Source: Carya illinoinensis
Taxonomy: Eukaryota > Streptophyta > Magnoliopsida > Fagales > Juglandaceae
Assembly (NCBI RefSeq): GCF_018687715.1
Contig: NC_056760.1
Coordinates: 34,201,001-34,265,000 of the forward strand
Direction of reading: 5' to 3'
DNA length: 64,000 bases
Position 1 is the first letter of the stretch; each line of letters opens with the position of its first letter. The notes beneath the pieces are model-generated. The model was not told the origin of the DNA. It saw only the letters and a program-made list of their open reading frames with translations, and searched no databases. The translations under genes were made by a program, and so were the position numbers. Of this stretch, positions 1 through 64,000 are shown in pieces.

Positions 1-1559
1 TATTATATATATATATGGGGGGCAGGGCAGGGGTTGAGCCCATCTCGCTCCCGTCTCCAGATGCGAACGAGGGCACCCGCCCCTCACATCTGACAGATGA
101 GGGATCCGCCTCGCCCATATGGGAGCAGGGCTTATGTCTTTCCATGTAATGGATACAAACGGCCTAAGATGGGAATCGGGACAAGGGGAATTTTGCTAGG
201 TGGGGTGCAGGAAGGGCAACTACCCGGCCATATAGTCTCTTCAATCTTGAAAGAGAGTTGCGACACAAACCAAATACTTTATATTAGGTGGAGCTAATTA
301 TTTAAGAATGTGCAAATTTCACGAACTCTATTTTTAATCCATTTCACAAGAGTTGCAACCCGATTGCCAATGGCCAGTCAAATTCCACAACGAAAATGAT
401 TAATACAGAAAACAGTTTACCATTTTTTAAAAATTAATTAATCAGTCACTGAATAAAGCAATTGTAGATGGTTCGCTTAAATAAACAAAGTGCCTCACAA
501 CTGCTTTTTTTTTTTTTCACTTTTTTCTTCTTTGATTTCATAAACAAGCATGAGTTGCCTTTGCTCACCAGCAACACTTTTCCTTCACTTGCATTGCCTG
601 CAATTACCTTTGTCCTTGCAATTATCTATAATACCATTGTATGTTTCGTGAAAATCCTACAAAATAACATTAACCAATGCTATTACAAATGCGGTTAGGA
701 TACTTTTGGATAGGGACAAGTGGTATCTGAGCTTAGTAACATCATATCGCTCTTCAACAATGTGTAAAGAAGATTGTGATACTTATGCTTGGTTATGAAA
801 TATAAGATTGAGTTTTGAAAATAGAGGAAAAAAAAATTACTAGTTTTTTTTTTTAAATAATTATTATGTGAAAGTAAATAGGAAAAGTTGGAAAGTTATT
901 TGAATTTAATTTTTTAGGAGTATTTTTGTTTTAAAATTTGTAAAAATTGCATTAATTTGTGTTAAATAATGATTTGAGTATTGAATACACATTTCAAAAG
1001 CGGAATTAGAAAAATAGAGATTTAAAAATGTTTGTTTTGATTTAAAATTTTAAAAAAAAAATGAAAATTTTTGAAAAACCAAACATGCCTCATCTTGTTA
1101 CACTGGAAAGTCTGACTCTCAATAGTACCAGATATCGACGATGCATATTTAATTGACTAGTTCTTTTTAGTATATAGCAGAGGTGAATGAGCGCCATCAG
1201 CAAGATTTTTTTTATTAGTTCTTTTAAGAGTATAATATAGACCAATGAGCATATTTTCCATGAAACACTAGACACTAGCAATAACAAAGCTTGTAGCAAC
1301 ATTTGTTAGGCCTTCTTGGCTCCACCAGATGCACTTGGCACCAGTTGAGCACCTACAGCAGCAATGTCTTTTGACTCTTTGGTAGCTCTTTGGTGCCGTA
1401 TTATTTGCCAAATGCACAGATACCAAGAGCACGTATCAAATTAACGCTACCTTTTGTCAGGAACCCTAGCTGGTAGATGGACCGTCTATCAAGGATGTCC
1501 AGGTCTGAGTTCTTGACCAATGATTAATGACTTTGTTCCAATAACCCTTTTCTTGACCT
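1..1559. other. left-edge intergenic DNA
   Basis: No convincing gene is visible. The first 300 bases are relatively GC-rich and low in complexity after an AT-repeat start. Bases 800-1080 are A/T-rich. The segment 1300-1540, read on the minus strand, looks mildly coding-like (balanced composition, short open stretches), but I could not match it to a family. It lies downstream of the EIN2 stop codon and may be a gene remnant. Confidence 0.4.
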
Positions 1560-1768
1560 TTAGCCAAGAAGCCACTGGACCAGAAAGAAAAATTGCTGCT
1601 TCAATTCGTTTGTGAAAGTGACAAGTAGCCAACAACACAATTGCAATAACCAATTTCCCACCTTTCTTCTAGCCATTTTGATTAATTCTGCCGCAATTAC
1701 ACATCCAGCAATTCTTATCCTATGTATATATAACACACATGGGAATAAAATTTGCAGCACTGATACAC

Positions 1769-1812
<44 letters not shown>

Positions 1813-1914
1813 CAAACAACTGAGGACAACTGATCCAGACCATGAGCTGCTGTCCAAAATCAAGCAGCCCCACAATCACTGAACCACTAGAAGCCAACGA
1901 CCAAGGACAAAAAT
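1560..1914 (-). other. probable EIN2 3' UTR region
   Basis: This is the sequence immediately downstream of the EIN2 stop codon on the minus strand. It contains a (CT)n tract in the transcript sense (1772-1809) and no other coding signal. The polyadenylation site cannot be fixed from sequence alone. Confidence 0.45.
1772..1809. repeat. (GA)n microsatellite
   Basis: Uninterrupted GA dinucleotide run of about 38 bases in the presumed 3' UTR of EIN2. It is a likely length-variable marker. Confidence 0.9.
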
Positions 1915-4900
1915 CTATGAGCTATATGGAGCAGATGTCAGAACTTTGCGTGGCCCAGAACTGTCGTGAGCACCAACAGGTTTGTTGGATAATCGACGCT
2001 TGTAGCGTTTGAGGACAGATGCCAGATTTTCTTTTCCTTTGGGGAAAGCCACATCACCAGCCGCAGTTCCTGTTCTGCCCTTTCGGCAAGAAATTGCAAT
2101 CTCTACATCCTTGATCATATCTAGGAGCATCCCTGCAGTGGTACATTTCCCCCTGCCTGGTTTTGAAGCAGGGGGCAGCATTCCATTTGAAACGGGTGGG
2201 CTTGTCTTCTGTGGGAATGCCACAGGGATTTGAAGGCAGAAGCACGGGACCATTGGAGAACGAGGTTTCGTAAATGCAAGATCTATGATCCCCTATTTGT
2301 AAAAACATGTCATTGTCAAGATTAACAAGTAAAGAAAATTTTTTTAAAAAAATCACTAAACATTTCAAGATCATTTTGTGAGTTTTAGTAGGGCACTGTA
2401 TGCTTCTTGTACTCACTGATTGAAACAATGGGTGGAAAACCCCCTATGACAGATGAATTTAACGAGATATCCCTAAAAGTGCAGCAGGTATTCATCAAGC
2501 AGGGATACCGGATAGAGCCATGAATGGTGAAACCTACCCAAACCCAACTAAAGTTAAGCAGCAAAAATATGTTTACTGCTTGGTGGAAAAAAGGGCTAAC
2601 AAGATGCTGATCATAGTGCAGAGATTGTGATTACCACAAACATGCGATGCTAAACGTGTAGTAACAGCATAAACTAGCACATAAATATTTACCTGAAGAC
2701 GGTTGAGTACATAAGTATATTTCCCCCACAGCTCTGGCCGGCTTTCCATGAGTGATAGGTCAAGAATCCGGTGGATGCACCACACCCCAAAGCTTACTAT
2801 CAAATCTGATTTCCAAACACAGCCCTCCCCACAATGAGGAACAGAAGAAATCAAAAAGTTGTTGAAGCTCGCCTCATTAGTCCTCATTGCAGAACCAGAC
2901 TTTCTCTCAGAAGACAAATACTGAGGCTCACCCCTATGAATTACCCGATTTATCTCTCTAGTTTCAGCTTCATATAAAAATCTCTCCCTAGCAGCCACAC
3001 GGTCTATTAGATCCTCATCAGCCCCATCATTTTGACCAAACAGCCAATCAGACCCTTCCAATTTCAGTAGCTTTACAATGCAATGTCTGAAACCCTGGAG
3101 AAGTTTGACCTCGGAATCCACAATAGAAGTAGCTTCTTGAGTTATTGAACCTAGCCTACCTCCAAGTCCTTCACTCCCAACAGTATGAATTTTGTCAGCT
3201 ACGCCAAACTGTTCGTAAGGTTGTCTAGACCAGAGGGATCCAGTATCTATACTAGGATTCAACTGTGAGGTAAAACCATCTCTGTAAACTTTTGATGGAG
3301 AGAGTTCATCAAATGCCAAAGGATGTCCTGCCCTTGATCCTGAATTGGGATAACCAGTTCTGCCAACAGAGGATCCATATCCAATGGGACTGTCCCATTG
3401 AGTACTCTTATCAGGTACATACAAATCCCGAGGTGGGACGGAGAATCCAGACATGTCTGGCAAGCTATGGTACTTCTTCGTGTTGGCTGAACTTGCCACA
3501 CTCTCGGCCACTCCAGAAGAACGAGGATCATAATATGGTCTTTCTGAATGCAATGGACTTTCTCTGGATATTGCCAGGTTCTGGTAACCAGAAGCCTGAT
3601 CAGAGCTTAACCCATTTTGCATATTTTGCCCCAATGCATATGTAATTGAGTCTCTGTAGTTAGAAATACCCAAGGATGCCCCCTCCATCTGATTATTTGG
3701 GTGATCAGAGTTTCTGTCTTTAGCCATTCGATAGGATGCAATCTGATAACCATGTATTGTAGCAGGCTGATTATCCAAGCTTTCAAAAGATGGTATACTG
3801 CGCACACTAGAATAGCGTCTCTCGCCAAAGGCAACATTGCGGCTTGAATTCTGCACATATGCATCCAACAATTGCATGTGGTTGGACCTTAACGAGGAAG
3901 TTCCCCTTTGAACCCCATATGATGGCTCTAAACTCCTTTGGATGTTCTGCTGCTTGGGAGACCCATATAAGCTTGAGTTAATTAGATTATCAGATACCCT
4001 GCCTCCCACAGATGGGAAGCATCCAGAAAACTCCCTTGCAGTGGTATCCACTTTTAGAGATGAAGAGGCAGACTTAGAATCTACTCCCAGCAACACATCC
4101 AGTTTCTTAGACTTTGCTTCTTGAGTAGCCTGGCCATGGAAATCATACAGCTGTCCCCAAAACTCGTCAAGAACTGCCGCTAGTTGACGCCTTGCAGCAC
4201 GCCCCAATCCTGCTAATCTTGAAAGACTTCCAGCACCACTCCCACCTTCATCACCTTTCCCACTAAGACTTCTAAAAGATCCCGGACCCTCGGATGTCAA
4301 AGATGGGGTGCCCCCAGAAACCCCTTTATATGCCTCAGGCTCCCAGGAGTCTCCCTCATCATCATCTTTTTCAGTTTGTAGCTCTCCCTCAACACCCAGA
4401 GTCTTCTCCAGAGGGTCCATTGATTCAATTTTGGCAGTCCCATCATCCAGCAACTTAATATCAGAAACCTCATCAGAAACAGTTGAAACTGGGACTGACT
4501 CTACCATGGCTGGTGATTCCTCCAGAGCAAATATGGGGGAGCTAGAAAGTATTGCACTAGAGCGATTTTCCTCCACATTAGTCAAAAGAAGCTCTTGATC
4601 AGGCTCCATAATGGTTTCAGGCAAATCAAGATCAAAATTAGCAACTGGCATATCTGAATGACTCTTCCCATGTGCTGACAACAGTTCTTGCTTCAGAAGA
4701 GGAGCCTCTCCATGATATCCAGTTTCGGTTAAATCAGTTTCCTCTCTGTCTGTGGACAAATCAAGTATAGCCTCCGGTGTAACCCAGTTGGAGATCTGAG
4801 CGTCTAATCTTGCATTTGCAGACTTTAATGGAGTGGCTAATAGCCAGAGCATCAAACAAAGGGATGCAAAAGCAGTGACAAGAAAAAGTAAATAAGTAAA

Positions 4901-7900
4901 AGATAAACTACCCCCCATGTTCCACCTCAAATTAACTGCCCAGTCACTATTCCCCAATATCATTTCTACCATAAACATGACCTTCAATCCTAGCATCCCA
5001 ATAAATGTGATGATTGCTAGAAACTCAACAAAATGAGAAATTTTGTAGACACCCATTATCGGTCTTGATGCAGCAACACGGAACAGGGGGATCACAGAAG
5101 ATGGAAGCAGTAGAGCTACCATCACCTGAGTGAATATAAGCAATTGATACATCCCTTCAGCTCCTGAACTCCAAACACAGTAAAGGGCTGGAACAACAGC
5201 AATAAGTCTGATTGTGGCACAATGAAGCCAACCAGGAATGTCTAGCCTTAAGAAATCATGCAAAACTACTTGCCCACATTGACTCCAGGTAAATGATGTG
5301 ATCAGATTAGAGAAAAACAGAACCAATAGATAGGCAGCGGGAGCCAGAGGACTTGCAAAAACCTGCATTAAAAATATACAGAAATTTATCTGATCAGTAT
5401 CTATCGAGATACTGAACACTATCATAGTTGGCAGTCAGCAAGAATAGAAAATATAGGAAAAAATTAAACCTGTTCCATTAGTGACATTGCGTCCTGAAAA
5501 GTGAGCAAGACGTCACTGTCTAACACATTTGCTGCTGAGACCATCAGCACATAATTCACCAGATAAATACAACTGAAGATGCTGAAGATGGCAACAAAAT
5601 GCTTATGACACAAGGCATCCTTGGAAATGTTTGGCGATGACATAGGTTGCTGCAAAAATATTATGACAGATAGCAAATATCAGAATTTACTTTGACAAGC
5701 ACATGTCTGAAACAACGTATTTCAACACCATTCTACCCAGGTCATGAAGTACTCTTTTAAGAATCTAAGAAAAGTTTTTTGCAAGTCAAAAAAAAATTAA
5801 GCGGGAGAAAGAGAGCATAGTTCAAGTGTTTAATGCACTATGACAGAGAACATGCCACAGTGTAGATCTTTTTGTTTAGGCTATCACATGAACAAATGAC
5901 CAAAGAAAATCAACAAGCATGAAATAAATGGAAAGTAAACCAAGAAAACAAGATGTAACAATTAAGAAAGGCATTTATGCTACAATAAGTGCAAAGGACC
6001 ATAAAATAGAGCAGCCAATGCACAAGAAGAAACCACACCAATGACTTATTTAAAATTGCTAATTTGTAGACGTAGAAGAACCAATAGTGTCATATAACAT
6101 GTATTCAACATTGATAAAATCTCTAACATTGATACACGTTTAAAAATATTGTTACAAAAAAGGGTAAATGTATTTGTCCCTCTATTAGAGGTGTTCCAAA
6201 AATGTCAGTGATCGAGTAAATAGCTCTACGAACGAATAGATTGGAGGATCAAAATGGAAAGTCAATTATAGATTCGAATTTTGGGGAGTGTTGGAACATA
6301 TGGGGTGGGTTTGTGGAAACATGTTCGAAAAAGGTGGGAGACTTTCCTGAGCCATGCACAATATTGAAGTAGGTGATGGTGCTCAAGTCAAATTTTTGCA
6401 CAACAAATGATGTGGTGAACAAAGCCTCAAATAAAGATTCCCTGACGTTTTTGACCTTGTCTAGGCGAAGGATGCTTCAATAGCTGATTTCTTGTTCTTC
6501 TCTCATGGCTCCCCTCAATAGAATGTAGGTTTCATTAGAATCGCACAAGATTGAGAGTTGGAGGTTATCACTGAGTTCTTTGCCTTAATATATTCCGCCA
6601 AGGTGACTGAGGACACCATAGATAAGATCAGCTGGAGCCCCTCCAAGAAAGGTAGATTCACAATTAGATCATCTACCAAATTCTAACTAGCCAAGGCATG
6701 ACACCTTTTCCATGGAGGAATATATGGAAGACAAAAGCCCCTCTAAAAGCAGCTTTTTTTGTTTGGACATCCTCTCTAGACAAGATTCTTACTAAGACAA
6801 TCTGAGGAAATGTCAAGTAATGACATTGGACTAGTGCTACATGTGTAAGAAGAATAGAGAATCAATAGATCACCTGCTTCTACATTGTGAGGTGGGGTCC
6901 TGCCTTGTAGACTGGTGGACTTTCAAGCAAGCTGGAGAGGAATCCAAGGCAATCCTCAAGTGGCAACAATATGGAAGATGGCCCCTATATGTATATGTAT
7001 GTGTTCGTGCATTTGGCAAGAGTGAAATGATAGAAGCTTCGAGGATTGCGAGAGGACAATGAATTAGCTTAAAGTTCTATTCTTTAAAACCTTGTTCTTA
7101 TGGGCGGGGTCCTTGATTATAATGGTCTAAATTTCCTTGATTTTCTACTTTCGATTGTAAACCCTAGTTAGGTACTGTCTCGTGTATACTTCCTGTGTAC
7201 TTGAGCTGTGCTTCCTGTTGTTATGAATAAAATTCTTGATTACCTATCAAAAAAAATATTCTATCTAAAAGTGGTGTCCATAAAAGTTTTATGTCCAAAT
7301 ACACAAGGAGAATGGTTGCGATGAAAGAAGCTTATACACCACCCTCCATAATCTTTAGCCATTTAAATGTGTTTCAAGAAATTCTTTCAAGAAGAAGATC
7401 CAGTGCCACGCCAACATTCTGCAGGCATGGATTATGCAGAGGCACCAGCATTACTAACAACAGACCTGTAAAAGCTAAGGATTGTGAAATGTGGCAGAAA
7501 ATGATTCCACCTGCAGAAAATTTAACATATACAGAGATCAACTCCCACAGCTTTAACCATTAGATTCTTACACTTCAGCATTTATTTCGGAGGCTTCACA
7601 TTCCATTGAACTCACTATATTAATAGATCAAATCTTTTACAGGTCAAATTCAAAAATAGAAAGAAAGCACCAAACTAAAGTGCACATGCCTGCACGCGAA
7701 CAACTCCAAGAATACCATTATTGACACTAGTAAAACTTTATAGAGAAATGCCGAAACTCAAGATTCTATGTTGATGCAGAGCAGCAACAAGGAATCCCTC
7801 ATAAGAATTATTGCAACACAGTTTACAAAAACAAACATTGTGAGTTTTCAACATCAGCCACAATGATAGTGCATTTTAAAGGAAATCTATAATTCCAGAT

Positions 7901-9630
7901 TCATTCAAGTACCTTTCAGAGACTAGAACAAAAATAAATAGGTGCAGACAAAGTACATAGTTACAGGCAGATATCGGGGATGGAAGACAAAGGTACCTGT
8001 ACAATAGAAGAATGGAGAAAAAAGTTATGAGGCATGATGTTTGCCCCAAGAAGACTCATCAATGCAAATGCACTCTCCCCACATAACTTTGTTAGTGTCA
8101 AATTCATGGACAGTGAGACTTCTGCTTGACTGATGAGTACTCCAAGGACAACAGAAAGCAAAATGAAGCCGGATAGACATATACATAGGAACTTTGCCTT
8201 GCTGTGTTCCTGCAAAGTTAATTAACAGCATTACAATAAAAATGAAAAATTAGACTTCCAAAAAGAACGCACATGAGCGCACTTACCATGAGGATGGTAA
8301 AAAGTGGAAATAAAACAGCACTGATAGCAGTCAAAAAGACACAAGAGAACAAGTCCCAGCCAAAAAGAAGATTAAGTCCATGTGCAAGGCCCAAGATCTA
8401 GTAAAATCAATGTAATAAAACGTTAGGGATAAAACAAAAGTGGTATTAAATGATGAAAATTATAGATTAAAGTTCATATCCAGTTCCATCATAACTTTAA
8501 AGAGCAAACATAAAAATACTTTTTTCAAAATGAACAGCTAGAAAGGATGAACAGTATTGTGATGGTGAATGAGAAATTACCATGGTAAGATCCAATGCAA
8601 TCACAGAAAGCTCTGTTTGGACTCCCAAGAAGAAGCATGTGAACTTATCGTACTCATCCCAGTAAATCTTTGCCATAAAATTTTGGAAAGAAAAAAAAAT
8701 TAGAAATTTACAACCATACTCGCATAGTTTTTTTCTTTTTTTTTTTTTTTAAGTACAATACTTGCATAGTTAGCAGCAATTGTGAGCATTTTTTGTGATT
8801 ATGTGCCTTGACAGAAGAGTGGAACAAGCAGGGGAATCAATGGTCAACCACTTCATTGGATAATCAACTAGATCACCATAACTAAGTGAAATAAAATGTA
8901 ATGACCTAAGGAAGGCCCAAGCCAAATCTGGAACCATACTACAAAAACTAGTCAAACTGCACAATTGGAGCCCCTTGTAATCATTATAAAGGGCAAAAAC
9001 TTCTCCCTCCCAAGGAATGGGGTACTCACTCATATGGGGATATCACATAAATATACAAATAATAAGGCAGCCGCATGCATACGCAGCTAACTAACAATCT
9101 CCCTAGGGACCTAGAGAAATCAAATAGAGGTTATAACATCAGTACTCAACCTTCTTCACATTGCTATTAATGAATCATATTGACCATAGCAAAACAGACA
9201 AAAGAGATTCATACTAAAATACACCAGTTATTCTCATTTAAATTTCCATTTTGCGGGGTGAAAGGGCAAAAGGTGACACAATGAACCAGAAATTGACAGT
9301 ACTTCACAACAAAGAGAAATATAACAACAATTCCCTGCCAAATTAAGACCCTAAAGATAAAGAAACAAATACCCGAGCAAGATCTCTTCCGGTGACCAAG
9401 CCAATCCGAGCTGATAGGTATTGACAGAAAATAGCAGAGAGATTAAAAACAAGCATCAATGCTACCAAATCGAACTCAAAATGGGCGCCACCTTCAATAG
9501 TTGCTGCCCACTTTCCAGGGTCAACATATCCAATTGAAATCAGAAGCATAGGTGCAACTGCAGGAAGTAGTTGATTAAGACTACCCAGAATTTTGTTAGA
9601 AGTAGAACTCCCAGATTCCATGTTATTCAT
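1915..9630 (-). CDS. EIN2: ETHYLENE INSENSITIVE 2, seven coding exons, intact
   Basis: Coding exons on the minus strand, in transcript order: 9630-9373, 8667-8581, 8397-8287, 8209-7997, 5649-5470, 5362-2693, 2292-1915. All junctions are GT-AG and phase 0; together they encode 1298 residues (Arabidopsis EIN2 has 1294). The N-terminal NRAMP-like multi-pass domain shows the DPGK motif at 37-40 and GANIMPHN at 207-214. The long hydrophilic part, largely exon 6, contains GPGSFRSL with Ser645/Phe646, aligning with the Arabidopsis CTR1 phosphorylation and cleavage site. The C-terminus carries a nuclear localisation motif, LKRYKRRL, near 1267-1274. In the known pathway EIN2 sits in the ER membrane with the ethylene receptors; its released C-terminus activates EIN3/EIL signalling. 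I chose the first ATG (9630) after an in-frame upstream stop; a second ATG three codons on is possible. Intron 4 (5650-7996) holds LINE debris. No frameshift or stop was found. Confidence 0.96.
6280..7257 (+). mobile_element. decayed 5'-truncated LINE in EIN2 intron 4
   Basis: Plus-strand reading frames, interrupted by stops and frameshifts, resemble the C-terminal third of a plant L1-type ORF2. A stretch at 6290-6700 matches the connecting region, and a zf-RVT-like segment follows (about 6720-7060, with Cys-x2-Cys-like residues and a DHLLLHC motif). The insertion ends at 7243-7257 in the tail ACCTATC plus poly(A). It is antisense to EIN2. The 5' boundary is approximate, and no clear target duplication could be fixed. 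Confidence 0.75.
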
Positions 9631-9875
9631 CGGTACTTCAAACAAAACAGAGGTACCAGTCCACTACAATATTTAAATAGCGCTTCTGAGCAACAGAAGG
9701 GACCTCCAGTTGAGTGTAAACTTATAAATCACATGGCTTCCAACCTTGTTTGCAAGAGGGAACGTACAACGTTCAAAATTCAATTACTGAGACATTGCAA
9801 TTTCTGGGATCAACAATGCTTAACCACAGTTAACCTCAAGTCTAATCCAACATATCCAAAGAACTTCAAGAAAAG

Positions 9876-9911
9876 GTTATAGCATTCCTTATCAAAAAAA
9901 TGTTATAGCAT
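9876..9911 (+). mobile_element. minimal LINE-tail insertion with 10-bp duplication
   Basis: The sequence GTTATAGCAT occurs at 9876-9885 and again at 9902-9911. Between them lie 16 bases reading TCCTTATC followed by A7 and a T. The inserted piece matches the 3' tail style of the LINE in EIN2 intron 4 (ACCTATC plus poly(A)). It looks like an extremely 5'-truncated target-primed reverse transcription event. Confidence 0.6.
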
Positions 9912-10571
9912 CCAATGATGACCTAGATGAGTTTGAGTCTTTCAGGCCCTATAATACAACTCACTTGAGTCAAACAAAATAGCTTAAAAGTGCAGCTGCG
10001 ATGATAATAAATTTCCAATACTTGCCGCAGTCTTTAGATACCAAAATGATGCTTTTAACAAAATCCACTTGGATGCCAACCAAGACAATCTCAACACCCA
10101 ACTGACTTCCACAGGGCAAACTCTGTCAAATGGAATCGCCTTTCTTCATGAACCTTGATTAGGTCTAATCCTGATTCAATAAATCAAATCAGTTTACTAC
10201 CAAAAAGATGAGAAAAAGCCCAATTCGAATGAAATGTAAAAGAACTTTTGACAATACTTTTGAAGAAACGACTTATTATATGAGCACAATCTGTGACTGA
10301 AATCACAACCAAAACAAAATGAAAATGCTAACATAAAAACCATGCACAATCAAGTTATAAAACTAGGCTTTTCTTTTATAAGTTCAAAAAAAGATGTGCT
10401 GTTTTATATGAGAACAATAGCTTGTGCTATTGAAAAGAAAAATTGAAAGCACTTACAATTTAAAACAACGTGAAGTCACAGCAACAAAAATTCTCGATAA
10501 TTAAATGTAGAAAATCACAGAGAAGAACCTTATTCCACACACTATTGCCACTAACTCCGTATGGTTTGACT

Positions 10572-10632
10572 AATAAAATTCTGAGGTATTATTCCTTCCT
10601 TACCGATCAAAAAAAAATAAAATTCTGAGGTA
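10572..10632 (+). mobile_element. minimal LINE-tail insertion with 17-bp duplication
   Basis: AATAAAATTCTGAGGTA occurs at 10572-10588 and exactly again at 10616-10632. The 27 bases between them end in CCTTACCGATC plus A7. A perfect 17-bp target duplication flanking a poly(A)-ended tail is the hallmark of target-primed reverse transcription. Only the last couple of dozen bases of the element were copied. Confidence 0.75.
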
Positions 10633-11659
10633 CTGTCCCTTAAAAAACCAAAACTAAAACAACAAAACTTGTTGTGGTTCTGACTATGAAATGCCAGTCT
10701 TCTATAATCTCTTTATTAGAGAAAGCTCAAAGGGTTAATGGGTGAGCTTTAGTTTACTTCTCAACCTCTTTGATCGAAAGGCGGGTGGGGTAACCCCCTG
10801 CGTGAGATTCGATTCACAATGGTGCACCGACACATAGGCCCAACATAAGTAAATTCCAAAAAGGGAAATTGCAAATCAAAATGGTCTATACAACGATCCC
10901 GCAATTCCTCTTTGTATGCTCCAAATTTTTTCGGAGTTCCCAATTTCATTGGTAGGAAGACATCATGCTCAATTATATATCAGCACAACACAGATGAGAA
11001 TACCAAAATGAAGGGCCGAAGTAAATTTAAATACACAGCACAAAACAAATCAAATCCAAATTAGTGTGTATAGTTACCGGAAAAATACTCACTCGGTTCT
11101 AAATAACAAGAAGGAAAATGAGTATTGCTTTAACTATAGCCACCACAACAAGAATATTAAGCAGATGAAATCAAAGAAGAAGAATCTATTACAACCCCAT
11201 TAAAATTCAAACAACAAACATCAACAAAATGCAAAGGCCCAGCTCAAAACCCATATCAGATCTTCATAAAGCAACACTAAAACAAGAGCAACAACAAAAA
11301 CAACCGAAAAGAGACTAAAAAGCAGAGGCGTCGAAAACAAACAAAAAATCCGAAGCCCAACGCCCTAGAAAAAAAAATTAATCAGAAACGGCCGCCATGG
11401 ATCTGTGGCAAGCAGAAAATGAGTGTCAAAGCAACCAGCTTGCACGAATACCGAGGTTGATGATGATGTATAAATAGATATGCAGTTGGGTCTCAATCAG
11501 AACCAAACAGATGGCCGTATGGTTAGGGTTTTTGGGAAAATGGTTTTACCTTCTTCTTCTCCTGTGCGTGCGTGCTCTCGCTTTTCCTTACTCTGCCAAT
11601 CCCTATCTGATCTAGTCCTACAAGTAGATCTCAGACGCTCTTATACGACCCCACGGTTT

Positions 11660-11995
11660 GGTTATTTTATTCATATATTTTGCATACAAAGAGAGAGAAG
11701 CTCAACTCTCTGGGGGAGTGACTTCGAGAGAGAGAGAGAAGAAAAAATGGGTGGGCTTTCAAGGCCAACTTGAAGAGAGCGAAAGCAGAAAGAGAGAGGG
11801 TGTGTGTATGAGGTGGGCAAAAGTTTCAACAAAATATAGTAAAAGCTAGAAAGCTCCAAAAGACAGTTAACGTTTCCTCTACTTTTTTTTTCATTTATAG
11901 CTGAGTTACTTTTTTTCTTTCCTTTATTTCCTCCTCCTCCTCCTCCTCTTTTCCTTCTTCTCTCTCTCTAACAATCTCTCTCTTTGCTGAGTTAA
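11660..11995. promoter_or_regulatory. GA/CT-rich tracts upstream of EIN2
   Basis: Several GA runs (about 11690-11745 and 11770-11795) and CT/TCC runs (about 11930-11985) lie just upstream of the presumed EIN2 transcription start. Plant promoters and leaders often carry such tracts. No TATA box could be assigned, so the regulatory role is inferred from position only. Confidence 0.35.
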
Positions 11996-12479
11996 AGATG
12001 ATGGCAGTTCAGAAGCGCTCGTGTATTCTGTGCTCGTTTTGCCAGATGAACTTAGAAAGATGTAATCGCCTGCCACTTGTACGGTTACAAAAATCCATGT
12101 TCCCAAGGTTTTTTTATTTTCTTTATGATCTCCACCAAAATAATGTCACATCCTCGCTTCTCAATTCTATTTACTTCCATTCACTTTTTACAAATAAAAA
12201 CAAAACATTTTGATGAATGGAAATGAATTTAATTTTTTATAAATAATAATGAGTTTAAATTCTTAAATAAATTTTATGAAATTTTGTTAGATACAAGTAA
12301 ATTTGTATACTAATATTTATGCACTGATAATTTTTTATTTAAAAAATAAATAAAAAAATTTTGAGAGAAGAAGAAAATCTCTTATTTTATAAAAATTATT
12401 TTTATTTTTAATTCATATTGTTTCGTTAAATATATATCTTACATATTAATATCGGTGTGCACATTGATACACGAACTCT

Positions 12480-12735
12480 ACTTGTAATAAGATTTTTTCA
12501 ATGTATTTAAATGTTAAGATAAATTTAAATATATTTATGAAAAGATGAAAAAGATTGTAGGTCCTTAATGTAAAGAGATGCTAAGTTAAAAAATATTATG
12601 AATTTTACATGTAAAGAGATTTTGAGTTAAGATGAATTCAGTTATTTGAGAATTAGGTATTTAGATATTAGACTTGACTTAAAATTAGATTAAACTAAGT
12701 TGACTTCAATTCAGTCCAAATTCCAAACATGACCT
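12480..12735 (+). repeat. dispersed MITE-like repeat, family A
   Basis: This copy shares phrases such as TTAAATGTTAAGATAAAT, a heptad-like ACATGTAAAGAGATTTTGAG stretch, ATTTAGATATTAG and a CCAAA end with the copies at 32415-32745 (same orientation) and 13815-14135 (reverse orientation). It has no coding capacity. Boundaries are approximate, and the superfamily is not assigned. Confidence 0.5.
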
Positions 12736-13665
12736 TAACTGAAAACAAAATCAAGTTCTCAAAGTCTATGTTCTTTGAAAATGTCATTATTAAGAATAAT
12801 TAGAAATTGATAAGGTTATTTGATTTATTTATAATCGTAGTAGAATTATTTATTTGATATGATTTTTCTCGAATACTTATATATTTTGTATTAATAGTAA
12901 AATAATAAATCAGCATCTTAATAATGGACAACAGCCTTAATATTATAATATTTCATGCACTAAGGACTAATGATTTTGATTCCATGACGTAAGACAAGAA
13001 GGGCAACAGTAATACACCTAAAATCTTCTCGCGTGAATACAATTTATGTGATTAAAAATATTTGGTGATGTTTTCATGTAAATTGTGTAGAGTATGGTAT
13101 CATAAACTAGGTATTTACTTCAAATACCAGTTGAAAGTCAATCTCGATTTCTAATTTCTACTAAGAGTCCTCTCTTTATATAAAGAGTCGGGTTACTGTA
13201 TAGCTCGGGTAAAAAAAAAATTAATATATTTAAATATTTTTAAAACATAAAAAAAATATATCGATATAATTAAAATTACTTATTTAATTATTAAATAAAA
13301 GAATTTAACCAACGGTCAAGTTGAGCGGTATAAAGCTTGAGGCTTACTAGTGTTTCTCTTATATAAAAAGAAGTAAAATTCGTAAGTTTAATAATCATTA
13401 CAGATGAAGTCGTTGATCCAATCACCATAAGTGACTTGTACGTGCTAGAGGTAAAAGGGTTGTACATCTTTAATATATTACCGTAAGATATTTTTGAAAG
13501 GCAACATAAAAGAAAATGGATGGATGGACTGAAGTTGACTTTCTTTGTGAAACATGATCGTAAATATATTGCTTAAATCACTGAAAGATAGGATTGCATT
13601 AAGCGGTGTAAGATGACTCATGAGCCTATCCAAGAGTTAGGATCAGAATCTTCATAATTTTTGTC

Positions 13666-13722
13666 CGAACTCTAAAATTGGTGTTGGAAATTTAAAATTT
13701 CCAACACCAATTTTAGAGTTCG
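13666..13722. repeat. 57-bp near-perfect palindrome
   Basis: Two 28-bp arms, exact reverse complements, flank a single central A at 13694. The left arm starts CGAACTCTAAAATTG and the right arm ends CAATTTTAGAGTTCG. The pairing stops abruptly at both ends. The DNA could extrude a cruciform, or a transcript could form a hairpin. No flanking target duplication was seen. Confidence 0.9.
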
Positions 13723-13814
13723 AAAGCGATCGATTGGATTGTAAAGTCTATCACATTAATTGAGTATTAATATTATCTAAATGATCCATGTGAAGAAGAA
13801 AAAATCAAACTCTT

Positions 13815-14135
13815 AGGGCTAGTTTGGTCATTAGAATGTATTGAGATCAATTCAGTTTAGTCTAATTTTAAATCGAATCTAATATCTAAACACACACTTC
13901 TCAAATTATTAAACTCATTTCAATTTAAAATTTTTTTACATATAAAATTCACAATTATTTTCAATTCGATATTTTTTTACATGTGAGATTTATAAATTTT
14001 TTTAACTTTATATAACTCATTTTAATATTTAAACACATCTTAAAAAACTTAATCCACTATCTTAACTCAATACTACTTATAAAGAATTAAGTTTAACTCA
14101 ATCCAGCTGGACATTCAATTACAGTCTTAGATACC
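13815..14135 (-). repeat. dispersed MITE-like repeat, family A, inverted copy
   Basis: It begins with GGGCTAGTTTGGTCATTAG and continues with motifs (AATATCTAAACACA, TTACATGTGAGATTTATAA, CTTAACTCAATAC) that are reverse complements of those in the copies near 12.5 and 32.5 kb. It is noncoding and heavily diverged. Confidence 0.5.
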
Positions 14136-15204
14136 TATCGTAACGAACACAAACTCTTATTACCTTAATTCAACAAATTATATATATATATATATAAACC
14201 AACCAAGATTTAGCACCTATATAGTATATACAGTACGTACTACATTAAGATCAAAACATTTGATGGTGTAGCTTGATTCGATGTAAGAAAGAATTTTTGT
14301 TTGTTTGGGGAAGAATCTTGAGTCCTACCCTAGTAACCTAGTTAGTCTTCATTACGTGTAGAACCCTCCATGTGGGACAGGACTTGCAAAACTACAAATT
14401 AAATGTGGCTTTCATTGTACAGAGCGCGAGAGAGAGAGAGAGAGCTGAGTACTCCAATGCCGCAAAGGAGGGTGTTGTAATATTTTTAAATTACAATTTA
14501 ATTTTTTTAAATTTTAAAATAATAATAATATTTTATTTAATTTTTAACTTTCATCTAAAATTATTTTATCTCATTTTATTATCCAAATAGTCGCATTCTT
14601 CTTAAAAACCGCAGCCTTAAGAAAGAAAAATATGTTTTTTTTTTTTTTTCTCATCTTTTCCTTCAGTATTTCACGGCTTTAAGGTATTGGAAAAAATTAT
14701 GCGAATTTTGTTTTTATCTTCTCTAGAAAATTTCAAATGAATGAGATTTGAGGGTATTTGACTTTTGGGTTTGAGTGATTTTTCATTACCTTTATTATGT
14801 AATCCAATTTTTTGTTGAGAAATTATAAACAGAAACCTTGCACTACATATATTTATCTAATTAATATGTAATTTATCATTTTTTACTCTTCCATCTTAAT
14901 ACTTATATATGTGTATATTTAAATAGAATGATAAAAATAATAAATCACATATTGATTAAGTGAATGTGTGTATGGTATAAGGCTTCATTGTAAAATAACT
15001 TTTTTTTTTAATGTCTTTCTAATGCTCTTTCAGTGGAGAAGTGGTATTTATCATTCTTTTTGCCATCTTCATCTAATGTGAGTTTAAATGATGCAAACTA
15101 TTTATTATCTATTATTTATCATCTAATTATTTTATTTTAAATAAGGAGCTAATGAGATGATGAAGATTAATATCACAATAAATAAAATTTTTTATTGACA
15201 ATTG

Positions 15205-15227
15205 TTGAAGCTATATTATTCATTTAT

Positions 15228-15258
<31 letters not shown>

Positions 15259-15480
15259 TTTCTTCTTTGAGGGCGAGAGAGTTGACCTCCTTTACATTAA
15301 AATAAAATCAGTGAGAAAGGCATCCATTCTAAATTTAGGTTAAGGCCGTTTGAAGACATATTATTCATTTATTTTATATATATATATTTTAATTTCTTCT
15401 TTGAGGGCGGGAGAGTTGACCCCCTTTACATTAAAATAAAATCAGTGAGAAGGCATCCATTCTAAATTTAGGTTAAGGTT
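15205..15480. repeat. tandem duplication, unit about 145 bp
   Basis: Two adjacent copies start at TTGAAG (15205 and 15350). Each runs through an (AT)n stretch, TTCTTCTTTGAGGGCG, GAGAGTTGACC, TTTACATTAAAATAAAATCA and GGCATCCATTCTAAATTTAG, to GGTTAAGG. The copies differ mainly in AT-run length and a few substitutions, so the duplication is fairly young. Confidence 0.85.
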
Positions 15481-15604
15481 AGATGACAAGGTAATTGGAA
15501 TACTTGGGTCAGATATGAATGTATAAACAGTGCACGGAAATTGCACATTTCCGGTGTACTTTTCATTCATCCTGTCCATCATTCCATGCAATACCGTAAG
15601 TAAA

Positions 15605-15795
15605 TAAGGAATAATTTTCCTTATCATTTTTATACATTATACATTATATTTTTTTTATTTTTTTTCTATAACAAATATATAGTATATGGATAATAAGTAG
15701 AATAAATAAATAAATTTAATAATAATAAAATAAAATAAAAAATAATTTTAAAATATGTAAAATATATAATATGAAATGATTAGTAACATTACTCG
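15605..15795. mobile_element. MITE, older copy of the SYT3-intron family
   Basis: It has the same layout as the element at 41475-41668: a left end with CCTTATCAT, a CTATAACAAATAT motif in the first half, AATAAAATAAAATAAAAAATAA in the middle, and AATATGTAAAATAT near a right end that is an imperfect inverse of the left. It is about 190 bp and noncoding, and more diverged than the intronic copy. Confidence 0.6.
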
Positions 15796-15924
15796 TTAAT
15801 CAATGTGTGGTTGATTTATTAATTGACATATCAGGCGAGTGAAAGGTTACCTTATGCATTTTAGCTGGGAATGCAACTAATTGCCTCATCAGACCTTGTG
15901 GTATCCACATGGAACTTTCCATCG

Positions 15925-16165
15925 AGTTAGGGTATGTTTAAGTGTTGAGTTTATTTCAATCTATCATAAACCAATTATTGATAGGGTTTAATATTTTTTT
16001 TTAACTTATTATAAAAAATTAAACATATTTCAATTTATTTTATATATTTAAGTACATAAATAAATATATTTTATATATTTAAATATATTTCAATAGAATT
16101 CATAAAACAATAATTCACAGATCAATTCAAATCATTTAAAATCACTATATCACCCAAATGCAACT
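15925..16165. repeat. degenerate AT-rich dispersed repeat
   Basis: Starts near GGGTATGTTTAAGTGTTGAG and ends near CACCCAAATG, resembling the ends of the family A repeats. The interior is very AT-rich and diverged. It has no coding content. Confidence 0.35.
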
Positions 16166-16169
16166 TTTA

Positions 16170-16835
16170 TTTGTTTGGTGGACGAATTTGAACTATTCAT
16201 ATTATGTCACCTAGTAATGATTGCTAGATGTGCCGCATAACATGATTTAAAATTTTTATATTTAGTCTTTTCGTTTCCTATTTTTTTAATATACTTAAAT
16301 TTTTTTAAAAAAATAAAAGATACTAATATACTAAAAATTATTTTTTTAATCATTAAATAAAAAATAATAATTAAATCGATAAATGGTACAATGAAATGGT
16401 ACACTTGGGCCGCACGTTATCATTTCCCTTGAACTATTTGCTAAAAAAAAAAAATCTTGAATATAATGTACGGTGATGTCAGCCATCATCACATGGCAAA
16501 AGAAAAAAATAAAGTCAAACTAAAAAAAGAAAAATAGTCCGTATAATCAATATTATAATTTTTAGGAAGATTTCATATTAATTTTTGGTAATATTTATAA
16601 TGATTTGATAACGATAAGGTCCTCCCTACATATAATACGCCGAATTGGCTTCTTGTCATAGCATAAATCACATTTAGATAAAATGTAAAAACCGTCTCAA
16701 TTTACCGCTACTTAATGGTAATCATCTGCTAAACAATCATTTTTGGAAATAAGCCAAAAACTATTACAATATCTCAATATATAAATTAAATACCCTTGCG
16801 AAAGCTTTAGGAAAATTAACGAAGAATTTGAAAAA
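16170..16835. other. AT-rich spacer
   Basis: No gene, domain remnant or structured repeat recognised. Composition is A/T-rich with short homopolymers. Confidence 0.5.
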
Positions 16836-16839
16836 ACAA

Positions 16840-17260
16840 AGATTAAAAAAAGTATGAAAACCTTAAAATCATAAAAAAATAATTAATTTCTCAAAAAAAT
16901 TCAGAAAGTGAAAAGACAAAAAAAAAAAAAAAAAAAAAAAAAAAGATTGAGAAAAGTATGAAAACATTAAAAATCAGAAGATGTTTAAGCATTTTTAAAA
17001 AAAAAAATTCAAAAATTGAAAAATTCAAAAAAGAAAAAGATTGAGAAAAGTATTAAATAGTAAAAAAAAACATAAATACTTTTAATTTTTCTAAAAAAAT
17101 AAAAAAGAAAGTGACCAAATTTGAAAAAATAAAAATGTACACTTTTTCAAATTAAAATTCTTAAAAACTTAAAAACGAAAAAGAGTATTCAAGAAAATTA
17201 GTTTTGTAAGTTTTTCTAAAAAAGTTAGTTTTTGAAAAAATAACAAAAAATAAAACCGGT
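16840..17260. repeat. A-rich degenerate tandem repeat
   Basis: The phrase GATTGAGAAAAGTAT, or a close variant, recurs near 16843, 16945 and 17039 within A-rich DNA that includes an A-run at about 16919-16944. The period is about 100 bp and poorly conserved. No protein signal. Confidence 0.5.
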
Positions 17261-18735
17261 AGAAGTTTATCATGTATAAAAACAGAACTGTTTTATTGAA
17301 AGATTTTTATTTTCAATTTACTTGGTTTACTTTTTTGAGAATTTTTAGGGGCAAATTTCATATTTTTCAGTGAGAAAATGGGTATATTGCAATTTTTTAT
17401 TAGTTTGGAGATGATTTCCAAAATGGGTAGTTTGAGTGTACGCTGATTGCTAATTAAGGGATACAAGTTTAAAGAGATTTATGGATCTTTCCTTTTTTTT
17501 ATTATCTTATAGAAAATAGATTTCATTTCATTCATGAAATTCGAAATTATATATGTGATTGATAAATATAGAAAAATATCCAGTTTACAAGCAGAATTAC
17601 TCATTTATAAAGGACTTTCTTGCACATAAATTTTTTTGTGACGTACATTGTCGTAACTTCTATAAATTCTCTATTGACAAAACATTCTGAGATATGAAAC
17701 TTTATAAGAATATCCCGATTTATTTGACATAACAACCATCCCTAAATTAAAAGGAGGAGAGAGATACCATTATCCATCCTCTAAAAGGTAAGAGAGTTCT
17801 CCTACTAAGGACCAAAGTGTAATAATCTATTTATTTTATTTTACCTAATAGAAACAATGTTGATGGAAGATGTTTACAATAGTAAGGTGATTTGTGCATC
17901 TTTCCTTTTTTTTGGGGGGGGGGGGGGGAGGAAGATGTACTAATTAAGACAAGAAATTTGAACTATATATTTCAATAGTACGAAGCTGTTGGTGTATTGT
18001 TAGAATCTTATGAAGATGTTTAGAGGTTCATTATATGTAATGATAGCAGCAGAAAGTTTGGTGGTAGTCAATTCTCTGCGACAGGAAGGAAGGAAGAAAA
18101 GAAGGTGCATGCATAATATATTCTCGTCAGTCTTAATTATAATCTAAAACTTGACACTCTGAAACAGACGTGAGACGTGACAATGTTTGGTCAATCTCCA
18201 GCTCATGTATATAACTAGGAAACGGCGCCCGGTGCCCTTGATATAATAATTTAAATAAAAAAAAAATAGTTTATTTGTCTGAAAAATGAAAATATAAGAT
18301 TAAAAAAAAAGTAAAAAGTCAAGATAAAAAAAAAAACAAAATTTTAGTAAAATATGAGTATTGATATGCATTTATATTAGATTATCTATTTACTATCTAT
18401 ATAATAATAAAATATTATTAATTATTTTTATTTTTATCACATTTTATAATTCTAATAATTAAAATATTAATAATAATATATTCTAATCAAATTAATAATA
18501 TTAAATATTGATATTAATAATAATTATATTTTAATTAAATAATTAATTAATATTATATATTAAGTGTTTTAAGTATTTTATTAGTTAAATTTACTTAAAG
18601 TTAAATTTTACAATAATAATGCTTTAAAACATATTTGTTCTAAAGAATAAAGTCATTTTAATTTTTTATTTAAAAAAATTGAAACAAAAGGAATGAAAAA
18701 TGAATACACTATCAGAACAAAAAGAGCATGAAAAT
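17261..18735. other. AT-rich spacer with G15 run
   Basis: Nothing coding is recognised. A homopolymer of 15 G occurs at 17914-17928, directly after a T run. The segment 18240-18620 is extremely A/T-rich with degenerate TAATAATA repeats. Confidence 0.5.
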
Positions 18736-18738
18736 AAT

Positions 18739-18887
18739 TCTTTTATTAAATTTTACAATTGAGGTACACATCAAATGTTCAAGAGTTTTAAGGATCTTTT
18801 GATAAAACAAGATCCTTCATTAAATTCTACAATGGAGCTACACGTCAAATAATTAAGAGTCTTAAGGGCCTTTTGGTAAAACATGAC
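18739..18887. repeat. imperfect tandem duplication, unit about 74 bp
   Basis: Copy 1 (from 18739) and copy 2 (from 18814) share the layout TTCATTAAATT-TACAAT-GAGGTACAC-GTCAAAT-AAGAGT-TTAAGG-CTTTTGGTAAAAC. About one base in six differs, so the event is older than the 145-bp duplication at 15.2 kb. Confidence 0.7.
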
Positions 18888-19029
18888 TTAATAGACTTAA
18901 TGGAAAAATAATAAAAACTACTATTCATAGTTAGATAGTTATTTATTATAATAAAATAGATATAGAATTTATAAGCTCATTCACTTTTATAACTCTTCGG
19001 CGTCATAAATGTACAATTTTAAAAATATT

Positions 19030-19170
19030 ATTATTACAGGCTAATTTGATTATACAAAATTAAATTATCTCATCTCATCTCATATAATCATTATAATTTT
19101 TTTAATTTATCACATAAAATATAATAAATAATTCAAATTTTTTAAATTTCAAAATAAAATTATATTAAAA
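19030..19170. repeat. AT-rich repeat with TCTCATCTCATC end
   Basis: Contains TCTCATCTCATCTCATATAA followed by ATCACATAAAATATAATAAA and a run of ATTCAAATTTTTTAAATTTC. Similar text occurs around 14480-14580 and 32050-32200. I recognise this as a common short noncoding repeat style of Fagales genomes (inference); element class unknown. Confidence 0.45.
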
Positions 19171-21706
19171 ATTTGTTGACAAGAAATTGTGAGAATCTTT
19201 TTCCTCGTGATACCATGACACTGGTCCCTGATCTTGCATTCATGTCATTAAATGAGACCTTTCTAATTTCTAACATTGTAATGGATGATATTTCTAGAAT
19301 AATACATTTTTGAAAGTAGTAGTTAGGAAAATAAAAGAAAGTACAAAGGTAAAAGAGAAACTCTCCAATTAATTTGGAAGCAGGTATAGCGTGCGCATAC
19401 ATCATAGTAGATGACCTCGCATACTCATAGATCATCAAATTTAATAATATGCCATTCTGTGTCCTAACTGGACTGACGTATTTATTATTTAGGGGTGTAC
19501 AAATAAATTAAAAAATAGAAAATTAGCCTGGACCGGATCGGTTCGTTTGTTCTGACTTTCAACCGATTTGATCTTGAATCGAGCATCCTATTTATTACAT
19601 TTGAGCGCATGGGGAAACATTAATGTACCAAGCTGCTGCTGGCTGAGAAAGAAAAGAAAAGCCTGCCTGTACGTACGTAGTTGTTCTCTCTCTCTCTCAA
19701 TAGAGTTGTCAGCAATGCAATGCATCAAACAAATTCTCCAATCTATAAGCCTATTTTTTAATGCTCATTAATAACAAAAGAAGCTGTATTCTATTAATAC
19801 ATAAAATATAATTGTGCCAATCGAAGCAAGATGGTTCAAGTGAGTTGAACATGTTCATTGAACTTTGATACTACGTACCAGCGAGCTAGCCTTCTACAAA
19901 CGAATATTATTATTGAAATAACTAAACAATATTAATATTCGATCGTCTATATGATGTTGGGCAGTTAGAAAAAATACAGTTAACGTAGACAAAATTCCCA
20001 TATGGCAAACATGGCACAGATCATTATATATAAATGCTGCTGCCAAGAATCTAGTTTTTCATACTTTTGTTTACTGGATTGAGATTTTTGGGGCTTTGTG
20101 GCACGAGCTTTTAAGTAATATGGCTGTTTTGGTTAGTGTTCCTGGTGTCGATTCATTGCATCTCATGATTACAGGAAAAGGGTTGTATATATGTGTCTTT
20201 GGGTTTAAAATCGTGTACTTTTCTTTTTTTAAATCTACTTAATTTGAGCATGTTCTTAATTAATAATACTCAATGATTATGATCTCTAATCTACTATATG
20301 TCCAACCAAACGTATGCTGATGATCAATTTCATTTGTTTTAGGTTGACTTAATGCATATGGTACGTTAGTAGTTATTTCTAACTTAATTTGACCTATACA
20401 AAATGTGCAACAGATCCCAATACTCTCCCTTGAGATGAAGTGTAAAAGATTAATAATTATTATACCGCCATCTTAATTTCTAAGAAGGAAATGAAGTGTG
20501 CAACTCCAAGTGGCTTAGTGAAGATATCGCCCGGCTGATATTGAGTTTCATGAGTATGCATGGAAAGGTTTGATAAATGAAAGGTTGAGTTTTTTCTAAA
20601 ACTAAGTTACAAATTAGAGAAGTGCAGAAGGAGTTCAGGAGTCTATTATTTTCACGCTACGTACGTACCCATGAGTTCTAGGAATAAGATGCATGCGAGG
20701 GTGCAATTAGTAAATGACGGATTCATAAAACGGGCAAACCTTTTAGCGTACTTCAATGAAGATGAGTTCAAAGTAAAATGCACTAGTAACTTACATAAAT
20801 TTGAAGGATGTTTTGTGCAAGCATTAGTTACCAACACGTGCTAACTTGGCTATATATACAGGAATGTGCATGCTGCCAACATCATGTATATATATATATT
20901 ATATATATCATGATTGATAGGTGGAGGGTTAAGATCAGGCGAGTCTCTATAATCAAATAGTAATATAAACTCTATATCATAATAATAATAAAGAAAAATA
21001 ATATTTACAATTGTAAATGCATAAATACATTATAATTATTTTGAAAATAAATAAATAAATATAAAATTTATATAAAAAAATTTATTTATTTTTTAAAATT
21101 TAAATTTATTTATTTTTTAAAATAAGTATATAATATTTATATATTATATATGATTATATATATCATTATTCTTAAAAAAAAAAAAATTATTTTAAACAGA
21201 CTTCTTTTAACTACGAAGTCCTATAGAGTCACATACCAGTAATTGTGACACGTGTGCTATAAGAATAAGTTAAAAAAGAAAAAGTAAACAAAAGATGCAG
21301 TAACAGACGAAGGCTTTCAATCATCATGTCATTCTCATGTCACTGCTCCAATAGTAGTTTTCATCTGTCCACATTGCTTGCTGGCGCAATCTCATAATTC
21401 AATTCCAAAGTCATCCTTTTCGGTTTGAATCTCTTTTTCAACAATCATAAATATAAAGTTGAACTTGTTTAAAATATCTATATTGGTCTATGTATATATA
21501 TATAGGATTTTATCTTTCAACACTTCAATATCTCACTTTTTTTTTAATTTTTATTATTTTATTTTTTATTAAATATTTAATATATAAATAATAAATAAAA
21601 TAATTAAATTAATTTAAAAAGAATAAATTCAAAAAAAAATATTAAAAAATTGAAAAAGGGTAGGATGTTGGGATGTTGAGAGGTTGTGTAGATTTTTTCA
21701 TATGTA

Positions 21707-21738
<32 letters not shown>

Positions 21739-22990
21739 AAATCACTCTTTTACATATTTATTTTGTCATTTAAATAAAAATTTCATATTAATTTATACAA
21801 ATAGATAAAATAATAATAAAATATTATATTTTATTATTTTAGAGGAGAAAGATAACAAAGATTGTGTGGAAGAGTGTGGAAGGAGAGTGAAAAAATAAAT
21901 AAAATATATTTTAAAAACTAAATAATAGATATGTAAAAATGTAAAGTCACGGTTTATAACTAGCTAAATATTTAAAAATGAATAATCTAATGCAATTAAA
22001 TTTATGCTTATATTATGTAAAAATAAATTTGCATATACATATATATAGACTAATGTGAATACTCTAATTATAAATATCTAGATAAATTGGCTTGCTATAG
22101 AATTAGTTGTCAAAACTTTAACTTGGAATTTTGGTTGTCGTGGTTGAACCTAATTTGTAAGCCTGATTGAATCGTGTGTTGATTAAAATATATATATATA
22201 TATATATGTTGATGAAATACGGCATACGTGTATAACATAAAAATCAACTTATATCAAATAGACCAAACTTTTATTTAGCATAGTTTGAACAAGTTAAAAC
22301 ACAAAATACATATAACGATGGAAAAAATTATATACGTTTTACGGTCAACACGAGTCGGCACACAGTCTCACCAGAAGATAAACAATACCCGAATTCCTTT
22401 ACTTCACATTCTTAAAAAACTCATCTTGGCGATGAAAACCTTAAAACAAAGTTGCTACCGCATTTCACTTTATTCACATTAAAAAGGTAACATTCGAATA
22501 AATCAAAAATTTGAAAACAAATTAATATAAGCATAAATGCAAAATAAAGATTCTTTCGCAGTCTAATTCACCCTTTTGCCCATCATCAATAAAAACAAAA
22601 GCATTTCACGTCCTGAATTCTGACACGTAAATACCATACACGCCCTAGAATAAGCCTCTGGAAAATAAGCGCTCACAGATAAAAGATAGAAAACAATATG
22701 ACGATTAAATTGTGAACTTCTTTCTCAATCTCAAAATAGGAAGCTCCTTTATGCAACTCTTCACTCGAATTGATCTCGGTATAACTCGTGCACTATGATA
22801 TAAAAATTTAAGAAAAAATGAGTTATTTTTTTTGCAAAACTTGCATGAAATGAATTTATGTTAAAATTTTAATTTGAATTCATAAATCTTAATATTCCAA
22901 TTTATCCTTTATTTTGCTTTACTTTTCAAAATACAATATCATTTTTTATACTAAGTTTTTAAGTTATTGATGATCTCACATTATTTTCAT
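19171..22990. other. intergenic AT-rich DNA without recognised genes
   Basis: Short reading frames here have no recognisable family, signal or codon pattern. Visible elements are (TA)n microsatellites near 20886-20910, 21714-21738 and 22188-22208, and a CT tract near 19685-19700. No tRNA or rRNA was seen by eye. Confidence 0.55.
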
Positions 22991-22995
22991 TCATT

Positions 22996-23600
22996 TTTTT
23001 TTTTAAGCAAGCAATTTCATTAAAGTAAAAGATGATACAAGTTAGAGAGGGTGAGGTTCCCCAATAAAACACCTCAAAACAACAACTACAATGCAAACTA
23101 GGTGGAAAAAAGAAAAAGAAAAAGAAAAAGTTTTGAGACCAATTTCTTAATCTCTATCCAAACTTTACAAAGAGGGTACTGTCTTAAAATACGTTTTGAA
23201 GGTAAGCCACCATTGGAAACAATGCAAGCGGAAGCACTGTAGTTGAAAACCTTGAAATATTTGTTAGTGAGGTCCTTAGTCTCTTTTACAATATCACCGG
23301 TTAGAGAAAACAATAATTTGGATAAACTGGCATCAGAAAGGCAGATATGCATTGACAGAAAAACCAACCCGCGTCCCTGGAGTGGCGCGTGAGGAGCACG
23401 CGCCAATAGAATGGAGAAGAGGGCAAGTCGATCTGAAGGATCAAAGGGTGGGGAATCTCCTGGTACGGTGCGTGAGGGCCACACACCGACAATTTTGGGG
23501 CGGTTTCGCGTCGTTCTAGTAGATCAGTAGAAGGGGAACGTCGTGGTGGGGCGTGTGTCGACTTTTCATGGTCAGAAAGCTACAGATCTAAGAAAATGTA
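22996..23600 (-). mobile_element. possible minus-strand retroposed sequence
   Basis: On the minus strand a GC-richer block (about 23360-23560, transcript 5' side) leads through a partly open frame (128 codons, 23484-23098) to a 3' end reading AATTGCTTGCTTAAAA, with a short poly(A) at 22996-23005. The protein matches no family I know. The structure suggests a retroposed transcript or a LINE/SINE-type element; no target duplication was established. Confidence 0.35.
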
Positions 23601-23804
23601 AACCGATGAAAAAATACTACCATATAAGTATATTCATATATAGGTAGCAGAAAAGAAACGGAAAAGGAAAGCGAGATGGAGAGCAAGGTAGAGACGAGAC
23701 TCACACCTTCCTCTCCGGCAAAACTTGACGGAGATATTTGTTTTTTTCTAGAGAGAAGTCACACATTCTCTTTCTAGAGAGAAGTCACAACTTCAACATA
23801 CAAA

Positions 23805-25063
23805 AAAGTACATCGATAGTGTCAAGGAGTTTTTAAAATTTGCATGTGAGAGTTGTCCTATAAATTCATCGATTTGTTGCCCATGTAGAAAATATGGATA
23901 CCGTATGCCATTCATGCCCAACATAGTATATGATTATTTGATTAGCAGTGAAATTTCTCAGAATTACGCCATTTGGTATGCTCATGGGGAAAGAAAACGA
24001 GAGACAACTTACTATGCTATTGATATCCCATACAATAACGAGCAAACACATGAAGGTTCTAGTGGGATGACAATCATGTTACATAAAGTTTTTCTATATT
24101 TGATACTGAAATAGTTAAAGGTGGGCTTGAAATAGGTGTGGAAGCAAGAGAAGTTGGAGTGCAAGATGAAAATCAACGAGAAAATTAATAAATTTTACAA
24201 TATATTGAAAGATGGGTTTGATATCACAACTTCATCCAGTTATCAAAGTTGAAAACTAGACATTTGCCTCAAGTTGTTTTCCCAATGAGTAACAAAGAAA
24301 AAGATGGCTTGTTAAAGGTTATAAAAAAATGTAAAAGTGCCAGATAATTATGCTTCAAATATTTTCTGTTGTGTCACACTTCAATAGCGTATTATAGTAG
24401 GCATGAAAAGTCATGATAGCCATATACTGATACAAGAGTTCCTGCCAATTGCATTGTGTGAGTCATTGCCTAAGAAAGTTATAGAACCTTTAATAAAGCT
24501 ATATGGATCCTTTAGGGGAGTTTGTTCGAAAATGATACAACTTGAAAATTTGGACTGATTAGAATCTAGAGTACCCTACATATTGTGTCATTTATAAATG
24601 AAATTTTCACCATCATTTTTCAAGGTTATAGTGCACATGGTTATACATTTAGTTGCATAATACAAGCTTAAAGGACCAGTTCATTATCGATGGATGTATA
24701 CTATTGAGAAGTATGACATAGTTATTGAATTAAAAAAAAAATACATTAATCATTTATAGTAAAAACATATTCTAAAAAAACTCATGGCCATCTCATGATA
24801 TTTGTGGTAGGTACCTCCATAGAATTAAGTTTCATGTGTGAAGTTGTGCCAGAAAATTCCATTGCTAAAAGATATTTGTTGGAGAAATTACTGACGTTTT
24901 GTTCTAACTATTTAAAATCTGCACAGATGGTATTCAATAAGCTATCTAGAAACTCTGATGATTCTAAATGAGAAGTTGTTGACATTTGTCTCAATTTTAT
25001 ATTGTGGATTCAAATACATCTCTATATTCTTTTCAACTTTGATGATTTAACTCCATTCTGCAT
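23805..25063 (+). pseudogene. CACTA (En/Spm) transposase remnant, part 1
   Basis: Several frames together recall plant CACTA transposases. Bases 23805-24000 resemble the Transpos_assoc domain (a 'VKEFLKFA' start, CPCRKYG cysteine motif, 'IWYAHGE' end). Bases 24270-24990 resemble DUF4218 ('GMKSHDSHILIQEFLPIA', 'KLKGPVHYRWMY', 'LLTFCSNYL'). The central TNP2/Transposase_21 domain expected between them is missing, and there are stops and frameshifts, so this is an internally deleted, dead copy. It is broken at 25064-25071 by the hAT insertion, and more CACTA sequence resumes at 29461. Confidence 0.75.
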
Positions 25064-26092
25064 GTGAGTTGTAGGGGTGTAAAAAAAAAACCGGAAAACC
25101 GGAAAACCGGACCGGACCAAACCGGACCGGACCGGTTGTGCCGGTTTTGGGCCGGTCCGGTCCGGAACCGGTTTTTATAACTAGGAAACCGGCCGGTTCC
25201 GGTTTCACTTAACAGTGGACCGGCCCGGACCGGACCGGACCGGTACTGTTTATATATATATATATATATATTAATATTATATATAATATGTTTTATATTA
25301 TATAGACTTTTTATATAAAATAATATAAATTATAATTATATATAAGATAATGGACTTATAATTTATAAAATAAATGTTTAATCTTGAACATAAAAATTTA
25401 ATTCATCATATGCTTTTAATATATAATATTATAAATATATATTATTAATAACATTTTATTATAAGAAGTAACTAGTAAGAACTAAGAAAAAAAAAATTAC
25501 TCAAATAGTCAAATATTATTACTAAATTTTGAAATAATCACTAATAATAAATAGTCAAATATTATGACTTAATACTAAATACTAATAGTCTAATATTATA
25601 TTACTAATTTACTATTAATATTATACTTTCAAACTTTCAGTCTATGTATAAACTATAATAAACTAATACTAAAGTTTAAACTACTATACTAATTTTAGTA
25701 ACTAAATCACTACACTAAATAATCACATATAAAATAATCACTATAGTCTATTAATAATATAGTTATAATAATCACTAATATTTATAATCATACTAATAGT
25801 CTAATATAGACTTATAGACTTATAGTATTAATACTATATTGCATTGTTATATTCTTTAATTTATTATGTATAACCATGTAGTCTATTATATATATATATA
25901 GTCTATTATATTAATACAATTTAAATTGTATGACCTAATACTAAATACTAATAATCTAAAACTATATTACTATTAGTATTATACTTTAAGTCTATGTATA
26001 ATTTTATAATCATATATAAAATAATGATATAATAACACTAATACTAAATTAATATACTAATACTATCAATATAGTCTATCAGTAATATAGTT

Positions 26093-26314
26093 GAGGATAA
26101 GGAACGCTCCCCAGAAAGTTTTAGAGACTTTTTCTTTCACACTTTGTTGTTGTGGGCCTCTTCTATAATATGGAATGGAACGAGCCTAAACGATTTGTAT
26201 GCTACAATCAATAGCACGTAGTTTAGTAATTAGGCTCTTCTTCGTATATCTCTTATGTACTCGGGCTTTGCTTATTTACGTGGATCAATAAAACTTCTTT
26301 TACCTATAAAAAAA
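26093..26314 (+). mobile_element. 222-bp 5'-truncated LINE inside the hAT element
   Basis: AATATAGTT is duplicated at 26084-26092 and 26315-26323. The insert reads as the very end of a LINE ORF2 (a frame resembling the 'TLLLW...IWNGTSLNDL' C-terminus), followed by a 3' UTR and the tail TTACCTATA plus poly(A). It is the same kind of tail as in EIN2 intron 4. It is younger than the hAT insertion that contains it. Confidence 0.75.
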
Positions 26315-27370
26315 AATATAGTTATAATAAAACAAACTCACTATAACAATTAACAAATATTAATATCATTATATGGTAGTTATAATCACTATAATGAATA
26401 CTAATATTTATAATGATACTAATAGTCTAATATAGACTAAGTTATACTCATACTGATATAGTTATACTAAATCACTGATTCACCATAAGGTCCATAACTA
26501 ATACTAATATATAGCTATACTAATAGCTTACCATTAATACTATTATATTGTCTAATATATTATATAACTATAACTAATACTAATATAGTAATATATATAT
26601 ACTAATACTAATAGTCTAATATAGACTTATAGTATTAAATATTAATACTAATGGTTTATTATACATATATATATACTAATACTAATAGTCATTAATAATT
26701 ATATTCTTTAATGTATAACTATATAGTCTATATATAGACTTATATGTAGTAGTAACACTAATACTATAATAGTCTTAGTTATTATTTTATATTTAATAAT
26801 ATAATTGTTATAGTGTTTTTAATTGTTTTGTATTTATTTTATTGTACCATTTTTATTTTATTGGACCCTCTATTTTTTTACTGGGCTTATTTTGGCCATT
26901 TAAGTGTGTTTTTTCTCTATTTTGGGCCTAGCCCATTCACTGCCACTACAGCCCAGCCTGAGAAGAGATCTTAACTATACGGTGCGTTTTGTGAAAATTA
27001 GGTTTACAGAACATTTTTTTTTCCTTCTCTCCTCATACCTGCTGCCCTGCGCCGACTCCCAATCTCCTCTCTCTAGTCTCTTCTTCTTCTTCTTCCATTC
27101 TTCTTCTTGAATCTTCACTCTTCAAACTTCGGTTTCTTCCTCACAGTAACTGTCGTGCCTCACTGCCCTGGTGCATCTCGGTGGGTCTTCCACGCACAGC
27201 CCTCGTCGACGCCGTGAACCTCCCCTCACGCAGCCCCTCTCATGGACCCATGGTAATTTTTAGGATGTTTCTCTTTCATCCCATCCCTCTTTGGTCTGCA
27301 GCAATTTTTGTTAGTTTGTTACTATACTAATTTTAGTCTATTAATAAATATAGTTATAATATTCATCCCA

Positions 27371-27402
27371 TCCCTCTCTCTCTCTCTCTCTCTCTCTCTT
27401 TT
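27371..27402. repeat. (CT)n microsatellite
   Basis: About 30 bases of CT dinucleotide inside the hAT element, upstream of the 142-codon reading frame. Confidence 0.85.
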
Positions 27403-27562
27403 TAACAAAATCGGTGGCACTCTGTTTTAAACCAGACAACTCTGATCCGCATGATTTTTATAGGTCTTCTGTAGTTGTCAGGCGCCGCATAGCTATGACA
27501 CTACTTTGTTCTTGTCTCTTGTACAGAAATGCTTCACGAGAGATGATTCGTCATAATTTTCT

Positions 27563-27571
27563 CTATAAAAG
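27563..27571 (+). promoter_or_regulatory. TATA-like box of the hAT-borne ORF
   Basis: CTATAAAAG lies about 100 bases upstream of the ORF start at 27672. It is followed by a T/C-rich stretch rich in CTTC, as in many plant 5' leaders. The spacing suits a TATA box with a transcription start near 27600. This is sequence-based inference; no expression data were available. Confidence 0.5.
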
Positions 27572-27671
27572 AATTATTCAGTTCATCTTCTTTCGCATCT
27601 CATCTTCTTCACTTTTCTGAAATTAGTCTGCATTCTTACTCTACAATCTCTTTCTGCTTTCTCATTTTGCA

Positions 27672-28100
27672 ATGGCTCAGCAATCTTCTCATTACCAATA
27701 CATGAGGTATTCTGCACCTCGTTCACCAGTTGTTTCTGCTTCTTCCGTAGGTGCTATTATGCAATCAAATAATGATCTGACTAATAAGTCAGAAAATGAA
27801 CTTATCTACGAGCTTGTGAGTCTCGGTACTCGATACTCATCAGCCATTGTCGCATATTCTCAGCGACTGCAATCCAGGACTGGTGGGGTTGACCAACTCC
27901 ACGAGAAAATTTTTATCTTTCAGAGGCTTCTTATGGAATCCAACATGAAGATAGAAGCAGTAAAGCGAGAGAACAGAGATTTAAAATCTTTGCTTAACTC
28001 TTCTTTTCGAGTGGCTACTCCTTTAGATAGGAGAGGCATGCAGATTTTTGAAGAGCAAGAACGTTTAAAGATTGAGGCAAAGAGCCTCAAATTTCTGTAA
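27672..28100 (+). CDS. unrecognised 142-residue coiled-coil protein inside hAT
   Basis: The frame is open from ATG (context CAATGGCT, favourable in plants) to TAA. I do not recognise the family. Residues 1-35 are polar and rich in Ser, Tyr and Gln. Residues 40-62 look helical. Residues 75-107 and 122-142 carry heptad-like Leu/Ile spacing with many Lys/Glu (for example the stretch around 'MKIEAVKRENRDLKSLL'), suggesting a coiled coil. There is no signal peptide or membrane span. A TATA-like box lies upstream and an AATAAAATAATA polyadenylation-like motif about 15 bases after the stop. It could be a captured host or viral gene fragment, an element-encoded accessory protein, or a chance frame; the unbroken length in otherwise decayed AT-rich DNA argues against chance. 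Confidence 0.55.
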   Translation: MAQQSSHYQYMRYSAPRSPVVSASSVGAIMQSNNDLTNKSENELIYELVSLGTRYSSAIVAYSQRLQSRTGGVDQLHEKIFIFQRLLMESNMKIEAVKRENRDLKSLLNSSFRVATPLDRRGMQIFEEQERLKIEAKSLKFL

Positions 28101-28658
28101 TTTTGCATTATGATAATAAAATAATACTTCACAAATATTTATATTTGTGTTTCTATCTTCTGGTATATGTTTTATGTACTCCATTTTATTTCTTTCAGGG
28201 ATTTTCATATATATGACATGATCCAATCACTCATAGAAATATGCATTTAATCATGTATATCCAAGCACTACCACAATTAGGTGTCATGATCTCACACAAT
28301 ATAGACTAAGTTATATTTTAAATCTATGTTCTTAAGATATTTTCCAAATGTGTATTTTGCTTAGGTGTCATGATCTCACACCTTATAAAATATATATATA
28401 TATATATAGACTAACTTAACTGCTAGTTCACATATATATATATATATTTTAATTTATTTATTTGATGAATATTATTTTGGTAATAACCGTAGTATATTCT
28501 TAGTTAGTGAAAAAAGAAATCTATTGGAGTTTAACACGATCCGGCAATGTGATATATTTTTTCTTTGTTAGTTTATTTATTTGATGAACATTATTTTAGT
28601 AATTTGCTAAATTACTACTTGTACGTGCATGTGGCTTAAATAATATTAATATGTTTTT

Positions 28659-28738
28659 TAAATTGCTTGGTCTATTATTTTATAAAGTGTGTGATTGCTA
28701 AATTGCTTGGTCTATTATTTTATAAAGTATGTGATTGT
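28659..28738. repeat. 40-bp tandem duplication
   Basis: TAAATTGCTTGGTCTATTAT and its continuation to GTGATTG occur twice back to back (28659 and 28699) with only about two differences. It lies inside the hAT element. Confidence 0.85.
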
Positions 28739-29460
28739 AATCTAATATTAATGCTATTTGGACTTGTAATTTGTTGGACTTTTGGACTTGTAATTTGTTA
28801 GACTTTTTTATTTGTATTTTAGACTTTTGGTATTTGGATTTGTAATTTGTTAGACCTTTGGATTTGTAATTTAGACATTTGGAATTTGGACTTGTAATTT
28901 ATTGGACTTTTGGACTTGTAATTTTGGACTTATTTTATTTCATAGCAGATTTTTTTTTTTTTATTGTAGATTTTATTTTCTTGTAGCAGTTTTATTTAAA
29001 GGCTTATAAGCTTAGAACATATTTTTTTTACACTAGATTTCATATTTCAGTTTTTGTGTTGTAACAGTTTTTTATATAGTAGAATTTTGTTTAGATAGCA
29101 TATTAACAATTTATAAGGCAGATTTTTTGTAACAGTTTTTTTTTACATAACAGATTTTTTTTATAAAACAGATTTGTTATAGCAGATTATTTTTACATAG
29201 CAGATTTTTAAAACAGAATTTTTAAATCAGTTTTTTTTTTTTTTTAAAAAACAGAATTTTTTAATGACAAATTTATATTTTATTAAAACCGGAAAACCGG
29301 ACCAAACTGGACCGAAAACCGGTAAAACCGGAATACCGGTTTATAAGGAAAATAGGTGCGTAATCGGTTTTGAAAAATACAAAACCGGTACCTACCGGTT
29401 CGGTCCTAGATTTTGTCCAAAACCGGACCAAACCGGACCGGTTACACCCCTAGTGAGTTG

Positions 29461-30300
29461 CATTATTAATACGTATGAATTAAATTATATTTAATTATAT
29501 TTTTGTAATTATAATATGCATTTGTGATTCCGTGTATGTATATGATGGAGTCATTCCCTTCTGTAGATTGTCTTACGCAGCTATCATTATCCTCACAAAA
29601 AGGGTCTCAACATTTTACATTGATACAAATGGGGCCCCAACTATCCACATATACAAGGGAGAGATCCAACCATACATATCTGTACCACTAGCACCATAAT
29701 CACAATCGGAAAATGTCAACTTGTTCTCTAACATTGGAAATCATTTTGTTGTCATGGTTGGTATGTTTCTTTTTTACTTTATATTTATTTCATTATGAAT
29801 TCATATTTACAAGATATTAACAATATCACTAAATTCATTTATGCAGATAACAATGAGGGTAGAGTAAGAGACCATTACACTCAATTCATGACATTTGGTA
29901 TCTACAAAAAGGGGAGCCAATTGAGATGAAGCTCAATAATCTTGGTCAACCCATTAAAAAGCAAGACTTAAAGATGGCTAGGTTTGGTAGCATGATAGCA
30001 AGAGCTGATAGTTTGATTCTAATAAATTTTAAGGATTGGAGGTTGGTGCCCAAAGCCACAAAAGAGGAAACATGGGATCTTATAATAATTTAGAATTTGT
30101 AGGTACTCAATTTTCAATTTTCAATATAGACGGTAAACATGGAAAATAATTGCTTTAGCACAATCGTACAAAGATGCTCCATTTCTTACCTTAATAGTAT
30201 TTATAAGATTCATTCCATCAACATGAATCTCAATATCAAGGATTTAAGATCAATAATTAATTCAAAAAACATCAAGGATAACAAAATTCGAGTTTTGTAA
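29461..30300 (+). pseudogene. CACTA remnant, part 2 (Transposase_24-like)
   Basis: It resumes immediately after the right hAT target duplication. Bases 29915-30090 read, with little interruption, as a segment typical of the plant CACTA accessory protein family Transposase_24/PTTA ('EMKLNNLGQPIKK', 'FKDWRLVPKATKEETWDLI'). Upstream stretches are too decayed to place. In CACTA elements such a protein lies downstream of the transposase, fitting one element split by the hAT insertion. Stops prevent function. Confidence 0.6.
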
Positions 30301-30733
30301 AATTTGACATGATAGTGATTGGAAAATGTGACGTATGTATGTTGCCAAAGATCAAAAGAACAACATAATATACTAGAGTCTCATGCTGATAACGTATTTT
30401 GAAATTAAAGAGAAGTAGTAAAAGAATTGAAAGATTGTAATATTAAATTAGCTCTTCAAGAATTTAATATCATTCACTTTAAATTTCTTGTATTGTATAA
30501 ATGATTATCAATATACTATTTTTATAGATATATAAGGATGATGAAAATGACAGGGTGATACATAAAATAATAAATATTAATGATTTAAAAATTCTTAAAG
30601 TTAATACATGAATGAGTTAAAATTTTAAGAGGTAGAATCAGAATCAAATGTATGTGTACACTGCGAGTTGTTTTCCTTTTTGGAACATTTATGAAGGTAG
30701 TAAGTAAAGTCAAAAGGTATAGATATGAAACAA

Positions 30734-31917
30734 GGATAATGCTACATGTCCTGCTCAATGGTCCCGTTTTAGCTTCCCGCTTGACGTGGATACCCCACCT
30801 GGGACGCTAACTTGATTTATTTTTCTCACTTTAAGCCTGAAACAAGGCCTTACCCGTTTTACCCATTCCCTCCCTTGACTTCGTAGGCAAAAATCTCCCC
30901 TCCAGTCATTTCCTCGCACCACCCATCCCACGGAGGGCTTCATCTCCCCTGCCCCACACAACCCCTCCCTCGTAGGTCTTCATCTCCGACAACATCCATC
31001 TCCGACCTGCTCAACCTCATCTCTGAAGTCGTCTCCCACACCCTCAATCTCTGACCAGCCTCATTCAACAAAGATACAACATGTGAAAATAGTCAAACAT
31101 GAAGTTACGAGGAACAACAACAATCGGCGCAAAGAGACCCTTTCCTTCATTGACGTTCTTCATCATGGATCGCGCTATCACCGGCTTTCCAATTCGAACA
31201 TGGTTTGGTACTGACTTGGCTAACGTGGCATAATCTTCACCAGCTATTGAAATTCCCCAGCTTCCATGGAAGGAGGAGCACAAATTTCCCTTGAACCCAG
31301 TTGCAGATATTGAAGTAGCCGTCGACAAACAAACACAAACAACGGGAGATTTCTAAGGCTAAGATTTTTTTTATGGGTTTTATGTGCTAGTGAGGGAGGG
31401 GATATCATTGTGTAATCTGGAGAGCCTCTGGTTTTTATTGGATGTAATGTGAGAGAGAGGCAAAGAGACATTAGCAGCCACACGTACAGGTAGCTTGGAA
31501 TTTAGCTTCGGATTTTCTGCAACCCAAAAGTATGAATTGCATATTACTATGAATTGCATATTACTACTGAATTATGGTCCCCATTTAATTGGAAATCTGA
31601 ATCTAGAATTTTAGAGGTTCTTTATGTGAGTCCAACCCCTTTCTTGAATGATTCATCTCCAATGTCTACTGGAGGGGATGTCGTTGGAGCAGGGGAGATG
31701 AAGACCTGCGCGGGATGGGTAGTGCGGGGCAATGCAAACTGGAGGGGAGATGTTTGCCTGTGAAGTCGAGGGAGGATGGGTAAAACGATAAAACACGGAG
31801 GGCTTTGTTTCAGCTTTCAAAAAGTGAGAAAAAGAAATAAAGTTAACCTACAAGTGGATATCCACGTCAAGCGGAAAACTAAAACGGGATCATTAAGCGG
31901 GATGTGTAGCATTATCC
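30734..31917. mobile_element. Pack-MULE (Mutator-like) carrying a PGR5 fragment
   Basis: The left end is GGATAATGCTACA and the right end TGTAGCATTATCC, exact inverses. The inverted similarity extends about 240 bases inward (30734-30970 and 31669-31917) with scattered mismatches. The flanking 9-bp sequence ATGAAACAA is exactly duplicated at 30725-30733 and 31918-31926, the length diagnostic for Mutator-like elements. Total length is 1184 bp. No MURA transposase is present; instead the interior holds a captured host gene piece (31090-31328 and probably its 5' flank). This is the definition of a Pack-MULE. Confidence 0.93.
31090..31328 (-). pseudogene. captured PGR5 first-exon fragment in Pack-MULE
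   Basis: The minus-strand frame matches the N-terminal part of PROTON GRADIENT REGULATION 5, the thylakoid protein needed for ferredoxin-dependent cyclic electron flow around photosystem I. Recognisable pieces are a Ser/Thr/Ala-rich plastid transit-like start, 'GSWGISIAGEDY' and 'MMKNVNEGKGLFAPIVVV'. The homologous stretch covers about 75 residues of the roughly 130-residue family. It stops after 'PRN', where an exon boundary would be plausible, and then runs into unrelated sequence. The position of the family start Met is TTG here, so the original start codon appears lost, although the remaining frame is open. The preceding 31330-31500 may be captured PGR5 5' UTR or promoter. A real PGR5 gene should exist elsewhere. 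Confidence 0.85.
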
Positions 31918-31926
31918 ATGAAACAA

Positions 31927-32410
31927 TCATCTAGGATAAAGGGCAATTTATAACACCTGACTTACAGGACATATGCCACTCGCTCACCCTCCTTGTTGCC
32001 GTTCTGTATTAATGCCACGCGAGTGGCATTGTTTGTTTTCATAAAACTTTAGCTTCATCTTAATTATTATTATTTTTTTAAATTTTTATATAAAATAAAA
32101 TAAATAATTTAAATTTTTTAAAATTTTAATATAATTTTTTTAAAATTTTAATATAAAAATAATATATTTTAATAATATTTTATTTAACTTATCTCATCTA
32201 ATTTATAAAAATAAACAAATTGATTAGAAATATCACGTAAGCATAATAGGATATAAATAAAATGAGGACGTAGGATTACAATATTTAATTTTCTTAGGAT
32301 TTCACACATTTCCATGCCCTCGATCCATTTTCAAAGCTCTCTTAACGTACAACATCATTTGTAAACTTGTTAGCGTGTGATTCTTTAACCATATAACTAA
32401 CAAGCATAAA
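31927..32410. other. AT-rich spacer
   Basis: Contains an AT-rich repeat stretch (32050-32220) similar to that at 19030-19170. No coding signal. Confidence 0.5.
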
Positions 32411-32414
32411 GGGA

Positions 32415-32750
32415 CGTGTTTAAGGCTTTTATTGAATGTTGAGTTGAGTTTTTTATGAATAGTAATGAGTTAAGATGGTGGAGTGAGTTTTATAAAATAT
32501 ATTTAAAATAAACTTAAATGTTAAGATAAATTTTGATATATTTATAAGAAATTAAAAAAGGTTATAAATCTCACATGTAAAAAAGTGTTCGATTTAAAAA
32601 AAAGTCATGAATCTTATATGTAAATTAGTTTTGAAATGAATGATGTTTAGTTATTTAAAAATTGTGTATTTAGATATTAGCATATGTCTAACATAAAACT
32701 TAACTGGGATAAGTTGAGTTCATTCAAAGATCCAAACAAAGTCAAGTTTT
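32415..32750 (+). repeat. dispersed MITE-like repeat, family A, longest copy
   Basis: It begins near TTATTGAATGTTGAGTTGAG and ends near ATCCAAACAAAGTCAAG. Internal motifs AAATGTTAAGATAAATTTTG, CTCACATGTAAAAAAG and GTATTTAGATATTAG are shared with the copies at 12.5 and 13.9 kb. It is noncoding. Ends that hint at an inverted pair (CTTTTATTGAATG versus a CCAAAC end) are too diverged to assign a superfamily. Confidence 0.5.
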
Positions 32751-32966
32751 TTTTGTTTAGTGAAAGTAAATGATTTAAACTAGGAAAATATTCATTACAC
32801 CATTTTATATTTTATATTTATCAAATAATTTTAAGGAAATGATTAAAACAAATTATGGAATTTTATTATGGTTTATGACCGACTGAAAAGTCTGAAATGT
32901 ACGTAATATATATATCATGATTTTTATTTATTAAAGAAGAACCAAGTACTGGCATAATTGATGTTA

Positions 32967-33004
<38 letters not shown>

Positions 33005-33925
33005 TAAGAGGGTGTCATAAATTATTTCAAAATATATTATATAAATTTTGGTTTAGAATAATATTCCCTTCAAAGATAAGTATCCTTGCCGACAGAAACA
33101 TTTTTAATATATATGTATTTTTCCCAAAGTCACGTTGTTGTCAGAATTTTGTGTAAAATTTAGGTTTTACGCCCCCATGATCTCGAGAGTTTTATTAAGT
33201 ATTATCAAAATTACTATATTAATATTAATTTTTTTATATTTAAAATTTAAATTAATATTATTTTTAATAAAATTTATTTTTTAACTAATTATATTAAATT
33301 AATGTACATTTTAATATATAATTGTGCTTATAACTAAATTTTTCCGATCCTAAATAACGAACTTGTTATTCATTTAGTTTTATTATAAGCAAAACCACAC
33401 TGAATTAAGATTTATTAAATAAAAAAAAAAATCTAAAACCCTAGAAAAATTATCAACAACCGTAATACTAATTATATTTTAAGACAATCTTCAACTACAA
33501 TTTTAGCTGCCTCCCGATAAATGGTTAGAGAAATCAGAAAATGCAATTAGTCCGGCCGTCACTCAAGGTGGCGGTGGCGCTAATGGTTGTTGACTCCATG
33601 AATAGCGATCGGAAAATTCAGAGGCGCCAGAGTCTTTGTGGTCAAGTTTGACTATTTTCTAGATCGACGTGGCCAAATTTGACACTGGGAGTGGGAGAAT
33701 CGAATTTGGCTAATTCCGCATTCCAGGGCCGGATTTCCCATATCCAAGGTTTCCTTAGCATTTGAGAAAGTGCCGAATCCAATATTTCTGGCGCCGCCCT
33801 GAACAAACCACCCAAGGTGGACAATATTCAATTTTATATTTTATTTTATTTACTTTAAGTTTTATAATGTTTACTCAGGGGTGGGTGAGTTTAGTGTATT
33901 CTCACGTGTAAAAATATAAATACCA
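32751..33925. other. spacer with (ATT)n and a GC-richer island
   Basis: An (ATT)n microsatellite lies at about 32966-33002. Bases 33540-33830 form a GC-richer island with a 60-codon minus-strand frame that matches nothing I recognise; it may be a gene fragment. The remainder is AT-rich. Confidence 0.45.
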
Positions 33926-33929
33926 TCTT

Positions 33930-34135
33930 TTTATTGGCACGTGTGTAGAAAGAGCGTTCCGACTAATCCTCAACAGATTCTCAACAAGTAATTTTTCGTG
34001 AGTGCATTTTAGATAATTTAAGAAGAAAATTTTTAATCCGATAGTCAATAGAGATTATTTGTATTTTAAAAGATTTAAACCTTAGATCTAGGGAGAGCAT
34101 ATCCACAAGTCTAAGACCTTTACCACTTGAGCCAA
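33930..34135 (-). mobile_element. tRNA-derived SINE
   Basis: Read on the minus strand, the element starts CCTAGGAGTTGGCTCAAGTG: an A-box-like TGGCTCAAGTGGTAA, followed about 45 bases on by a B-box-like GGTTTAAATC, the internal RNA polymerase III promoter layout of tRNA-derived SINEs. The tRNA-unrelated body runs to about 33930, where it ends in an A-rich tail (CCAATAAAAAGATG). Target duplications were not identified, so boundaries are approximate. Confidence 0.65.
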
Positions 34136-34515
34136 CTCCTAGGATTAAAACACTAAATTTACACATTATTAGAAAGAAAACATCTATTTTTATATAAAAA
34201 ACTAATATATACAAGTTCTAAATGTACAAATCCTACACAAGTCCTTTATAACAAAAATGAATTCCACTATTAAAAATGTAAAAATTTTATTTTTTCTTGA
34301 TAGAATCCATATTTTTATAAAAGACATACAAAATTTATATATTTAAAATTTATAGCTAACAAATGATAACTTTGAGTTGGACCATCCTCTCTCTGCTCTC
34401 TCTCTGCAGAGCAGCGTAGAGGCCGTTTCCTACCCTGTGTAGGTGGTGTGGGTGGTCTTGTTTTTTTCCCCCTGGTAGGGGTACGGAGGCCGTTACGGAC
34501 TACGGCAGAAACAGA

Positions 34516-35904
34516 ATGGAGGAAGAACTACGAGCACTCTATGAGAAACTTTCCCTTACTGCAGAGGAATCGGCAGGAGTAGTGGTGGAAACAGAACGGC
34601 TTGAAGATGTTAGAGTTCGGGGTGAGAAATCCCTGATGGTCAGGCTGCTTACGGAGCGATACTTCAATCGGGAGGCCTTCAAGCAGACAATGCGCCGGGT
34701 GTGGAGACCGACGAAGAACATTAAGTTCCGTGACCTAACTCAGGGATTGATGCTGGTGGAGTTCGATGAACCTAGAGACAAGGTACGAGTTCTACACGAT
34801 GGTCCATGGACTTTCAACAAACAGTTGGTGCTTACTAAGGAATTCGAGGGCCATCTACAGGCGCATGAAGTTTCTATGACAACGGCAGATTTTTGGGTAA
34901 GAATCCATGATTTACCAATGATCGCATGCAATGAATACGTGGGCAAACTAATTGGGGATACGCTAGGCAAGGTTATTGAGGTGGATGTAGATTATGACGA
35001 CCTTGCATGGGGGGAGTACATGCGGGTTCGGTTAGCGCTTGATATCACGAAGCCTCTGCTACGGAGGAAGAGGATAAGCCTGGGTGACCACCGAGAGTAC
35101 TGGGTTAGATTCACCTACGAGAGGCTGCCGGATTTTTGTTACCAATGTGGGAGGCTGGGACACTCCCACAAGGAGTGTGATAGCTGGAAAATCCGAAGCA
35201 CAGATCCCAAAGAGGAGAGCCTTCCCTATGGACAATGGCTGAGGGCGGCTCAGTCAACTGGCGGGGGATTCAACAACCCAAAGTACGGGCAGAAAGATAG
35301 TAACGCGGGGAAGCACCCTGCCCCGAGCACGGAGGCTCCATCTATGGGACAGACTCAGGCCTCGCAGGACGCACGACCGGAGGACTCGAGTATCCGAGAA
35401 CAGGGGAACGAAATAATAGAGCCAGCACAGCTTTTTAACGTCCCCATCTTCGAACAACAATTGGGAGATAACCAGAGGAATGGGGGGATATCGAATGATG
35501 ATGGCCTGAGTAACCAAGCACAACCCGAGGAAGACGGTGCTGCCAATGGCTCGGATGAGGCCGCATCCAACGATCAGGAAATCTCCCCAAGGGCCGGGGC
35601 CTCGAACCCACACCCTCACGGGTTTCCACTGGACCTCGTGATGGCCACACTAGAGCCCACTCCCAATGGGCTCTCTCGGCCCAAACGAAGAAAGCGAGGT
35701 AGGAACCGGACGGGGACCGCTGGGTCTGCACCAGAAGAGACATCCACCATCAAAGCTGGTCGAAAACGGTCAGCTCCAACCTGTGATGATGATGATACGC
35801 GTAAGGCAAAGAGGACCTCTACGAGCTTACCTGAGGGTTTGCTGGAGGCTGGAGAGTACAACGGATCGGTGGTGGCTGCGGGGCAGCCCCGCCGGGTCCA
35901 ATGA
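34516..35904 (+). CDS. LINE ORF1: DUF4283 and CCHC zinc-knuckle protein
   Basis: This 462-residue nucleic-acid-binding protein is expected to coat LINE RNA as a ribonucleoprotein. Residues about 35-180 form a DUF4283 domain (a plant LINE/gag-like RNA-binding fold; see 'GPWTFNKQLVLTKEF' and 'FWVRIHDLP'). Residues 208-221 form a zf-CCHC_4 knuckle, with Cys208, Cys211, His216 and Cys221 in the spacing C-x2-C-x4-H-x4-C. The rest is disordered: acidic and Gln/Asn-rich, with a basic cluster near 390-400 that could localise it to the nucleus. The first ATG after the leader is used. Its TGA stop overlaps the ORF2 start by 4 bases (ATGA). Confidence 0.93.
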   Translation: MEEELRALYEKLSLTAEESAGVVVETERLEDVRVRGEKSLMVRLLTERYFNREAFKQTMRRVWRPTKNIKFRDLTQGLMLVEFDEPRDKVRVLHDGPWTFNKQLVLTKEFEGHLQAHEVSMTTADFWVRIHDLPMIACNEYVGKLIGDTLGKVIEVDVDYDDLAWGEYMRVRLALDITKPLLRRKRISLGDHREYWVRFTYERLPDFCYQCGRLGHSHKECDSWKIRSTDPKEESLPYGQWLRAAQSTGGGFNNPKYGQKDSNAGKHPAPSTEAPSMGQTQASQDARPEDSSIREQGNEIIEPAQLFNVPIFEQQLGDNQRNGGISNDDGLSNQAQPEEDGAANGSDEAASNDQEISPRAGASNPHPHGFPLDLVMATLEPTPNGLSRPKRRKRGRNRTGTAGSAPEETSTIKAGRKRSAPTCDDDDTRKAKRTSTSLPEGLLEAGEYNGSVVAAGQPRRVQ

Positions 35905-38900
35905 AGCTACTAAGCTGGAATCCCCGTGGGCTTGGGAACCCACGTGGATTCAGAACCCTTCGTGATTTAATCAGGAAGGAAGATCCCGATGTGGTCTTCT
36001 TGCAGGAGACAAAGATCACCTCTCGCGTGATGGACAACTACAGAGCAAGGTTAGGACTTCCTAATTGTCTTTCTGTTGACTGTTGTGGAAGAAGTGGTGG
36101 GCTAGCTTTATTATGGAATGCAGATGTTAATGTGAAAATTCTTAGCTTCTCGACTAACCATATACATGCTAGCATTAGTAGTAATGATGGGTGTAGTAGA
36201 GACTGGTTTCTCACAGGCTTTTACGGCCATCCCGAGACCTCTAAACGAAATAGAACTTGGGATTTACTTAGAGAAATTGCTAGTAAAGTTGATAAACCAT
36301 GGCTGGTGTATGGAGATTTTAATGAAGTGTTGGACCACAATGAGAAGTGGGGCGGCAGGATGAGACCACAATGTCAACTGGATGCCTTTCGGGCTGTCCT
36401 CTCGGACTGTCAGTTGATGGACTTGGGATTCTCGGGGCCTGCTTATACATGGTGTAACAGAAGAGAAGCAGGAGCACGCATTTGTGAAAGAATTGACCGT
36501 TGGGTAGCCACGGACAGCTGGTTGGACTTATTCCCTGGTACAAAAGTTATACATGGGGCTGTTTCTTACTCAGACCATATTCCTGTGTGGGTAGACACGG
36601 AAGGTTTTTCTAACAACCAAAGGAGGAAAAGGATGTTCAGATTTGAGGCTATGTGGGTGGGACACCCGGACTGTGAGGAAATCATCAGAGACACCTGGCA
36701 AAGAACACAAACAGATGGGGATCATATGGCTTGGGCCATGCAGCTAATCTCAACCTGTGGAAACAGACTAAAGGGGTGGAATCAACAGAATTTTGGAAAT
36801 GTAAACAAACAGATCAAAATAGCCAGCGAGGAGCTAAAACACCTCCAAAATTCAGATCCCACTTATGAGAAAACTGAAGAACACAGGAGAGCAAGGAGTG
36901 AGGTCCAACTATGGCTGGAGAGGGAGGAACTCATGTGGCAGCAGAGATCAAAGGTGCAGTGGATGTACTGTGGGGACCAAAACACTAAGTTCTTCCATCA
37001 AAAAGCTTCCCTAAGAAGAAAGAAGAACTTTATCCAGAAATTACAAGATGCTAATGGCACCTGGCTTGAGGGATCACGGAGGGATTTGCTGATCAGTGAG
37101 TACTTTAAATCCCTATTTACTACCTCCTCTGATAGAGGCTCTATGGATGTCATCGAAGGGATGGGAACAAGGGTAACTGCTGATATGTATGTTGAGTTGG
37201 AAAAAGTCTATACTGCTGAAGAAGTTTCTATGGCTTTAAGGCAGATGCATCCCAGGAAAGCCCCGGGCCCAGACGGAATGTCACCAATCTTCTTCCAAAA
37301 ATACTGGCACATCGTCGGAGACAAAATTATTGCTGCTGTACTTGATGTCCTTAATACAGGTCAGCTCCCCACGGGGTTAAACCATACCTTGATAGTGTTA
37401 ATTCCTAAGCTTTGCTCACCTATTTCAGTCTCTGATTTCAGGCCTATTAGTTTGTGTAATGTAATCTACAAACTAATAGCTAAAGTTATCACTAATCGCT
37501 TAAAAGGTGTTTTACCTTTCATCATTTCTGATACACAATCTGCTTTTGTGCCGGGGAGACTTATTACTGACAATGTATTGGTAGCCTATGAATTGATACA
37601 CTATCTGAAAAATAGAAGAAAGGGGAGGAAGGGGTTCATGTCACTCAAGTTAGACATGTCCAAAGCTTATGACCGTGTGGAGTGGGACTTTTTGGAAGGG
37701 GTATTGAGGAAGATGGGATTCCCACACAGCTTGGTTAATCTTATTATGAATTGTGTAACCTCAGTTTCCTTTTCTGTCTTGGTGAATGGTGACCCTACTG
37801 AACCGTTCAAACCCTCTAGAGGAATTAGGCAAGGAGACCCTTTGTCACCTTACCTATTCCTATTATGCACCGAAGCTCTCATTGCTTTGTTGAAACAAGC
37901 TGAAATGGAGGGAGCCGTAAAGGGTATCAAGATCTGTAGGGGGGCACCCAGTATCAACCATATGCTCTTTGCTGATGACTCCATCGTTTTCTGTAATGCG
38001 GATGTGGCAACGTCAGTTAACATACAAGTTTTGCTGAGGAGGTATGAACAAGCCTCTGGTCAGATGATTAATAAGCAGAAGACAGCCATGATTTTTAGCT
38101 CTAATGTGCCTACTAGTACGAGAGACTCCATCATGGCTATGTGGGGGGGGAGTACAATACAACAATATGAGAAATACCTTGGCTTACCTCCAATTGTGGG
38201 GAAAGCTAAAACTGTCGCCTTTGCTGAAATTAAGAATAGAGTATGGAAGAGGCTCCAAAGCTGGAAGGAAAAACTATTATCCCAAGGGGGTCGTGAGGTA
38301 CTATTAAAAGCTGTTGCTTGCTCAATCCCATCCTTTGCGATGAGTTGTTTTAAACTTCCAACAGTCTTATGCCGAGAAATCGAGAAAATGATGGCTCGAT
38401 TCTGGTGGGGACAACGAAAGGAAGGGAGAAAAATTCACTGGATATCATGGGAAAAGTTGTGTGTCCAAAAATCAAAGGGTGGGATGGGATTTAGAGATCT
38501 CAAGATGTTCAATTTGGCCCTTCTAGCAAAACAGGCCTGGAGGGTTCTCAAGTCTGAAGACTCTTTAATTCACAGGCTGTACAAGGCAAAGTACTTTCCT
38601 AACTCCTCTTTCTTTGAGTCCCAGTTGGGCCACAACTCCTCATATACCTGGAGAGGAATCTGGGAGAGCAGAAACATGCTGGAAAAAGGGTGCCAATGGA
38701 GAATCGGGAATGGAGCTAAGGCACGGATTTGGCAAGACATTTGGGTTCCAGGGCACGGTTTGCTATTGAATGAGGAACATGGTCATGAGGAGAGGGATAC
38801 TACAGCAAGAGTAGAAACCTTGATAAATGAAGAGACACAATGGTGGGATGTTCCAAAGGTTAGAGCTCTCTTCAATCCAAAAGTTTCTTCTGATATCCTG

Positions 38901-40007
38901 AAAATACTCCTCAGTCCGGGCCAACATGAAGATGTATGGATGTGGCGGCATGAGAAAAGTGGGGTTTTTAGTGTTCGAAGTGGCTATAGATTCTTCAAGG
39001 CTATACTCAAACAGGAAGCTGCCGAGAGCTCTAATGCCTGCCAAAACCAGAAACTGTGGAAAGCTATCTGGAAAATGCAAGTTCCCAACAAAGTCAGAGT
39101 GTTTGCATGGAGAATTTGCAATGATAGCCTACCATCCAAGCTACACCTATACAAGAGGAAGATTATAGAGAACACCACCTGCGAGTTCTGTAATCATCCC
39201 ACAGAAGATATAGCCCATGCCGTGCTATATTGCCCAGACATCAAGAACACATGGAAGCAGCTATTACCCGAGGTAGCTGAGCTGTCTGAGCAATGCACAA
39301 TGGATCAAGCTGCTCTGTTTTTTGCAATCAGGGGGGACCAAAATCTCCTTTGCAGATTCTTTCTAATAGCGTGGTCATTCTGGTATAGGAGGAATAAGTG
39401 GTTTATTGAGCACTCTCCCCTGAGTCCTATGCAGGCTGCCCACCATGCTCTCGGTTTACAAAAGACAAAAACCTCCCCAACCTCTGAACCAAGTCTTCTA
39501 ATGCAGAAATTAGGCTGTTGGTATGTTCCCCCATCTGGTTTCTTCAAGATTAATGTGGATGCTGCGGTTTTTTTCAACCTTAGAAAGGCTGGCGTAGGGG
39601 TTGTGGTTAGGGATGATGGAGGTAATATTCTCATGGCTGTTAGTAAAGTTGAGCACGAGCTCCATGAACCTGAATCCGTGGAGGCCTTAGCAATGTTACG
39701 GGGTCTTCAGTTTACGTTGCACTTGGGGATCTCAAAAGTGGTGCTTGAAAGTGATTGCTTACTCATGGTTGAAGCGCTGACTGCAAACACAGCACTGTTA
39801 TCTGCTCAAGGCAACGTCATACAGGAGATACGGCATTTACTTAGCTTGTTTGATGACTATAAGGTTCAACATGTATTACGTAGTGGCAATCAAGTAGCTC
39901 ATACCTTGGCAAGACATGCTTGGTCCGTAGATGAGTTGGAGATGTGGATGGGGTCTGTCCCTCCTTTTCTTTCTCAAGTCTGTTGGCTTGATCTCTCTCA
40001 TCTGTAA
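35901..40007 (+). CDS. LINE ORF2: endonuclease, reverse transcriptase, RNase H
   Basis: This 1368-residue polyprotein carries out target-primed reverse transcription. Residues 1-230 form an APE-type endonuclease with the expected catalytic residues: Asn7, Glu36, Asp139, Asn141, Asp199, and Ser224-Asp225-His226. Residues about 445-750 form the reverse transcriptase, with 'KLDMSKAYDRV' (Asp585), the RQGDPLSP motif (643-650) and FADD (690-693). Residues about 1050-1120 are a zf-RVT domain with Cys/His pairs ('CEFC...HAVLYC'). Residues about 1215-1345 form a plant-LINE RNase H (RVT_3) with Asp1220, Glu1261 and Asp1285. No stop or frameshift interrupts it. The start ATG lies within ATGA at the end of ORF1, suggesting translation by reinitiation or an independent mechanism. 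The RNase H type is typical of plant L1-clade elements. Confidence 0.95.
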   Translation: MKLLSWNPRGLGNPRGFRTLRDLIRKEDPDVVFLQETKITSRVMDNYRARLGLPNCLSVDCCGRSGGLALLWNADVNVKILSFSTNHIHASISSNDGCSRDWFLTGFYGHPETSKRNRTWDLLREIASKVDKPWLVYGDFNEVLDHNEKWGGRMRPQCQLDAFRAVLSDCQLMDLGFSGPAYTWCNRREAGARICERIDRWVATDSWLDLFPGTKVIHGAVSYSDHIPVWVDTEGFSNNQRRKRMFRFEAMWVGHPDCEEIIRDTWQRTQTDGDHMAWAMQLISTCGNRLKGWNQQNFGNVNKQIKIASEELKHLQNSDPTYEKTEEHRRARSEVQLWLEREELMWQQRSKVQWMYCGDQNTKFFHQKASLRRKKNFIQKLQDANGTWLEGSRRDLLISEYFKSLFTTSSDRGSMDVIEGMGTRVTADMYVELEKVYTAEEVSMALRQMHPRKAPGPDGMSPIFFQKYWHIVGDKIIAAVLDVLNTGQLPTGLNHTLIVLIPKLCSPISVSDFRPISLCNVIYKLIAKVITNRLKGVLPFIISDTQSAFVPGRLITDNVLVAYELIHYLKNRRKGRKGFMSLKLDMSKAYDRVEWDFLEGVLRKMGFPHSLVNLIMNCVTSVSFSVLVNGDPTEPFKPSRGIRQGDPLSPYLFLLCTEALIALLKQAEMEGAVKGIKICRGAPSINHMLFADDSIVFCNADVATSVNIQVLLRRYEQASGQMINKQKTAMIFSSNVPTSTRDSIMAMWGGSTIQQYEKYLGLPPIVGKAKTVAFAEIKNRVWKRLQSWKEKLLSQGGREVLLKAVACSIPSFAMSCFKLPTVLCREIEKMMARFWWGQRKEGRKIHWISWEKLCVQKSKGGMGFRDLKMFNLALLAKQAWRVLKSEDSLIHRLYKAKYFPNSSFFESQLGHNSSYTWRGIWESRNMLEKGCQWRIGNGAKARIWQDIWVPGHGLLLNEEHGHEERDTTARVETLINEETQWWDVPKVRALFNPKVSSDILKILLSPGQHEDVWMWRHEKSGVFSVRSGYRFFKAILKQEAAESSNACQNQKLWKAIWKMQVPNKVRVFAWRICNDSLPSKLHLYKRKIIENTTCEFCNHPTEDIAHAVLYCPDIKNTWKQLLPEVAELSEQCTMDQAALFFAIRGDQNLLCRFFLIAWSFWYRRNKWFIEHSPLSPMQAAHHALGLQKTKTSPTSEPSLLMQKLGCWYVPPSGFFKINVDAAVFFNLRKAGVGVVVRDDGGNILMAVSKVEHELHEPESVEALAMLRGLQFTLHLGISKVVLESDCLLMVEALTANTALLSAQGNVIQEIRHLLSLFDDYKVQHVLRSGNQVAHTLARHAWSVDELEMWMGSVPPFLSQVCWLDLSHL

Positions 40008-40159
40008 TTTGGTTTTTTTGAATGAAGTAACTGTTTCTTATAAAAAAAAAAAAAAAAAAAAAAAATTTATAGCTAACATTATAGTTTTATATATCTCATA
40101 CGTTGCTGTGTATTAACACACAAAAAATTGAGTGGTAATGTAATAAATTGTGTATTAAT

Positions 40160-40330
40160 ATACCATCAATGTGGCAATCTAGTTGGTATGAGCTAGCATT
40201 TTATGATTTTGAGGCCAGAAGTTCGAGTTATGACATAAGTTAAAATCACTTGTGGTGATAAAGAATAACCTTTGAGTCATAAAATAAGATTTACACTAGC
40301 TGAATATTTTGAGAGTATATTTACTCTTGT
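40160..40330 (+). mobile_element. possible tRNA-derived SINE fragment
   Basis: TAGTTGGTATGAGC (A-box-like) is followed about 40 bases later by AGTTCGAGTTA (B-box-like), with downstream text ending near AGATTTACACTAGCTG. The layout matches plant tRNA-derived SINEs, but the boxes are diverged and no duplication was found. It sits just after the LINE. Confidence 0.45.
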
Positions 40331-40960
40331 AGTAGTACCTATAGTTCAAACTGAACATTTCACATTAACAAAAGACTCCTATAATCACACACAAAAGAAA
40401 GATAGCCTGTTAATATACCGCTTAACAAAACTTGTTATTTGACATGTACCGAATTGAGAAAAAGGAAAAAATTACAGACACGATGATAAAGGAAAAATTT
40501 AATTGTAAAAATAATTACACACTAATATATGTATTAATTTAATGCGATTAATTAAAAAATAAATTTTATTAAAAATAATATTAATTTAAATTTTAAATAT
40601 AAAAAAATTAATATTAATACGTAAATTAATATATAATTTTATCTGCATGCAACAAAACTCGACGACAAATATGGCAAATATTAGAAGAAACAAATCTGAA
40701 TTTAAAAATCTTATCATGGCGTTATTTTACACAATTAATTCCAGGAAGTGAAAATCGTACGCACGTAGGACGTATGACGCGTGGGTTTTCTAAAGAGAAG
40801 ATCATCATGGCAGTTTCTGACGAGGCTCCTCCCGTTACGTTTCCGATGTCAATTTCTTGCTTTCGTTTTCTGTTACCTGTTCTTTTATTTTTGCCCTTTT
40901 GGTTCATAAATCTCTTCTTGCAAACTTAATTTTTTCACTAATGTTCTGGGTTCGGAGAGA
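40331..40960 (+). promoter_or_regulatory. SYT3 upstream region and 5' UTR
   Basis: Bases 40331-40730 are AT-rich. From 40735 composition rises and several ACGT-core motifs occur (CGCACGTAGG near 40760, TGACGCGTGG near 40775, GTTACGTTTC near 40835), typical of bZIP-bound plant promoter elements. A pyrimidine-rich leader runs from about 40860 to the ATG at 40961. No clear TATA box. Regulatory function is inferred from position. Confidence 0.4.
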
Positions 40961-43900
40961 ATGGGATTCGTGGGGAGTTTACTGGGAATAATTGGTTTTG
41001 CCATCGGAATCCCAGTAGGTCTTTTACTGGGTTTTTTCCTATTTATATACGCCGAGCCTGCTGATGTGGAGGTAATACCTGTGTACCTCCTTCTTGTTTC
41101 CTGTTTATTTTCCTTTTTTTTCGCAATTATAAATTACTTTCTTTCATGATAAAGTTGATGCATGGATGCTTTGTTCTTACCCAATATCCGGTAAATATGG
41201 TGCGTTTTATCATTCTATGATCAATGACCGGCATGAAGAAGGTGCCACTATTGTTAAATGCATTATAACATCTGAACCCCAAAGTCGATGATTGTGTCAC
41301 AGTTATTTTCTTATTATTTTTGGCTTCACGTACAGTTATAAGCTGGCCGGAGGAAATGATTGGGTCCTATATAAGGGGGCCTCGAAGCTGAACCTTCAAT
41401 GCATTCGAGGAACTATATACGCTAATTTGTAAATTTTTTCAGCTGCAAGCTTGTTGATTGATATAATAACAAGAATAATTCTTCTTATCATCCCCACATA
41501 CTACACATTACATATTTTTTATTTTATTTTTTCTATAACAAATATGTGGTGTATGGGTGATAAGCAGAATAACTCAATTAATTTAACAAGAATAAAATAA
41601 AATAAAAAATAAAAAAAATAATATTAGAATATGTAAAATGTGTAGTGTGGGATGATGAGTAACATCTCTCTTATAATGTAAGAGTCTTTTGTGATGGTAA
41701 AGGAGCAACAAAAGGAAGAAAAATGTTTTCTAATTATGGATGAGATTGGATGAATAATATCTTAGAATTTAACTTTAGTATCTCGAACTACATTACTAGG
41801 ATACTTATTGTTGTAATTCTACTGATAAAAAAAAACTTACAGTTGTAATATGAAATTGTGTGATTTGCTCCTCTTTGGGAAAATATCACTTCGATGGTGT
41901 GAATGAATAGCCAATTTTTTTTTTCTTCTTTGAAAATTCTAATGCTGTCATTTATCAGAGAAGTAACTCTTCTGAACCTACATTTGCAGGATCCAATTGT
42001 TAGACCAATTGATGAGTTTGACACAAGCTCTTTGCTTGATATTTTGCCTGAGATTCCCCTATGGGTAAAGCATCCTGATTATGATCGAGTGGGTTTTAAG
42101 CTCTTTTTCCTTTTTCTTTTTAAATTTAGTAGGTTACAGTTATTGTTATATTCTTCACCCTTTTTGATCTAACCTTTCTTTATTTCTAATTTCTAAATTT
42201 GTATAATTGTGAAGATTGACTGGTTGAACAGGATGATATCTTATATGTGGCCTTACCTCAATAAGGTGATAAAAAGTTTTAAGATTACCATCAATCTTGC
42301 AAAGTGCAAGCATATTGATCCAAATAATGAGAATTTAACCAATCATTTTTTAGTAAATCTGTTCGTTTTGTCTGCAGGCAATATCTGGAATTATAAGAAG
42401 TACAACAGAGCCAATGTTTTCAAAGTACACTGACACGTTTCAGATAAAGTCAGTAGAGTTCAAGAGTCTAAGTCTTGGAACACTTCCCCCTACATTCCAT
42501 GGTAGGTATCTGCACTGAATTGATCATTTAACTAACTGAATTCACAATGTATTAGGCTTTGATTTCCTCATGCCCTTTAACTTTATATTTCGAAATTCCA
42601 ATGCTAAGTAATCTTGAAGAAGGTAACCTGTTTGGCAATCTGACCTGAATATGAGCACAATATATAAATCAAGTAGCACTAGGAAGTGAAATACGGTACT
42701 TGTCTGCTAGGCTACAACTGCAAGAAAGCATGCCTATTGCATTACAACAGATAAGCAAATATCTCTGATTGCAAGACGTGCCAGCATCATCTAGCTTACA
42801 AATTTATTTTATTTTGGAATCTTATTCATCAAACTGGCAGGTATCAAAGTGCACGAAACTAATGAAAATGAACTGGTATTTGAACCTGCGGTTAGATGGG
42901 CTGGAAATCCAAATGTAACTCTGGTATTTCAATTATTGTCACTTGAAATTACGTTACAGGTGAGAAGAATTTTCAGACCATATCCTAACAATGATATTCA
43001 GGCGAGTGTTTGGGAACTTGATGAAAATACGACGTATTTCCCCTTGATTTTCAAACAGAATTTGACACGTCTCCTTTCTGTTCATGAACTTGCATAATTC
43101 AACTTTCTATTTGAAAATTTAAAAAGATGAGGTCTGTACAATATGTTTCTCACTGACCTTTGATTATTTTATTTCATCATTCTCATGATGACACTAGTTT
43201 ATTGTTTATTTCAAAAAGCATTTAAATGGAATTGAAAATGGTACTAAATAATACCACTCTGTTGCGGGTTAAGATTGACTAAGTATTGTTTATGATTATT
43301 AAAGAAAACTTTCAAAATTTGTTGATCATTTTTCTTCAGCTGGTGGACATACAAATATTTGCTGCACCTCGCGTTGTTTTGAAACCTCTCGTGCCAACAT
43401 TCCCATGTTTTGGGAGCATAGTAGTGTCTTTGATGGAGAAGGTTAAGTTCTCAGCAAATTTGACTGAGTCGAGTCTATATGATGTCATGAACAGAAGATC
43501 TATAATTTTGAGTCTCATGTCCTTACAATGAAAATCTTATATTTGCAGCCACATGTAGACTTTGGACTAAATTTTCTGGGAGGGGATATTATGGCAATAC
43601 CTAGTTTATATCAATATATTCAGGTTGGCTCTCTTTTTGGTTTGCAATAATCTGTTTTAAAGTTCTATGACATTTTAATATACTTGTCTATATATATAAA
43701 CAACATTATCATTAACTGAGCTCATTTTCAACTGCACAATCGGTTTGGATAAGATGCTGTAACAATTATAAGATTGGCTTCAAATTTTCAATCCCTTTAT
43801 ATAAACTATTCCAAGTCATGTTTATTAAAATTATCATTTATTAGGCTCAATTTTTGAGGGAAAACAGCTAACATGACTATAACCTTAGAATAGATAAAGT

Positions 43901-46625
43901 ACATCGTTTTAAACTAATAATTTAAACTTACCCATAAAAGGTACAGGAATCCTTACTACCAGTCTATTCCTCTGTGTATTCAGTTGACTTTCATATGGTT
44001 TCTAACACACTACAAGGAACTAAGGATGTATTAAATAATTTCTTTTGTCAGTATTCTTCCAAAAGAAAGCCGTGTTAAGTACTTGCTTGGGCACAATTGA
44101 TTGGGGGCGGTGGAGGGTGGATTGTTTGAATTGATTATACAGAAGAATATCGATTAGAAATTGATTACTGATAGCAGATGCTAATTTATCTTACATCATT
44201 TTGGTAACCTTGTGAACCAAAGGGTAGATGAATGTGGCAAAACATAGCTACTCGTCAGCTCGTCTCCACATATGAGATCTTTTAATATTTAACTTATAGA
44301 CAAGTTTCACAGAGATTAACTTTATTATGATTAAGTAAAAATATAGAAATATGAGTTAAGATGAGGGCTCAAGATTTGAGTTGAACGTGAGAATGTGTGA
44401 GCTCTAATTATACTTAGAGGACATATAATTAATTTATGAATGCTTCTAATTCGGATCAGCAGTCTTAAATATGAAAGGAAGGATACACATTCAAATATAG
44501 TTTTTCAATATGAAGGATTGAAGTGTATGTACTTCCAAAGTCTTGGGTAATCTTAAGTTTCAGAATCAATATTTTGCAACTACGATTTCCATAAATCGTA
44601 AGCTCATCATACTAGAATGTAATTATTTCTCTGTTGCTAGCAGGATACCATAAGAAGACAAGTTGCAAGCCTCTACCTCTGGCCCCAAACTTTTGAAATA
44701 CAGATTCTTGCTGGTTCAGTGTAAGTTCACATATAGCACTGTAATGTTAAGGATGTATGACATCCCATGTAAACACTGTCATACGAAATTCAGTGATGTG
44801 TGGGTACTTTTAAGAGTGCAAGAGTTAAATTGCTTCCATGTGATTCCATATAGGTTCTTGACTACCTTGCAGATCAGACTTGGTTGTGTAAATTTTAGGT
44901 GTGGTGATTACATTTGGCATTAATGGATTACTTATATATTATTTGTCTATCTCAATAGAGGGACTATGAAGAAGCCTGTCGGCATACTACAGGTGAAGGT
45001 TGTACGAGCACTCAATCTCTTGAAGATGGACTTGTTGGGAACATCTGATCCTTATGTCAAACTCAGCCTAAGTGGAGATAGGCTTCCATCAAAAAAAACT
45101 TCTATAAAGATGAAGAACCTGAACCCCGAGTGGAATGAGGACTTCAAACTCACAGTAAAGGACCCGCAGTGTCAAGTTCTCCAGTTACATGTCTATGACT
45201 GGGAGAAGGTTTTGTATTTTGTTCTGCTACTTATATTTTAGTGCCTCAATATCTAAACTTGTAGTGTCTTATAATGTCATCAACATAAGCAATAAACATA
45301 TAAGTAATATTAAATACAGTCATAAGATATGCAAGCCTCGCGTACTCATTTTAACAAAAAGTGAGACCCACAATTAAAAAGTAAATTTTTTCTTGTGGGT
45401 CTTAGATTTGCCCACTTTTTTTCAATGAGTGTGTATGGTGCTTGCACACTCTAACTGTACAAGTCATTTCTCTTTCCCTAAACACATACTTATGTTGATT
45501 TAAATTTGGTTATAATGGAATGACTGAACTAGAAATAAATCTTTGCAGCATTATTCATTATTATATTGAAAAACCTGCAAGGACTGACACTTAATTTGGT
45601 CAAGAACATGAACCCTGGTAAAGCTTGTCATTCTGAAAGGTAAAACTTATTGGTCCCCAATGAAGACATCTGTTGGTTTTTCAGGTTGGGGCACATGACA
45701 AGTTGGGAATGCAAGTAGTTCCACTGAGGTTGCTTAGCCCACATCAGACCAAAGGACTAACACTTAATTTGGTCAAGAACATGAACCCTAATGATCCCCA
45801 AAACAAGAAATCGAGAGGGAAACTTGAGGTGGAGTTGACATTTAAACCTTTTAGAGAAGATAATGAACGATTTAGTGGACCTTTGAACAGAAATGGAATA
45901 AAAATAAATACGGTTGGAAAGGCATCAGAAGATGTTCCCTTACACAGAGCTGGTTTACTTCTTGTTTTGCTCCAAGGCGCTGAAGATGTTGAGGGGAAGC
46001 ATCACAGCAACCCTTACGCTCTTGTCACTTTTGGAGGAGAACAGAAGAAAACCAAGGTGAATATTATTAAGCCCTCTTCAACTACTAATCCCTTAAAGTA
46101 ATTTTCTTTTGTCAGCAGACATATATATGTTGCACTCTTATATCTAAAGACTAGAAGCTGTATGTTTTGGGTGATTTATGAAACCCTCTCTGCTTAAATT
46201 ATAGCATAGATGCACCTTGAGGTGACCTTCTGACTGTGGAATAATATATTTCATCTTATATTGTAATGTTGATTTGTCTAGCTGATCAAGAAAACCCGGG
46301 ATCCATGCTGGAACGAAGAGTTCCAATTTGTGCTGGAACAGGCGCCTTTAAAGGAAAAGATCCATATAGAGGTTATGAGCAAACGAACAGGCTTCTGTTT
46401 GCATCGAGGGGTTGGATCTTTATCTTTTCTTGGTTCTAGCTTATTACCTCCATATATCTAACAATTTGCATTTTCTGCATTCTCTAATTGATCTAGGAGT
46501 CATTGGGGCACGTGGATATCAATCTAGACGACGTGGTATACAATGGACGCATCAATGAGAAGTATAATCTGATCAACTCAAGAAACGGAGTCATACATGT
46601 TGAAATTCGTTGGAGGGTGATTTGA
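40961..46625 (+). CDS. SYT3: plant synaptotagmin, SYT3-like, twelve exons, intact
   Basis: Exons: 40961-41071, 41990-42088, 42215-42265, 42378-42501, 42841-42959, 43340-43441, 43549-43623, 44644-44720, 44959-45208, 45685-46056, 46282-46410, 46497-46625. All are GT-AG and join in frame to 545 residues (Arabidopsis SYT3 is about 540). An N-terminal hydrophobic anchor spans residues 5-30. The SMP lipid-binding domain (about 60-250) starts near 'LPEIPLWVKHPDYDR'. C2A (about 260-365) has Asp-containing Ca2+ loops ('KMDLLGTSDPYVKL' and 'YDWEK...GAHDKLG'). C2B (about 425-530) lacks an obvious loop-3 Asp, so it may bind little Ca2+. Family members tether ER to plasma membrane and move lipids under stress. 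'ISYMWPYL' and 'LLGTSDPYVKLSL' favour SYT3 over SYT1. Intron 1 holds a MITE, and intron 9 a duplicated scrap of exon 10. Confidence 0.94.
41475..41668. mobile_element. MITE in SYT3 intron 1
   Basis: The left end (CTTATCATCCCCACATACTA, then CACATTACATAT) and the inverse of the right end (CTCATCATCCCACACTACAC, then ATTTTACATAT) pair over about 35 bases with few mismatches. The element is about 195 bp, with an A/T-rich noncoding interior and no ORF. A second, older copy lies at 15605-15795. Neither target duplication nor superfamily could be settled (hAT or Mutator type possible). Confidence 0.7.
45579..45616 (+). repeat. duplicated fragment of SYT3 exon 10 in intron 9
   Basis: Bases 45579-45616 match exon 10 bases 45752-45789 at 37 of 38 positions (the difference is ACTGAC versus ACTAAC). 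The copy is preceded by an AG (CTGCAAG) and followed by GGTAAAG, so it has acceptor- and donor-like edges. If spliced in after exon 9, it would begin GAC TGA and terminate translation. Confidence 0.9.
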
Positions 46626-47202
46626 GATGTGCCAACAATATAGATATTAAATTCTTTTGATTATATTTATGTACATGGCATAGGCCTTTGAATCACCGTA
46701 TCAGGAAATGGCTTGCACAAAGTCAACCAAAAAGAATACAAAATCTACAGTTTGGTTGTAACATTGTTTTCTTGTTAATCTTTTACTCTCGTACACCAAT
46801 AGAAAGTCATTGATTTCTGCAATTCAAAACTTATATTATCCATGTTATCTGATGTTCTGTCATGTGCGACAGTGATCATGATTTTAGCTGAAATAGGATT
46901 TTTCTATATCTTGTTGGCCTAGCCGGACACAGTTAAGTCGAGTTGTTTGTGTGATTTTTATAATATTTCTATGTACTCTGCCTTAGCTGTTTACGGCTTA
47001 CACCCCACGAGCTTGTAGCAGATATGGCATAGTTCCAGCCGTTGCCTTAGCTGGAGATGTCCCCCGGCTTTCTACACGGCTCAGGCCTTGATTTACGTGG
47101 TTTGGTTTTAGGTTTTAAATAGACTGCTGACCTTTATCACATAAAATCTATATTTATTGGGGGACAATGGTGGATTGAGAACTTACTTCTTTTTTTTTAT
47201 TT

Positions 47203-47204
<2 letters not shown>
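46626..47204 (+). other. SYT3 3' UTR and downstream spacer
   Basis: The first 200 bases after the stop are the probable 3' UTR, with polyadenylation-like AATAGAAAG near 46800. The rest is unremarkable spacer ending in a T run before the G38 homopolymer. Confidence 0.4.

Positions 47205-47242
<38 letters not shown>
47205..47242. repeat. homopolymer of 38 G
   Basis: An uninterrupted G run, preceded by TTTTT and followed by AAGGGGTG. It ends 26 bases left of the second hAT element. Long G runs are rare and error-prone, so the exact length should be treated with caution. Confidence 0.8.
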
Positions 47243-47243
<1 letters not shown>

Positions 47244-47268
47244 AGGGGTGTGGTGGTGGGGTAAATAT

Positions 47269-48047
47269 TAGGGGTATACAGAAAACCGAGCAACCGACCT
47301 AAACCGACCGGAATCGACCTTAGGATGCCGGAACCGGCGAAGAACTAGTCGGCGGTCGGGAGAAAATTGTATGAATCGATATCGGTAGGTTCGGCATACG
47401 GTTTGGCTATTCATAAATTGAAAAACCGGCCGACCGAACCTAATATTTTTTTTTTTCCTTTTTATATAAATAAAACGACGCCGTTTCACTTAAGTGAGTG
47501 AAACGACTTAAGTGAAACAGCGTCGTTCTTTGATCTATATGTTTCAAATTCATAAAGTAAACGACACCGTTTAACCTAATGCCAAACGGTGCCGTTTTGT
47601 ATTAGGGCAAAACTGCCCCTTTGCCCTCTTGGCTCTCAGAATTTTAGTCCTTTCCGTCCCACGCCGTCTGACCTCTCCCCTCTCGGTCCTCTCCCTCTCT
47701 CCCGATTCTCTCATTCGGACCTCTCGGCTCTCGGTTCTCCAGCAGTCCAGCGGCCGTCTTCCTCGGCTGACCTCTCCCTCTCTCTCGATTCTCTCCTCTC
47801 GGCTCTCTCCCGATTCTCTCCTCTCTAGGGTTTCGTCTACCAGAGCTTCGTCACAGACGCTGCTCCTCCGTCCCAGACGACGCCGACGGCGAACTGAAGA
47901 CCGCGCCGACGCTAGTCGAGACCGATGGAATCGGTTTTCTCCCCCCCAGTCGATCGGTTTCGGTCGTTTGCAAGCACCGTTTTCCCACGTTGGTGGGGTT
48001 TCGGTTTGATGCCGAAACCGACGCCGACGCATCGGTTTACACCCCTA
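47269..48047. mobile_element. short hAT element, 779 bp, 8-bp target duplication
   Basis: The ends TAGGGGTATAC and TTTACACCCCTA are inverted and resemble those of the 4.38-kb hAT element. The duplicated target is GTAAATAT at 47261-47268 and 48048-48055. Subterminal regions carry CCGAC/CGGTCGG-type repeats. The interior has a hairpin with an AACGACGCCGTTT motif and a pyrimidine-rich CTCTCCCGATT region (47640-47830), typical of hAT leaders. It has no transposase and is non-autonomous. Confidence 0.9.
47474..47527. repeat. hairpin in the short hAT element
   Basis: The left arm 47474-47495 and right arm 47506-47527 are 22 bases each, complementary except at one position, and separated by a 10-base loop. 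The core reads AACGACGCCGTTTCACTTAA. Related GACACCGTTT and GGTGCCGTTTTG motifs follow at 47561-47600, suggesting a repeated protein-binding or structural signal. Confidence 0.8.
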
Positions 48048-48055
48048 GTAAATAT

Positions 48056-49249
48056 ACTAGGCTAGCCCAAGACTCACTAAAGCCCAAATCACCGTTAGGG
48101 AGCTAAATGGGAGAAGAGAAAATGGATAATACCAGGAAAAAGCAAAAGCGAGAGAGAGAAAAAACAAGGGAGGACAAGGTAAAACAAGTGTATGAGAATA
48201 AAGAAAGAGATGATAGGAAGTAGAAAAGAATGAAAAAGGAGAGAAAAGTAAGTTAGACACATGATGAAAAAGTGGCATAAAGCTCATTTCCTCATATATA
48301 ACTAACAGGGCCACAATAAAAATGGATTTTAGATATGAGGGAAGGGGGAGACTTCGGGGCAACTATTATAAGAAGACAGAGGTCATGTTCAACCAAATAA
48401 CAAGAGTTCTAGGATATTATCTTCTCTAGAAAAAGAGGTTTCGACCTCCATTGTATAGAGAGAAATGAGAGATCATAATAGACTATGAAGTACTCATATT
48501 ATAGTGGAATTACCCTCCAAACGACCATTGGACATAGGTCATGTGTCGAACCACGTAAATTTGTGTCTCAATCTCTATTTATATTTCCTGTTTTTATTTT
48601 TGATTCATTGCTATGGATGTACGTAGGGCACTGTGCCACCGCTCTGAATTGCCATCATCGTGGGCTTCATACAACAACAATTTATGTCTAGTCACCACCA
48701 TAGGCTGGAAATGATTCTTTCTTCTGTTCTGGCTCGTTATGTAATTTTAACATTAACAAGAACATTTTTTTTTTTGAAATTGATCTCCAAGTTTAATAAC
48801 CGGAATAATGTTAGGGGCATAGGACAAACATGGACATTTTTGTAGATTCTAATGTGTCACTGCTACGCGTCACCGTGTGGTTGCCACATCAGCATGAAGA
48901 GCACTTGCAATTATTACTATTCTTTTACAATAATAATGAGCTCTCTTATCCAACATTTCTTTTAAAGGGGAGTTGCTATATTCATCCAGAATTCTCATCC
49001 AATGTTGTAATTTTTATTTTCAAACATTTTTTTAAATATTTATTAAATCCTTAAATATTTAAAAAAAAGTCACAAAATTATTAAAAAACACTTCCTTAAC
49101 CATTAAGTTTAAAAAAAAAAACTAATTGATTGCTTTTTCTGATAGCCCCTACATTTCCCTTTTTTAAATGTACATATTACTCATTGAGGGTTTCATAACA
49201 TTGTTGTTAACGTCTTATTTTGCACACCTTTGGGCCAGGCTCTTAGCAA
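48056..49249. other. spacer without recognised genes
   Basis: No conserved reading frame. Bases 48080-48360 are purine-rich and look low-complexity. The rest is mixed AT-rich sequence. Confidence 0.5.
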
Positions 49250-50236
49250 CTCAGGTATTCCATCTTAGATCTGCGCACACAGAGAAAACATAGAGAGTCG
49301 GGGGCCTTGGTGGAGGCTGGGCAGTCTCTAATGTCTAAGTTAATATCCCCTTAGTTTTTTGTGCAAGTAAGTAGAGAGTTCAGAGATAGTTCTTCGTACT
49401 TGGGGGTTGCCTTTTATACTAGGTTTCTGGGGGCCAACTGCCTATATTTCGTGTCAGGGGGATGTGTCCAATCATCAATTCCTTTAATCAGATTTTATTA
49501 ATGCGACGTGGCTTCTGGGTGGCGCAATTAATGTGGCGTGGCTCCTTATCCCTTCTATCCTGTAGATGCACGTCGTCAGGCTCCTCTTCTTTTGCTTGTA
49601 AGAAGATTAAGGGCTCCCTGCATTTCCCACCCACTTGCCTGTATAGTGCTATCCAAGGCTAGGCGTCTTAGGGGGATGCCGAGGTGAGGTGTCCCCTCCT
49701 CCATTGTGTTTTGGGGGTCTTCCTGCGTGATTATGACCATAGGCCGACCTCTGATGGGTTGAGGGGCCACCCAGTTGGGCTAGACTTCCCATGTTTAGGC
49801 TTGTCTTCTAGGCCTTCAGCTCGAGGGAAAAAAATTCCCTTACAGTTACCTTGCCAATTCCTATTGGACTAGTCTGATGAGAATTTCTTCTTGCCTTTGT
49901 CTCCATGTCTTTATGCGGCAGTTGTTGTTTGATATCTTCTCTCCTTGGAAGGGGTGACCCTTTCGCTTCTTATTACTTCCACGTATTGGGCCCTAGGGCA
50001 TCATTTTTTGGTCTTTTTGTCATTTAATGCAATGTGCGATGGTTCCCTTCCTGACTTTATTGGCACATTTTCTGATGGTTGAGCTCCGGCACTTGATTGG
50101 GCTCGTTCTGTCCCTTTAGCATTGATGGTTATTAGGCGGCTCTTCCCAAGTCACGTTGTGTCGTGTATTTCGCGAGATTCGAATCGTTTCATATCCCATG
50201 TCTCGTTCATTGGGGTGGAAAGCCAACCGTCTCTCC
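49250..50236 (+). mobile_element. possible LTR or leader of a gypsy-type element
   Basis: This segment is GC-richer and more complex than its surroundings. It leads directly to a TATA-like box and a gag-like start codon, as an LTR with its promoter would. No TG...CA boundaries or second LTR could be identified, so the assignment is tentative. Confidence 0.35.
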
Positions 50237-50248
50237 TATATAAGCTTC
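50237..50248 (+). promoter_or_regulatory. TATA-like box of decayed retroelement
   Basis: CCTATATAAGC lies about 125 bases upstream of the ATG at 50366 and is followed by a pyrimidine-rich leader, consistent with a polymerase II promoter in an LTR. Confidence 0.55.
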
Positions 50249-50365
50249 ATCCCATCCTTTTCGTTCCCCTTTTACCAAATTTGCATTCTCCTTGCATCCC
50301 AATTTTCTCATTCTCTCTCACTTGACTCCTTCATTCTTTTCATCATCTTCCTTGTTCTCACTCTC

Positions 50366-52800
50366 AATGGCTTCTGAGAAGACTGTTCAACCCAAGATTC
50401 CTGGGGAGTTGGATGGACCTGAGTCGGTGGCTTTTGAGGTCCCTGGGTCGCAGGAAGGAGCCATCAACGTCAATGGTTTTGCCTTGCACATTGCCCTTTT
50501 CTCGCCCCATTCGTGATGTGTTGGACCAACTCAAGTTGGCTCCCTCCTAGCTTCATCCAAACGCTTGAAGGATTCTGACGTGTTGCTGCATTCTATGGTG
50601 GCGTGCCTTGCTGATGTTTGACCTGGAGCACGCTGACCTGACTAGCCACGAATCCTTCTAACTCACAACCTCATAAGGTGTGACGGGAATCTTTGCAGCT
50701 TCAGGGTGATGCAGGCCCTTGTTGTACTGGGATCACACTACCGCAAGGTCAAGGATTGGACCAGTAAGTTTTTCTTCGTATTGGGCCGAGGATAGGAATT
50801 TTCCATTTGGCAGATAAACCACGGAGAGTTCCCAGTTAGGGCATTATGGGGGGTTGTTACTGACAACAAGGCAGTGCGACCGAAGGCTTCTATCGACAAT
50901 CGCCATTGTTAAGGAGTGGGTGAAGAATCACCAGGATGTGGTCCTCTCAGAGGCCCTCATCGAGGAGGAGAATATAATGGCGTATCTGCCTCCCCTCAGC
51001 CACAATGTCTTTGGTGATAGCAGCATCCCTATTCGGTCATTAGCCGTCTCAGTAAGAAAGCGTTCCCTCAGCCCTCCCTTCATAGGCAAGGGGAAGAAAC
51101 CCTGTAGGGGGAAGGCCAGGGCTGACAATAGCCCCGGATCCCCTCCTCAATTTCCTCTAGGGCAATCGTCGAAGGTGGTTAAGACATGTCGGCTGCCGCC
51201 CGTGACGCCTACCCTACGGAGGTCAGAGAGAGAGAGCCCTACCATTCCCAACATGCCAGCTACTCCCTCATTCGTTGTTGCCTTAGTCATGGAGCCACTG
51301 ACGGTCATGGCTCCCAGGGGGCCAACTTGCTTTCATTGAACTTCTATGGGGCTCTCCTGGAGCAGGCTCCTCAATTGTCAACCTTGGTAGAGCCTACTCC
51401 CGTGGTGGACTTAGAGATGATCCCTTCTTCACTATCCATTGTGATTGGGGACCAAGTCTTCGAGGGCGCTTTTGAGAATCATGCGGAAGGATCCAGCCCA
51501 AGTGCGTTGAGGGCCTTCAGTTGAGCCTCTTCTTGCTCAAACCCCTGAAAAGAGTCCTGTTCCTACTTCTGCTATCGTTGAGCACGATGCGGCTTTTGCT
51601 TAGGAGCAGTTGAAAGGGCCTTTGGAGGGGAGTTGAGTTGAACTTGATCGCAGTCTTTGAGCATGCAGCCGAGGTGCTAGTTGCTCTAGTCTCTTCGTCA
51701 CCTGCCGTCGACCAGCCAGCTACCAAGATGGAGGTGGCCATGGAGAAGAGGGCCGAGGAAGGTGGTCTGCGCACTTTTGGCGAGGGGAAGGAGCACTCAA
51801 TTCTTAGGAAGGATCACCCTTCTGCTACTGAGGGCCCCTCTCATTCTTTAGCTACTAGCCCTATTGAGGAGGCCACGTGTGTGATTGAGGATGTGGGTGA
51901 GACCGTGTGGCCATTTCCCGCAGATTGCCCAGTGGAGGCCATTCCTCTCTCAACTCGCTCTGAAACTGGGGGGACTCGGGCAAAGTCTTTGGAGCGGGTG
52001 ACTAGGTCTCTAATAGGGGCTTCTTCTCAGAGGTTCCTTTTCTCTCATTAATTTATCATTTTCCTTATTTCCTTACTTTTCCTTTCTGACACCCTTTGAT
52101 GGTTGTTTTCGTTGTTGACAGGGAGCAACCCAATTGGCCTCCTTCATAGTGAGTGGCTAGGAGGCAACTGAAGAGGAGAATCGGGTCATTCGCTCTCTGG
52201 CACAATTGGCCCTTTGATGCATGTGCGGGGAAAGGGAGAAGAAGGAGCTGATGGGGGTTGATCTGGCAGCTACCTAGCTCGCCCATACATCGATCCAAGA
52301 GTGGGTTAAACACCTTCGGTAGCTGCAAAAGACTTTAAAGATCAAGCTGGCAGCAGTGAAGGAACAAGTCAAGTTGGCTCGTAACGACATCTTAATCGCT
52401 CAGGAGTTGGCCGACAAATTGATCGCTCAGGTGACAGCCCTCGAGGAGTTTTTGAGCCAACTCCAGGGATAGAATACCGAGTTGAGGGGCCACCAAGGCT
52501 CTAAGGCCCAGCAGCTCAAGTTGATAGGGGAAGAACATTGGTCCCTCTCAGATGCTCTAAAGGGGTGGGAGGACTCACTATCAGTTGCTTAGGCCATTAC
52601 TGGCCAGGAGAAGATGAGGGCCAAGCAGGTGTCGAAGGAGTTGGAGAAGACCCAGCAAAGGGCAACTGCCCAGGACGTGGTCATCAAGTACCTGCGGAGC
52701 AACTTGTCCCAAGTCCAAGAGGCATTCCTCACTTAGAGAGGCAGCTGAGGTTGGCCATATTTGTCCACGATTAGGCTTAGGCGTATAGTACATTGAAGGC
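50366..52800 (+). pseudogene. decayed gypsy-type gag-like ORF (Transposase_28 style)
   Basis: The frame starts at ATG 50366 ('MASEKTVQPKIPGELDGPES') and is soon broken. Bases 50740-50850, in shifted frames, recall the 'KDWTSKFFFVLGRGWEF' core of the putative gypsy-type transposon family (Transposase_28). Bases 50854-51530 give a Pro/Ser-rich linker, and 52330-52740 a Lys/Glu/Gln/Leu-rich coiled coil ('LIAQVTALEEFLSQL', 'KELEKTQQRATAQDVV') interrupted by TAG stops. The order (globular domain, linker, coiled coil) is typical of this plant gag-like protein. No protease, reverse transcriptase or integrase follows, so the copy is truncated or non-autonomous, and dead. Confidence 0.6.
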
Positions 52801-53682
52801 CTTAAGAGGATGCGGGACCACGTTATAACACCTCGCCTAATTACCCATTAGCATTAACCTTTAAACGCCATTGGTTTACGCTTATAATTTTGGGCTTTAC
52901 ATATATATATTTATAAGAATTATTATATTATTTATTATTTATATTTTTATTGGACATAGTTAGACTTATTTAGACTATTGCACTTAGTGTTATTAATGAT
53001 TAAACTTGGGGGTTAAGACTAAGCGGTTTAGTGAGCAAGCCTATTAGTGCTTCACTTAAGGCTCTTAGAACTTTAGAATGTTAATGGGCCAAGACTTAGA
53101 AGCCTTAAATTAAGCCTCATAGGAATAGAAGTCTTGGTAGGCTAGCCTTGGTAAAGATTGGCCAAGTATCAGGAAGGCATAAGACCTTTTGAGCCTAACT
53201 TGGTATTAGTTTTGACCCATGACTCATTTATGATAAAGCAAGCCTTTCAAGCCCCATCTTTGTTGATCTTGAGGCCTCTTATAATCCCTCAAAATCTGTA
53301 ACCAAGGCCTCCCATCAACTCACACCCAAAGCCCATAAACCATGCAACACACACTCAAGGCATTTTAACCCCAACAAGGCCCAAAACCTTGTCTTACATT
53401 TTTTTTCACTCTTTTATTTGACTCGTTTTGAATTAAATCATCCAAATCAAAGGAGCAATATCTTTTTATTTTATGTTCCATGTTAATGGTGAAGCTCAAT
53501 TGCATAATTTCTGCCCTTGATTTCAAATTAATCAAAGGGGGAAAAAAATAGAAGAAAGAAAAAGAAAGAAAGAAAAAGAAGTTAGAACACCTCGATAAAC
53601 CATTTTCTTCATTGGCGTGAAAAGATATCATGGATAGAGGAAACTATCTCTTTAGACCTCTAAAACAAAGAAGTTAAGGAGA

Positions 53683-53734
53683 ATTATTATTATTATTGTT
53701 GTTGTTGTTGTTGTTGTTATTATTATTATTATTA
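53683..53734. repeat. compound (TTA)n (TTG)n microsatellite
   Basis: ATT repeats, then about eight GTT repeats, then ATT repeats again. A compound trinucleotide tract. Confidence 0.85.
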
Positions 53735-53878
53735 AAACTCTTTAAAAAAGGAAAAATTATTAGAAAGGAAAAAGAAGAGTGAAAAAAAGTCAAAGAAAAA
53801 GCCAATCTTTAATTTTATACAATTTTTTTCCTTTTAAGTTTGAATTTATCATTTCACTTTGTAGTTCGATAATTAAGG

Positions 53879-53975
53879 CCCGGTTTGGATTCGGGAGTGA
53901 GATAGAATCATCGCATCTTCCCTTGTACAGTAAAATCACCTTCAATCCAAATGTCTTACTTCAAATCACTTGAGA
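53879..53975. mobile_element. probable MITE end
   Basis: It starts GGCCCGGTTTGGATTCG, a terminal motif common in plant MITEs, and within 85 bases there is CAATCCAAATG, a partial inverse. The element is short and its boundaries are uncertain. Confidence 0.4.
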
Positions 53976-56900
53976 TGGTTTTATAACTTTCACTAAAAAC
54001 AAATTAGCAAAAAGACGAATTCAACCCTCATCTATCCGTTACTTTTTATATGCATTTTTACTTTTGTAGACATAACACAATGAGAGAGACAAATCTCTAG
54101 CAAATGTGTTTACTTCTCATCTTTTTCCCAAGACCTCATTTTCTTCTGAAACCCACAGCCTTTGCAAAGGACATCCCTCTGCAAAGAGCATGGTTCTGTA
54201 TCTCATATCGGCAAGCAAAATTTTCTCAAGCAGATTCAGCGTTTCCCACAAAGAAATTTTTTCCCCAAAACCAGTTTCTTGCCCCTTCTATGCCTAGAGG
54301 AAAATCAAAGTCATGGGTGTTCTATAAGATCACTACCCCCATTGATGTCCAAAGAGGATCATCGCCTCAACCCTAACCTTACAGTGCACAACATTCATCT
54401 TGGTGGTTGGGAACTTTGGGCATTGATCATCCCTCAACTGCTGGTCTGCTCATACGTTAATGTTTAGTCCCGTCTAATCTACTGTTTTCATTTTAAGTAC
54501 TCTGTAATCTCACATTGAATTGATAACCTAGCATAGATTCTACTGCCCTAAAGTTAAAATCCATAGGGAACCTTGTGCAAGGAGCCGAGATTTGCAAAAT
54601 TTGTTTCAGGCAGTAGTTAATTTTGGCTACTTAAGCAACAATTTCAACTACAAATCCATCATGCCGAAACCAATGCAACCCCACCACTCGAATTCATATC
54701 AAACACTGCAGCCCAGTCACCAAATCTGAGCTTACAGGCTGTTTCTCTTAACCCGCGACCACCACGGCTCCAAGGACCTGCTCCTTCCAGGTATGTGAGG
54801 ATTGTTTTTATATTCTGAGAATTTGGGTGTGGTTGGTTTTTATATGCTAAGAATTTGGGTGTGGTAATTATTTAACTATTGTGTTAATATGCTATGATGT
54901 GAGCCAATAATATACCTGGAAATCGCATGAATGTATATGATTTTACAACATGTTGGATATAAATGTAAATGCTGAATGATTTTGCTTGTTGATGATGTAA
55001 ATTTATTTGTGAAATGTAAATATTTTGAAGGAAAGAGACAAGAACTTATTTTGTATGATGAAGGGGGGCTGAACTTGAGGGAGAAAAGGTAGATGCTGAT
55101 GATGTCCACTTTAAGCAAATCAATATTTTTAATAAAATGAGACAGACACGTACACATCTTAAATTGGAGGAACAAAGCAAAAGAATATTTATACACAAAC
55201 TACACACAAATGAGACATCACACGAAATGACATAGCATAAAAGAATCCCAAATGAAGAAGAAAATAAGAGCTAAAAAGTAACTGATAGCTACACAAAATG
55301 ACCACATAGAGTGATATGCCCAATGTTGATGATAAGATTCTTTTTATGTTGACCCTTACAAGATTTGCTTGATATGTTACCAACTATTCCAAAAACTGCT
55401 TAAACCATTACTAATCAAAATAAGCAAGCAGAAAATACAATTTATGCTGTATTTTTATGCTCAAGATTCCGAAGTTATCATCTGATTACATGCTATTATT
55501 CTCTGAGCCTTTCTCCTTTTACCATTTCCCTTAAAAACCGCTAGGCTTTATTAATCTTTTGATGTTTATATATTAATAATGGCATCACCATAGTTATGTT
55601 CCAGAATCCATGTGGCAATATCCACATCCAAGAATGTTTATATATCAACATCGTTATTTTGACATCATTACTGAGTTCCATCATCGAAATCTAGACTCTT
55701 CATTCAAGCATTTCCTTACAACCCACATGGGTGTGAAAGTTATTTTCTTATTTACACCTATATAATATCATCTACATAAATCTCATATTTTGTGATGTTG
55801 TTGATGGCCAAAAAATTTCTTGAGTGATATAACAATCACTTTATAGTCATTTTTTTAATGCATAATCTCATCAGTCATTTTTTAATACCATCACCTTCTA
55901 CTTGATTTTGCTAGCTTTATTTAATACCAAGTTTGCATCGAGAGTCAGTGAAGGACAAAGATAACTGGGGATAAAATAAGTTAGCACAAAACCAGGGGAT
56001 TCATAAAAGATTCCTTGGTTTACAGGCAGTTACACTTTAAGTGATAGCTGGGTAGGTAAAGCTAGCCATTTAAAGTAGTTGCAATGATCTCATTAGGACC
56101 TTACTATGTTGTCTTCACTGGAGGATTTGGGGGCAAGAGTAACATGGCCTTCATGTGCTAACCTAAAGGCAGAGTCATCATCAATCTTAAAGAGAATCGC
56201 CTAGTCTATTGGCTCAGCAAGGCACTACATGCAAACTTGGGGGGAGGGATAGGGGAGGTGGAGCATTCAGATTACATGATGACACTTTGTTGACCCAAGC
56301 CTACATATTCGAGATTGTATGTTTAAAGAATATGTTAAATTCAGAGAACATTCGTAAAAGAAGGGGAGAAGATGTAGGCTAGCCTAGTCCTCTATATATA
56401 ATTTTTTATGTATTAGTAATGCTAATTTTCTTGAGTCACAGAAGGGTGCAACCTAAGTACATATGAAGTATACCAAGGGGTACACCCAACTAGCAAGGAG
56501 AGAGAAGGATAAAAAAATTCTCAAAATCTAATAGGCTGAAAACTTGAGGGCCGTTGCGAGCTTTTGTCTGAACATAGAGATTGCTGAACAGTATGGATTT
56601 AATTTTTAGAGTGGAAGCTAGTCCTCTAATTTTTAGAATACTTTTTTGGGACAAACCCAATTGAGAGGCAAGAATTCGTGCTTAGCCAAAATACCTTGTG
56701 TGGTATGCTCCTCATCATTTTGAACTCTGTTAAGGTTTAACTCATCTTCCATCATTCGCAACCATGGAAAAATTTTATGTAGGCATCATTGTGAACTCAG
56801 GTTAAACTCATCTTCATCATTCGCAACCCAATTGATGACTTTTATGAAATTCTTCTTGGCACTTATTTTGGATGCCTACATAAAATAAAATAAAAAAATC

Positions 56901-59626
56901 TCAATGGGCCATGCTTGGAGGTCTACATGCTTGAAGCACCAAAAGCAATTGGCCTCTACCTTATTATGTGCCGGATCTAGAAGTTGTGCTAGCCAGAGTA
57001 GCTGTGCTCACCTTTTAACTGCTCTTGAAATTAAATTCAAGATTCAGAGTGTTGATTCATTGCGATATGGAGCTAATTTAAGTTGGTGGAGATACCTAGG
57101 TTGCTAAGGGGAAAGGGATGAAAAAGATGGGATGGACGAAAGAATAGCCTCTCTATTGAGAATTGTTTTGTGGATTATAAAAATTTCTTTGGATAATGCT
57201 CTGTTGACAGAATTAAGATAACGGCCATTTAGGCACCATTTTAAGAGAGGATACATGACTCACTAAAAAATGAGTAGCACAAAGGCTATCCCAAGTGCTG
57301 GAGGATGTCGTATAATAATTAGGAATAAAATTCCTAGATTGTCCCCTCCGGGAAAGTTGTTTAAATCTAAACTCGTATAAAATGGTGAAAAGATTTACAA
57401 ATAAAAGTGGTGGTATGTATAATGAATGGAATAGTGCAATGGAAATAAAAAGGGTACTAGTCATAGATTAGATTCATACTTTTGGATTTTTTAGAGCTTC
57501 GAAATGGAATGTAAAAGACTAACAAATTGAAATTAACAATTAAGGATTCAACTACGCTAAACAATTTTAATTAATCTGAAAATTAAATAATAAAATGAAA
57601 TTATTTAAATCCTAATTAACCTTTAATCAATGTAATGCATATTTAATGAAAGCTTAAAGGAAAAAAATAACTAACATAAAATAAAATAAACAGCAAATAA
57701 AATGCTCAAAATTTTAATCCAAAAGTATCAAGAATACACCATAAATTTCAAATTGAAATTAAATAAAAAGTAATGAATGAAAAGAGAAAGCCAAATGAAT
57801 GGAGATGGAGATTGAAAGTAGTGAAAGATGCTAAACTGTAGCAGCAATTGGACCCCTCAAAGAACTCTTCAACGACGCTAGAGCCTATATTTCTCTGCTG
57901 TGTTAAAGCCCCAAACGAAAAGAATGAATTTTTTTACTATTCCAGGTACCGTGCGGCGCTGAGTGAATGCGAGAGAAAAATAATATTGTGAGCGACTTAG
58001 AAATGAATGCCCCAAAATGAATTATGTCTTCCGTCCCCCTCCAGGTCAAAGTCTAATATGAGTTGCCGTGCATGAGTTGAAGTCCTAATACCAATTGACG
58101 TGTGGCATTGAATTTAATTGGGTTCCCGTAAGCATAAATGAATTAGGCTAAAAAAAAGAAGTGTGCCATGTAGGTCAAAGTCCCAATTGAATAAGTAGTG
58201 TGTGGTGTCTAGATCTTTAAGTCCCATTTTCATTTCTTAGCCTATATAAAAAAATAAAAATAAAAATTAAAAATAAAATATAAATAAAGAATAGAATATT
58301 AAAAATATGTTATGCATGTAAAAGAATATTGTCCAATTAAATCATAAGTTATGATATTAAGCAAAAATCATGCTATTTATCAATTTAAATCACAACTCAG
58401 ATTTATGCATCTTAATTATTTTTTCATCTAAAACCAATAATAATGTAATGAAAAAATTAAAATATATTGATTCTAAATATATAAAAATATGCAATATGTT
58501 AAATCGATCAACACAATGTCCCAGCCCCCATAAAACATCAGTACTTAATGTGAAAACTTTATAATACTTATTGATTTCAAGTAATAAAAAAGTAATAACT
58601 TTTACAGCTTTTAGATTTTCCATACCTGCAAACTCTCTTTTCATTTTTGCATATGGTGCTTTTATAACAAGTTCATTGCTATTTTGTCGTTTTATAATTT
58701 TATTGCCATGCACTATTTAACTCCCAAACAATCACCTGTTTTGCATTGGTACCTCCAAACTTCCAGTATTCAGCAACCCAATTTGCACCTACTATATTGT
58801 AAAATACACCTATTCTGTTTTCCAGAAGTGTGACTTTTCTTACCTATATTGTATTGATTGTGGTTTTTTAAATTTCTTTTTCCCTCCCTCTTCTCCTTGA
58901 TCTTATCCTTCTCCTTCAAAAGCGAATAGAGCCAGGCTAGGAAGATTTTATTGGTGCACATTTGGAGTAGATTAAAGTCAGATTACAACTCCTATGTAGT
59001 GGTGGTGGTTTCAGTAGGACTACATGGGGAGCCCTTTGTTTTGGAGAATATAAAGGTATAGGAGTCATGCAAGTAAGAAAGATTCGTATACCATTGCTAT
59101 ATCAAGTTTATAGATCTGGAAAGAAGTGTAACCGTTTGAAGGAAAAATGTATCAAGGTCAAAAGTACTTGAAAAGGTACCAGTAACTTACACATGGGTTT
59201 TTGCAAAAAACTTTTGTGTACATTGAGAGACTTTGGTTGTTTCAATTTTTTTATATCTGTAGTGCCAATTCTTTTTATTTATTTATTTATATATCTCTAT
59301 TTAACTAAGTATCATATTTTGCACTTTGGTTATTTCTGTTGTTGTAGCGTTACTCATTACGCTCCTTCCGTAGACATTGTCCATATCATAAGGTATGAAC
59401 TATTTGAATGCACATTCAAATACTTAAAAATGTATTTCACCTTTTCAGGTTTAGTTCAAAATTATGATGTTCAATACATTCAATATTTTGCATTTGTTGC
59501 TATTTGCGTTTTTCATATCTCCACTAGAACCAAATTTATTTGTAGAAATTTGGGACTGCCATTATACATTTTTGACAAACAATTACTTCATTTGCCATAT
59601 TATTATTATTTTCTTAGCTATTCTAT

Positions 59627-60575
59627 ATGGAAGATCTAGAAAACACTATTCAAGATCGAGAAATTTGGGATAATAGGATGGAGGAAAAATTTATTGACAT
59701 GCTATACCAGGACTCCCTTAAGGGTCGATTAAGAACTGGAAAGATTACAAGTAGAGAGCATTTAGAATATGCTTAGTGGCTGACTGCTATTGATGTTAGA
59801 GAGTTTGACTCGAACCAGATTCGAGGCAAAACCCAGCGATTGAAGGGCATATAGCGTTTGCTTATCGATCTCATGAGATAGATCGGGATGGGTTGGGATC
59901 CCGACACAAAGATTGTAGTGGCGAGCGCCGAGTGCTAGGAAAATGCCATCAAGGTAATTCTTAAATATGATTTGATTTCCTAATGTTTTTATATTTATTT
60001 CACCTAATAAAATAACAAATATGTAATTAGTAAATATTTATTGGCATGTGTATATTATGAAAATGTTAGGTCAAATCCAAATGGGAAAGTTTCGTACCTT
60101 TGGCTGCTCGCGCAATGAGGAGTTGTGCACCATATCTAGCGCTTCTATTGCATATGATACTTTGCAACATGCGTAAACACAATTGCCCCCAGATAGTGAG
60201 GAGCGGTGGCTTGAGGAAGAGATGCGAGCTCAACAACATCCCAATATTGCCAATCAACGGGGATCGTGCATAGAGATTGATGACATAGATGAGTTGGCGA
60301 GGATGTGGATAGGGTCGCGCGGTGTATCGACACACTCATCAAGTAGGCGTAACTTGCGAAAAATGAACTAGAACGATGTAGACATCTCTGCTACCCTTGA
60401 AGAGGTGCAATGCACTCAAATTGCGCGACGTAAGTGGTATGAGGTTGATACTGGTACGAGCTCATAGAAGCACAACAAAGGATTAGATGCAAATGAGGCC
60501 AACTATAGGGAATACAGTCTGCTGCATCGTTGCATCACATTGCTGGGTGAGATTTTCCCAAAACTGGAGGGACCC
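59627..60575 (+). pseudogene. Myb/SANT-like protein pseudogene
   Basis: The frame from ATG 59627 runs in one phase to about 59953, where a GT donor (AAGGTAATTC) lies. It reads as a Myb/SANT-like DNA-binding domain (Myb_DNA-bind_3, as in PIF/Harbinger-associated proteins): 'WDNRMEEKFIDML', then 'IRGKTQRLKG', then 'IGMGWDPDTK'. Four codons in this exon are TAG. A second exon-like block (about 60070-60575) gives a hydrophilic linker ('EERWLEEEMRAQQHP') and a short C-terminal helix, also with stops. Known family members act in DNA binding of transposases or as host regulators. This copy cannot make a full protein and is cut off by LTR sequence at about 60576. Confidence 0.7.
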
Positions 60576-61617
60576 ACTGACCGGTGCAAAACTGCAAGTG
60601 CACAGTATCGTAGTTTTATAGTAAAGTAATAAGAAGAGTATCGTCCTTAGAGATTGGTATCTTACTTTTACCAAATACCAAAATTATACTAAACTTGATT
60701 TTATCTAGAGAAATCACTAAGATTTTTTTGTAGTTGCAAATTAAACTAAGATCAACTCAAAGGGAAATATGCAAGAGAAACAAAACTGACGTTCGAAGAT
60801 CAACTTAATGGGGAAGAAAACTTCTAGGAAATTGATTTCACCTAATTCTTCACTATGCTTTTCTCATCCAGCTAACTTAATTTAATTTTCTTTTATCTAT
60901 TAGCAAATCTCTAAATCATCCAAAAGCCTCTTTCGATAGTCAATTGGAAATGACTCTTGTTTATCAATTCACACAAGAATATGCAAATTTAATAAAGCAA
61001 GAAAGCAATAAAACCAATGATTTAATTACTACATGGGTTCATACAAGTCTTTCGATCTCTATACTTACCTATGCTGAAATATTCAAGATCTACCCTATGA
61101 TTCCCTCTTTCAATAGCAAATCACAAGATTAAAAATCATCCAATCAATGGCCATTTAATTAGAAGCAATAAACTCAGAATAAATCAGATAAACAAAGAGA
61201 GAATTGCATTAAATTAGCGTAGACAATCAAGCATAGTTCGGAAATAGGTTACATCGTTTTCCTAGAATAAAGAAAATTTAGCTCATGCTAGAAATGGAAT
61301 TCAACATAAACGAATTTACCATAATTTTTCTGAGAAGACTGGAAGAAAACAAACACTGAAAAATCCTCCTTGCAGCCACAACTCGTCTTCAAAAGCTCAA
61401 GGGAACGATTCAACGCTTTTCTCCCGTCCGTGCTCGTGTATGATTCTAACGTACGTGCAATAATTGGAATTCCCTCTCCAAAACAGATGATTTGAATCCC
61501 TCTAGCTATGTTTTTCTGTCCCAAAAAGTGTTCTCCAGTCAAAAAGTACGGCCATAGGGTGAAAAATCCATTTTTATATCGTTTGACGGCGGAAAACCCT
61601 GGATCTATCAAAATACG

Positions 61618-61870
61618 ATGTTCGCTCGAGCGGGGTGTCGAGCACACGTCGAGCGTTCGACTCTGCCTGAGTTCGCTCGAGAGTCCTATCAAGCGCACAT
61701 CGAGCGTTCGACTCTGCCTGATTTCGCTCGAGTGACCAATGTATTCGCTCGAGGGATCTTTGTTTTTCAGCAACCTGCTCGAGCTCCCTGTCGAGCAGCA
61801 GTCGAGCGTTTGAATCTGCCTGAATTCGCTCTAGTGGCGGCCAAAAGCCTCCGCTCGAGCGAACTTGTAA
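61618..61870. repeat. TCGAG-rich tandem repeat
   Basis: The unit TCGAGCGTTCGACTCTGCCT, followed by GA-TTCGCTCGAG, occurs at about 61650, 61700 and (diverged) 61802, with further CTCGAGC and GCTCGAG palindromes between. Unit spacing is about 50-100 bases. It is GC-richer than its surroundings and lies in the putative LTR. Confidence 0.8.
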
Positions 61871-62557
61871 AATCTGCAATACAAAACTTTTACAAGTTAT
61901 CAAATACCCCCAAACTTACAACTTTGTTTGTCCTCAAACAAAAAGAAAAACAAATGATAGTTTAGACAATATCAACTCGACCCGACAGAGAAGTATCATC
62001 ACTCACCAAGTTTTTATGAATTTAGATTTCATCTTTAGTATCTTACTCTTTTAACATCAAAGATAGCAAGAAAATCAATCAAAAATTTTGCAATTTGTCA
62101 AGCAAGAGTTAGGCGTTTACTTCAACCTAAAGTTAAGACCTTGAGTGTGTGTGTGATATAGTCCATTTAACCTCAAACCACCTGCAAACTCAGATAAAAG
62201 TAGAACAACCAAAATCAGAAGAATTCTCTTAAAACTTAACCCCATAAGTCTAATTTTCAGAAATCCTCTCAACTAATGTAGTCAATACCAAAATCAGAGA
62301 TCAAAAGGTCTTTAATAAGGTTGTAATGATAGGCCACAGGGTAAGAGTTAAGAAAGAACTGGATATGGAAAATCAAAGCAAACTGAGAAAATACTTAGTG
62401 AACAGAACATTAAAAGAAAAACCCACATGATTCAAATCATAGCTCTTTCTTGACAATATGCTCATACTTGTGGCATTATTATTGCTGTAATCACTGATGT
62501 AATACCAACAATTCCCTTAACAAAATCTGAGGTAATTCACACTCCGCTTAGCGACTT

Positions 62558-62650
62558 CTTTTTTTTTTTTTTTCTTTTTTTTTTCTTTTTCTCTTTCTCT
62601 CTCTCTTTTTTTTTTTCCAGTCATTTCCTTTCTTCTTCTTCTTCTTCTTT
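62558..62650. repeat. polypyrimidine tract
   Basis: About 90 bases of T and C only, apart from one short interruption, read on the plus strand (so a polypurine tract on the minus strand). It could be a low-complexity expansion or, on the minus strand, related to the polypurine tract of the gypsy element. Confidence 0.6.
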
Positions 62651-63574
62651 GATCAAACAGAGCAAACATAATACGGTTCATCGTGAAACCAATATTTCTC
62701 TTTTAAATGTAACTCTCCACCAAAGTATTTTCTCAAACTATCAAAGGTAGATTCATTATTTTTCAGGCTTAGAGCGGGCATGGTTTATGTAGTTCAAAGA
62801 ATAAATAAAGGCTTATGAAGGCTCAAGGGGGTTGACTATGGAAACACACCATGTAATGATGGCATGATATTAAGGACGGCTGGGAAAGCTTTTTGGTTAT
62901 GCCAAAGAAATGCCTAGATCATTTCTCTAATATTTGGTCTCAACTAGGATTTCGACTCAAGGACCCTTCAACGGATTCTAGAGCAAAGCAAAATCGAACT
63001 TCCCTCTTTCAATTAATTCAACTTCTTCTCTTTATAAGCAAAATGGAATAAGAGAAAAACGACGATGTGCTCAATTATATTCAAGGTCAAAGATTTAAAC
63101 TAAAATACCCACAAAACTCCACTTGACATAAAAGAAATTTTTGAAAATTTTTCTCAAAACCATCTTCAATCACAAATTTCAGAGTCATAGAGAATTCAAT
63201 CTTACTCCAATGCATGCTTGGTAAGAGAATCAAATAACCCATCAACAACCCAAGACTTAGAAAACAAGAGGATCACATGCATATAGGAGTTTACACCCTT
63301 AAACTTAAACTAAACAATGTCCTCATTGTAATGCAAAAGTAACAAGGATTGAAGAAATAAAAGGAACTTCCCTGGTTGCATGATGAATCTTCCGTAGTTT
63401 AAAATTTTTTTTTTCAGCTCTTTATTCATGCTAAATAAATCTGCATCAAAAATCAATTTATTAAAACTAAATAAATAAAGATAATAAAATAAATGAAAGA
63501 ATGAAAGAAAGATCTATGGGTTGCCTCCTATAAGCGCTTGTTTTAAAGTCTACAGCCAGACTTTTCAATTATCA

Positions 63575-64000
63575 TCAATTAGGATCTCCAAGAGGAATAA
63601 ATGCATAGTTTTTCTCCATTTGTTCTCCATAGTAGTGCTTTAATCTCTGACCATTAAGTCTGAAAATATTCCCTGTCTTGTCCTTCAAATCTATTGCTCC
63701 AAAAGAGAAAACTTCATGAATTGTATAAGGACCGCCCATCTTGATTTTAACTTTCCTGGAAAGAGTTTGAGTTGTGAATTGAAGAGTAAAACTTATTTTC
63801 CTGGTACAAACTCTCGCCTAAGAATCTGTTTGTCATGCCATTCTTCGTCCTTTCTTTATAGATTTTTGCATTTTCATATGCATCATTCCGGAACTCTTCC
63901 ATCTCATTCAATTGAAGAAGTCGCTTTTCACTTGCTGCCTTCAAATCAAAGTTAAACTTTTTTACAACCCAATAAGCTGTATGCTCCAACTCCACAGGAA
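63575..64000 (-). pseudogene. Ty3/gypsy integrase C-terminus, partial and broken
   Basis: The minus-strand frames match the C-terminal part of plant gypsy integrases. An 82-residue frame enters from the right edge ('LEHTAYWVVKKFNFDL', 'EMEEFRNDAYENAKIYKE'). After a frameshift near 63843 the following stretch gives the chromo-like end ('GPYTIHEVFSFGAIDL', 'FRLNGQRLKHYY'), stopping at 63575-63577. There is one additional in-frame stop after the shift. The rest of pol lies outside the window. The enzyme would insert element DNA into chromosomes; this copy is inactive. Confidence 0.85.

Follow-up and report, generated by a model that had tools for sequence, protein, structure and literature searches.

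A Mutator-like element of the Pack-MULE type carrying part of PGR5 in Carya illinoinensis, and its second copy elsewhere in the genome

The window, a stretch of 64,000 nucleotides from Carya illinoinensis, contains at positions 30734-31917 a Mutator-like element of the Pack-MULE type, and the DNA that this element holds between its inverted ends derives from a gene for PGR5. With a probability of roughly 0.92, we regard the element as the product of a capture from the PGR5 gene on C1, followed by transposition and decay, with most likely no function at present. According to this history, a non-autonomous Mutator-like element would have copied 545 bp of the C1 gene between its long inverted ends, and a transposase that was presumably supplied in trans would then have moved the element roughly 20 million years ago, giving rise to at least two copies, one on C9 and one on C3, which appear to have decayed afterwards without detectable selection on an encoded peptide.

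The element of the window lies on C9 (C9:34231734-34232917) and has a length of 1184 bp. Its inverted ends (TIRs) occupy 30734-30968 on the plus strand (235 bp) and 31671-31917 on the minus strand (247 bp). Their terminal 250 bases were aligned locally, which gave 201 identical positions in 253 aligned columns and a score of 240, while 200 base shuffles reached no more than 34. The outer 13 bases, GGATAATGCTACA, with which the left TIR starts, are found as the exact reverse complement at the other end, and an exact 9-bp target-site duplication (TSD), ATGAAACAA, is present on both flanks at 30725-30733 and 31918-31926 (plus strand). The coordinates given for the element in a preliminary description were thus correct to the base, and the inverted ends of about 240 bp, the exact 13-base termini and the exact 9-bp duplication described there are all borne out. 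Inward of the left TIR, subterminal MULE-family sequence extends over 30969-31066 (plus strand), and its part from 30976 to 31066 resembles the inner side of one end of a related element on C7 (85% and 75% identity for element bases 243-311 and 279-333, respectively). A short filler at 31067-31098 (plus strand) separates this sequence from the captured DNA, which is followed by a short stretch at 31644-31670 (minus strand) that leads to the right TIR. The G+C content ranges from 37 to 51.5% per 200-base step between 30600 and 31999, a range that covers the element and some flank, and it is 18.5% in 30400-30599 and 13.5% in 32000-32199, beyond the element region. Eight frames besides the PGR5 frame, out of 23 that lie around the element and reach 40 aa, were scanned without any Pfam match, and the PGR5 frame itself gave two matches below the cut-off, neither of them to a transposase. 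The element thus combines a TSD within the 9-11 bp range and TIRs within the typical 100-500 bp of Mutator-like elements with the hallmarks of a Pack-MULE, namely a host-gene piece whose parent lies elsewhere and no transposase seen inside, as judged from the Pfam-scanned frames.

The captured piece spans 31099-31643 (545 bp, minus strand) and is identical to the C1 PGR5 gene in 488 of 546 columns. It consists of 224 bases from the 279-base coding part of exon 1, corresponding to codons 1 to about 74 (31099-31322), and of the 321 bp that precede the start codon (31323-31643) and comprise the 5' UTR and the probable promoter. The earlier assignment as a captured first exon therefore holds with regard to the origin from exon 1, and needs correction in that about a fifth of the exon's coding bases are missing and upstream sequence was captured as well. 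That a minus-strand frame matches the start of PGR5 is confirmed by alignments to the Arabidopsis protein (45 of 79 residues identical) and to P0001 of Carya illinoinensis (85% identity over 78% of the frame). P0001 and the Juglans regia protein P0002, which both carry the name PGR5 in UniRef, are the top two protein matches among the best 120 of 183, and the identification was based on such alignments, as no Pfam model reached the cut-off on either the C9 PGR5 frame or P0001. None of the matches listed (best 120 of 183) is more than 85% identical to the C9 frame, and therefore no database protein predicted from the element is among them.

The piece had been proposed to originate from a PGR5 gene elsewhere, and a genome search with 31090-31500 indeed led to such a gene: the seven matches were the window itself, C3, C1, C2 (in two pieces), C10 and C13, and C1 and C2 each hold a PGR5 gene with two coding exons, of which the intact C1 gene is the closer one. 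The joined C1 exons encode a protein of 127 aa that is identical to P0001, and the joined C2 exons encode P0061, likewise a Carya illinoinensis record. Over the captured segment, the K2P distance of the C9 copy is 0.087 to C1 and 0.222 to C2, and that of the C3 copy is 0.090 to C1 and 0.218 to C2. The C1 gene is the source of the captured segment, and the C2 gene was rejected as parent, with a K2P of 0.22 as compared to 0.09 for C1. In contrast to the two Carya genes, the copy in the element is partial and damaged, as the rest of exon 1, the intron and exon 2 are missing, and instead of a start codon and a full coding sequence, as expected for a functional PGR5, it has ACG in place of ATG and about 74 of the 127 codons. 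Regarding the other PGR5-related sequences, the C2 gene (L010, near 3390) lacks eight codons (SWGTSMAG) that C1 has in its N-terminal region, probably within the transit peptide. The matches on C10 (L011 3253-3503) and C13 (L012 3199-3449) are partial copies that cross the exon junction without an intron and contain stops, the C10 copy also being frameshifted, and, being 93% identical to the coding sequence of C1 as compared to 83-86% for C2, they are apparent processed pseudogenes of the C1 gene.

The element on C3 (L008 2379-3534; C3:37960878-37962033) matches the C9 element from end to end, with 87.6% identity over 1192 columns, and has its own exact TSD, TTAAGTTAT, which differs from that of C9. 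TIRs, filler and both capture junctions are common to the two elements, whereas the 300-bp flanks on each side of the C9 element gave no alignment at C3 beyond 2 bp (E up to 1e-3). Two copies with different TSDs demonstrate past mobility, and the shared architecture shows that one capture was followed by transposition; separate captures in C9 and C3 were rejected, since junctions, TIRs and filler are all shared. These data also bear on the idea that the PGR5-like DNA stems from an old segmental duplication and has TIRs on both sides by chance, for which no evidence was seen and which we consider to have a negligible probability: the same unit from TIR to TIR is found on C3 with the same junctions, within other flanks and with a different TSD, and PGR5 sequence past the TIRs was not seen in the 300-bp flanks that were compared. 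In gap-free columns, five sites group the C9 and C3 copies against both genes, and at two further sites, where the genes are unlike each other, the copies are distinct from either gene. Three sites group C9 with C1 against C3 with C2 and thus conflict with the single-capture grouping, and no site groups C9 with C2. Since five (plus two) sites group the copies, as compared to three and none for the other patterns, capture and spread were probably close together in time.

For the age of the capture, the two PGR5 genes provide a reference. The C1 and C2 stretches align as five collinear blocks, and the genes differ by a K2P of 0.284 upstream of the start codon and a dS of 0.244 over the portion of exon 1 that was compared. 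According to PMC4574618, the juglandoid genome duplication has a Ks of 0.274 and an age of about 60 My, at a rate of 2.29e-9 per site and year. The gene pair fits this duplication, and C2 is a probable homoeolog of C1. With this rate, the K2P of 0.087 (whole segment) to 0.107 (upstream part) would date the capture to about 19-23 My, and the distance between the C9 and C3 copies, 0.092 (captured segment) to 0.106 (right arm), would place their split at about 20-23 My, assuming equal rates on both branches and with a sampling error of about 15-20%. These dates are rough, because the coding part alone gives a lower age of about 8-14 My (C9-C1: K2P 0.062; dS 0.038, from two synonymous changes). 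Taken at this rate, the distances suggest a capture roughly 20 My ago, well after the juglandoid duplication. At positions 8 and 27, neither element copy has the residue of Juglans (represented by P0002 only), and neither has the Carya-C1 residue at position 36, a pattern that would fit a capture before the Carya change at position 36 and that gives no placing relative to the genus split.

Both copies look decayed, and selection on a peptide is not detectable in either. The C3 copy retains its ATG, and a 2-base deletion ends its frame after 71 residues; the frame of the C9 copy begins with ACG and is open over 95 codons, the tail residues being read from filler. By the Nei-Gojobori method, dN/dS is 1.79 for C9-C1 (74 codons; 11 non-synonymous versus 2 synonymous changes), whereas C3-C1, compared over the 65 codons that precede the frameshift, gives 0.82 (11 and 4) and C9-C3 gives 1.08 (65 codons; 14 and 4), as compared to 0.11 for the two genes C1 and C2 (4 and 10, omitting the eight codons missing in C2), all of these values being derived from small counts of 13 to 18 changes per pair. 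Decay would be expected to give such a contrast between genes and copies. That the window copy yields a plastid-directed peptide, as considered in the preliminary description, is unlikely, because the start codon is lost and the dN/dS values give no sign of purifying selection. It is true that the open C9 frame spans transit-peptide-like and early mature residues, and that the C3 copy, with its ATG and a 71-residue frame over the same region, could yield a peptide, albeit without sign of selection for one. However, a captured gene fragment can retain an open frame without giving rise to a product. The in-frame ATGs of the C9 copy lie downstream of codon 1, from MMKNVNEGKG on, so that the targeting part would be lost, and with the deletion in C3 and dN/dS values of 0.82 to 1.79 we see almost no chance that either copy encodes a plastid-directed PGR5-like peptide.

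A regulatory role has to be considered as well, since small RNAs from the elements that act on PGR5 are possible in terms of sequence identity. Of the 204 21-mers in the captured exon part on C9, 54 occur exactly in C1 (longest run 56 bases) and 24 in C2 (longest run 44), the captured upstream part shares 25 of 301 with C1 and none with C2, and the C3 element shares 71 of 1136 with C1 and none with C2. Exact 21-mers are thus common to both copies and C1, and to the C9 exon part and C2, and two studies describe TIR promoters that drive the expression of Pack-MULE interiors (PMC3310237) and mention possible small RNAs (PMC8277862). Shared 21-mers are expected anyway in a copy with about 8% differences, and the divergence between the C9 and C3 copies is close to that between copy and gene, without any sign of retained identity. 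That the element is transcribed and generates small or antisense RNAs that tune the C1 gene, and perhaps the C2 gene, is therefore improbable in our view. Still less probable is the more specific scenario in which the captured 321-bp upstream sequence would be a working PGR5-type promoter whose transcript runs into a TIR and gives rise to small RNAs that adjust the parental gene. If true, a transposon would have supplied hickories with a regulator of cyclic electron flow. In the capture-and-decay history that we favor, the captured piece is most likely functionless today, and transcription from the TIRs or the captured upstream sequence may possibly feed small RNAs.

The PGR5 element is not the only one with such termini. 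A genome search with the left TIR, whose counts are lower bounds, gave at least seven matches, namely the four arms of the C9 and C3 elements and three weaker relatives. The relative on C7 (L020 2212-4177; 1966 bp) has an exact TSD, TAAATATTA, and contains a fragment of a DUF599 gene (E 3.4e-18). A relative at 36.93 Mb on C9 (L022 4014-4874; about 860 bp) has a TSD that matches in 8 of 9 positions (AACTGCAAA, AACTGGAAA) and contains a fragment of a PPR gene (E 2e-8), and its second frame gave no Pfam match. On C15, a single arm was seen that is 66-68% alike. With the DUF599, PPR and PGR5 pieces, elements with related TIRs hold parts of at least three different genes, and an autonomous partner with these TIRs was not found in the left-TIR search.

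Outside the element, the window contains long frames at 34420-40007, the second of which (35835-40007) has Pfam matches to endonuclease, reverse transcriptase, zf-RVT and RVT_3, as in a non-LTR retrotransposon. A minus-strand frame of 953 aa at 2573-5434 has an Nramp match and presumably resembles EIN2. In viral contigs, five stretches matched a pattern, and none of them encodes a relative as judged by tblastn.

The element is clear but ordinary in kind, an instance of a known process. As in the Pack-MULEs of rice, tomato and other plants described in PMC3310237 and PMC8277862, there are long TIRs with a 9-bp TSD, there is no transposase seen and a gene fragment whose parent lies on another contig, and there are multiple copies with distinct TSDs. 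The host, Carya, and the captured gene, PGR5, are what sets it apart, without a difference in kind being seen, and our literature search found no report that links Pack-MULEs to either PGR5 or Carya. One tree genome here offers for comparison the source gene together with its probable homoeolog, both transposed copies and relatives that captured other genes, and therefore the capture can be roughly dated and the decay measured. For rice, PMC8277862 gives 481 of 1337 Pack-MULEs as multicopy and 40% as transcribed, with protein-coding ones being rare, and the elements on C9 and C3 fit this picture.
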